NCBI GenBank assembly: GCA_947631855.1
Contig: CANRMX010000018.1
Location: forward strand, 1 to 40,435
Length of the DNA: 40,435 nt
From: an uncultured Clostridia bacterium
GTDB lineage: Bacteria > Bacillota > Clostridia > Oscillospirales > Acutalibacteraceae
Direction of reading: 5' to 3'
Shown one piece after another: positions 1-40,435 of this stretch (position 1 is the first letter of the stretch; the number at the start of each line of letters is the position of its first letter). The notes under the pieces are model-generated. The model had not been told where the DNA came from, ran no database searches, and worked only from the letters and a program-made list of their open reading frames with translations. Position numbers and translations under genes: made by a program.

Positions 1-151
1 CACAGCATCCCTTACATTGTAGCACATGACCTTGGAGAGGGTCACTAAAAACTACTACTCTATAATACAAGGAGGAAAAAACATTACTTTGCTCACGGCT
101 GGTATGTGCGAAGCCAATTTGTTTTCAGCACACGAACCGCCCGTCATTTTC
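1..151. other. Left-edge noncoding stretch
   Basis: I find no convincing gene here. On the plus strand there is a TATAAT at 61-66 and a ribosome-site-like AAGGAGG at 69-75, but no good -35 box at normal spacing. No start codon at normal distance opens a plausible protein; the only open frame runs into the palindromic repeat downstream. It may be the remnant of a lost small gene, or chance. Confidence 0.3.
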
Positions 152-285
152 CCGGGGGACCCCTCATTCGGGTCCCCCGGTGCAAACAGTCCACTGGACT
201 GTTTGCACTCCCCTCCTGCGTCCCGGAGGCGTAATGCCGTGGAGCGCTGCTCCACACCTCGCCAGCCTTTTTGAAAAAAGGCTGG
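152..285. repeat. Multi-hairpin intergenic repeat, copy 1
   Basis: Four consecutive hairpins fill the space after the GH123-like gene. They are an 11-bp stem at 152-162/170-180, a 14-bp near-perfect palindrome at 180-193/195-208 with the core AAACAGTCC, a 7-bp stem GTGGAGC at 239-245/249-255, and an 11-bp stem CCAGCCTTTTT at 262-272/275-285. The last three recur in the same order at 35912-36017 with compensatory changes in the stems. The T/A-rich last hairpin could stop transcription in either direction. The element has no coding potential; a REP/MITE-like or structured RNA element is the best description. Confidence 0.7.
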
Positions 286-332
286 GCGAAAAACTTTACA
301 CCGCTCTTGGCCAGTGCGTTCAAGCCCTTTCC

Positions 333-1976
333 TCAGCCCTTGCCCAGCTGCTCGTTGATCTTCTCCCGCGCCGCCAAATAATACGCGGCGTTCCGGGGGT
401 ACTCCCCAAAGCGGATGTCCGCAAAGCCGTCGATGAGCTTCTCCACCGCCGGGCGGCCGATCTTCTGCTCCAGCAGCTCCATCGCCCGCAGATCCTGCAA
501 GGCGTGGAGAAACACCTTCAGCCGCAGGGAGCACAGGGGCTGGCCGTCCTCGCCGGGATACACAGAAAACGCGTCTCCGCCGGGGAAGGCCCCGTCCGCG
601 TCCGTCACCCGATAGGGGTCGATCACCCGCCGGGAGTGCCAGGAATGCCAGAAATTGAAGCCCCAGTGCAAGAAGCCCTGGATCTTGAACTTGTACAGCT
701 GCAACCCCAGCACCCGGTTCCGATAGGAGGGCATGGCCAAAAAGCGGTTGCCCACCGCCCGGGTCTGGCCGCAGCAATAGTACGCCCAGAGGTCGGGCAC
801 CTGCCGCTGCAAAAACGGCTCGATGCAGTCGGTGGCGGCCACCGGGGATTTCACCAATCCCTGGTCGTAGAACACCGGGTCGGACACCGCGTCGATCACC
901 GGCACGTCGCCCAGCACGGACCGCAGGAATTCCCTGCCCTGCCGGTAGGTCTCCAGATGGCTGCCGTGGGGCTCGTCGGAGATGTGCCAGAGCACCCGGT
1001 CTTGAAGGCCCAGCTTTTCAAAGACCGCCTTGGCCCGGGGCAGCAGCTGCCGCAGGAAGTCCCGGTATTCCGGCGCGTCGGCGGGGGTCTCCCAGCCGAA
1101 GAGCCTCCGGTATTCCCCGTCCACCGTGGCGTAGACATTGGGCGCAGATTTTGCCCCCCACTGGCTGAACAGCTGGCACACCTCGAAGTGGGTGATCCCG
1201 CTTTCCTGCGCCAGCCGGATGAACCGCTCCAGCCGGGTGAGGTCGAAGGTATACGCCTCCCCGCGCTTCTCCACGGCGGCCAGCTGGGTGCACAGCCGCT
1301 CGCCGCCCACCTCCGTATCCAGCGGCGGCGTGAGCAGCGGCGTCAGGATCGTGTTGATCCCATGCTTGGCGGCGCACCGCAGGTAATTTCCGATGATCCG
1401 CCAGTGCGCCTCGGAATACACCGGCGCCCCGTAATATTCCGCCAGGCAGTCCACATGGAACCACTGGGTGAACAGCAGCTTCTGCTTGGGCAGCGCAACG
1501 GGCACCACCCGCAGGGTGAAGACGGCCTCCGCCCGGGCGCCCTGCCCCTCCACGGTGAGGGTGATGGGATAATCGCCTCCCGGCGTGCCTTCCGGCACCC
1601 GGATATTCACCCACAAGGTCACGCTGCGGTGGGAGCTGAGGATCAGTTCCTTGCCCGCAAGGGGCCGCAGCAGATCGGGAAAAAGCCCCGCCTGCAGGGT
1701 TATGTAGTCGTCGTCGTGGCCGCTCTCCTCGGGATAGGCCGCGAGATCGCAGGGCACCGTCTCCACCCGGAAGACTTCCACGGCCGCTCCCAGCGGCGAA
1801 TCCACCCGCCAGGCGTAGTCCGCCGGGCCCCAGCCGCCCGCACGCCAAAGCACCGCCTGAAAGGCCGTCTCCTCGCCCCACAGGGCGCTGGCCCGGGGAT
1901 AGGCCGGGGCCTCTGCGGGCCGGTCGGGGAAGATTTTTTCCAGCGGCGACAGCAATCGCATTTGGATCGTTTCCAT
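333..1976 (-). CDS. GH123/DUF4091-family glycoside hydrolase-like protein
   Basis: This 547-residue protein matches the DUF4091 / GH123 catalytic family, whose characterised members remove beta-linked N-acetylgalactosamine by substrate-assisted catalysis. Residues ~1-160 look like a beta-sandwich. The rest is a TIM-barrel-like domain with the motif WHISDEPHGSH, giving the Asp334-Glu335 pair expected of the family's catalytic dyad. There is no signal peptide, so it probably acts on imported oligosaccharides in the cytoplasm. The start is the ATG preceded by AGGAGGT at a 4-nt spacing; an upstream in-frame start at 2006 has no such site and would overlap the previous gene. It lies 26 nt after the radical SAM gene, probably as the last gene of that operon. 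Substrate specificity is inferred only. Confidence 0.75.
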   Translation of the reverse strand: METIQMRLLSPLEKIFPDRPAEAPAYPRASALWGEETAFQAVLWRAGGWGPADYAWRVDSPLGAAVEVFRVETVPCDLAAYPEESGHDDDYITLQAGLFPDLLRPLAGKELILSSHRSVTLWVNIRVPEGTPGGDYPITLTVEGQGARAEAVFTLRVVPVALPKQKLLFTQWFHVDCLAEYYGAPVYSEAHWRIIGNYLRCAAKHGINTILTPLLTPPLDTEVGGERLCTQLAAVEKRGEAYTFDLTRLERFIRLAQESGITHFEVCQLFSQWGAKSAPNVYATVDGEYRRLFGWETPADAPEYRDFLRQLLPRAKAVFEKLGLQDRVLWHISDEPHGSHLETYRQGREFLRSVLGDVPVIDAVSDPVFYDQGLVKSPVAATDCIEPFLQRQVPDLWAYYCCGQTRAVGNRFLAMPSYRNRVLGLQLYKFKIQGFLHWGFNFWHSWHSRRVIDPYRVTDADGAFPGGDAFSVYPGEDGQPLCSLRLKVFLHALQDLRAMELLEQKIGRPAVEKLIDGFADIRFGEYPRNAAYYLAAREKINEQLGKG

Positions 1977-2002
1977 ATACACCTCCTGATTGCAAGCATC
2001 CG

Positions 2003-2896
2003 TCACGGATCGAATTGGTGAAAATCCGGCAGATACCGGTCGGTGGCCGCGCTGCGGGATTGCACAAACCCCTCCAGTCCCAAGGCGTACAGCCTGTCCG
2101 ATACCTTGTCCAGCTCCCTTTTCGTGACCCTTCGGGTCAGCTCCGGGAACCGCGCGCCCTCGGGGAAAGTTTCCGGCGGGGTGTACTGGGCCATCAGGCT
2201 CACCGGCACGGCGGGGAATTCCTCCCCCAGCTTCTCCAGCACCGCGATGGAGTTGCGGGTGTGCCCGGGCAGGATCAGGTGGCGGATCAGCACGCCCCGG
2301 GTCATGATCCCCCGCCCGTTATAGCGGGCCGGGCCGGTCTGGCGCACCATCTCCCGCAGGGCATCGAGGCACACTGCCGGGTAGTCCTCTGCGTGGGAAA
2401 GGGCCTTGGCCAGCCCGGGCTCCATATATTTGAAGTCCGGCAGGTACACATCCACCAGCCCTTCCAGCATCCGCAGCGTCTCCACCGCTTCATAGCCCGA
2501 GGTGTTGTACACCACCGGGATGCCCGGTCTGCGAATCTCCAGCGCCCGGACGATCTGGGGCACGAACTGGGTGGGCGTCACCAGGTCGAGAGTCTCCGCG
2601 CCCTGGGCTTCCAGGTCGGCAAAGATTGCGCTCAGTTCCTCCGGCGTCACCGCCCTGCCGGGGTTTTCTCCCCGGCTGATCTCCCGATTCTGGCAGTAGA
2701 CGCATCCCAGCGGGCACCCGGTGAAAAACACCGCGCCCGCGCCCCGTTCGCCGGAGATGGGCGGCTCCTCCCAGCGGTGCAGCGCCGCCCGGGCGATGTG
2801 GGCCGCCGCGCCGCTTTTGCATACGCCCGCGCCGGTCTCGCCCCTATGTACTCCGCAGCGCCGTGGGCAAAGGGTGCAGGCTGCGATGCCCGTCAC
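2003..2896 (-). CDS. Radical SAM protein, PflX-like (COG1313 type)
   Basis: The 297-residue protein begins with a cysteine-rich segment (C7-x2-C10-x3-C14, then C26) typical of PflX-type 'putative pyruvate formate-lyase activating enzyme' proteins. It then has the radical SAM signature CPLGCVYC (C61, C65, C68), which binds the [4Fe-4S] cluster that cleaves S-adenosylmethionine. Family members are cytoplasmic and their substrate is unknown; activation of a glycyl-radical enzyme is the usual guess, but no such enzyme is encoded here. The GTG start overlaps the stop of the upstream fused gene in a GTGA arrangement, so translation is probably coupled. I chose this start because the Cys motif follows directly, as in relatives. 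Confidence 0.8.
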   Translation of the reverse strand: MTGIAACTLCPRRCGVHRGETGAGVCKSGAAAHIARAALHRWEEPPISGERGAGAVFFTGCPLGCVYCQNREISRGENPGRAVTPEELSAIFADLEAQGAETLDLVTPTQFVPQIVRALEIRRPGIPVVYNTSGYEAVETLRMLEGLVDVYLPDFKYMEPGLAKALSHAEDYPAVCLDALREMVRQTGPARYNGRGIMTRGVLIRHLILPGHTRNSIAVLEKLGEEFPAVPVSLMAQYTPPETFPEGARFPELTRRVTKRELDKVSDRLYALGLEGFVQSRSAATDRYLPDFHQFDP

Positions 2897-4575
2897 GGCT
2901 CTAACGCCAGCAGGGCGCAGTTGGAGCCCCGGTGGCCCCGGGTCTTGCGGTGGGAAAAGACCAGGTCGCTTTCCTCCATGGTGCACACCCCGCCCACGAT
3001 GATGTTCTCCGCCGGCACGCCTGCCGCCAGCAGGAACTGCCGGTTGCATTCCCACAGGTCCACGTGGAATTTCTCTCCCGGCCCGTCGCTCACAAAAAGC
3101 CGGGCGTTGGGCAGCGCCTTGAATTCCTCCGCCACCGGCCCGTCCACCTCGAAGCAGTCCTTGCAGATGGAGGGCCCAATGGCCACCTTGAGGTCGGCGG
3201 GGTCGCTGCCGAATTCCTCCGCCAGCTTCTCCACCATGGCCCGGGCCATGCCCGCCGCCGTCCCGCGCCAGCCCGCGTGGGCCAGCCCGATTGCCCGATG
3301 CTTTTCGTCCACGAAGTACAGCGGCACGCAGTCGGCGCAGTAGATCACCAGCGTCACGCCGGGCTCGTCGGTGCACAGCCCGTCGATGCCGTCCATGTCC
3401 TTTTCCCGCCAGACGCCCATGCCCTTCTGGGCCGCGCCCACCCGGCGGACCACGGTCTGGTGCACCTGGGCCCCGGTGACGAGGCTTTCCGGGTCAAACC
3501 CGGCGGCGCAGCAGAATCGCCGGTAATTTTCCTCCACGTTCTCCTGGGCATCCCCACGGCCAAAACCCAGATTCATGGCCGCGAATTCCCCTGCGCTCAC
3601 GCCGCCGATTCGGGTGGAAAAGGCGTGGTTCACCCCGGGCAGATGCGCCCAGTCGGCAAAGCGCAGCACCCCCACGCCGGCTTCGATCTCCAGCTCCATG
3701 GCGCCCACCCGGCCCGGCTCGGCGGCCCTGGGCGGTTCGATCTCGGCAATGGGAAAGGTTTTCTTGTTCACGATCAATCCCTCGTATTTCTGCTTGAGGA
3801 TCAGCCGCCCCATGAATCTGCGGCCGCAGTGCGCGCAGTGGAACTCCGCCCAGAAGCCCCGGTTTCTCGGCGTCCACCGGGCGTGGGTCTCCACCGCCGC
3901 GCCGCACCCCGGGCAGGCAAACCGCTTGTGCTCCGCCGTCACCAGCGGGCTGTCGATATCCCGCACATAGGTGGTCTTGAAGGTCATCCGGCGGTAGAAT
4001 TCCCCATCGCACCGGTCGGTGTACCGCCCAAACAGCGCCGGGTCGTAGACCTTCCGCAAGATCTCCAGCGCCGAAAGGCTGTCGTCCAGCGCCCGGTGGT
4101 ACTCCAGCTTGGAGACGTCCAGCCCCAGCAGCTCCGCCGCCCGCTCCAGCCCCACCTGCTCCTTCGTGCCCCAGCCCATCCGGGCCTGGGCGTACCGCTG
4201 TAGATCGCAAAAACGGGTGAGGAAGGGCACCTGCTCGTCGCCGCTGAAATACCTGCAGTTCTCGATCAGCGCCAGCACGTCCGACGGGCCCCAGGTGACG
4301 ACGACGCACTCCCCTGCCCACCGGCGGAATTTGCTCACCGCGCTCATGAAGGACAGCCCATCCTCCAGGCTCTCCTCGGTGATGCTGGTGAGGCTCTGCA
4401 CCGCGGCGTTCAGGTGTTTCCCCACCTTTGGCCGCACCAGGCAGGAAAAGGTGGATTTCCTGCGGAGATCGGGCCCGCACTTCACCGCGCCGAATTCGAT
4501 GATCTCGTTTAAGTAGCTTTTGGTCTTGCGGCTGAAAGCGGCGTTCCACTCCAGGTCCAAAATGACTATATCCAC
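2893..4575 (-). CDS. DEDDh exonuclease / zinc ribbon / PgeF (laccase-like) fusion
   Basis: One 560-residue frame joins two activities. Residues 1-180 are a DEDDh 3'-5' exonuclease domain: D7 and E9 in the first motif, D99, and H160 with D164 in YHRALDD. A four-Cys zinc ribbon follows (C221, C224, C247, C250). From about M293 the rest is a complete PgeF/YfiH domain with the His-Cys-His metal site (H372, C416 in CADCVPL, H433 in LAHAGWRGT). YfiH proteins are reported as purine nucleoside phosphorylase/adenosine deaminases (formerly 'polyphenol oxidase'); in E. coli PgeF is linked to peptidoglycan editing. The start is a GTG with AGGAGG seven nt upstream. M293 lacks a clear ribosome site, so I read this as a true fusion. 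The stop overlaps the next gene by GTGA. Confidence 0.85.
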   Translation of the reverse strand: MDIVILDLEWNAAFSRKTKSYLNEIIEFGAVKCGPDLRRKSTFSCLVRPKVGKHLNAAVQSLTSITEESLEDGLSFMSAVSKFRRWAGECVVVTWGPSDVLALIENCRYFSGDEQVPFLTRFCDLQRYAQARMGWGTKEQVGLERAAELLGLDVSKLEYHRALDDSLSALEILRKVYDPALFGRYTDRCDGEFYRRMTFKTTYVRDIDSPLVTAEHKRFACPGCGAAVETHARWTPRNRGFWAEFHCAHCGRRFMGRLILKQKYEGLIVNKKTFPIAEIEPPRAAEPGRVGAMELEIEAGVGVLRFADWAHLPGVNHAFSTRIGGVSAGEFAAMNLGFGRGDAQENVEENYRRFCCAAGFDPESLVTGAQVHQTVVRRVGAAQKGMGVWREKDMDGIDGLCTDEPGVTLVIYCADCVPLYFVDEKHRAIGLAHAGWRGTAAGMARAMVEKLAEEFGSDPADLKVAIGPSICKDCFEVDGPVAEEFKALPNARLFVSDGPGEKFHVDLWECNRQFLLAAGVPAENIIVGGVCTMEESDLVFSHRKTRGHRGSNCALLALEP

Positions 4576-4598
4576 TTTTCAGCCTCCTTTGGCGCCCA

Positions 4599-6419
4599 TT
4601 ATTTCTTCCGGCTCTGGTGCTTCATGCGCTGTTCCTTGTCCAAAATGGTCTTGCGCATCCGCACGGATTTGGGCGTGATCTCCACCAGCTCGTCATCGTT
4701 GATGAATTCCAGGCACTGCTCCAGGCTCATGGCCGAAGGCGGCACCAGCTTCAGCGCCTCGTCGGAGCCGGAGGAGCGGGTGTTGGTGGCGTGCTTCTTC
4801 TTGCACACGTTCACCACGATATCCTCCGTCTTTGGATTGGCCCCCACGATCATCCCCTCGTAGACCTCCACCCCGGGCCCTATAAACATACGGCCGCGCT
4901 CCTGGGCATAGAACAGCCCGTAGGCGGTGGATTCCCCGGTCTCGTGGGCGATGATGCTGCCCTGCACCCGCTGCTGAATTTCTCCCTTATAGGGCTCGTA
5001 GCCGTCGAAAACGTGGTTCATGATGCCGTTGCCGTTGGTGTCGGTGAGGAACTCCGAGCGGTAGCCCATCAGGCCCCGGGCGGGAATCTTAAATTCCAGA
5101 TGGGTGGTGCCGCTTTCCCGGCTGCCCATGTTTTGCAGCTCCGCCCGGCGGCTGCCCAGCTTTTCGATCACCGCGCCCACATAGCTGTCGGGCACCTCGA
5201 TCATCAGCAGCTCGATGGGCTCCAGCCGCTTGCCGTCCTTTTCCTTGAAGATCACCGTGGGCGGCGACACCTGAAATTCATACCCCTGCCGGCGCATCTG
5301 CTCGATCAAAATGGACAGGTGCAGCTCGCCCCGGCCCGATACCCGGAAGGTATCGGTGGAGTCCGTCTCCTCCACCCGCATGGCCACGTTGGTCTCGATC
5401 TCCTTGAACAGCCTGTCCCGCAGGTTCCTGGAGGTCACATACTTGCCCTCCCGCCCGGCAAAGGGCGAATTGTTCACCAAAAACATCATGGACACCGTGG
5501 GCTCGTCGATCTTCACGAAGGGCAGGGGCTCCACGCACTCCGGGTCGCAGGCCGTCTGTCCGATGTTCAAGTCGGCAATGCCCGACACCGCCACGATGTC
5601 GCCCAGCCGGGCGGTCTGGGTCTCCACCCGCTTGAGCCCCTCAAACTGGTACAGCCGGGAAATTTTCGCACTGCGGGGCTCTTCCTCGCCGCCGCAGATG
5701 GTCACCGTCTCGCCCACGTGGAGCTCGCCCCGCTCCACCCGGCCGATGCCGATGCGGCCCACATAGTCGTCGTAATCGATATTGGAAAACAGCACCTGGG
5801 TGGGGCCGTCCAAATCGCCCACCGGCGCGGGCACTTCCCGCAGGATCATCTCGAACAGGGGCTTCATGTCCGTGCCCGGCGTGTTGGGGTCCTCCGTGGC
5901 GTAGCCGTCCCGGGCGGAGGCATACACCACCGGGAAATCCAGCTGCTCGTCGTTTGCCCCCAGCTCGATGAACAGGTCCAGCACCTCGTCCACCACTTCC
6001 ATGGGGCGGGCGCCCGGCCGGTCGATCTTGTTCACCACCACCAGCGCCTTCTTGCCCAGGGCCAGCGCCTTCTTCAGCACGAACCGGGTCTGGGGCATAC
6101 AGCCCTCAAAGGCGTCTACCAGCAGCAGCACGCCGTCCACCATCATCATCACGCGCTCCACCTCGCCGCCAAAATCCGCGTGGCCGGGCGTGTCTACAAT
6201 ATTGATCATCGTGTCGCCGTATTGAACTGCGGTGTTCTTCGACAGGATGGTGATGCCCCGCTCCCGCTCCAGATCGCCGGAATCCATCACCCGCTCGGCC
6301 ACCGCCTCGTTCTGGCGGAAGATCCCGCTCTGCCGCAGCAGCTGATCCACCAGCGTCGTCTTGCCGTGGTCCACGTGGGCGATGATTGCCACATTCCGCA
6401 GGTCTTCTCTCGTACCCAT
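4599..6419 (-). CDS. typA: Ribosome-associated GTPase TypA/BipA
   Basis: The full-length 606-residue translational GTPase has an N-terminal G domain with AHVDHGKTT (P-loop), DTPGHADF (G3) and NKID (G4), then EF-G-like domains II, III and V and the TypA-specific C-terminal domain. TypA binds the 70S ribosome and assists 50S assembly and stress or low-temperature growth. The start ATG has AAGGA nine nt upstream. It probably has its own extended -10 promoter (6487-6515) and is followed 23 nt later by the exonuclease-PgeF gene, with which it may be co-transcribed. Identification is firm from the conserved length and motifs. Confidence 0.97.
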
Positions 6420-6486
6420 TTCTCTGAATCCTTCCTTTTCCTCAAAACCTGGCCCAGCGCTTTTCAGGCCCTGGGGCCACCCGCCT

Positions 6487-6515
6487 ATTATACCACTGTG
6501 CGGCCAGAAAGAAAA
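6487..6515 (-). promoter_or_regulatory. Predicted promoter of typA
   Basis: Reading the minus strand there is TATAAT (6487-6492) preceded by TGG, an extended -10 arrangement, with a poor -35 (TTTTCT) 17 nt further upstream. It sits in the 114-nt gap between the transpeptidase gene and typA. Confidence 0.45.
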
Positions 6516-6533
6516 GAGGTTTTTCGTTTTGAT

Positions 6534-8141
6534 TCAGGATGTCCCGCCGCCCAGCGCCCCGGCGATCTCCCGGAACACCTCCGCCGTGATACCGCCGTCC
6601 TCGGCCACGCTCTCCCGGAACACCGTCACGCAGTAGCGGGGCCCCGTTTCGTCGCACACGAACCCGCAGTACCAGTAGTGGTTGAGCTCCCGGCCCCGGT
6701 CGTCATAGATGCCGGTCTGGGCCGTGCCGGTCTTGATCCCCACCGTCACGCCCTCCGGCGCGCCGGCCGCCCCGGTGCCCTCCGCCGCCGCGCCCTGCAA
6801 GATCGACTGAAGGGTCTGGGCGGTGGACGCCGAAAACACCCGCAGGGATTTGTCCGTCACCGCCCGGGCGGGTGTGGTCTCCATGGCCTCGTTCACCGTG
6901 GCCTCGATGAGCCGGGGCGTGGTGTACACCCCGTCCGACGCGATGGCGTTCATCATCCCGCAAAGCTGCACCGGCGTCACGGTGGTCTCTCCCTGCCCGA
7001 AGGCGAAATTGGCCAGCGCCCGCACGTTTTCCAGCGCCTCGCCGTCGGGCAGGTTGCCGCTCTGGGTGATAAGCCCCCGGCCGAATTCCTGTGCGCTGCC
7101 CAGCCCCAGATTATAGGCCATGTTCAGCACGTCCTGCCCGCCCAAAGACCGGGCCAGGCTGATGAAGTAGCAGTTGCAGGATCTTTCCAGCGCCCGCCGC
7201 AGGTCCACTTCTCCATGGGCCGCGCCGCCTGCGCAGGAAAACAGCATCCCCCCGGCGTTGATGGAGCCCAAACAGTTGAACGCGTCCCCTGCCCGGTCGG
7301 GGCTGTTCTCCAGCAGCACGGCGGCAGGGATCAATTTGAACACCGAACCCGGCGCGTAGGCGCAGAAGGCCCGGTTGATCAAGGGGCTGTCCGTCCGCTG
7401 AGAGGCTTCGCCCAGCGCCAGGGGCGAAAAATCGGGAAAGCTGGCGCAGGCCCGGATGGCGCATTCCGGCGCCTCGGTGATCACCACCGCCCCACGGCCC
7501 AGCTTCTCCCCTGCCTGCTCCGCCAGGGCCTGCAGGTCGCTGTCCAGCGTCAGCTGCACGCCGCCCCGGGATCGGGCCAGCCCGTTTTCCACCTGCCGGT
7601 CGCCGCCCACCAGCACCCGCCCCAGAGCGTCCATCCGATAGTACACCGCCGTTTCGCCGCCGTAGGACGCCAGCACGTCGTCCATCCCCAGCTCGATGCC
7701 GCTTGCCCCGCCGCCCAGGCTGTCCAGATACCCCACCACGTGGGCCGCCAGCTGATCCTCCGAATACCGCTGAGGGATCAGGAACACGTCCAGATAGGGG
7801 CTCTTGGCCTCCCGATCCAGCGCCAGCAGGAAGGGCTTGCCGTCCTCCAGCGCCTGGGCCAGCCGCTCCCGATATTTGCCGCCGGTGGCCTGCTCCAGCG
7901 CGCCGATGGCCTCCAGCGTGGGCGCCACCGCCGCCACCCAGGTGCGCCGCCCGCCCACCAGCGGCCGGAGTTCGCAGTCGTAGATCACGCCCCGGGTGTG
8001 GGCCACGTCCAGCTTGTACACGCTCTGCCCTGCCGCCGCGGCCACGTATTCCGCGCTGCCCGAGGCCCCCAGAATGGAATTGCACGCCGCCAGCAGGAAA
8101 GTCATCAGCAGCGCAAAGGTGATGTATGTCCTTTTTTTCAT
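6534..8141 (-). CDS. Lipoprotein penicillin-binding transpeptidase
   Basis: This 535-residue protein carries the three motifs of D,D-transpeptidases: S266-V-F-K269 (nucleophilic serine), S321-C-N323 and K470-T-G. An N-terminal segment of ~200 residues precedes them, as in class B penicillin-binding proteins of the FtsI/MrdA type. Instead of a plain membrane anchor the N terminus is a lipoprotein signal (MKKRTYITFALLMTFLLAAC), with C20 as the predicted lipidated residue. It should sit on the outer face of the membrane and cross-link peptidoglycan. The chosen ATG has GGAGAGGAGA just upstream; an earlier in-frame start at 8159 would spoil the signal peptide. It is shorter than typical division PBPs, so a sporulation or accessory role is possible. 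Confidence 0.88.
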   Translation of the reverse strand: MKKRTYITFALLMTFLLAACNSILGASGSAEYVAAAAGQSVYKLDVAHTRGVIYDCELRPLVGGRRTWVAAVAPTLEAIGALEQATGGKYRERLAQALEDGKPFLLALDREAKSPYLDVFLIPQRYSEDQLAAHVVGYLDSLGGGASGIELGMDDVLASYGGETAVYYRMDALGRVLVGGDRQVENGLARSRGGVQLTLDSDLQALAEQAGEKLGRGAVVITEAPECAIRACASFPDFSPLALGEASQRTDSPLINRAFCAYAPGSVFKLIPAAVLLENSPDRAGDAFNCLGSINAGGMLFSCAGGAAHGEVDLRRALERSCNCYFISLARSLGGQDVLNMAYNLGLGSAQEFGRGLITQSGNLPDGEALENVRALANFAFGQGETTVTPVQLCGMMNAIASDGVYTTPRLIEATVNEAMETTPARAVTDKSLRVFSASTAQTLQSILQGAAAEGTGAAGAPEGVTVGIKTGTAQTGIYDDRGRELNHYWYCGFVCDETGPRYCVTVFRESVAEDGGITAEVFREIAGALGGGTS

Positions 8142-8163
8142 TGGTTGTCTCCTCTCCAATCAT

Positions 8164-8190
8164 AAATAAAAGGGCCCCGCGGGGCCCCTT
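8164..8190 (-). terminator. Intrinsic terminator after the DUF378 gene
   Basis: A very strong GC hairpin built on the palindrome GGGGCCCCGCGGGGCCC is followed on the minus strand by a T-rich run (CTTTTATTTAT). It separates the DUF378 gene from the transpeptidase gene. Confidence 0.85.
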
Positions 8191-8201
8191 CAAGCGTCGG
8201 T

Positions 8202-8408
8202 TCACTGGGATTCGCGGTTGTCCCGGAACAGCAGGCTGATGCACCAGAGGGCCGCGATCCCCACCAGCGTGTAGATGATCCGGGCCAGCACCGCCGTCTG
8301 CCCGCCGCAGATGGCCGCCACCAGGTCGAACTTGAAGATGCCCACCAGTCCCCAGTTGACGCCGCCGATGATGCTCAGCGTCAACGCGATACGATCCATA
8401 ATTTGCAT
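8202..8408 (-). CDS. DUF378 small membrane protein
   Basis: This 68-residue protein has two predicted transmembrane helices (about residues 7-27 and 38-60) and the SIIGGVNWGLVG stretch diagnostic of the DUF378 family. The family's function is unknown. The ATG has GGAAGGA five nt upstream. It is followed by a strong terminator and preceded by the split TauE/SafE genes, from which it is separated by 64 nt. Confidence 0.85.
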   Translation of the reverse strand: MQIMDRIALTLSIIGGVNWGLVGIFKFDLVAAICGGQTAVLARIIYTLVGIAALWCISLLFRDNRESQ

Positions 8409-8472
8409 AATGATCCTTCCTTTTTTTGATTTTCGTCTGCTTCTTCCGCTAGTTTGCGCCGCCAGTGCCGGA

Positions 8473-8841
8473 TTATTCTCCCCCGCGCTTTTTCGCGAAC
8501 AATTCTTTCGCGCCGATCACCAGCAGCACCACGCCGAAGCCCCTGCGCAATAGCGTCACGTCCAGGGCCGCCGCCACGAACGCCCCCGCCACGCAGGCCG
8601 GCACGCCTGCCGCCCCGCACCACAGCGCCGCCGGCTTTTCGATGAGGTGCTCCTTAAAATGCCCCCACAGCGCAGGCAAAGCACAGGCGCAGAAATACAG
8701 CAGATTCACGCCGCCCGCCCGCAGCTGGTCGTACCCACACGCCAGCGTCAGCCACAGGATCAGCAGCGTGCCGCCGCCGATGCCGAATCCCGACAGCACC
8801 CCGGTGGCCATGCCCACCGCCGCCGCCCAGAAGCCGCTCAC
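8473..8841 (-). CDS. Half-size TauE/SafE (TSUP) permease, second subunit
   Basis: About 122 residues with roughly four predicted membrane segments and the glycine-rich motif GVLSGFGIGGGTLLILWL seen at the start of TSUP repeats. Ordinary TSUP exporters (sulfite, sulfonate or other organic anions) are ~250 residues with two such repeats in one chain. Here each repeat is its own gene. The GTG start overlaps the stop of the preceding half-gene (GTGA), which implies coupled translation and probably a heteromeric transporter. The substrate cannot be told from sequence. Confidence 0.75.
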   Translation of the reverse strand: MSGFWAAAVGMATGVLSGFGIGGGTLLILWLTLACGYDQLRAGGVNLLYFCACALPALWGHFKEHLIEKPAALWCGAAGVPACVAGAFVAAALDVTLLRRGFGVVLLVIGAKELFAKKRGGE

Positions 8842-9197
8842 AGGGCCAGCACCGCCCGCACGCCGCCATAGAGCAGCAGCAGGCCAAAAGCCCTGCGGAG
8901 CAGGGTCATAGGGACTTTCTGAAAGACCCGGCCGGAGATCAGCCCGCCCAGCGCCCCGCCGATGAGATAGGGCCAAGCCCCGGCAAGTTCCAGCGCCCCC
9001 TTGAAAAAGTACACCCCGCAGGAAACCACCGACAGCACGAAGATCACCGCCACCGAGGTGGGCAGGGCCTTCCGGGCCTCCAGTCCCGTCCAGCGGGTAA
9101 GCATGGGCACCAGGAAAAGCCCGCCGCCCGAGCCGAACAAGCCGTTGGCCAGCCCCGCCAGCGTCCCTGTCACCGCGTATTTTTGCTTTTTGGTCAC
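8838..9197 (-). CDS. Half-size TauE/SafE (TSUP) permease, first subunit
   Basis: A 119-residue membrane protein with the TSUP signature GLANGLFGSGGGLFLVPML in the first helix region and about four predicted helices. It corresponds to one repeat of a normal two-repeat TauE/SafE exporter. The start is the GTG preceded by GAGGG eight nt upstream, 27 nt downstream of a predicted promoter -10 (9224-9229). It is the first gene of a two- or three-gene transcript with its partner half and perhaps the DUF378 gene. Confidence 0.75.
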   Translation of the reverse strand: MTKKQKYAVTGTLAGLANGLFGSGGGLFLVPMLTRWTGLEARKALPTSVAVIFVLSVVSCGVYFFKGALELAGAWPYLIGGALGGLISGRVFQKVPMTLLRRAFGLLLLYGGVRAVLAL

Positions 9198-9223
9198 TGT
9201 CCCAACCCTCTTTTTTGCCGTTT

Positions 9224-9252
9224 GGTATAGTCTTGCGCGGGCTGCCCGCCAA
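9224..9252 (-). promoter_or_regulatory. Predicted promoter of the split TSUP genes
   Basis: On the minus strand TTGGCG (9247-9252) and TATACC (9224-9229) are separated by 17 nt. It is divergent from the GH2 promoter ~75 bp away. Confidence 0.5.
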
Positions 9253-9301
9253 AATTCCCGGACAAAAATGGAAATATTTTGTGAACTCCCGGGCCGCCGC
9301 C

Positions 9302-9330
9302 TTGCAGATCGCTGCGCGGCGTGGTATACT
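9302..9330 (+). promoter_or_regulatory. Predicted promoter of the GH2 gene
   Basis: TTGCAG (9302-9307), 17-nt spacer, TATACT (9325-9330). It lies 68 nt upstream of the GH2 start codon. Confidence 0.65.
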
Positions 9331-9398
9331 CTATACAGAAATAGCTGGGCGACTGCCCGAAAACTTTCCCTAAATTCACAGAAAAAGAGGTATGTACC

Positions 9399-11774
9399 AT
9401 GAAAGCTGTCCCGTTTAATACCGGCTGGGTCTTCCGCAAGGGCGAGGAAGCGGCCGTCCCCGTCACCCTGCCCCACGACGCCATGCTGGGCGAGACCCGG
9501 GTGCCCGGCGGCGCTGGCGGCACCGGCGGTGCCTTCTTCCCCGGCGGGTTCTACACCTACGAAAAGACCTTCGACGTCCCCGCCGATTGGGCCGAAAAAA
9601 CCGTCGGCTTCGCCTTTGACGGCGTATACCGCAACGCCCGTGTGAAGCTCAACGGCGTTGAGGCCGCCGACCACGCCTACGGCTACACGCCCTTCACCGT
9701 CTGCGCCGACGGGCTGCTGAAATATGGCGAGGCCAACACCCTCACCGTAGAGGTGGACAATTCCCAGCTGCCCAATTCCCGGTGGTACTCGGGCTCGGGC
9801 ATCTATCGGCCGGTGCACCTGCTCATCGCCGACAAGACCCACATCCTCTGGCAAGGCGTGCGGATCACCACCCTGTCCATCGACCCGGCCAGGATTTTGG
9901 TGGAGACGAAAGCCACCGCCGGCGAGGTTTCGGTGGAGATCCTGGACGGCGAGACGGTGGTGGCCGCCGGCAAGGGCGGCGCGGTGGAAATCGCCGTGCC
10001 CGACGCCAAGCTGTGGAGCGACGAATCCCCCGCCCTCTACACCTGCCGGGTCACCCTCACCGCCGAGGGCCAGATCGTGGACGTGGCGGAGGAAACTTTC
10101 GGCATCCGCATGATCGAATGGAGCGAAAAGGGCCTGTTCGTCAACGGCAGGGAGACTTTGCTCCGGGGCGGATGCATCCACCACGATAACGGCGTGCTGG
10201 GCGCGGCAGCCTTTGAAAAGAGCGAATTCCGCAAGGTGCGGATGCTGAAAGCAGCGGGCTTCAACGCCCTGCGCTCCGCCCACAATCCCGCCTCCACCGC
10301 GCTGGTGCGGGCCTGCGATTTCTACGGCGTGTACCTGATGGACGAGGGCTGGGATATGTGGTACAATCACAAGAACCCCCACGACTACGCCTCCCAGTTC
10401 ATGGAGCACTACGTGGAAGACCTGGAAGCCATGGTGGCCCGGGATTACAACCACCCCGCGGTGCTGATGTATTCCATCGGCAACGAGGTCAGCGAGCCCG
10501 CCAACGACCGGGGCGTGGGCCTGGCCCGGGACCTGGTGTTCCGCCTCCACGAGCTGGACGACACCCGGCCCGTCACGGCTGGGCTGAATCTGTCCATCGT
10601 CTATGGGGCCAGCAAGGGCAATTTCATCTGGAATCCCGACCAGGGCGGCCGCTCGGAGGAGAGCGAGCAGCAATCCAACGGCTCCGCCACCATGAACATG
10701 ACCAGCACCATGTTCAACATGGTCACCTCCAAGGTGGGCACCGGCATGAACAAGGCCGCCAATTCCAAGGCCGCCGACCGGGCCACCTCTCCCGTGCTGG
10801 ATGTGCTGGATATCGCGGGGTACAATTACGCCTCCGGCCGGTACCCGCTGGAGAAGACCGCTCATCCCCACCGGGTGGTGGTGGGCAGTGAGACCTTCCC
10901 CCAGGATATCTGGAAGAACTGGCAGATGGTGAAGGAATATCCCTACCTCATCGGCGATTTCATGTGGACCGCCTGGGATTATCTGGGCGAGGCGGGCATC
11001 GGCGCGTGGAGCTACACCCCCGACGGCCGGGCCTTCGATAAGCCCTACCCGTGGCTCCTGGCCGACGCCGGGGCCATGGACATCCTGGGCGATCCCACCG
11101 GCGAGCTGTTCCTGGCCCAGGCGGCCTGGGGCCTGTTGAAAGATCCGGCCATTTCCGTCCGGCCGGTGAACCATCCGGGAGAAGTCCCCAGCCAGGCCGT
11201 CTGGCGGGGCACCAATTCCATCCCCACCTGGAGTTGGCAGAATTGCGAGGGCAACGCCGCCACCGTGGAAGTCTATGGGGACGGATCCACCGCCCAACTG
11301 CTTCTCAACGGCAAATCCATCGGCAAAAAGAATCTGCGCCAGGGCGTGGCCACCTTTAAGACCAAGTATGCCCCGGGCATCCTCACCGCGGTGATTTTCG
11401 ACGCCGACGGCAAGGAGCTGGGCCGCAGCGAGCTGCGCTCCTCCGTGGGCAAGCCCCGCATCCGCCTCACGCCGGAGGAGAACTCCGTCCGGCCCGGCGA
11501 GATCGTCTATGTGCCCGTCACGCTGGTGGGCGGCAACGGCATCCTGGAATGCAACAGCGACCGCGCCCTGACGGCCACGGTCACCGGCGGCACGCTGCTG
11601 GGCTTTGGCAGCGCAAATCCCCGCACGGAGGATCAGTATACCACCGGGGCCTGCTCCACCTATTATGGCCGGGCCATGGCCGTGGTGCTGGCAGGCGACG
11701 ATGGAGAGATCGCCCTCACCGTCTCCGACGGCAAGCAGTCCGCCTCCGTGACCATCCCCGTGATCACCGGGTAA
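9399..11774 (+). CDS. Glycoside hydrolase family 2 (beta-galactosidase type)
   Basis: The 791-residue enzyme has the GH2 order: a jelly-roll sugar-binding domain (~1-180), an immunoglobulin-like domain (~180-250), a TIM barrel (~250-560) and C-terminal beta-sandwich domains including a DUF4982-like segment. The acid/base is E363 in YSIGNEVSEP and the nucleophile is E498 in VVVGSETFPQ. There is no signal peptide, so it is cytoplasmic and likely acts on imported oligosaccharides. GH2 members hydrolyse beta-galactosides, glucuronides or mannosides; overall form favours beta-galactosidase but specificity is not certain. It is monocistronic, with its own promoter at 9302-9330, a GAAAAAGAGG ribosome site and a hairpin (11802-11825) shortly after the stop. 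Confidence 0.88.
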   Translation: MKAVPFNTGWVFRKGEEAAVPVTLPHDAMLGETRVPGGAGGTGGAFFPGGFYTYEKTFDVPADWAEKTVGFAFDGVYRNARVKLNGVEAADHAYGYTPFTVCADGLLKYGEANTLTVEVDNSQLPNSRWYSGSGIYRPVHLLIADKTHILWQGVRITTLSIDPARILVETKATAGEVSVEILDGETVVAAGKGGAVEIAVPDAKLWSDESPALYTCRVTLTAEGQIVDVAEETFGIRMIEWSEKGLFVNGRETLLRGGCIHHDNGVLGAAAFEKSEFRKVRMLKAAGFNALRSAHNPASTALVRACDFYGVYLMDEGWDMWYNHKNPHDYASQFMEHYVEDLEAMVARDYNHPAVLMYSIGNEVSEPANDRGVGLARDLVFRLHELDDTRPVTAGLNLSIVYGASKGNFIWNPDQGGRSEESEQQSNGSATMNMTSTMFNMVTSKVGTGMNKAANSKAADRATSPVLDVLDIAGYNYASGRYPLEKTAHPHRVVVGSETFPQDIWKNWQMVKEYPYLIGDFMWTAWDYLGEAGIGAWSYTPDGRAFDKPYPWLLADAGAMDILGDPTGELFLAQAAWGLLKDPAISVRPVNHPGEVPSQAVWRGTNSIPTWSWQNCEGNAATVEVYGDGSTAQLLLNGKSIGKKNLRQGVATFKTKYAPGILTAVIFDADGKELGRSELRSSVGKPRIRLTPEENSVRPGEIVYVPVTLVGGNGILECNSDRALTATVTGGTLLGFGSANPRTEDQYTTGACSTYYGRAMAVVLAGDDGEIALTVSDGKQSASVTIPVITG

Positions 11775-11801
11775 GGAAAGTGGGTTGACGGCCTGACGCC
11801 G

Positions 11802-11825
11802 CAAACTTTTTCGAGAAAAAGTTTG
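11802..11825 (+). terminator. Hairpin after the GH2 gene, related to the intergenic repeat
   Basis: An 11-bp stem CAAACTTTTTC/GAAAAAGTTTG with a 2-nt loop lies 27 nt after the stop codon. Its A- and T-rich arms could end transcription on either strand. The same hairpin, with a one-base loop difference, is the last part of the repeat at 35912-36017, so it may be a solo piece of that repeat serving as terminator. Confidence 0.5.
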
Positions 11826-11828
11826 GCA

Positions 11829-12317
11829 GCCTGAGGCCAAACGCAATTTTCGCTGCGCTCAAATAGCGTTGCTGCACTTGGCTTGACCGAACTGAGAGAG
11901 TAGTGCCTCCCCGTTTTTTGACAAAAGTATCCCCCGCCCGTAGGGCGGGGGATACGAATATATACCGATTGTGTACAGGCTGGACTGGTGGCCGTGTTCG
12001 TGTATTTTCGCCCACGATGTGTTCGTGGACAGGCGAAGCGCACTATCATCCAGCACGGCGGCCTGAGGCCAAACGCAATTTTCGCTGCGCTCAAATAGCG
12101 TTGCTGCACTTGGCTCCACCGTACTAAGATAAAGGGCCTTCCCGCCCTATAAGCATGGCCTCCCCGCCCTACGGGCGGGGAGGCCATGTAATATGTCAAT
12201 TGTATGCAAGCGGAGCCCATTCGCGTCCAGCACGCAGTAAGTTCCGCGACCTGTCAAGTCGTTTCCAAATCGCGCCAGCACGCCATAAAGCGTGCGCCCC
12301 GCGAAGTGCGCACGGGC
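11829..12317. repeat. Intergenic repeat cluster between the GH2 gene and araD
   Basis: No gene is visible. A 55-bp sequence (starts GCCTGAGGCC) occurs twice as a perfect direct repeat at 11829-11883 and 12061-12115. Two long hairpins share the core CCCGCCC-loop-GGGCGGG: 11927-11955 (13-bp stem) and 12154-12188 (16-bp stem). A third member is at 39825-39857. A 63-bp stretch at 12234-12296 recurs inverted at 39673-39735 with about 79 percent identity and ends in a small hairpin. The flanks of the hairpins differ but remain self-complementary. No inverted-terminal-repeat transposon or transposase was found. Confidence 0.65.
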
Positions 12318-13016
12318 TCAGCCCGTTGCCTGCCCGTAGTAGGCGTTCGCGCCGTGCTTGCGGAGATAGTGTTTGTCCAGCAGCGTCTGCTGCATGGGCG
12401 GCAGATCCGGGTCCAGCGCGAGGCAGTGCCAGGCCATAAAGCACAGCTCCTCCAGCACCACGGCGTTGTGGACGGCGTTGTCCGGGCCGGTGCCCCAGGT
12501 AAACGGCCCGTGGCTGTGCACCAGCACCGCCGGAATGTCCGCCGGGCTCTTGCCCGCGAAGGTCTCCACGATCACCTTACCCGTCTCCAGCTCGTATTCC
12601 CCGCCGATCTCGGCGTCGGTCATTTTCCTGGTGCAGGGGATCTCCCCATAGAAATAATCCCCATGGGTGGTGCCCAGGGCCGGCACTGGGCGGCCCAATT
12701 GACTGAACACCGTGGCCCACCGGCTGTGGGTGTGCACCACGCCGCCGATGCCCGGAAACGCCCGGTACAGTTCGCAGTGGGTGTCCGTATCGGAGGAAGG
12801 GTTCCACTTCCCCTCCGCCTTTTTGCCCGTGCGCACGTCCACCAGCACCATATCCTCCGGGGTGAGCCGATCGTATTCCACCCCGCTGGGCTTGATGGCC
12901 ATAAGGCCCGTTTCGGGATCGTACCCGCTGACGTTCCCCCAGGTGAAGGTCACCAGCCCGTGCTTGGGCAGCAGCAGATTGGCCGCGCAAACTTCCGCTT
13001 TCAGATTTTCCAGCAT
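12318..13016 (-). CDS. araD: L-ribulose-5-phosphate 4-epimerase
   Basis: This 232-residue class II aldolase-fold enzyme converts L-ribulose 5-phosphate to D-xylulose 5-phosphate in arabinose (and ascorbate/xylulose-type) catabolism. It aligns with E. coli AraD at its key positions: D76, zinc ligands H95 and H97 in VVHTHSRW, H169 in VHSHGPFTW, and the TFTWGNVSG phosphate-binding loop. The zinc-dependent enzyme is cytoplasmic. The ATG has GAGG eight nt upstream. It starts 10 nt after dapL, so the two are probably one transcript although their pathways are unrelated; no other arabinose genes are in the window. A fuculose-phosphate aldolase relative is less likely given the length and D76. Confidence 0.9.
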
Positions 13017-13026
13017 GCTCGGCGCC

Positions 13027-14211
13027 TCACTTTCCCAGCGCCTTCAGGCGCGCCATGGCTTCCTTCGTCTGGGCCGCGTCGCCGAAGGCCGTCAGCCGGA
13101 AATACCCTTCTCCGTTTTTGCCGAAGCCTTCCCCGGGCGTCCCCACGATCTCCGCCTTTTCCAGCAGATAATCGAAATATTCCCAGCTGCCCATGCCGTC
13201 GGGGCATTTCATCCAGATATAGGGGGAATTCTCCCCACCGGTGAACCAGACCCCCATCTTCCGGAAAGCCTCGGCCATCACCCGGGCATTCTCCTGATAA
13301 TAGGCCAGGGTCTCCCGAATCTGCTTCTGCCCTTCGGGCGTGAACACCGCCTCGGCGGCCCGCTGGGTGACGTAGCTGACGCCGTTGAATTTGCACCCCT
13401 GCCGGCGCTCCCACAGCTTGGAAACCTGCACGCCGTCCACCACCAGCTCCTTGCGGATGACGGTGTAGCCGCAGCGCATCCCGGTGAAGCCCGCCGTCTT
13501 GCTGAGGGAACAGAACTCGATGGCGCATTTCTCCGCGCCGGGGATTTCAAAAATGCTCCGGGGCAGGCCCGCGCCGGTGACGAAGCTCTCATAGGCCGCG
13601 TCATACAGCAGGATGGCCCCATGCGACAGGGCGTAGTCCACCCACTGCTGCAGCTGCGCCCGATCATACGCCGCGCCGGTGGGATTGTTGGGCGAGCACA
13701 GATAGACGATATCCGCCTGGACATCGTCGTCGGGCAGGGGCAGGAAGCCGTTTTCCTCGGTGCCGTCGGCGTAGATCAGCTTTCTGCCGGACAGGATGTT
13801 GGTATCCACATAGACCGGGTACACCGGGTCGGGCACCAGCACGGTGTTGTCCACGTCGAACAGATCCACGATGTTGCCCACGTCGCTCTTGGCGCCGTCG
13901 CCGATGAACACTTCCTCGGCGGCAAGCTCCACCCCCAGGGATTTGTAATACCCCGCTACGGCCTCCCGCAGGAAGGGATAGCCGTTGGAATCCGGCGAAT
14001 AGCCCCGGAAAGTCTCCTTCTTCGCCATTTCGTCCGTGGCCCGGTGCATGGCCTCGATCACCACCGGGGCCAGGGGCAGGGTCACGTCGCCGATGCCCAT
14101 GCGGATGATGTGGTTCTCCGGGTGGGCAGCGGTGTAGGCCGCCACCTTCTTCGCCACGGTGACGAACAGGTAGTTCTGCTCCAGCTTCTGAAAATTGCCG
14201 TTGAGTTTCAT
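13027..14211 (-). CDS. dapL: LL-diaminopimelate aminotransferase
   Basis: The 394-residue fold-type I PLP enzyme makes LL-diaminopimelate directly from tetrahydrodipicolinate and glutamate, bypassing the succinylase and acetylase routes of lysine and peptidoglycan synthesis. DapL-specific features are the N-terminal [11 protein letters not shown] segment, SPNNPTGA and the PLP lysine K238 in SLSKTAGF. The start is the ATG with GGGGAGA five nt upstream; longer in-frame starts lack support. It has its own promoter (14242-14270). Two DapF epimerase units that use its product are encoded nearby at 16.6-18.4 kb. Confidence 0.95.
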
Positions 14212-14241
14212 GCGATTCTCCCCTTTTGGTTTCTCAGTGGT

Positions 14242-14270
14242 ATTGTACGCCTTTTTCCCGCCCGGCGCAA
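14242..14270 (-). promoter_or_regulatory. Predicted promoter of dapL-araD
   Basis: Minus strand TTGCGC (14265-14270), 17-nt spacer, TACAAT (14242-14247), 31 nt before the dapL start codon. Confidence 0.6.
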
Positions 14271-14273
14271 GCC

Positions 14274-14951
14274 CTATTCCAGATCCATCAGCCGCCGGCG
14301 GGTATCTTTGTCCAGCTTTTCCAGCGCATACCGATAGGCCACCCGGGGCATTTCCCCGTGGTGCGCCTCCAGATAGCGGATCACCGTTTCCGGCTCCCGC
14401 TGGGAAAGGCATTTGAGCATCCAGCCGTACCCCTTGCGCACCAGATCATGGGGATCGGTGAGCAGCCGGTCGGCGATGCGCAGCGGCTGGATGCCCTGCA
14501 TATCTCCTTGCTGGATGGCGGGGATCAGCACCACCGCCGCGGCCCGGCGCACCCAGAAATCCCGGTGCTCCGTCCAGTCGATCACCCGCGCAAACAGCGC
14601 CTTTTGCCTGCGCAGCAGCTCCCCGAAGGCGTGGGTGCAGAAGTCGTCGCAGTCGCCCCAGCCCCGAACGTACGTTTCCAGCCAGCGGTAAAAAACATCG
14701 TAGGTGGTCTCGTCATAGAGGCTTTTCACCCGGTACGCCCAGTCGAAGGCGATGACCTCCAGCGGCCAGCTGCGCTGCTGCAAAAGCGCCTCGCACTCCT
14801 CCAAGACCGCCGGCAGGCTGCGCTCCGGGATCGTGCGGTAGAGCCGGGCCGAGAGCTTGCGGATCGCCCCGGTTTTCAGGTGCCCCTCCTTGGGCGAAAA
14901 GGCGTCGAGCGCCTCCACCTGTCGGGCCGCCTCCTGCGCAAGCGCACTCAC
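14274..14951 (-). CDS. DNA alkylation repair (AlkD/COG4912-like) protein
   Basis: This 225-residue, wholly alpha-helical protein resembles the DNA alkylation repair (HEAT-like repeat) family typified by AlkD, which excises N3- and N7-alkylated purines without base flipping. Recognisable parts are the helix with [12 protein letters not shown], the [13 protein letters not shown] stretch and the [15 protein letters not shown] helix, which match family landmarks. It would act on the chromosome in the cytoplasm. The GTG start overlaps the pyrG stop (GTGA), so it is translationally coupled as the last gene of the pyrG transcript. The functional link to CTP synthesis is unclear. Confidence 0.82.
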
Positions 14952-16561
14952 GCCTGCTGCTCCATGTACTCCACCGCCGCGCCGATAAAGCCCTTAAACA
15001 GCGGATGGGCGCGGTTGGGCCGGGACTTGAATTCCGGGTGGAACTGCCCCGCCACAAAGAAGGGATGGTCGGGCAGCTCCACCGTCTCCACGATAAACCC
15101 GTCCGGCGAAGTGCCGCTGATAGCCATGCCGTTGGCCTCCACCACATCCCGGTATTCGTTGTTGAATTCGTACCGGTGCCGATGCCGCTCCAGGATCAGG
15201 TCCCGGCCGTAGCATTCCATCATCCGGGTGTTCTCTTTGATCTTGCAGGGATAGCTGCCCAGCCGCAGCGTGCCGCCCTTGTTGATCTCCTTGTTCTGGT
15301 CGGGCATGAAGTCGATCACCTTGTTCAGGCCGTATTCGTCGAATTCCCCGGAATTGGCGTCGGCGATGCCGCACACATGGCGGCAGAATTCGATCACCGC
15401 CACCTGCATCCCCAGGCAGATGCCCAGATAGGGCACGTGGTTCTCCCGGGCGTACTGCACCGCCAGGATCATCCCCTCGATGCCCCGGGGGCCGAATCCG
15501 CCGGGCACCAGGATGCCGTGGCAGCCCGCCAGCCGGGACGCCGTGTTCTCCTCGTCCAGCGTCTCCGAATCCACCCAGTCGATCTCCACCTTGGCGCTGT
15601 GGTCGTAGCCCGCGTGGCGCAGGGCCTCCATCACCGAAAGATAGGCGTCGTGGAGTTTCACATACTTGCCCACCAGGGCGATCTTCACCGTCTTCTTCCG
15701 CCCGCGGATGCGCTCCACCATCTCCAGCCAGTCGGTCATGTCCGGCGCCGGGGTGTCCAGCTTCAATTCCCTGCACACGATGTCCGAGAAGTGGTTCTTC
15801 TCCAGCATGATGGGCGCCTCATACAGCACCGGGATGGTCAGGTTCTCGATGACGCAGTCGGGCTGCACGTTGCAGAACAGCGCGATCTTGGAGAAGATCG
15901 ACGGGTCGGTGATGGGCTCGTCGGTGCGCAGCACGATGATGTTGGGCTTGATGCCCATGGATTGCAGTTCCTTCACCGAGTGCTGGGTGGGCTTGGATTT
16001 GTGCTCGCCGCTGCTCTTGAGATAGGGCACCAGCGTCACGTGGATGAACAGGGAATTCTCCGGCCCCACCTCCTGGGACACCTGCCGGATGGCCTCCAGG
16101 AAGGGCTGGCTCTCGATATCGCCCACGGTGCCGCCGATCTCCGTGATGACCACATCCGCGTTGGAATGGCTGCCCACGTTGTAGATGAAGCTGGTGATCT
16201 CGCTGGTGACGTGGGGGATCACCTGCACCGTCTCCCCCAGGTATTCTCCCCGGCGCTCCTTGTTCAGCACGTTCCAATAGACCCGGCCGGTGGTGAGGTT
16301 GGAAAACTTGTTCAGGTTCTCGTCGATGAACCGCTCATAGTGCCCCAGGTCCAGGTCGGTCTCCAGCCCGTCCTCGGTGACGTAAACCTCCCCGTGCTGA
16401 TAGGGGCTCATGGTGCCCGGGTCCACGTTGATATAGGGGTCCAGCTTCTGGGCCGCCACCTTGAGCCCCCGGGCCTTTAAGAGCCGGCCCAGGCTGGCCG
16501 CGGTGATGCCCTTGCCCAGGCCAGACACCACGCCGCCGGTCACAAAGATATATTTTGCCAT
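14948..16561 (-). CDS. pyrG: CTP synthase
   Basis: The full-length 537-residue enzyme makes CTP from UTP, ATP and glutamine. The amidoligase domain (~1-270) opens with [17 protein letters not shown] and contains [20 protein letters not shown]. The class I glutamine amidotransferase domain (~290-537) has the nucleophile in YLGICLGMQ and the FHPEF catalytic His-Glu. It lies 49 nt after dapF and is the third glutamine amidotransferase in this block after PurF and CarA. There is no obvious promoter in the short gap, so it probably reads through from upstream. Confidence 0.97.
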
Positions 16562-16610
16562 GTGATTTTACGCTTCCTTTCCGCTCTCCTTGTTTCTCCC
16601 GGGCGGGGCC

Positions 16611-17453
16611 TCACGCCTCCACCCAGCCCTCGAACACCCGCACGGCCTCGCCGGTCATGAGGATCCTTTCCGGCATGTAGTTGACGGTAAGCTCTCCGCC
16701 CCGCAGCCGGACAGTCACATCCTCGCCCGCGGCGCAGATACCGTTCAGCACCGCCGCCGCCACCGTGGCGCAGGTGCCCGTGCCGCAGGCCATGGTCTCG
16801 CCGCTGCCCCGCTCCCACACCCGCATTTTGAGGGTGTGCCCGTCGATCACCTGCACAAATTCCGTGTTCACCCGGTCGGGGAACAGGGGATCGTTTTCAA
16901 ATTTCGGCCCGATGGCCGGCAGGTCCAGCCCGTCGGGGTCGCCGCCGAACACCACGCAGTGGGGGTTGCCCATGCTCACGCAGGTGACGGTATATTCGCT
17001 GCCGGCCACCGCCACCCGCTGCCCCACGATCTGTTCGCCGGGCAGGGCCACGGGGATCTTCTCCGGCCGAAGCTCCGCCCGGCCCATGTCCACGGTGATC
17101 CGCTTCGCCTCCCCGTTTTCGGCGTGGACGGTGCAGGTCTTCACCCCGCTGAGGGTCTCGATGCGCAGCACGTCCTTCCGGGCATAGCCCGCGTCGTACA
17201 GGTATTTCGCCACGCAGCGGATGCCGTTGCCGCACATCTTCCCTTCGCTGCCGTCGGCGTTGAACATCCGCATCCGGCCGTCGGCCACTTCCGACGGGCA
17301 GATCAGGATCACCCCGTCGCCGCCGATGCCCTTGTGCCGGTCGGAGAGCCGGATGGCCAGTCCCTCCGGGTCTTCTACTTCCTGCCGAAAGCAGTCAAAA
17401 TAGATGTAGTCGTTGCCCGCGCCGTGCATCTTCACAAAATCCAGTTTTCCCAT
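16611..17453 (-). CDS. dapF: Diaminopimelate epimerase (stand-alone copy)
   Basis: The 280-residue enzyme interconverts LL- and meso-diaminopimelate for lysine and cell-wall synthesis. It has the canonical start FVKMHGAGNDYIYFDC and the two catalytic cysteines of the DapF two-base mechanism: C74 in MCGNGIRC and C223 in MACGTGTC. The ATG has GAGGTG six nt upstream; a longer frame to 17501 lacks a good site. It sits only 44 nt downstream of a second DapF unit fused to CarB, so two epimerase copies are encoded in tandem. This copy looks the more conventional and is the likelier housekeeping enzyme. Confidence 0.93.
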   Translation of the reverse strand: MGKLDFVKMHGAGNDYIYFDCFRQEVEDPEGLAIRLSDRHKGIGGDGVILICPSEVADGRMRMFNADGSEGKMCGNGIRCVAKYLYDAGYARKDVLRIETLSGVKTCTVHAENGEAKRITVDMGRAELRPEKIPVALPGEQIVGQRVAVAGSEYTVTCVSMGNPHCVVFGGDPDGLDLPAIGPKFENDPLFPDRVNTEFVQVIDGHTLKMRVWERGSGETMACGTGTCATVAAAVLNGICAAGEDVTVRLRGGELTVNYMPERILMTGEAVRVFEGWVEA

Positions 17454-17497
17454 GGTTCGCACCTCGCCTGTGTTTCCGCGTCTATGGTTCCATTTTA

Positions 17498-20400
17498 TCA
17501 AACTTCCACCGTGCCGTCAAACACCTTGTCGGCCCGTCCGGTCATCAGCACCCGCTCGTCGGTGTAGTTGATCCGCAGCTCGCCGCCTTTGAGGATCACC
17601 CGCACGTCCTGCCCTTTCTGGCAATAGCCGTTCACCGTGGCGGCCACCACCGCTGCGCAGGTGCCCGTGCCGCAGGCCATGGTCTCGCCGCTGCCCCGCT
17701 CCCAGATGCGGGCTTTCAAGGTGGTCTCGTCGATCACCTCCACAAAGCCCACGTTCACCCGTTCGGGGAACAGGGGGTCGTGCTCGAACTTTGGCCCCAG
17801 CCGCTCCAGGTCCAGCTTGTCCACCGAGGGGACGAACACCGTGGCGTGGGGATTGCCCATGGAGCAGCAGGTGATGCGGAACACCTCGCCGTCGATGGAG
17901 ACGGGCTTGTTCACCACCCGGTCCCCTTCCAGATTCACCGGCACCAGCCTGGGCGAAAGCTCTGCCCGGCCCATGTCCACGGTGACTTTGGACACCAGCC
18001 CGTTTTTCGTGATGACGGTACATTCCTTCACGCCGCTGGCGGTGTCGATCCTCAGCCGGTACCGGCCCTTGCCCACCGGCTCGCCTTTTGCGATGCCGTT
18101 ATCAAACAGGTACTTGGCCACGCAGCGGATGCCGTTGCCGCACATCAGCCCCTCGCTGCCGTCCAGATTGAACATCACCATCCGGGCGTCGGCCGTGTCC
18201 GAAGGGCAGATCAAGATCACCCCGTCGCCGCCCACGCCGTTGTGCCGGTCGGACAGGTAGATGGACAGGAATTCCGGCGAGGCCACTGCGTTGGCCGGGT
18301 CGAAGCAGTTGATGTAGATATAGTCGTTGGAGCAGGCGGTCATCTTGGTGAAGTGCAGCCGCTGCTTCTCGGCCTTCAAGTGATTGATGTCCACGATCTC
18401 GGTGTTTTCCGGGGTGTAGCGGCTCATCAGGGAATCCGCCAGGGCGTTGGCGGTATCCAGCGCCGTGAGGCAGGGGATCCCCAGCAGACTGGCCTTCCGG
18501 CGGATCTTCACGCTGTCCCGGGCGGGATTGCGCCCCTTGGCGGAGGTGGAGATCACATAATCCACCTGGCCGCTTTCCAGCAGGGTCAGGGTGTTGACGG
18601 AGCTTTCGTGAATTTTGTCCACCAGCTTCACCGCCAGTCCCACCTTGGCCAGCACCAGCGCCGTTCCGGCCGTGGCGTAGAGGGTGAAGCCCATCCGGGC
18701 AAATTTCTTGGCCACTTCCCCGATCTCGTGCTTGTCCTGGTCCCGCACGGTGATGAACACCCCGCCGCCTTCCCGGGTCATCTTGTGGTTGGAGGCGATC
18801 AATCCCTTATACAGGGCCTCCTCCAGATTGTTGCCGATGCCCAGCACCTCGCCGGTGGATTTCATCTCCGGCCCCAGGTGGGTGTCCACGTCCTGCAGCT
18901 TTTCAAAGGAGAACACCGGCACCTTCACCGCCACATAGGGCGAGGGCGGATACAGCCCCGTGCCGTAGCCCAGGTCGGTGAGCTTTTCGCCCAGGCTCAC
19001 CCGGGTGGCCAGGTCGCACATGGGCACCCCGGTGACCTTGCTGATATAGGGCACGGTGCGGGAGGCCCGGGGATTTACCTCGATCACGTAGATCTCGCCG
19101 CCGGTGAGGATGTATTGCAGATTGATGAGCCCGATGCCGTGGAGCTCCCGGCACAGCGTCTCAGTGGTGGAGACGATCTTGTCCGCCATGTCGTCGTCGA
19201 TATCCCCTGCCGGGTACACGGCGATGCTGTCGCCGGAGTGGATGCCCGTGCGCTCCACGTGCTCCATGATGCCCGGGATCAGGATGTTCTCCCCGTCGCA
19301 GATGGCGTCCACCTCGATCTCCATGCCGGAAAGGTACTTGTCGATGAGCACCGGGTTGTCCTGCCGATGGGTCAGGATGATGGCCATGTATTCCTCGATA
19401 TCCTCGTCGCAGTAGGCGATGATCATATTCTGTCCGCCCAGCACATAGCTGGGCCGCATCAGCACCGGATAGCCCAGCTCTCGGGCGGCGGTCAGGGCCT
19501 CGTCCGCCGTCATCACCGTGAAGCCCCGGGGCCGCTTGATCCCCGTCCGCTCCAGCAGCGCGTCGAACCGCTCCCGGTCCTCGGCCATGTCGATGGTGTC
19601 GGCGGAGGAGCCCAGGATGGGGATGCTGTTGGCCGCCAGAGTCTTGGTCAGCTTGATGGCCGTCTGGCCGCCGAAAGCCACCACCACCCCGATGGGCTTT
19701 TCGATCCGGATGATATCCAGCACGTCCTCGGGAGACAGGGGCTCGAAGTACAGCCGGTCGCCGGTGTCGAAGTCGGTGGAGACCGTCTCGGGGTTGTTGT
19801 TCACCAGCACCACCTCATACCCCAGCTGCCGCAGGGACATGACGCAGTGGACGCTGGCGTAGTCGAATTCGATGCCCTGGCCGATGCGGATGGGCCCGCT
19901 GCCCAGCACCATCACCGTGGGCTTCTGCCGGTCGCCGCCGATGAATTCCAGCGCCTCATCTTCCCCGCCGGATTCCTCCGTATCGTAGGTGGCGTAGAAA
20001 TAGGGGGTGTGGGCCGCGAATTCTCCCGCGCAGGTGTCCACCATGCGGAAGGTGGTCTTTCGGGCATAGGGGATTTTGCACCCGGAGAGCCGGGCAATGG
20101 CCGCGTCCGGATAGCCCAGTTTCTTGCCCCGGGTGTACAGCTCCTCGGTGAGCACGCCCTTACTGAGCTCCTGCTCGTAGGCCAGCAGGTTTTCCAGTTT
20201 GGACAGGAACCAGCAGTCGATCATGGTCTTGTCGTGCATCTCCTGCACGGAGACGCCCCGCTTTAAGAGCTCATACACCGCGAACAGCCGCTCGTCCGTG
20301 GCGTGCACCGCGATGTGCCAGAGAGCCTCCGCGCTCTCCGCCGCGAACTTGGGCAGATTCAGCGTATCCAGGGAAATTTCCGCGCCCCGCACCGCCTTCA

Positions 20401-21580
20401 TCAGGGCCATTTCAAAGCTGTCGGCGATGCTCATCACCTCGCCGGTGGCCTTCATCTGGGTGCCCAGGTCCCGCTTGGCGTAGACGAATTTATCAAAGGG
20501 CCACTTGGGGAACTTCACCGCCACGTAGTCCAGCGCCGGCTCAAAGGCCGCATAGGTCTTGCCGGTAACGGCGTTTTTGATCTCGTCCAGGGTGTAGCCG
20601 ATGGCGATCTTGGTGGCCACCTTGGCGATGGGGTACCCGGTGGCCTTGCTGGCCAGCGCCGAGGAGCGGCTCACCCGGGGATTGACCTCGATCACGGCGT
20701 ATTCAAAGGAGGTGGGGTGCAGCGCGAACTGGCAGTTGCAGCCGCCCTCCACGCCCAGCTCGTCGATGATCTTCAGCGCCGCCGAGCGCAGCATCTGATA
20801 TTCCTTGTCGGAGAGGGTGACGGTGGGGGCGATGACGATGGAATCCCCGGTGTGCACGCCCACAGGGTCCAGGTTCTCCATGGAGCACACGGTGATGGTG
20901 TTCCCCATGTGGTCCCGCATCACCTCGAATTCGATCTCCTTCCACCCGGCGATGCTCTTTTCCACCAGCACCTGGGTGATGGGCGACAGGGCCAGGCCGT
21001 TGGCGGCCACCTCCCGCAGGGCATTGGCATCGTCCACGATGCCGCCGCCGGTGCCGCCCAGGGTGAAGGCCGGGCGGATGATGACGGGATAGCCGATCTC
21101 CGCCGCAAAGGCTTCCGCATCCGCCACGGTGTTCACCACCTTGCTGGGGACACAGGGCTGCCCGATGCGCTCCATGGCGTCCTTGAACAGCTGCCGGTCC
21201 TCCGCCTTGTCGATGGTCTCCGGGGATGCGCCCAGCAGTCGCACGCCCATCTTGTCGAGGAAGCCCTCCTTGGCCAGCTGCATGGAGAGGGTGAGGCCCG
21301 TCTGCCCGCCGAAGCCGGAGAGGATGCTGTCGGGCCGCTCCTTCTCGATGATCCGCTTCACGGTGGTGAGGGTCAGGGGCTCGATATAGATTCTGTCCGC
21401 CATGGCCTTGTCGGTCATGATGGTGGCCGGGTTGGAATTCACCAGCACGATCTCGATCCCGTCCTCCCGCAGGGCCCGGCAGGCCTGGGTGCCGGCGTAG
21501 TCGAATTCCGCCGCCTGCCCGATGACGATGGGCCCGGAGCCGATCACCAGCACCTTTTTGATGTCCTTATTCAGCGGCAT
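17498..21580 (-). CDS. carB: Carbamoyl-phosphate synthase large subunit fused to DapF-like domain
   Basis: A single 1360-residue frame. Residues 1-1074 are a complete CarB: two ATP-grasp synthetase halves (starting MPLNKDIKKVLVIGSGPIVI and, near 555, PTVMVLGSGPIRIGQGIEFD), an oligomerisation domain and a C-terminal methylglyoxal-synthase-like allosteric domain ending near DINHLKAEKQR. From ~1075 a complete DapF homologue of 286 residues follows, with both catalytic cysteines (C1147 in MCGNGIRC, C1303 in MACGTGTC). Its first motif reads KMTACSNDY rather than KMHGAGNDY. The DapF part begins with a CTG codon and no ribosome site, so it is made only as a fusion. The ATG overlaps the carA stop by 14 nt. 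CarB makes carbamoyl phosphate for pyrimidines and arginine; whether the epimerase part is active is unknown. Confidence 0.95.
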   Translation of the reverse strand: MPLNKDIKKVLVIGSGPIVIGQAAEFDYAGTQACRALREDGIEIVLVNSNPATIMTDKAMADRIYIEPLTLTTVKRIIEKERPDSILSGFGGQTGLTLSMQLAKEGFLDKMGVRLLGASPETIDKAEDRQLFKDAMERIGQPCVPSKVVNTVADAEAFAAEIGYPVIIRPAFTLGGTGGGIVDDANALREVAANGLALSPITQVLVEKSIAGWKEIEFEVMRDHMGNTITVCSMENLDPVGVHTGDSIVIAPTVTLSDKEYQMLRSAALKIIDELGVEGGCNCQFALHPTSFEYAVIEVNPRVSRSSALASKATGYPIAKVATKIAIGYTLDEIKNAVTGKTYAAFEPALDYVAVKFPKWPFDKFVYAKRDLGTQMKATGEVMSIADSFEMALMKAVRGAEISLDTLNLPKFAAESAEALWHIAVHATDERLFAVYELLKRGVSVQEMHDKTMIDCWFLSKLENLLAYEQELSKGVLTEELYTRGKKLGYPDAAIARLSGCKIPYARKTTFRMVDTCAGEFAAHTPYFYATYDTEESGGEDEALEFIGGDRQKPTVMVLGSGPIRIGQGIEFDYASVHCVMSLRQLGYEVVLVNNNPETVSTDFDTGDRLYFEPLSPEDVLDIIRIEKPIGVVVAFGGQTAIKLTKTLAANSIPILGSSADTIDMAEDRERFDALLERTGIKRPRGFTVMTADEALTAARELGYPVLMRPSYVLGGQNMIIAYCDEDIEEYMAIILTHRQDNPVLIDKYLSGMEIEVDAICDGENILIPGIMEHVERTGIHSGDSIAVYPAGDIDDDMADKIVSTTETLCRELHGIGLINLQYILTGGEIYVIEVNPRASRTVPYISKVTGVPMCDLATRVSLGEKLTDLGYGTGLYPPSPYVAVKVPVFSFEKLQDVDTHLGPEMKSTGEVLGIGNNLEEALYKGLIASNHKMTREGGGVFITVRDQDKHEIGEVAKKFARMGFTLYATAGTALVLAKVGLAVKLVDKIHESSVNTLTLLESGQVDYVISTSAKGRNPARDSVKIRRKASLLGIPCLTALDTANALADSLMSRYTPENTEIVDINHLKAEKQRLHFTKMTACSNDYIYINCFDPANAVASPEFLSIYLSDRHNGVGGDGVILICPSDTADARMVMFNLDGSEGLMCGNGIRCVAKYLFDNGIAKGEPVGKGRYRLRIDTASGVKECTVITKNGLVSKVTVDMGRAELSPRLVPVNLEGDRVVNKPVSIDGEVFRITCCSMGNPHATVFVPSVDKLDLERLGPKFEHDPLFPERVNVGFVEVIDETTLKARIWERGSGETMACGTGTCAAVVAATVNGYCQKGQDVRVILKGGELRINYTDERVLMTGRADKVFDGTVEV

Positions 21581-22664
21581 GATCTTCCGCCCCTTTCTGC
21601 GCCATCATGGCGAAAAATTCATCAAACAGCGCCCGGGTGTCCAGCGGCCCGCCGCAGGCTTCGGGATGGAACTGGGTGGTGAACGCCGGGAAATCCAGAT
21701 ACCGCACGCCCTCGCAGGTGCCGTCGTTGACGTTCACGAAAAGCTCCCGGGCCCGTTTGGGGTCGATGCTTTCTCCCACCACCGCGTAGCCGTGGTTCTG
21801 GCTGGTGATGTACACCCGGCCCGTCTCCAGGTTTTTCACCGGCTGGTTCGCGCCCCGGTGGCCGTATTTGAGCTTTTCCGTCCTGGCCCCGTTGGCCAGG
21901 GCCAGCAGCTGGTGCCCCAGGCAGATGCCGAAGATCGGGATCCCCAGCCCGCAGATCTCCTTGAGGTTCCCGATGATCCCGGTGTTGTCCGCCGGGTCGC
22001 CGGGGCCGTTGGAGAGCATGATCCCGTCGGGCCGCAGCGCCGCGATCTCCCGGGCCGTGGTATGGCAGGGGCACACCGTCACCCGGGCGCCCCGCTCCAC
22101 CAGCTCCCGCCAGATGTTCCTTTTCAGCCCGAAGTCCAGCAGCACGATGTGCCGTCCCGCCGTTTCCGGCCCCACGGTGTACCGCTCCCTGGTGGAGACC
22201 GCCTCCACCGCGCCGGTGATCCGGTAGGCCCGCACCGCTTCCAGGTCGACTTTCTCCGGGTCGTCGGTGATGATCCCGTTCATCACGCCCTTCTCCCGGA
22301 TGGTCTTGGTCAGGGCCCGGGTGTCGATGCCGGAGAGGCCCACCACGCCCTGGGCCTTAAAAAAGGTGTCAAGATCGCCCTCCGAGCGGAAATTGGAAGG
22401 CTCCTGACACCACTGTTTCACAAGATATGCTTTGGGTCCGATCCCGCTGCTTTCAAAATCGGCGGGAATGACCCCATAGTTGCCGATGAGCGGGAAGGTC
22501 TGCGCGACGATCTGCCCGTGATAGCTGGGGTCGGTGAGTGTTTCCAGATACCCGGTCATGCCGGTGGTGAACACCACCTCGGCCACCACATCGCCCTGCG
22601 CGCCAAACCGTTCGCCCTGAAAACGCTTGCCGTTCTCCAAAACCAGATACGCTTTGCTGCCCAT
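21567..22664 (-). CDS. carA: Carbamoyl-phosphate synthase small subunit
   Basis: This 365-residue glutaminase subunit feeds ammonia to CarB. Its N-terminal CPSase domain (~1-150) opens with KAYLVLENGKRFQGERFG. The class I amidotransferase domain (~170-365) has the nucleophile C248 in FGICLGHQL and the catalytic His-Glu in QFHPEACGGP. It overlaps carB by 14 nt, so the two are coupled. A predicted promoter lies 39 nt upstream in the gap after purF. Confidence 0.96.
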   Translation of the reverse strand: MGSKAYLVLENGKRFQGERFGAQGDVVAEVVFTTGMTGYLETLTDPSYHGQIVAQTFPLIGNYGVIPADFESSGIGPKAYLVKQWCQEPSNFRSEGDLDTFFKAQGVVGLSGIDTRALTKTIREKGVMNGIITDDPEKVDLEAVRAYRITGAVEAVSTRERYTVGPETAGRHIVLLDFGLKRNIWRELVERGARVTVCPCHTTAREIAALRPDGIMLSNGPGDPADNTGIIGNLKEICGLGIPIFGICLGHQLLALANGARTEKLKYGHRGANQPVKNLETGRVYITSQNHGYAVVGESIDPKRARELFVNVNDGTCEGVRYLDFPAFTTQFHPEACGGPLDTRALFDEFFAMMAQKGAEDHAAE

Positions 22665-22702
22665 GCTGCTAACGCCGTCCTTTCTCTACCATTCAACCCT
22701 AT

Positions 22703-22731
22703 ATGATACAGGAAAACCCCGCTTTACGCAA
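22703..22731 (-). promoter_or_regulatory. Predicted promoter of carA
   Basis: Minus strand TTGCGT (22726-22731), 17-nt spacer, TATCAT (22703-22708), in the 92-nt gap between purF and carA. No PyrR-type leader was recognised between it and the carA start. Confidence 0.5.
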
Positions 22732-22756
22732 GGGGAAATTCTCCCCCGTTTTCCCG

Positions 22757-24187
22757 TTATTTTTGTGGATTTTGGCTCCCCGCCTCCATGATGTTCTTGG
22801 AGACCTGCCCCACCCGGGTCTGATAGTGTCCCGTGAAGCAGCCGGTGCAGAAATCCAGCCGGCAACCCTTGCAGGCGCCCAGCAGCCCTTCCACGCTGAT
22901 ATACCCCAGGGTGTCCGCGCCGATCTTCCGGCAGATGGCGTCCAGGGCGATGCGGTTGGCCAACAGGGTGTGCTCGTCGCCGATGTCCGTGCCGAAATAG
23001 CAGGTGTGCAGAAACGGCGGGGCGGATACCCGCATGTGCACCTCTTTTGCGCCTGCCCGGCGCATGGCGGCGATGGTCCTGGGGCTGGTGGTGCCCCGCA
23101 CGATGGAATCTTCCACCAGCACCACCCGTTTGCCCTCCACCGCGGCCCTTAACGGCGCCAGCTTCATGTTCACGGCGTTTTCCCGCTGCTCCTGGGTGGG
23201 GAAGATAAAGCTCCGCCCGATGTAGGGGTTCTTCACAAATCCCGTCCCCAGCGGGATGCCGCTCTCCATGGCGTAGCCGATGGCCGCGTCCAGGCCGCTG
23301 TCGGGCACGCCGCACACCATGTCCGCCTCCACCGGATGCTCTCTGGCCAGCGCCCGGCCCATGTTCACCCGGGCCTCGTAGACGCTCAGCCCGTCCAGCA
23401 CCGAATCGGGCCGGGCAAAGTAGATAAATTCAAAAATGCACATGCTCTGCCGGGGGGCTTTCAGGAAGATCTCGCTGTGGACCACCCGGCCGTCCTCGAT
23501 GAGCACCGCCTCGCCGGGCTGCACGTCCCGGACAAAGGAAAAGCCGCAGCTGTCCAGCGCGCAGGATTCCGAGGCCACCGCCACCCCGTGGTCGTTTTGG
23601 CCGATGCACAGCGGCCGGTACCCGCCGGGGTCCCGCACGGCCACCAGCTTGCCGCCGCTGCCCAGCACCACCAGGGAATAGGCCCCCACCAGCAGCTTGA
23701 CGGCCTCCTTCACCCCGGTGAGCAGGTCGTTGTCCGCCCGGAGCGTCTTATAGGCGATGAGGGAGGAGATCACCTCGCTGTCGCTGCTGGCGGAGAAATC
23801 CAGCCCGAAGGCCGTGAGCTTCTCTTTGATCTCCCGGGCGTTCACCACGTTGCCGTTGTGGGCGGTGGCGATCCGCCCGGTGAGGTATTCTGTGACGAAG
23901 GGCTGCACGTTCTTCAGGGTGTTGGAGCCGGTGGTGGAGTACCGGGCGTGGCCGATCCCGCAGCCGCTTCTGGGGAATTGCTCCATCACCCGTGGATTGA
24001 ACACCTCGCCCACCAGTCCCACGTCCTTCACGCAGGTGAGGGTGCTGCCATTGGCCACGGCGATGCCCGCGCCCTCCTGGCCCCGGTGCTGCATGGAAAG
24101 CAGCGCGTTGTAGCAGATCCCGGCGGCCTCGCCGCCCTCCCGCATGCTCACGCCGAAGACCGCACATTCCTCGTGTAATTTATCCAT
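22757..24187 (-). CDS. purF: Amidophosphoribosyltransferase
   Basis: The 476-residue first enzyme of purine synthesis transfers glutamine ammonia to PRPP. It belongs to the Bacillus-type, Fe-S-containing group: a seven-residue propeptide MDKLHEE precedes the nucleophile C8 (CAVFG), which is exposed by processing. The PRPP loop is VLVEDSIVRGTT, and C-terminal cysteines (CYFGTDIG, CKGC, CTGCF) should bind the [4Fe-4S] cluster. I chose the ATG with GGAGAGG six nt upstream rather than two earlier in-frame codons. It overlaps the ANTAR gene by 8 nt, tying it to the GS-like/ANTAR transcript. No other purine genes are present. Confidence 0.96.
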   Translation of the reverse strand: MDKLHEECAVFGVSMREGGEAAGICYNALLSMQHRGQEGAGIAVANGSTLTCVKDVGLVGEVFNPRVMEQFPRSGCGIGHARYSTTGSNTLKNVQPFVTEYLTGRIATAHNGNVVNAREIKEKLTAFGLDFSASSDSEVISSLIAYKTLRADNDLLTGVKEAVKLLVGAYSLVVLGSGGKLVAVRDPGGYRPLCIGQNDHGVAVASESCALDSCGFSFVRDVQPGEAVLIEDGRVVHSEIFLKAPRQSMCIFEFIYFARPDSVLDGLSVYEARVNMGRALAREHPVEADMVCGVPDSGLDAAIGYAMESGIPLGTGFVKNPYIGRSFIFPTQEQRENAVNMKLAPLRAAVEGKRVVLVEDSIVRGTTSPRTIAAMRRAGAKEVHMRVSAPPFLHTCYFGTDIGDEHTLLANRIALDAICRKIGADTLGYISVEGLLGACKGCRLDFCTGCFTGHYQTRVGQVSKNIMEAGSQNPQK

Positions 24188-24761
24188 AGTCATCCTCTCC
24201 ATAGGTCTGTATGATCTCCGCCGCCACCGCTTTCCGGCCGATCCGGCGGTCCATGGCCTCTTTCTCGATGAACCGGTGGGCCTCCGCCTCCGTCAGCCCA
24301 CGGTACTGCACCAGCAGGCATTTTGCCCGGCCCACAGCCTTGGCTTCCTCCAGCTTCTGCCGCAGCCGCTGATTCTCCGCGGCCGCCTGCTCCACCCGGC
24401 TGCCTGCGGCGTCCAAGAGCCCCAGCGCCTGCCGGAAAAGCGTGGCCGACAGGGGCTTCCCCACCGTGAGCACGCCGTCCCCGGCCACCCGGGCGCTCAC
24501 CTCGTCCAGGTGTTCTCCCTTCACCGCCAGTAGCACGCCCAGGCCCTGCCCTGCGGCAAACCGGGCCAGCTCCGCGCCGAATTCGTCGGGCAGCGGCGCG
24601 TTGACGATCACCGCGTCAAACACCTGGCTCACCAGCATCCGCCGGGCCTCGCCGCCGTTTTCCGCAAAGGCCGCCGCCCGGAAGACCGTGTCCGCCAGCA
24701 GCGCCTTGAAAACCTCCCGCCCCTTCTCCGTGGCGGTGACGATCAGGGCCGTGCGCGCCAC
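24180..24761 (-). CDS. ANTAR-domain response-regulator-like antiterminator
   Basis: This 193-residue NasT/EutV-type protein has a receiver-like domain (~1-120), a coiled-coil (~120-140) and a C-terminal ANTAR RNA-binding domain (~140-190, AKCLLVQYRGLTEAEAH). ANTAR proteins bind paired RNA hairpins and prevent intrinsic termination. The phospho-acceptor Asp of the receiver is replaced by N54 in VIVNAPLPDEFG, so control by phosphorylation is unlikely. It sits between the GS-like gene and purF. I prefer the GTG start, giving MARTALIVTATEKG with GGAGG 12 nt upstream, because it aligns with family N termini. An ATG at 24803, inside the GS-like gene, is the alternative. A candidate target hairpin lies in the leader of its own operon. 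Confidence 0.87.
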   Translation of the reverse strand: MARTALIVTATEKGREVFKALLADTVFRAAAFAENGGEARRMLVSQVFDAVIVNAPLPDEFGAELARFAAGQGLGVLLAVKGEHLDEVSARVAGDGVLTVGKPLSATLFRQALGLLDAAGSRVEQAAAENQRLRQKLEEAKAVGRAKCLLVQYRGLTEAEAHRFIEKEAMDRRIGRKAVAAEIIQTYGEDDYG

Positions 24762-24780
24762 GGTGCGGGGGATCCTCCGC

Positions 24781-25956
24781 TCACCCCTGTGTTCCGCCGG
24801 CATATGCGCGCAGGACCTCCTTCGGCAGAAACTCCTTCAAAAAGGCGCTGTCCTTCGCCAGTTCTCTTGCCTCCCGGAGGCTGCCCGGCAGGGGCTGGCG
24901 GAGCACGCCGGGGCCGTTGGGCGGCAGGGGCAGGGCCCGTTCCACGCCCTCCACGCCGGCATAGAGCAGCAGCGCAAAGGCCAGATAGGGGTTGGCCGTG
25001 CCGTCCGGCGAGGAGATCTCGATGCGCCCCTCTTTCTTCCTGCGCAGCAGCGAGGCCCGGCCCGTGTCCGCCCAAGAGACGTCACGGGGCGCGCCGAACT
25101 GTCCCAGCCGCTCGTAGGATTCCTCTCCCGGCCCGAAGAACACGGACATCTCCCGGGCGTGGGCGAATATCCCGGCCAGGAAAGCGTCCGCGCAGCTTTC
25201 CCCATCCTTGCTGGGCCGCATGGCGATGCGGAAGCCGTTGCCCGCCTGGTCCGCGATGGGCTTGGGCGCGAAGCTGGCCCACAGGCCGTTGCGCACGGCC
25301 ATCATCTTCACCACCGAGCGGAAGGTCACCACGTTGTCGGCGCAGGCCAGCGCCTGGCCCGGCTCGAAGTCGATGCGGTTCTGTCCCGGCCCGCTGATGT
25401 GGTGGGAGGACAGCGGCTCGATGCCCATGTCCTCCAGCGTCAGGCAGATATCCCTGCGCACGTCCTCGCCCCGGTCCTCCGGGGCCTCGTCCATGTAGCC
25501 CGCGCTGTCGAAGGGGATATCGGTGGGGCCGCCCTCTCCGTCGGTGCGGAACAGATAGAAATCATTCTCCGCGCCGAAGCGCACGGAGATGTGCCGCGCC
25601 CGGGCATAGTCCACCGCGTCCCGCAGAATTTTCCGGCTGTCCTGGGCAAAGGGGGCGCCGTCCTCGCCCCGGATATCGCAGTAGAACCGGGCCACCCGGC
25701 CGGTGGAGGGCCGCCAGGGCAGCACCGAAAGGGTGCCGGTATCCGGGAAGAGGAAGATCTCGCTGTCCCCGGGCCGGTAGAATCCGTCGATCCGCGAAGC
25801 GTCCACCGCGATGCCCTCGCTGAAGGCCCTGGGCAGCAGGGACGGCAATACCGAGATGATCTTCTGCCGGCCGAACACGTCGCAGAAGGCGAACTTGACG
25901 AATTTCACGTCGTGGTCCTGGATATACTCCGAGACGTTCAGGTTTTCATATTCCAT
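24781..25956 (-). CDS. Glutamine synthetase-like protein lacking conserved active-site ligands
   Basis: The 391-residue protein has the overall GlnA (type I) fold: a beta-grasp N domain (~1-100) and the catalytic barrel with recognisable landmarks (GAENDFYLF, SHHISGPGQNRIDF, NPYLAFALLLYAG). Key residues differ from B. subtilis GlnA, judged by eye. The metal-binding Glu of HHE is I187, the Glu of QHE is R194, the His of GSGMH is R243, the Arg of VEVR is S315, and the second Glu of ExE is D132. It is also ~50 residues short at the C-terminal end. Catalysis is therefore unlikely, and a sensing or regulatory role with the adjacent ANTAR protein is inferred. The ATG has GGGGAGAAG upstream. It is transcribed from a consensus promoter through an attenuator-like leader. 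Confidence 0.8.
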   Translation of the reverse strand: MEYENLNVSEYIQDHDVKFVKFAFCDVFGRQKIISVLPSLLPRAFSEGIAVDASRIDGFYRPGDSEIFLFPDTGTLSVLPWRPSTGRVARFYCDIRGEDGAPFAQDSRKILRDAVDYARARHISVRFGAENDFYLFRTDGEGGPTDIPFDSAGYMDEAPEDRGEDVRRDICLTLEDMGIEPLSSHHISGPGQNRIDFEPGQALACADNVVTFRSVVKMMAVRNGLWASFAPKPIADQAGNGFRIAMRPSKDGESCADAFLAGIFAHAREMSVFFGPGEESYERLGQFGAPRDVSWADTGRASLLRRKKEGRIEISSPDGTANPYLAFALLLYAGVEGVERALPLPPNGPGVLRQPLPGSLREARELAKDSAFLKEFLPKEVLRAYAGGTQG

Positions 25957-25975
25957 GCGGCTTCTCCCCCAAAAC

Positions 25976-26020
25976 TGAAAAAGCCTGTGCTCCCCGGCGC
26001 AAAGTTCCAGGGAACACAGA
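25976..26020 (-). promoter_or_regulatory. Intrinsic terminator (attenuator) in the GS-like leader
   Basis: On the minus strand CTGTGTTCCC (26010-26019) pairs with GGGAGCACAG (25985-25994), a 10-bp stem with one G-U pair, followed by GGC and a run of five T (25978-25982). It lies between the promoter at 26041-26069 and the start codon at 25956, so it should stop most transcripts before the gene unless it is prevented from forming. Confidence 0.72.
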
Positions 26021-26033
26021 CGTCTTTGTCCGT
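26016..26033 (-). promoter_or_regulatory. Candidate ANTAR-binding hairpin
   Basis: Minus strand ACGGAC-AAAGAC-GTCTGT forms a 6-bp stem (one G-U) closing a hexaloop with A at position 1 and G at position 4, the loop pattern known for ANTAR targets. Its 3' arm uses 26016-26021 and so shares bases 26016-26019 with the 5' arm of the terminator; the two cannot both form fully. Known targets have two such hairpins, and I find only one in this leader. Confidence 0.5.
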
Positions 26034-26040
26034 TATCTGC

Positions 26041-26069
26041 ATTATACCGCCGCCGCGCCGCTTTGTCAA
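26041..26069 (-). promoter_or_regulatory. Consensus promoter of the GS-like/ANTAR/purF transcript
   Basis: Minus strand TTGACA (26064-26069), 17-nt spacer, TATAAT (26041-26046): an exact sigma-A consensus. Transcription should begin near 26034, giving a leader of about 78 nt. Confidence 0.85.
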
Positions 26070-26203
26070 CGGATTCCGAAAGCAAAACCGCACCCAACTG
26101 CATTTCTTTTTTGAAAGCCGTGGAAAAACCTATATTTTCTTTCAAACTTGAAATCAGAATCTGTGCAGCTTGCAGAATTGCGGGATTTTGTGGCAATTTC
26201 CCG

Positions 26204-26232
26204 TTGACAAATCCCGCCGGCGGGGCTACAAT
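26204..26232 (+). promoter_or_regulatory. Promoter of glnN
   Basis: TTGACA (26204-26209), 17-nt spacer, TACAAT (26227-26232). Transcription should begin near 26239, 127 nt before the glnN start codon. It is divergent from the GS-like promoter; their -35 boxes are about 135 bp apart. Confidence 0.8.
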
Positions 26233-26247
26233 ACCCTCGTAAACAGC

Positions 26248-26284
26248 AAGGGCGCTGGGGCTTTTACCCGGCGCCCTTTTGTTT
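26248..26284 (+). promoter_or_regulatory. Terminator-like hairpin in the glnN leader
   Basis: A 12-bp stem, AAGGGCGCTGGG (26248-26259) with CCCGGCGCCCTT (26267-26278), has a 7-nt loop and is followed by TTGTTT. It starts only about nine nt after the predicted transcription start and precedes glnN, so it is an attenuator candidate or a 5'-end stabiliser. A second small hairpin (TCCCC-GCT-GGGGA, 26330-26342) lies just before the ribosome site. Confidence 0.6.
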
Positions 26285-26365
26285 GAATCGCACAAAGTCC
26301 CTCCCGCCGAATACTATGTGGAGCAGACTTTCCCCGCTGGGGATCTGAATAAAGGAGACGATGAT

Positions 26366-28477
<2,112 letters not shown>

Positions 28478-28511
28478 ACCCAGCGTACAAGTTTTTCTCC
28501 CCCCAACTTTC

Positions 28512-28541
28512 GGCGCCCTCTCCCAGTTCGGAGAGGGCGCC
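28512..28541 (+). terminator. Hairpin after glnN
   Basis: A perfect 12-bp stem GGCGCCCTCTCC/GGAGAGGGCGCC with a 6-nt loop lies 35 nt after the glnN stop. No T run follows on the plus strand, so it may be a 3'-end stabiliser or a weak terminator. Confidence 0.5.
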
Positions 28542-28617
28542 AAATCATATCAAAAAAATGGACGCTTAAAAAGTTGCACACTGTGCGAAAATCCCAGCGG
28601 CCTGCCCTTGTGGACAC

Positions 28618-28648
28618 GCAAAAAGAGCCCGGCGATTCCTCGCCGGGC
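28618..28648 (-). terminator. Intrinsic terminator after the polyphosphate phosphotransferase gene
   Basis: The minus strand forms GCCCGGCG/CGCCGGGC (8 bp, 6-nt loop) followed by TCTTTTT, ten nt past the stop codon. Confidence 0.85.
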
Positions 28649-28659
28649 CCGGGTGGTGC

Positions 28660-30129
28660 TCAATCCAACGCCTTCTCCAGCGCCTCGATGACGATCTTCA
28701 GCGCCTTGATGCGGGCATATTTCTTGTCCACCGATTCCAGGATGTGCCAGGGCGCGAAGGTGGTGCTGGTCTTTTGCAGCATCTCGTCCACGGCCATCTC
28801 GTACTGGTCCCACTTCTCCCGGTTGCGCCAGTCCTCGTCGGTGATCTTCCACTGCTTAGAGGGCGTGTTCTGCCGGTCGGTGAAGCGCTCCAGCTGGGTG
28901 TCCTTGTCGATCTGCACCCAGAATTTGATGATCACCGCGCCCCAGTTGTGCAGCTCCTGCTCGAATTCGTTCATCTCGTAATAGGCCCGCTGCCACTCGT
29001 TCTCGGTGCAGAAGCCCTCCAGCCGCTCCACCATCACCCGGCCGTACCAGCTGCGGTCGAAGATGTGGATATGCCCGGTCTTGGGCAGCCGGGTCCAGAA
29101 GCGCCACAGATAGTGCCGCTGCTTTTCGTGGGGCAGGGGGCTGGCGATGGGCATCACCTCAAAGCCCCGGGGATCCAGCGCCCCGGTGAGGCGCTTGATG
29201 TTGCCGCCCTTGCCGGCGGCGTCCTGGCCCTCATAGACGATGATCACCGGCACCCGCTTGCGATAGAGCCGGTAGTGCAGGGCGCTCAGCTTCTTTTGCA
29301 GCTTCTTCAGCTGCTCCTTGTATTCCTCCTCGCTGATGGTCTTGGTGAGATCCACGTCCTTCAGCTTGGGCATCTGCTTCAGCGGGAAATTATTGGGCAG
29401 CAGCGGCACCGCCAGACTGCCGTTCTTCAGCGCCGTGTCGATGCCGGTGCACAGGGTCTCCAGCACCTGCAGCTCCGCATACTTGCGGTTTTCCGAATCC
29501 ACCAGATACCAGGGCGCGCTGGGGGTGTTGGTGTCCTCCAGATAGCGGTCGAAGACCTCCTCGCACTCCTTGTAGTGGTGATTCTGCCAGACGTCGCCGT
29601 CGCTCACCCGCCAGGCGGTGTCCTTGCTGGCCAGCAGGCTGTCGATCCGCGCCTTCTGCTCCTTGCGGCTGATGTGGAAGAAGAATTTCACCAGCAGATA
29701 GCCGTTGTCGGTGAGGCCCCGCTCAAACCGCCGCACGCTCTCCACCCGGGAGGCGTACTGTTCTTCGCTGAGCTGCCCATGGAGCTTCTCATTGGTGATC
29801 TCCTCCATCCAGCCGGAATCCAGCAGGGTGAACTTGCCCGCCTCGGGGATCTTCTCAAAATACCGGGCCAGGAAGGGTTTCCGGCGTTCCTCCGCGGTGG
29901 GGGCGGCGATGGTGTAGACCTTGAAGAAGCGGGGGTCGATGTTGCGGATGATCTGCCCGATGGCGCTGCCCTTTCCGGCGGCGCCCCAGCCCTCCACCAG
30001 CACCAGCACCGGCAGTTTCTTTTCTTTCAACAGCATCTGCTGCTCGCCCAGCCGCTCTCTGGCGGCCTTGATGCGGGCCTTCATTTCTTCCTTGTCAGGC
30101 TGTTCCGTTCGGTTCCAATTGTTCAGCAT
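28660..30129 (-). CDS. Polyphosphate:AMP phosphotransferase (two-domain PPK2)
   Basis: The 489-residue protein has two PPK2 domains in tandem (about 20-245 and 255-489), the arrangement of class II PPK2 enzymes, which phosphorylate AMP to ADP using polyphosphate. The P-loops are EGWGAAGKGS and EGQDAAGKGG. The second domain has the usual FDRSWYGRVMVERL motif, whereas the first reads LLDSGWMEEITNEKL, so the C-terminal domain is probably the catalytic one. It is cytoplasmic. I start at the ATG at 30129 with AGGGG upstream; a TTG three codons earlier is the alternative. A promoter with a symmetric operator-like site precedes it, and a terminator follows. Confidence 0.9.
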   Translation of the reverse strand: MLNNWNRTEQPDKEEMKARIKAARERLGEQQMLLKEKKLPVLVLVEGWGAAGKGSAIGQIIRNIDPRFFKVYTIAAPTAEERRKPFLARYFEKIPEAGKFTLLDSGWMEEITNEKLHGQLSEEQYASRVESVRRFERGLTDNGYLLVKFFFHISRKEQKARIDSLLASKDTAWRVSDGDVWQNHHYKECEEVFDRYLEDTNTPSAPWYLVDSENRKYAELQVLETLCTGIDTALKNGSLAVPLLPNNFPLKQMPKLKDVDLTKTISEEEYKEQLKKLQKKLSALHYRLYRKRVPVIIVYEGQDAAGKGGNIKRLTGALDPRGFEVMPIASPLPHEKQRHYLWRFWTRLPKTGHIHIFDRSWYGRVMVERLEGFCTENEWQRAYYEMNEFEQELHNWGAVIIKFWVQIDKDTQLERFTDRQNTPSKQWKITDEDWRNREKWDQYEMAVDEMLQKTSTTFAPWHILESVDKKYARIKALKIVIEALEKALD

Positions 30130-30149
30130 ACCTAGCAACCCCTATCTGT

Positions 30150-30162
30150 CACTGATTCAGTG
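30150..30162. promoter_or_regulatory. Operator-like inverted repeat
   Basis: The perfect inverted repeat CACTGA-T-TCAGTG sits directly at the predicted transcription start of the polyphosphate phosphotransferase gene, where a bound repressor would block transcription. The regulator is not in the window. Confidence 0.4.
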
Positions 30163-30168
30163 GGTAAT

Positions 30169-30197
30169 ATTCTACCATAATTTCTCCCAAAACGCAA
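30169..30197 (-). promoter_or_regulatory. Predicted promoter of the polyphosphate phosphotransferase gene
   Basis: Minus strand TTGCGT (30192-30197), 17-nt spacer, TAGAAT (30169-30174). Confidence 0.55.
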
Positions 30198-30260
30198 GTT
30201 ATTTTTACACTTTTTTGGGAAATCTCCGTCCGCTTTTTCGGGAACGTCGGGTGCTTCCAC

Positions 30261-30289
30261 TTGCATTTCCGGCAAGGACGGTGTATACT
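30261..30289 (+). promoter_or_regulatory. Predicted promoter of the LTA-synthase-like gene
   Basis: TTGCAT (30261-30266), 17-nt spacer, TATACT (30284-30289), 55 nt upstream of the start codon. Confidence 0.65.
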
Positions 30290-30344
30290 TTTATGAAGTA
30301 ATTGCTCGTAATTGCTCAAATAAGGAAGAATCGGAGGCTTTTTT

Positions 30345-32186
30345 ATGAAACCCATCCTGATGAAATGGTCCCAGAAAAGGTGGCTGACCTGTCTTCTGCT
30401 GGTACTGGCCGCGCTGGGGATCGGCTTTATCAGCCTGTGTTTTACGGTGACGAGCCGCCGCTGGGAAATGATGCATACCTATTTTAGGCGTCCCCTGCTG
30501 GTGCTCCTCAATCTCCTGCCCCCGGTCCTGTTGACCTTCTTCTTCTGGTTTTTGACAAACCGGGCGGTGGTCGCCTATGGGCTGACCGGCCTGCTGGTCT
30601 TCGTCCTTACGGCGGCAAACTTTTTCAAGCTCACCTTCCGGGACGATCCCCTGATGTTTGGCGATCTGTTTCTGGCGCAGGAAGCCGGCAATATGCTGGG
30701 CAGGTATTCTCTTTTCATCAACAAGCCCATGGCCGCCTCCCTGATCCTGTTCCTCCTGGGCGGCGTCTTTCTGTTTTTCTTTGCTCGGGGCAGGCTGCCC
30801 AAATGCTGGCCGCGGTTTGCGTTGGCCGGGGCGGTGCTGATCCTCTGCCTGCCGATTTCAGGGCTGTATACCAGCAACAACATCTGCAACAATAAAACAC
30901 AGAATTTCGACATCATCAACCGCTGGTCCTCTACCCAGGTCTATACCTCCAAGGGCTTTCTCTATCCGTTCCTCCACAGCACGGTTTCTGCTTTTGACAA
31001 GGCCCCCGAAAATTACAACAAAACCGAAACGGAGGCGGTGCTGGCCCAGCTCTCTTCCGCCGATATCCCCGAGGACAAAAAGGTCAATGTGCTCGGTATC
31101 ATGCTGGAAGCCTACAACGATTTTTCCAAGTATGACCAGATCGCCTTTTCTCAGGACGTCTATGCAGAATACCACGCCCTGGAAAAGGAATCGATCCGCG
31201 GCAACCTGATCACCAGCATTTTCGCCGGCGGCACCGTGACTACGGAACGGTCTTTCGTCACCGGGCTGTCCGATTTGAGTTCCTTCCGTCGGCTGACCAA
31301 CTCCTACGCCTGGTATTTCGCGGAGCAGGACTACACCGTCACCGGCAGCCACCCCTGCTACCAGTGGTTTTACAATCGTCTGAACATCGACCCCAACCTG
31401 GGTTTTCAGGGCTATCTGTTCTATGAGGATCACTACGCCGCCCTTGCGGATGGCGGCATAGCCCGGGACAATATCTTCCTCCCGGAGCTTGCCCGCCTGT
31501 ATGATGCGCACAGGGCGCAGAGCGACAACCCGTATTTCTCTTTCTCGGTCACCTATCAGGGCCATGGCCCCTACAGCACGGACAGCAATCAGTGGGAAGA
31601 AGAATATGTCCGCCCAGGCACGTACACCCAGGAAACGGAAAACATCCTCAACAACTATTTTGGGTCGGTGAAGTCCACCGGGCAGGAGCTGCTTTCCTTT
31701 GTGGACCATTTCCGCGACCTGGAAGACCCCATCGTCTTGGTGGTTTTCGGGGATCACAATCCCTGGCTGGGCGATGGCAACAGCGTTTATACCGAGCTTG
31801 GGATTGATTTGGACACCGCCCAAATGCCGGGCTTCCTGAATTATTACGGCACCCGTTACCTGATCTGGGCCAATGACTCGGCCAAAAAGGTCCTTGGGAA
31901 CGACTTCGTGGGCGAGGGGCCGGACATCTCCCCGAACTTCCTGATGAACGAACTGTTCGAGCTGTGCGGCTGGCAGGGCGACGCGTATATGCAGTATACC
32001 GACCAGGTGCGTGAACAACTGCCGGTAATCCAGACAGGCGGGAGATGTATCACCAGGGACGGCGAGCTGCTCCAATCCACAGACGACACATACAACGAAA
32101 CGCTTGCGCAGTTTAAGCAGGTAGAGTATTATCGGCGGACAAACTTCCTGTATCAGGACGTCCAAAAAGGCCGGGAAAGCCCATAA
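30345..32186 (+). CDS. LTA synthase family (MdoB-like) phosphoglycerol transferase
   Basis: This 613-residue membrane enzyme has about five N-terminal transmembrane helices (residues ~12-185) followed by an extracellular sulfatase/alkaline-phosphatase-fold domain. The likely catalytic threonine is T297 in AGGTVTTERSFVTG; metal-site motifs are TYQGHGPY and VVFGDHNPWLG. Relatives transfer glycerol phosphate from phosphatidylglycerol to build lipoteichoic acid or decorate surface glycans. The start ATG follows CGGAGG. It is a single-gene transcript, with its own promoter and a strong terminator shared with the convergent HD gene. Codon and base use is a little less GC-rich than its neighbours, so transfer is possible but not shown. 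Exact acceptor unknown. Confidence 0.88.
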   Translation: MKPILMKWSQKRWLTCLLLVLAALGIGFISLCFTVTSRRWEMMHTYFRRPLLVLLNLLPPVLLTFFFWFLTNRAVVAYGLTGLLVFVLTAANFFKLTFRDDPLMFGDLFLAQEAGNMLGRYSLFINKPMAASLILFLLGGVFLFFFARGRLPKCWPRFALAGAVLILCLPISGLYTSNNICNNKTQNFDIINRWSSTQVYTSKGFLYPFLHSTVSAFDKAPENYNKTETEAVLAQLSSADIPEDKKVNVLGIMLEAYNDFSKYDQIAFSQDVYAEYHALEKESIRGNLITSIFAGGTVTTERSFVTGLSDLSSFRRLTNSYAWYFAEQDYTVTGSHPCYQWFYNRLNIDPNLGFQGYLFYEDHYAALADGGIARDNIFLPELARLYDAHRAQSDNPYFSFSVTYQGHGPYSTDSNQWEEEYVRPGTYTQETENILNNYFGSVKSTGQELLSFVDHFRDLEDPIVLVVFGDHNPWLGDGNSVYTELGIDLDTAQMPGFLNYYGTRYLIWANDSAKKVLGNDFVGEGPDISPNFLMNELFELCGWQGDAYMQYTDQVREQLPVIQTGGRCITRDGELLQSTDDTYNETLAQFKQVEYYRRTNFLYQDVQKGRESP

Positions 32187-32202
32187 TCTCCTCCACAACA
32201 AA

Positions 32203-32251
32203 CCACCCGCCCGCTCTCCCTGCACTGGGGAAAGCGGGCGGGTTTCTGTTT
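32203..32251. terminator. Bidirectional terminator between convergent genes
   Basis: ACCCGCCCGCT (32205-32215) pairs with AGCGGGCGGGT (32233-32243). T-rich tracts lie on both sides (TTTCTGTTT on plus; GGTTTGTTG on minus), serving the LTA-synthase-like gene and the convergent HD gene. Confidence 0.8.
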
Positions 32252-32270
32252 GATATCTGTACCTCTGCCG

Positions 32271-32828
32271 TCAGTCCACGGCGGGGCTGGCCCGCATGGC
32301 GAGGATCGTCTTGGAGATCAACTCGTCCAGCTCCCAGCCCAGCATCTCCGCGCCCTGGCGGATCACGTCCCGGGAACACCCGGCGGCAAACTTCTTGTCC
32401 TTAAACTTCTTCTTCACGCTGGCAAGCTCCAGATCGTCCACGCTTTTCGAGGGCCGCATCACTGCCACCGCGCCGATCAACCCGGTGAGCTCGTCCACCG
32501 CGAAGAGCACCTTTTCCATCTGGTGCTCCGGCTGCACGTCCACCGTCAGGCCGTATCCGTGGCTGACCACCGCGTGGATCAGCCGCTCGTCCACGTCCAG
32601 CTCCCGCAGAATCGCCTGCTCCTTTGTACAGTGCTCCTCTGGGTACCGTTCAAAATCCAGATCGTGCAGGATGCCCACGGCTTTCCAGAAATCGCTTTCC
32701 GCGCCGTAGCCCAGCTCCTTTGCGTACCATTCCAGCACATCGCCCACGATGCGGGCGTGCTTCCGGTGGAATTCCCCTTCATTGTATTCGGTGAGCAGTT
32801 CCCATGCCTGCTCCGGTGTCGGGATCAT
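32271..32828 (-). CDS. HD-domain phosphohydrolase-like protein
   Basis: The 185-residue protein has an HD metal-dependent hydrolase core: an upstream His in HRKHARIV, the H55-D56 doublet in VGILHDLDFERYPE, H89 in HAVVSHG and a later Asp in FAVDELTGLIGAV. Members with this layout are usually annotated as HD hydrolases acting on nucleotides or unidentified phosphoesters; the substrate is unknown. It is cytoplasmic. The ATG has AAGGAGG seven nt upstream and lies 12 nt after the GH5 gene, so it is probably co-transcribed with it. Confidence 0.85.
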   Translation of the reverse strand: MIPTPEQAWELLTEYNEGEFHRKHARIVGDVLEWYAKELGYGAESDFWKAVGILHDLDFERYPEEHCTKEQAILRELDVDERLIHAVVSHGYGLTVDVQPEHQMEKVLFAVDELTGLIGAVAVMRPSKSVDDLELASVKKKFKDKKFAAGCSRDVIRQGAEMLGWELDELISKTILAMRASPAVD

Positions 32829-32840
32829 AGCTTTCCCTCC

Positions 32841-34412
32841 TTATCCTTTGAACCGGGAGAAGACGAATTTCCCGGATTCGCTCAGGTCTTTGTCGCTCCA
32901 GGTGGCCGAGGGTGAAGTGCCGCCCTTCAGCGCCGCGGAGCTTTCTCCCTTATCGCACAGGGACCAGTTGGCCCAACTGATGCCCTTCTTGTTCAGGTAG
33001 TCCAGCCAGGTCTTGGATTCGTTCAGATACACCCCGCCGTTGCCGTCGGCCGCGCTGGTGCCCCATTCGGAGACGAACACCGGCAGGCCCTTGCCCAGCG
33101 CCTGGTCGATCCGGTCCCGCAGCCACTGGCCGTGGGTGCCCGCATAGAAATGCAGGGTGTACATCAAATTCTTGCCCTGCACCGGGTCATCCGCCGCCAG
33201 ATGGATGTCCTGGCTCCAGGTGGGGCTGCCGATCAGGATCACCCCGTCGCTGCCCGCGTCCCGGATGGTCTTGACCAGCTGGGTGGCATAGGGCTTCACA
33301 TCCTTCGACCAGGAAACGTTGCCGTTGGGCTCGTTGCAGATCTCATAGAGCACCGCAGGCTCGTTCTTGTATTTCTTGGCCATCTCGGCGAAGAACGCCT
33401 TGGCCTCGGGCAGGTGGCTCATGGGGTTGCCGTCAGAGAGGATATGCCAGTCGATGATCACATACATATCGTTGGCGATGGCCGCATCCACCGCGGCGAT
33501 CACCTTCTTCTTGATGGCCTCCGGCTGGGACAGGTACCCGTTCTCGCCGGTATACATGGCCACCCGGAACAGATTGGCCCCATATTTGGCGGTGTTGCGG
33601 ATGGCGTTGGAACTGGCGTACTGATCGTACCACTGCATCCCGTGGGTGCTCATGCCCCGCAGTACCACAGGCTTGCCGTCCTTGTTGCACAGCTGGGTGC
33701 CGCTCACCTGCAATTTGCCGTTCTCTGTCACGCCGCCCCCAATGGGCTTCGATGTGGGCGTAGGCGTGGCGGTGGGCGTGGTCGTCCCGCCGGGCTGCGA
33801 CGGCGTGCCCGCCAGCCGGGTGGCTCTCACCACCAGGGCGCAGGCCTCGGCCCGGGTCAAACTCCCCTTGGGCTTAAAGTCGCCGTTGGGGTACCCTGTG
33901 ACGACGCCCACCATATAGGCCGCGAAAACCGCATCATAATAGCGGCCGTCCAGCTGGGAGAAATCCCGGATCTGCTTGGAGGCCGTGTTGTAATCGCCCT
34001 GGGCATTGGGTAAAAAGGCTTTCATCAGGATCTTCACCGCCACCTGTCGGGTAATGGGTTTATTGTAATTGCTGTTTGGTACCGGCGGGAACTCGTCCCA
34101 ATCGTACCACCCCAAATTCAGCGCGGCCTGCATCCGGCCCGCCGCCCAGTGGCTCAGGCTGCTGGAGGCTTCGCCCACGCCTGCCCGCCGGGTGACGATG
34201 GTGACAAATTCCGCCGCCGTCACCAAGCCGTTGGGCTTGAAGGTGCCGTCGGGGTAGCCCAGAATGTACCCGCCCTGGGCCAGCTCGGTGACCTCCGCAT
34301 AGTGCCAGGCGCCGGGCTTCACGTCGGGGAAAGTGGTGGACGCCGCCCCGGCGGTGGGCACGAGGCACAGCATCAGGGCGATCATCAGCATCAACGAAAC
34401 CAGTTTTTTCAT
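32841..34412 (-). CDS. Secreted SLH-domain GH5 endoglucanase-like enzyme
   Basis: The 523-residue exported protein has a signal peptide (MKKLVSLMLMIALMLCLVPT then AGA), S-layer homology repeats at ~27-75, a weaker one at ~85-135 and one at ~150-197, a Thr/Pro linker (~207-224) and a GH5 domain (~232-523). Catalytic residues are E361 (acid/base, YEICNEPNG) and E449 (nucleophile, VSEWGTS), with H322 in IDWHIL. SLH domains tether proteins to pyruvylated wall polymer, so this enzyme should display cellulase or beta-glucanase activity on the cell surface. The start is the second of two nearby ATGs, nine nt after AAGGAAGG; the first directly abuts that site. It lies downstream of the Eis-like gene. 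Confidence 0.92.
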   Translation of the reverse strand: MKKLVSLMLMIALMLCLVPTAGAASTTFPDVKPGAWHYAEVTELAQGGYILGYPDGTFKPNGLVTAAEFVTIVTRRAGVGEASSSLSHWAAGRMQAALNLGWYDWDEFPPVPNSNYNKPITRQVAVKILMKAFLPNAQGDYNTASKQIRDFSQLDGRYYDAVFAAYMVGVVTGYPNGDFKPKGSLTRAEACALVVRATRLAGTPSQPGGTTTPTATPTPTSKPIGGGVTENGKLQVSGTQLCNKDGKPVVLRGMSTHGMQWYDQYASSNAIRNTAKYGANLFRVAMYTGENGYLSQPEAIKKKVIAAVDAAIANDMYVIIDWHILSDGNPMSHLPEAKAFFAEMAKKYKNEPAVLYEICNEPNGNVSWSKDVKPYATQLVKTIRDAGSDGVILIGSPTWSQDIHLAADDPVQGKNLMYTLHFYAGTHGQWLRDRIDQALGKGLPVFVSEWGTSAADGNGGVYLNESKTWLDYLNKKGISWANWSLCDKGESSAALKGGTSPSATWSDKDLSESGKFVFSRFKG

Positions 34413-34488
34413 AAAGCGCATCCTTCCTTGCTTTTTTATTGGATATATGGCCGGAAATTGGAGAGATCCCGCTCTCCGGCCCATTCCG

Positions 34489-35697
34489 TCAGAACAGATC
34501 CAGCACATGGCACGGCTTCTTGTAGAAGATACCGTCCAGCGGCGCGTCGGGATTTGCCACCCGCATGCCAGGCATAAAGGGAATATCCTCCGTCCCGCGA
34601 ACGCCCAGCAGCAGCGTGGAAAGCTCCCCAATGGGCAGCGCCGCGTCCGCTTCTCCCGCCACGCGCTCCACACGGTTGGCCGCGCCCGGGGCAAAGGTCA
34701 CCCGGAAGGTGCCGTCGTTTTGGGGCAGCAGCGGGTCCTCCACCCGGAGGGTCACCGTGCCTTCGCCTCTGCACCGGCACATCCCCAGGGCGGCCTCCAC
34801 GTTCACCACCCGGAGCATCCCGTTATAGAAGGTCTCGCAGCCCATGGCGGAGCCCTCGGGGATCAGGCTGAAGATGGGCACAAAATCCGGCACGGCAAAG
34901 CGGAGCTTCTCGAAGTTCGCTATAAAGGCCGTGCCCACGAACCGCAGCAGGCCGCAGAGAGACCGTGCATCGGTGAAGAGCAAACCGTTGCGTGCGCTGA
35001 AATCGGTGCGACAGTTGAGGGTCGCCCCGTCCCGCCCGCCAATAAGAAACGCCCCTGGCACGCCGTTTTCGTCCTCCCAGACGAAGACATACCGCTTTTC
35101 ATCCAGCGCCTTTTTCAAGTCCAGATTCGGATCGTACACCGTCCGTACCACCGACAGGTTGCAGTCCGCATAAAAGCGGTCGTACACCATGAGCAGCGGC
35201 TCCAGAGAATCTCCGGGGAGCAATTGCCGCACCTTGCCGCCCGCCTCCGGGAATTTATTCAGATCGGCCAGCAGCAGGGTCAGCAGGTGCATCACCTGAC
35301 CGTTTTCATAGCCGAACTGCCGGTAAAAGCCAGAGGAGAAGGGGTACAGGGCGGACAGCACGAAGCCCCGCCCATAGAGGTCGTTGAGGGCAGCGTCCAT
35401 GCACGCCCGAATAGCGCCGCCCCGGCGGTAGGCCGGCAGCGTTGCCACGCCGCCCACTCCGGCCATGGGCACCCGATGGCCGTCAAACCGGGCGGTGAAA
35501 AGATTCATGATCAGGCTGGCCGCCGGGGCCGCTTCCCCGTCGGCAAAGGCCGCCCAGTGCTCCTCCTTAGGATCTTCCCGGGCCTCCGCCGCCTTGGCGG
35601 TCTCCTTGTCCCAGTCGAAGCCGCCCTCAAAGGCCACGGCCATATTCAGCATGGACCGCCACTGTTCGGCAGGGGCAAGTTTTCTTGCGGTAAACAT
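34489..35697 (-). CDS. Eis-like GNAT N-acetyltransferase
   Basis: This 402-residue protein matches the Eis family: an N-terminal GNAT domain with the acetyl-CoA motif VATLPAYRRGGAIRACMD, a second degenerate GNAT region, and a C-terminal sterol-carrier-like domain (from ~300). Eis proteins acetylate amines, including aminoglycosides and protein lysines, and end in a C-terminal carboxylate that takes part in catalysis; here the last residues are HVLDLF. The natural substrate is unknown. The ATG has AGAGGTG upstream; a longer reading to 35739 crosses the promoter and is rejected. It is first of a likely three-gene unit with the GH5 and HD genes. Confidence 0.85.
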   Translation of the reverse strand: MFTARKLAPAEQWRSMLNMAVAFEGGFDWDKETAKAAEAREDPKEEHWAAFADGEAAPAASLIMNLFTARFDGHRVPMAGVGGVATLPAYRRGGAIRACMDAALNDLYGRGFVLSALYPFSSGFYRQFGYENGQVMHLLTLLLADLNKFPEAGGKVRQLLPGDSLEPLLMVYDRFYADCNLSVVRTVYDPNLDLKKALDEKRYVFVWEDENGVPGAFLIGGRDGATLNCRTDFSARNGLLFTDARSLCGLLRFVGTAFIANFEKLRFAVPDFVPIFSLIPEGSAMGCETFYNGMLRVVNVEAALGMCRCRGEGTVTLRVEDPLLPQNDGTFRVTFAPGAANRVERVAGEADAALPIGELSTLLLGVRGTEDIPFMPGMRVANPDAPLDGIFYKKPCHVLDLF

Positions 35698-35727
35698 CCG
35701 GGCACCTCTTTTCTTTAGACCGTCCCT

Positions 35728-35756
35728 ATCATACCACACCCAATGAAAAAAGGCAA
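35728..35756 (-). promoter_or_regulatory. Predicted promoter of the Eis-like/GH5/HD genes
   Basis: Minus strand TTGCCT (35751-35756), 17-nt spacer, TATGAT (35728-35733) preceded by TGG (extended -10). Confidence 0.6.
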
Positions 35757-35854
35757 CGGCAAACTGATTTTTCGCCTTTCACCGCGTCAACAAAGGGCGG
35801 GATGCTTGGTTTTTCATACATCCTACGAAAGCCCTTGGGGAACCCCCTGCGAGG

Positions 35855-36017
35855 GGTCCTGCGTCCCAGTGGGACGCGTCCAGGACCGACCGAAGCGGAG
35901 CGGAGACCCACCGCCAAACAGTCCACCGGACTGTTTGGCGCCCCTCCTGCGCTCCTTGACGATGAAGGTCGTGGAGCGCCGCTCCACGCCTCGCAAACTT
36001 TTTCGTGAAAAAGTTTG
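35855..36017. repeat. Multi-hairpin intergenic repeat, copy 2
   Basis: This occupies the space between the Eis-like gene and the oad operon. It comprises a 13-bp nested stem with a bulge (35855-35887), the palindrome CGCCAAACAGTCC/GGACTGTTTGGCG (35912-35940), GTGGAGC/GCTCCAC (35971-35987) and CAAACTTTTTC/GAAAAAGTTTG (35994-36017). The order matches 180-285 in the same orientation. Stems differ by compensatory changes (outer CGC..GCG here, GTG..CAC there), so pairing is kept while sequence drifts. No gene is visible in 35698-36111. Confidence 0.7.
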
Positions 36018-36063
36018 ACAAAAAGCTTTATGTTTTTCTATTGCGAAATAGTTTTTCGCCAAC

Positions 36064-36092
36064 CAAAAGCCCCGGCGTAACCGGGGCTTTCT
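36064..36092 (-). terminator. Intrinsic terminator of the oad operon
   Basis: The stem AAGCCCCGG/CCGGGGCTT with a 5-nt loop is followed on the minus strand by TTGGTT. It lies 20 nt after the oadA stop. Confidence 0.85.
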
Positions 36093-36111
36093 TGCATACT
36101 ATTCGGCGGTC

Positions 36112-37560
36112 TTAGAAATTCCCGCCGGTCAGGTCTTCCACCACCAGCACGTGAACCTTGTTGGGGTCCTCCGGCGCCGGCGCAGGGGCGGGCGCGGGAG
36201 CCGCAGGCTCCTTCGGCTGGGGATTGTCCCGCTTCTCGAAGAAGGGGGTGGCCACGGCCGGGAACAGGGCGTAGCTCAGCACGTCCTCCTCGCAGTGGCC
36301 CAGGTGCTTTTCCTTGCACTCGGCGCGGAGCTTCTCCATTTCCGGCTCCAGCAGATCGGCAGGACGGCAGGTGATCACCTCGTCGTTGCCGATGCACTTC
36401 CTGCGCACTTCCTCGTTGACCTCGCCGGGCAGCTGGCCGTATTCGCCCCGCAGCAGGCCCTTGGATTCCTTGGGCACCATCTTATAGCGCTCACCGGCCA
36501 GCACGTTCAGCACGGCCTGGGAGCCCACGATCTGGCTGGTGGGCGTCACCAGCGGGGGATACCCGAAATCCTTGCGGACGTTGGGGATCTCCTTGAGCAC
36601 GTCGTAGTATTTGTCCGACGCGTTGGCCTGCTTCAGCTGGGAGATCAGGTTGGAAAGCATCCCGCCGGGCACCTGATACAGCAGGGTGTTGGTGTCCACC
36701 CGCAGCACCTTGGGGTCGATATCCAGCTTGGCGGCCACGTCCCGGAAGTGTGCGGCGGCCTGGGAGAGCTTTTCCAGATCCAGCCCGGTATCCCGTTCGG
36801 TGCCCTGCAACGTCGCCACCATGGATTCCGTGGCGGGCTGGGAGGTGCCGTTTGCCAGCGGGGACAGGGCGCAGTCCACGATATCCACCCCGGCCTGGGC
36901 GGCCATCAGGTTGGTCATGTCGCCGGTGCCGGTGGTGTTGTGGGTATGCAGATGGATGGGCACACCCACGTTTTCCTTCAGTTTCTTCACCAGGGAATAG
37001 GCGTCATAGGGCAGCAGCAGGTTGGCCATATCCTTGATGGCGATGGTATCCGCGCCCATCTTTTCCAGCTGCATGGCCAGCTTGACGAAATAGTCCTCGT
37101 TGTGCACGGGGCTCTGGGTGTAGCTGATGCACGCCTCCACCAGGCCGCCATATTCCTTGATATACTTCATGGGGGCTTCGATGTTCCGGGGGTCGTTCAG
37201 CGCGTCGAACACCCGCACCACGTCGATGCCGTTTTCGATGGATTTCTTGCAGAAGGCTTCCACCACGTCGTCCGCATAGTGCCGGTAGCCCAGCAGATTC
37301 TGGCCCCGCAGCAGCATTTGCAGCTTGGTGTTGGGCAGGCCCTTTTTCAGGGTGCGCAGCCGCTCCCAGGGGTCTTCGTTCAGGAAGCGCATGCACACGT
37401 CGAAGGTCGCGCCGCCCCAGCATTCCAACGACCAGTAGCCGATGGAATCCAGCACGGGCAGGATGGGCACCATGTCTTCCAGCTTCATGCGGGTGGCTGC
37501 CTGGGATTGGTGGGCGTCCCGCAGGATGGTATCTGTGATCTTTAAGGGATTTTTAGCCAT
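36112..37560 (-). CDS. oadA: Oxaloacetate decarboxylase alpha subunit (carboxyltransferase)
   Basis: The 482-residue carboxyltransferase moves CO2 from oxaloacetate (or a related acid) to biotin. The TIM-barrel metal site has D15 (TILRDAHQS), H205 and H207 (HLHTHNTTG), and K176 in AIKDMAN is the carbamylated lysine; all match Klebsiella OadA. The C-terminal biotin domain of the classical subunit is absent: the barrel and PYC/OADA domain end in an Ala/Pro linker (~445-465) and a short tail, VHVLVVEDLTGGNF. Biotin is instead on the separate carrier encoded at 38795-39160. It is the last gene of the operon. The relatives methylmalonyl-CoA and glutaconyl-CoA decarboxylase use different alpha subunits. 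Confidence 0.93.
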   Translation of the reverse strand: MAKNPLKITDTILRDAHQSQAATRMKLEDMVPILPVLDSIGYWSLECWGGATFDVCMRFLNEDPWERLRTLKKGLPNTKLQMLLRGQNLLGYRHYADDVVEAFCKKSIENGIDVVRVFDALNDPRNIEAPMKYIKEYGGLVEACISYTQSPVHNEDYFVKLAMQLEKMGADTIAIKDMANLLLPYDAYSLVKKLKENVGVPIHLHTHNTTGTGDMTNLMAAQAGVDIVDCALSPLANGTSQPATESMVATLQGTERDTGLDLEKLSQAAAHFRDVAAKLDIDPKVLRVDTNTLLYQVPGGMLSNLISQLKQANASDKYYDVLKEIPNVRKDFGYPPLVTPTSQIVGSQAVLNVLAGERYKMVPKESKGLLRGEYGQLPGEVNEEVRRKCIGNDEVITCRPADLLEPEMEKLRAECKEKHLGHCEEDVLSYALFPAVATPFFEKRDNPQPKEPAAPAPAPAPAPEDPNKVHVLVVEDLTGGNF

Positions 37561-37581
37561 AATTCACTCCTCCTATGGAAA

Positions 37582-38748
37582 TCAGCCGAACAGCGACAGC
37601 AGCACGCCGGCCGCCACGGCGGAGCCGATCACGCCGGCCACATTGGGCCCCATGGCGTGCATCAGCAGGAAGTTGGAGGGATCCTCCTTCTGCCCCACCA
37701 CCTGGGACACCCGGGCCGCCATGGGCACGGCGGAAACACCGGCGGAGCCGATCAGGGGATTGACCTTCTCCTTGGAGAACACGTTCATGACCTTGGCCAG
37801 CAGCACGCCGCCGGCGGTGCCGAATCCAAAGGCCACCACGCCCATGGCGAGGATCGCCAGCGTCTGGAAATTCAGGAAATTCTCCGCCGTGGCGGTAGCG
37901 CCCACGGAGATGCCCAGGAAAATGGTAACGATGTTCATCAGCTCGTTCTGCACGGTCTTGTTGAGGCGCTCCACCACGCCGGTCTCACGCATGAGATTGC
38001 CCAGCATCAGGCAGCCCACCAGCGGGGCGGCGGAGGGCACCATGAGTGAAACAAAGATGGTGACGATGATGGGGAACAAAATCTTCTCGGTCTTGGAGAC
38101 GGGCCGCAGCTGCTTCATCTTGATCCGGCGCTCCTCCTTGGTGGTGAGGGCTTTCATGATGGGCGGCTGGATCACCGGCACCAGCGCCATATACGAATAG
38201 GCCGCAACGGCGATGGGCCCCAGCAGATGGGCCGCCAGCTTTGCCGTGGTGTAGAGGGCCGTGGGGCCGTCCGCACCGCCGATGATGCCGATGGAACCGG
38301 CCTCAGCGCCGGAGAAGCCCAGCAGCCGCGCACCCACGAAGGTGATGAAGATGCCCAGCTGGGCGGCCGCACCCAGCAGCAGGGTCTTGGGGTTGGCGAT
38401 GAGGGGGGCGAAATCCGTGCCGGCGCCCACGCCCACGAAGATCAGGCAGGGATAGATGCCCAGCTTGACGCCCAGATACAGGTAGTCCAGCAGGCCGCCG
38501 TGGCCGGTGCCCAGCTCCGCCCAGTTGATCACGCCGTTGGCGAAGTACTCGGCGTGGTACATTCCTGCGCCGGGCAGATTGGTCAGCAGCATGCCGAAGG
38601 CGATGGGCAGCAGCAGCAGGGGCTCGAATTTCTTGACGATGGCTAAGTACAAAAGCAGACAGGACACGGCGATCATCACCAGGCACAGGGGGTCCTGGGC
38701 GATGAAGGCAAAGCCCGTGCTTTCCAGAAACCTATTGATTGCTTCCAT
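37582..38748 (-). CDS. oadB: Na+-translocating decarboxylase beta subunit
   Basis: This 388-residue membrane protein has about nine to eleven predicted helices. It decarboxylates carboxybiotin and exports Na+, energising the membrane. The key conserved motif is [12 protein letters not shown] with D160, equivalent to the Na+/proton-binding Asp of Klebsiella OadB. The start ATG has AGGAG 11 nt upstream. It lies 46 nt after the biotin carrier gene and 21 nt before oadA. The beta subunit is shared among oxaloacetate, methylmalonyl-CoA and glutaconyl-CoA pumps (OadB/MmdB/GcdB); the neighbouring carboxyltransferase points to oxaloacetate. Confidence 0.94.
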
Positions 38749-38794
38749 GAGGGCTTACACTCCTTTTTTCAGTGGATTGAGAGCAGGCCGGGCC

Positions 38795-39160
38795 TTAAGC
38801 CAGCGTGCACAGGAGTGCGCCGCTTTCAACGGAAGCGCCCTTCGCAACGGCCACGGAGGTGACGGTGCCGTCATGGGGAGCCATGATCTCGTTCTCCATC
38901 TTCATGGCCTCCAGGATCATCAGCACGTCGCCGGACTTCACCGCCTGACCGGCGGCGACCTTCACATCCAGGATGGTGCCGGGCATGGGCGCGGTGATCT
39001 GCTCGCCGGAACCGGCGGGAGCGGGGGCAGCGGCGGGCGCAGGCGCAGCGGCAGGGGCCGGAGCGGGCGCAGCCACGGGAGCCGGGGCGGCTCCGCCTTT
39101 GATTTCTTCCACGGTGACCTCATAAGCGGTGCCGTTGACGTTGACTTGATACTTTTTCAT
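38795..39160 (-). CDS. Biotin carrier protein of the Na+ pump
   Basis: The 121-residue protein has a short N-terminal domain, a long Ala/Pro linker (~24-50) and a biotinyl domain (~53-121) with the biotin-accepting K87 in EAMKMEN. It shuttles carboxybiotin between OadA and OadB, like the gamma subunit (GcdC/MmdC) of related decarboxylases. It lies between oadG and oadB, and supplies the domain missing from OadA here. Confidence 0.94.
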
Positions 39161-39198
39161 GGTAGATTTCCTTTCTGATTTTTAGTCGGTTGCCCGCA

Positions 39199-39510
39199 TT
39201 ACAGTCTGCGGATGGAATGGATCTTCAGATGGTTCACACCGGTGCCCATCTCTTCGGCGATGGCCGCGGCGATGGCCGCCACGATCTGCTGGTTATTGGG
39301 CTGAGCCGCCGCAGGCTTTGCCGCCGGGACCGGCGCAGGGGCCGGGGCGGGAGCGCTTTTGCCGGTGACCCGTACCATGATCGCTCCAAGGATCTTGATG
39401 AGGATAATCAGGCAGATCAGCACCACGAACACGGTGATGATGCCCATCAGGACGACTTGGAGCATGCTGGGCTCTGTCACTGCCGTTTCCAGACGCATGA
39501 TGGAATTCAT
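39199..39510 (-). CDS. oadG: OadG-like small membrane subunit
   Basis: This 103-residue protein has one N-terminal transmembrane helix (about residues 17-41), an Ala/Pro linker and a short C-terminal helix with AAIAAAIAEEMG. It fits the OadG/MmdD gamma family, which anchors the carboxyltransferase to the membrane subunit. It is first in the operon. The ATG has GGGAGG seven nt upstream; a longer frame to 39663 crosses the promoter and is rejected. The C-terminal zinc-binding residues of enterobacterial OadG are not clear. Confidence 0.85.
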   Translation of the reverse strand: MNSIMRLETAVTEPSMLQVVLMGIITVFVVLICLIILIKILGAIMVRVTGKSAPAPAPAPVPAAKPAAAQPNNQQIVAAIAAAIAEEMGTGVNHLKIHSIRRL

Positions 39511-39594
39511 TGCTTTTCCTCCCTTCGTCAGTGATTTCATGGGAGATGGTTTGGAACAAAACGCCATTCTCCCGCATTTTATCGCTATGGGTTT

Positions 39595-39623
39595 ATCATA
39601 CCACGCCCGCGAAAATTTTACAA
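39595..39623 (-). promoter_or_regulatory. Predicted promoter of the oad operon
   Basis: Minus strand TTGTAA (39618-39623), 17-nt spacer, TATGAT (39595-39600) with TGG before it. It lies 84 nt upstream of the oadG start. Confidence 0.65.
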
Positions 39624-39672
39624 TGGCTTTTTCCAAAAAAATGCGGCGAGCCGCCGCACCCACGACGCGTTT

Positions 39673-39857
39673 CGCACGCCTTGGGGCGTGCTGGTGCGTG
39701 CGGAAAATGACTGTACAGGTCGCGGAATTTACTGCCTACAAACCAAAGGCGCGTTGGGCCTGAATCTACTGACCGTGAGCCAAGTAAAGTTCTTTTTGCT
39801 TACTTTTTCTTTCAAGAAAAAGTAAGTGCCTCCCCGCCCGTAGGGCGGGGAGGCACT
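39673..39857. repeat. Palindromic repeat cluster before the toxin module
   Basis: This holds an inverted copy (39673-39735) of the 63-bp sequence at 12234-12296, a 12-bp T/A-rich stem TTACTTTTTCTT/AAGAAAAAGTAA (39800-39825), and a 15-bp hairpin with the CCCGCCC-GTA-GGGCGGG core (39825-39857), the third of its kind in the window. The order of the pieces, read on the minus strand, matches the cluster at 12154-12296. No gene is seen between 39624 and 39926. Confidence 0.65.
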
Positions 39858-39926
39858 AAATAATCAAGTTGCAGCCGAGCCAAATGACTACGGTGTCACG
39901 CCGTCTGCCAAAGCCCTCGCTTTTTC

Positions 39927-39955
39927 TTGCTTTTTCGGGGATATTCTGTTATACT
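39927..39955 (+). promoter_or_regulatory. Promoter of the type I toxin mRNA
   Basis: TTGCTT (39927-39932), 17-nt spacer, TATACT (39950-39955). The transcript should begin at about 39962 with a GCGCCG-ATA-CGGCGC hairpin at its 5' end, and carries a leader of roughly 120 nt before the toxin start. Confidence 0.7.
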
Positions 39956-39961
39956 ATCTTT

Positions 39962-40084
39962 GCGCCGATACGGCGCGGGAATACTTGCCAGTAACGGTAG
40001 GCGGTTGGCCCTCCAGCTTTTCATAAGGAGGGTGAAGGTTCTTTTCCGGGTCCACCCCGGCCCTCCTGGAAGGGAGGGATGTCC
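39962..40084 (+). promoter_or_regulatory. Structured toxin mRNA leader with sequestered ribosome site
   Basis: After the 5' hairpin, two CCCTCC anti-Shine-Dalgarno segments occur. 40009-40014 can pair with GGAGGG at 40027-40032. 40061-40066 can pair with GGGAGG at 40072-40077, the toxin's own ribosome site. Such sequestration is usual for type I toxins. The first 60 nt (39962-40021) are repeated exactly at 40376-40435. Confidence 0.6.
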
Positions 40085-40180
40085 ATGGATGCAGTCACGT
40101 GGGCTGAAATCTTTCAGTACACCATGGTACTCATTTCCTTTGCTGCATTGCTTGTGGCGATCGGACATAAAAAGAAATAA
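40085..40180 (+). CDS. TxpA/holin-like type I toxin peptide
   Basis: The 31-residue hydrophobic peptide has one transmembrane helix (about residues 11-27, including TMVLISFAALLVAIG) and a basic HKKK tail, as in the 'putative holin-like toxin' / TxpA-BsrG group of membrane-damaging type I toxins. I start at the second of two ATGs, six nt after GGGAGGG; the first abuts the ribosome site. The stop codon lies within the hairpin that ends the antisense RNA. An antisense promoter faces it from downstream, and the leader hides the ribosome site, so expression should be strongly repressed. Family membership rests on size, hydrophobicity and gene layout. Confidence 0.75.
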   Translation: MDAVTWAEIFQYTMVLISFAALLVAIGHKKK

Positions 40181-40258
40181 CCGCTCCACCCAAGGAACGC
40201 GGTTATTTCTTTAACCGTAACTGAGGGCCATGCCGCTTACCGGCAAGTTTCCCTTTGT
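40167..40258 (-). ncRNA. Predicted antisense antitoxin RNA
   Basis: From the consensus promoter at 40265-40293, a minus-strand RNA of about 90 nt should run from ~40258 to the terminator hairpin (AAAGAAATAACCGC/GCGGTTATTTCTTT, 40171-40212, followed by TTATG). It is complementary to the last codons and 3' untranslated part of the toxin mRNA, the geometry of RatA/TxpA and SR4/BsrG. There is no peptide in it. Confidence 0.65.
40171..40212. terminator. Terminator hairpin shared by toxin and antitoxin
   Basis: A perfect 14-bp stem AAAGAAATAACCGC/GCGGTTATTTCTTT has a 14-nt loop. The minus strand continues with TTATG, giving a T-rich 3' end to the antisense RNA. On the plus strand it includes the toxin stop codon and may also end the mRNA, with a further small hairpin (TGCCG/CGGCA, about 40231-40245) downstream. 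Confidence 0.7.
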
Positions 40259-40264
40259 GCTCTT

Positions 40265-40293
40265 ATTATAGCAAAGTTAGGGCTGATTGTCAA
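40265..40293 (-). promoter_or_regulatory. Consensus promoter of the antisense RNA
   Basis: Minus strand TTGACA (40288-40293), 17-nt spacer, TATAAT (40265-40270): exact consensus and stronger than the facing toxin promoter, as expected if the antitoxin RNA is in excess. Confidence 0.85.
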
Positions 40294-40340
40294 GCCTCGC
40301 CGCACAGAGATACGGATAGCGCGAAAATCCCCGCTTTTGC

Positions 40341-40435
40341 TTGCAATTGCGGGGATTTTCTGTTATACTGTCCTTGCGCCGATACGGCGCGGGAATACTT
40401 GCCAGTAACGGTAGGCGGTTGGCCCTCCAGCTTTT
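40341..40435 (+). repeat. Second toxin module, 5' part (cut by window end)
   Basis: TTGCAA (40341-40346), 17-nt spacer and TATACT (40364-40369) are followed by a 60-nt leader (40376-40435) identical to 39962-40021. The offset between the two copies is 414 bp. The toxin reading frame of this copy should lie just beyond the window. Confidence 0.75.

Follow-up and report, generated by a model that had tools for sequence, protein, structure and literature searches.

A CarB-DapF fusion in an uncultured Clostridia bacterium and its relatives, with a DapF module that in some copies lacks a catalytic cysteine

The DNA analysed here (the window) is a stretch of 40,435 nucleotides from an uncultured Clostridia bacterium of the gut, in which a single ATG-started open frame on the reverse strand (17498-21580) encodes a 1360-aa protein joining CarB, the large subunit of carbamoyl-phosphate synthase (CPSase), to DapF, diaminopimelate (DAP) epimerase (Table 1). 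Both parts give full-length matches far beyond chance, to TIGR01369 (1426 bits, cut-off 1027, residues 4-1049) and TIGR00652 (257 bits, cut-off 114.65, residues 1076-1358), and the Pfam domains of the frame are CPSase_L_D1, D2, D3, MGS and DAP_epimerase. This bears out the initial annotation, which had described an in-frame fusion of full-length CarB to a DapF placed after the allosteric (MGS) domain; the stop near 18358 that it had allowed for is absent from the frame. carB starts 14 bases before carA ends, and the window CarB is predicted to make carbamoyl phosphate. The nearest solved relatives of the fused DapF part in a PDB search were 2otn and 9mro. Both catalytic cysteines are present in it, as had been claimed, but its description as a complete DapF requires a caveat because the substrate loop is altered. 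The N-terminal motif of standalone DapFs is M[HQ]GxGND[FY] or near (position 8 is Gly in 91/91, position 10 Gly in 83/91 and Asn11 is found in 91/91), whereas the window module has MTACSNDY there, with TACSND in place of the HGxGND loop and Asn11 retained. With a changed loop and both cysteines it appears to be an intermediate, whose activity is predicted to be reduced or altered.

Table 1 Features of the CarB-DapF locus, in window coordinates.
Feature	Position	Strand	Details
CarB part	18359..21580	-	~1074 aa, with MGS domain
Fused DapF part	17498..18358	-	286 aa + stop; best PDB match DapF 2otn, E 7e-68
Altered substrate loop TACSND	18323..18340	-	Asn11 equivalent retained
Cys73-equivalent codon TGC	18140..18142	-	First catalytic cysteine
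Cys217-equivalent codon TGC	17672..17674	-	Second catalytic cysteine
Standalone canonical DapF	16611..17453	-	280 aa; TIGR00652 293 bits; GAGG just upstream of ATG
carA, CPSase small subunit	21567..22664	-	Adjoins carB
pyrG, CTP synthase	14948..16561	-	
dapL, LL-diaminopimelate aminotransferase	13027..14412	-	Makes LL-DAP, the DapF substrate

The genes lie in the order carA, carB-dapF, dapF, pyrG, one other gene and dapL, with a standalone dapF directly downstream of the fusion (16611-17501 in the open reading frame listing, with the likely start at ATG 17453-17451). Neither this second DapF nor the changed loop had been mentioned in the initial annotation, which had held that the pyrimidine/arginine and lysine/cell-wall pathways are not normally joined; the fusion is real, but the claim is incomplete in that the two pathways are also linked here by gene order. 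In four of 80 genomes examined (G471, G029, G596 and G460), carB, dapF and dapL stand in a row without being fused. Where a Cys73-bearing fusion is the only DapF, dapL is at most 2.5 kb away from it in 19/26 genomes; where a Cys73-less genome has another DapF, dapL is instead at most 2.2 kb from that standalone dapF in 26/31. The idea that the downstream DapF came from a recent tandem duplication is not supported, given that in a FastTree DapF tree this protein falls outside the fused copies, in a group of standalones (21 rows) with a support of only 56; the fused copies lie in a group with a support of 95 that has four standalones at its base. No known RNA element matched the window at gathering score.

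Of the 29 genomes of the window's genus, 27 have the fusion (some copies being cut by contig ends), as do at least 117 of 398 genomes of its family and at least 37 genomes of other orders. It spans many families of one class, and the lack of relatives sharing this architecture, which would have refuted the initial annotation, was thus not seen. For the family and other orders, a fusion was counted where the match started within query residues 1-3 and the open frame had at least 590 residues, and CarB was confirmed by sequence only in those fetched as loci. A literature search found no paper on a CarB-DapF fusion, which is widespread and apparently undescribed.

The CarB tails of 231 fused copies form one clade (support 100), separate from 20 unfused CarBs, and no unfused CarB falls inside it, in a tree that held only these 20. 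The unfused sequences were drawn from 40 chosen genomes, of which 32 had a match; a usable CarB tail was recovered from 21/30 loci, one of which (L330), a fused copy cut by a contig end, was dropped. The window row was merged as a duplicate and is hence missing from this tree, with its genus relatives in the fused clade; in a tree of 80 fused rows the window CarB groups inside the genus with that of G022. The join is 29 or 30 residues long in 228 of 230 copies measured, and the nearest unfused CarBs terminate at the join position. The single clade of CarB tails indicates that the fusion probably had a single origin. For L202, L228/L229 and L324/L325/L327/L329, the DapF part sits among standalones but the CarB within the fused clade, which disfavours several independent fusions and makes module replacement or long-branch error the likelier cause of their placement. 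In the DapF tree, four standalone DapFs (L123, L294, L297 and L326) are nested within the fused group, which counts against the explanation that we prefer below. The 9 changes on that tree are inflated by L002, which is the fused copy of the window truncated where its locus ends and is mislabelled as standalone.

The fused module was compared across 232 domains, all different in sequence. They were taken from retrieved loci, for the most part the best-scoring ones rather than a random sample, and matches of <220 residues or <100 bits, such as L034, were left out. Cys73 is absent from 95/232 fused domains compared with 0/91 standalone domains, whereas Cys217 is present in 231/232; fused copies of the window's genus are without the HGxGND loop, and five of 27 also lack Cys73. 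The residues replacing Cys73 are Ala (59), Gly (25), Ser (7) and Phe (4). The DapF of C. glutamicum is reported to close around its ligand and to lose nearly all activity when the equivalent cysteine is replaced (C83A; PMC5296763). Among the 95 Cys73-less domains N190, E208 and R209 are kept in all 95 and N64, N75, N157 and C217 in 94, and conservation in these copies is 0.99 for the pocket compared with 0.69 over all columns. Asn11 is replaced by Asp in 19 of these domains and by Ser in 2 (21/95 in all), a change that may impair binding of DAP. For the C73G group the median dN/dS is 0.13 for DapF and 0.04 for the CarB tail, and the value of 0.13 in Cys73-less modules is like that of Cys-bearing copies. 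Judged by these substitution patterns, the fused module is under purifying selection with the DAP pocket retained, and the earlier suggestion that it may simply ride along is a poor fit. As to the cell-wall type of Neglectibacter, the accessible text of PMC11316587 does not mention diaminopimelic, peptidoglycan or cell wall.

Genome context was evaluated in 80 genomes chosen by hand, 40 with and 40 without Cys73, of which 79 are at least 90% complete; the window genome is 81% complete. In 14/80 the fusion is the only CarB and the only DapF found and there is no Ddh, and 13 of these 14 fusions retain both catalytic cysteines; such sole-copy fusions are therefore probably working two-enzyme chains. 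In 56 of the 80 genomes no CarB other than the fused one was found, which does not hold for the window's own genome. Another DapF or Ddh is present in 39/40 Cys73-less genomes, the exception being G075 (Cys73 replaced by Ala, 99% complete), which has DapL but neither another DapF nor Ddh, and in which no missed DapF was found beside dapL (L280). In Cys73-bearing genomes Ddh is the sole additional route in 12/40 and another DapF is present in 14/40; a second route does not force loss. In raw counts, Cys73 loss is strongly associated with the presence of another DapF (p 1.4e-7; comparison for neither route, p 8e-6). However, 29/40 Cys73-less rows form one clade spanning 8 family codes, and once the tree was taken into account the link between Cys73 loss and another route was not significant, with only 5-7 pairs.

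The explanation that we favour, with somewhat better than even confidence, is a single fusion that gave a bifunctional enzyme, whose DapF module later became a DAP-binding, non-epimerising part of CPSase where a second route exists. Starting from carB and dapF (and dapL) in a row, loss of the carB stop codon would have created the fusion once, and in the resulting chain the CarB part would make carbamoyl phosphate while the tail turned LL-DAP to meso-DAP. In the window's genus and many other lineages, which have a second DapF or a Ddh, the fused module has changed, with the loop altered, Cys73 lost, or both. That a Cys73-less tail is still preserved suggests a role other than that of an enzyme; we infer as most likely that it binds DAP without epimerising it and is a regulatory or structural part acting on CPSase. 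It is possible, as was first proposed, that the DapF module responds to or affects CPSase regulation. An AlphaFold2 model of the fusion, with a linker pLDDT of <50 and a pTM of 0.67, counts against our explanation: it gives no docked interface, leaves DapF without a set position relative to the MGS domain and does not support a rigid contact between the two. A more specific version of the explanation, which we hold only tentatively, is a repeated conversion of a captured enzyme into a receptor across a large part of one bacterial class, in which the Cys73-less module would close over LL- or meso-DAP and tune carbamoyl phosphate, and hence UTP/UDP-sugar supply, to peptidoglycan-precursor flow, with the window's genus half converted.

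There is some, rather small, chance that the module serves assembly instead, with a DapF-type dimer unit ordering CPSase oligomers or pairing with and recruiting the standalone DapF. The near-constant join length would suit this role, as would the dimeric state and conserved interface reported for DapF (PMC5296763) and the non-catalytic partner role of E. coli DapF (PMC4227774), but a purely structural function leaves the near-invariant DAP-binding residues of Cys73-less copies unexplained, and nine of the 40 Cys73-less genomes lack a further DapF that could act as partner. We consider it unlikely that Cys73-less copies are useless remnants of a merely fused DapF awaiting loss. Their near-universal second route would allow this, and truncation of a large essential protein may fix slowly, but the conserved pocket, the dN/dS matching Cys-bearing copies, the spread of one Cys73-less clade (29 rows) over 8 family codes and a fused clade free of unfused CarBs (though with only 20 in the tree) all argue otherwise. 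Equally improbable is a different, one-thiol chemistry in which Cys217 alone acts on DAP or a related amino acid: one-thiol relatives of proline racemase exist, Cys217 persists in 94/95 Cys73-less copies and the fold family includes a further racemase (7vdy, O-ureido-serine racemase, a PDB match), yet the binding residues are those of DapF, and the varied residues at position 73 resemble loss rather than a new catalytic residue. Least credible are an assembly error, rejected given that the identical join of nearly constant length recurs in 27/29 genus genomes and many families, and a separate DapF from an internal start, for which an in-frame ATG (18343-18341) and a weak GAGAA-like stretch (18370-18366) do exist, but with no good ribosome site by eye and no separate start evident, in line with the initial annotation.

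Compared with DapF (TIGR00652, PF01678), the fused module is likewise a whole domain with its pocket residues kept and, in the window, both cysteines, but it differs in being fused to CarB, in its TACSND loop and in the missing Cys73 of the 95 copies. Compared with CarB (TIGR01369), the fused form shares the full length, the MGS domain and the upstream carA, and differs by a C-terminal extension of ~286 residues. CAD and other CPSase fusions join CPSase to further enzymes; CAD joins consecutive pyrimidine steps, whereas DapF belongs to lysine and cell-wall synthesis. A further parallel, which we count in favour of our explanation, is the reported activation of RppH by E. coli DapF with both cysteines replaced (PMC4227774), in which the same fold affects another enzyme without epimerase activity, although there the proteins are separate and the partner is a different one.

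The fusion unites two essential enzymes of pathways that are normally separate, and in some genomes no other copy of either was found. Cys73-less fusions still exceed the TIGR00652 cut-off, and hence automatic annotation will assign them an unlikely epimerase activity. From an apparently active enzyme through an altered loop to a one-cysteine module, the copies form a natural series in which to follow how a fused enzyme may turn into a regulatory domain. Binding of DAP by the module, if it occurs, would mean that a protein directly connects the synthesis of pyrimidines with that of cell-wall precursors.

The initial annotation read an in-frame fusion of CarB, the carbamoyl-phosphate synthase (CPSase) large subunit, to a diaminopimelate (DAP) epimerase, DapF, and this holds: the region is one ORF of 1,360 residues with an ATG start, which overlaps the end of carA. 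NCBIfam matches CarB over residues 4–1049 (TIGR01369, 1,426 bits) and DapF over residues 1076–1358 (TIGR00652, 257 bits), and Pfam agrees, with the CarB allosteric (MGS) domain immediately ahead of the join. The minus-strand order is PurF-like gene, carA, carB-dapF, dapF, pyrG, DNA-alkylation-repair-like gene and dapL. The PurF-like gene and carA are preceded by an ANTAR-domain protein and a glutamine-synthetase-like gene; in genome G048, carA follows an ANTAR protein that also has a receiver domain. This is a hint that the gene row is under nitrogen control at the RNA level. The window genome (1.84 Mb, 59 contigs, 81% complete) carries a second CarB, full-length and unfused, and no carA was recognised by eye among the ORFs preceding it.

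Coordinates of features in the window and of the second CarB of the window genome
Feature	Position	Strand	Remarks
carB-dapF fusion	17498-21580	-	CarB + DapF
Standalone second DapF	16611-17501 as ORF, likely start ATG 17453	-	directly downstream of fusion; TIGR00652, 293 bits
PurF-like gene	22757-24202	-	Pfam domains
DNA alkylation repair-like gene	14274-14951		between pyrG and dapL; PF08713
ANTAR-domain protein and glutamine-synthetase-like gene	24180-26295		
Second CarB	G000 C32:4033-7167		other contig; locus L364, 4027-7251

Both catalytic cysteines (Cys73 and Cys217) are present in the window's fused DapF, as had been proposed, and Asn11 is kept. The N-terminal substrate loop reads TACSND; the canonical HGxGND occurs in 0/27 fused copies of the window's genus (g1), five of which have glycine at position 73. 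The neighbouring standalone DapF is canonical, and we expect it to do the epimerase work in this organism.

Relatives with the same architecture, on which the initial annotation had made its reading depend, were found within the genus, the family, the order and other orders of the class. The join is present in 27 of the 29 genomes of the genus, some copies being cut by contig ends; the other two have a piece at a contig edge (G006) or are 63% complete (G014). A standalone DapF match was found in 28 of the 29. The fusion occurs in at least 117 of 398 genomes of the family and recurs across many families of the order among the matches listed; a class-wide survey of 291 genomes adds at least 37 from other orders. 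In other families of the class, the matches listed included no fusion, with standalone DapF only or no match. This recurrence indicates that the architecture is old and widespread.

In a tree of CarB tails, the 231 fused copies group in a single clade (support 100) that excludes the 20 unfused CarBs, with one change of state. The nearest unfused CarBs (loci L331–L335) stop a few residues past V/I-D-I or V/I-D-I-N, where the fused CarBs continue into DapF, and the spacing between the last MGS motif and the DapF F-x-K is 29 residues in 174, 30 in 54 and 36 in two (L228 and L229) of 230 copies. Four genomes (G471, G029, G596 and G460) have an additional unfused carB directly upstream of dapF and dapL, and loss of the stop in this type of arrangement would give the fusion. 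The row in G178 is ANTAR-like gene, carA, carB-dapF, pyrG and dapL (carB-dapF and dapL identified by search, the remaining genes from their position and initial residues, with ANTAR tested on the window and G048 genes). Seven fused DapF parts (L202, L228, L229, L324, L325, L327 and L329) group with standalone DapFs and have CarBs inside the fused clade; here the module may have been replaced and the fusion retained. Four standalone DapFs (L123, L294, L297 and L326) branch within the fused group in the DapF tree; a renewed split of the module, a transfer or an error in the tree could explain this.

In the set of 232 distinct fused domains, the residue at position 73 is Cys 137 times, Ala 59, Gly 25, Ser 7 and Phe 4, and Cys217 is retained in 231; Cys73, Cys217, Gly8 and Asn11 are invariant in 91 standalone DapFs. 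The 95 Cys73-less copies all keep N190, E208 and R209, and 94 keep N64, N75, N157 and C217; the Asn11 position holds Asn in 74, Asp in 19 and Ser in 2. Their mean conservation is 0.99 in the pocket versus 0.69 over all columns. Median dN/dS (Nei-Gojobori; synonymous differences large, average pS up to 0.68) was 0.13 for fused DapF both in the g1 C73G group (10 pairs) and in Cys-bearing g1 copies (28 pairs), 0.14 (6 pairs) and 0.12 (1 pair) for standalone DapF, and 0.04 and 0.06 for the CarB tail. Only fused copies show the loss, which centres on Cys73 and the loop; the rest is under selection. The Cys73 label changes 21 times on a FastTree tree of 232 rows and seven times, at least five on well supported branches, on a quick IQ-TREE tree of 80 CarB tails, in which one Cys73-less clade holds 29 rows and 11 more are scattered among the other 51.

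DapF, Ddh (another meso-DAP route), DapL (LL-DAP aminotransferase) and CarB were searched in 80 hand-picked genomes, 40 with Cys73 in the fused domain and 40 without. Where Cys73 accompanies an unchanged or near-canonical loop (n = 30), the fused copy is the sole DapF in 26 genomes; 14 of the 30 lack both a second DapF and a Ddh, and in 13 of them (all but G672) no further CarB accompanies the fusion. Judged by sequence, such sole-copy fusions are likely to be active epimerases. All ten chosen genomes of g1 and a second genus, g135 (Cys73, loop changed to SAC or TAC), have another DapF. The 40 Cys73-less genomes have another DapF (31), Ddh only (8) or neither (1). The 30 and 40 genomes differ in having another DapF (Fisher, P = 1.4e-7) and in having neither (P = 8e-6), uncorrected for kinship; a tree-aware test of Cys73 loss against another route gave 5–7 pairs and no significance. 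Another DapF or Ddh accompanies 11/11 scattered Cys73-less rows versus 26/40 Cys73-bearing rows. Cys73 is nevertheless kept alongside Ddh in 12/30 genomes and another DapF in 4/30, which speaks against a simple rule. The single genome with neither, G075 (L219, L280; 99% complete), has a Cys73-to-Ala fusion as sole DapF, has DapL and gave no Ddh match.

Where a Cys73-bearing fusion is the only DapF (26 genomes), dapL lies within 2.5 kb of it in 19, elsewhere in 5, and had no match in 2. Where the fusion lacks Cys73 and there is another DapF (31 genomes), dapL is within 2.2 kb of the standalone dapF in 26; three of the rest had no DapL match, G739 has dapL on another contig and G626 near the fusion. 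In the four Cys73, canonical-loop genomes with another DapF, dapL is beside the standalone gene (G134, G076, G479) or near the fusion (G182). Hence, dapL tends to accompany whichever DapF retains both cysteines.

We found no paper describing a CarB-DapF fusion in text searches that covered few subscription papers or preprints. Public protein databases presumably contain such chains. In Corynebacterium glutamicum DapF (PMC5296763), the matching Cys-to-Ala and binding-residue Ala mutants are nearly inactive, and the protein closes around the bound ligand. Given these mutants and the kept pocket, the Cys73-less domain should not epimerise and might still bind; DAP binding by such modules is plausible. 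A precedent for a non-catalytic role, according to PMC4227774, is Escherichia coli DapF, which still binds and stimulates RppH with both cysteines replaced. AlphaFold2 modelled the window's MGS-linker-DapF with a mean pLDDT of 87.5, below 50 in the linker, and a pTM of 0.67, so no MGS-DapF interface is predicted; an effect of the fused module on CPSase is a possibility. The explanation we favour, at a little better than even confidence and slightly lowered since loss does not follow inevitably from having a second route and Asn11 is changed in 21/95 copies, is an old bifunctional CarB-DapF whose DapF module, where another meso-DAP route exists, would have become a non-epimerising, probably ligand-binding part of CPSase.
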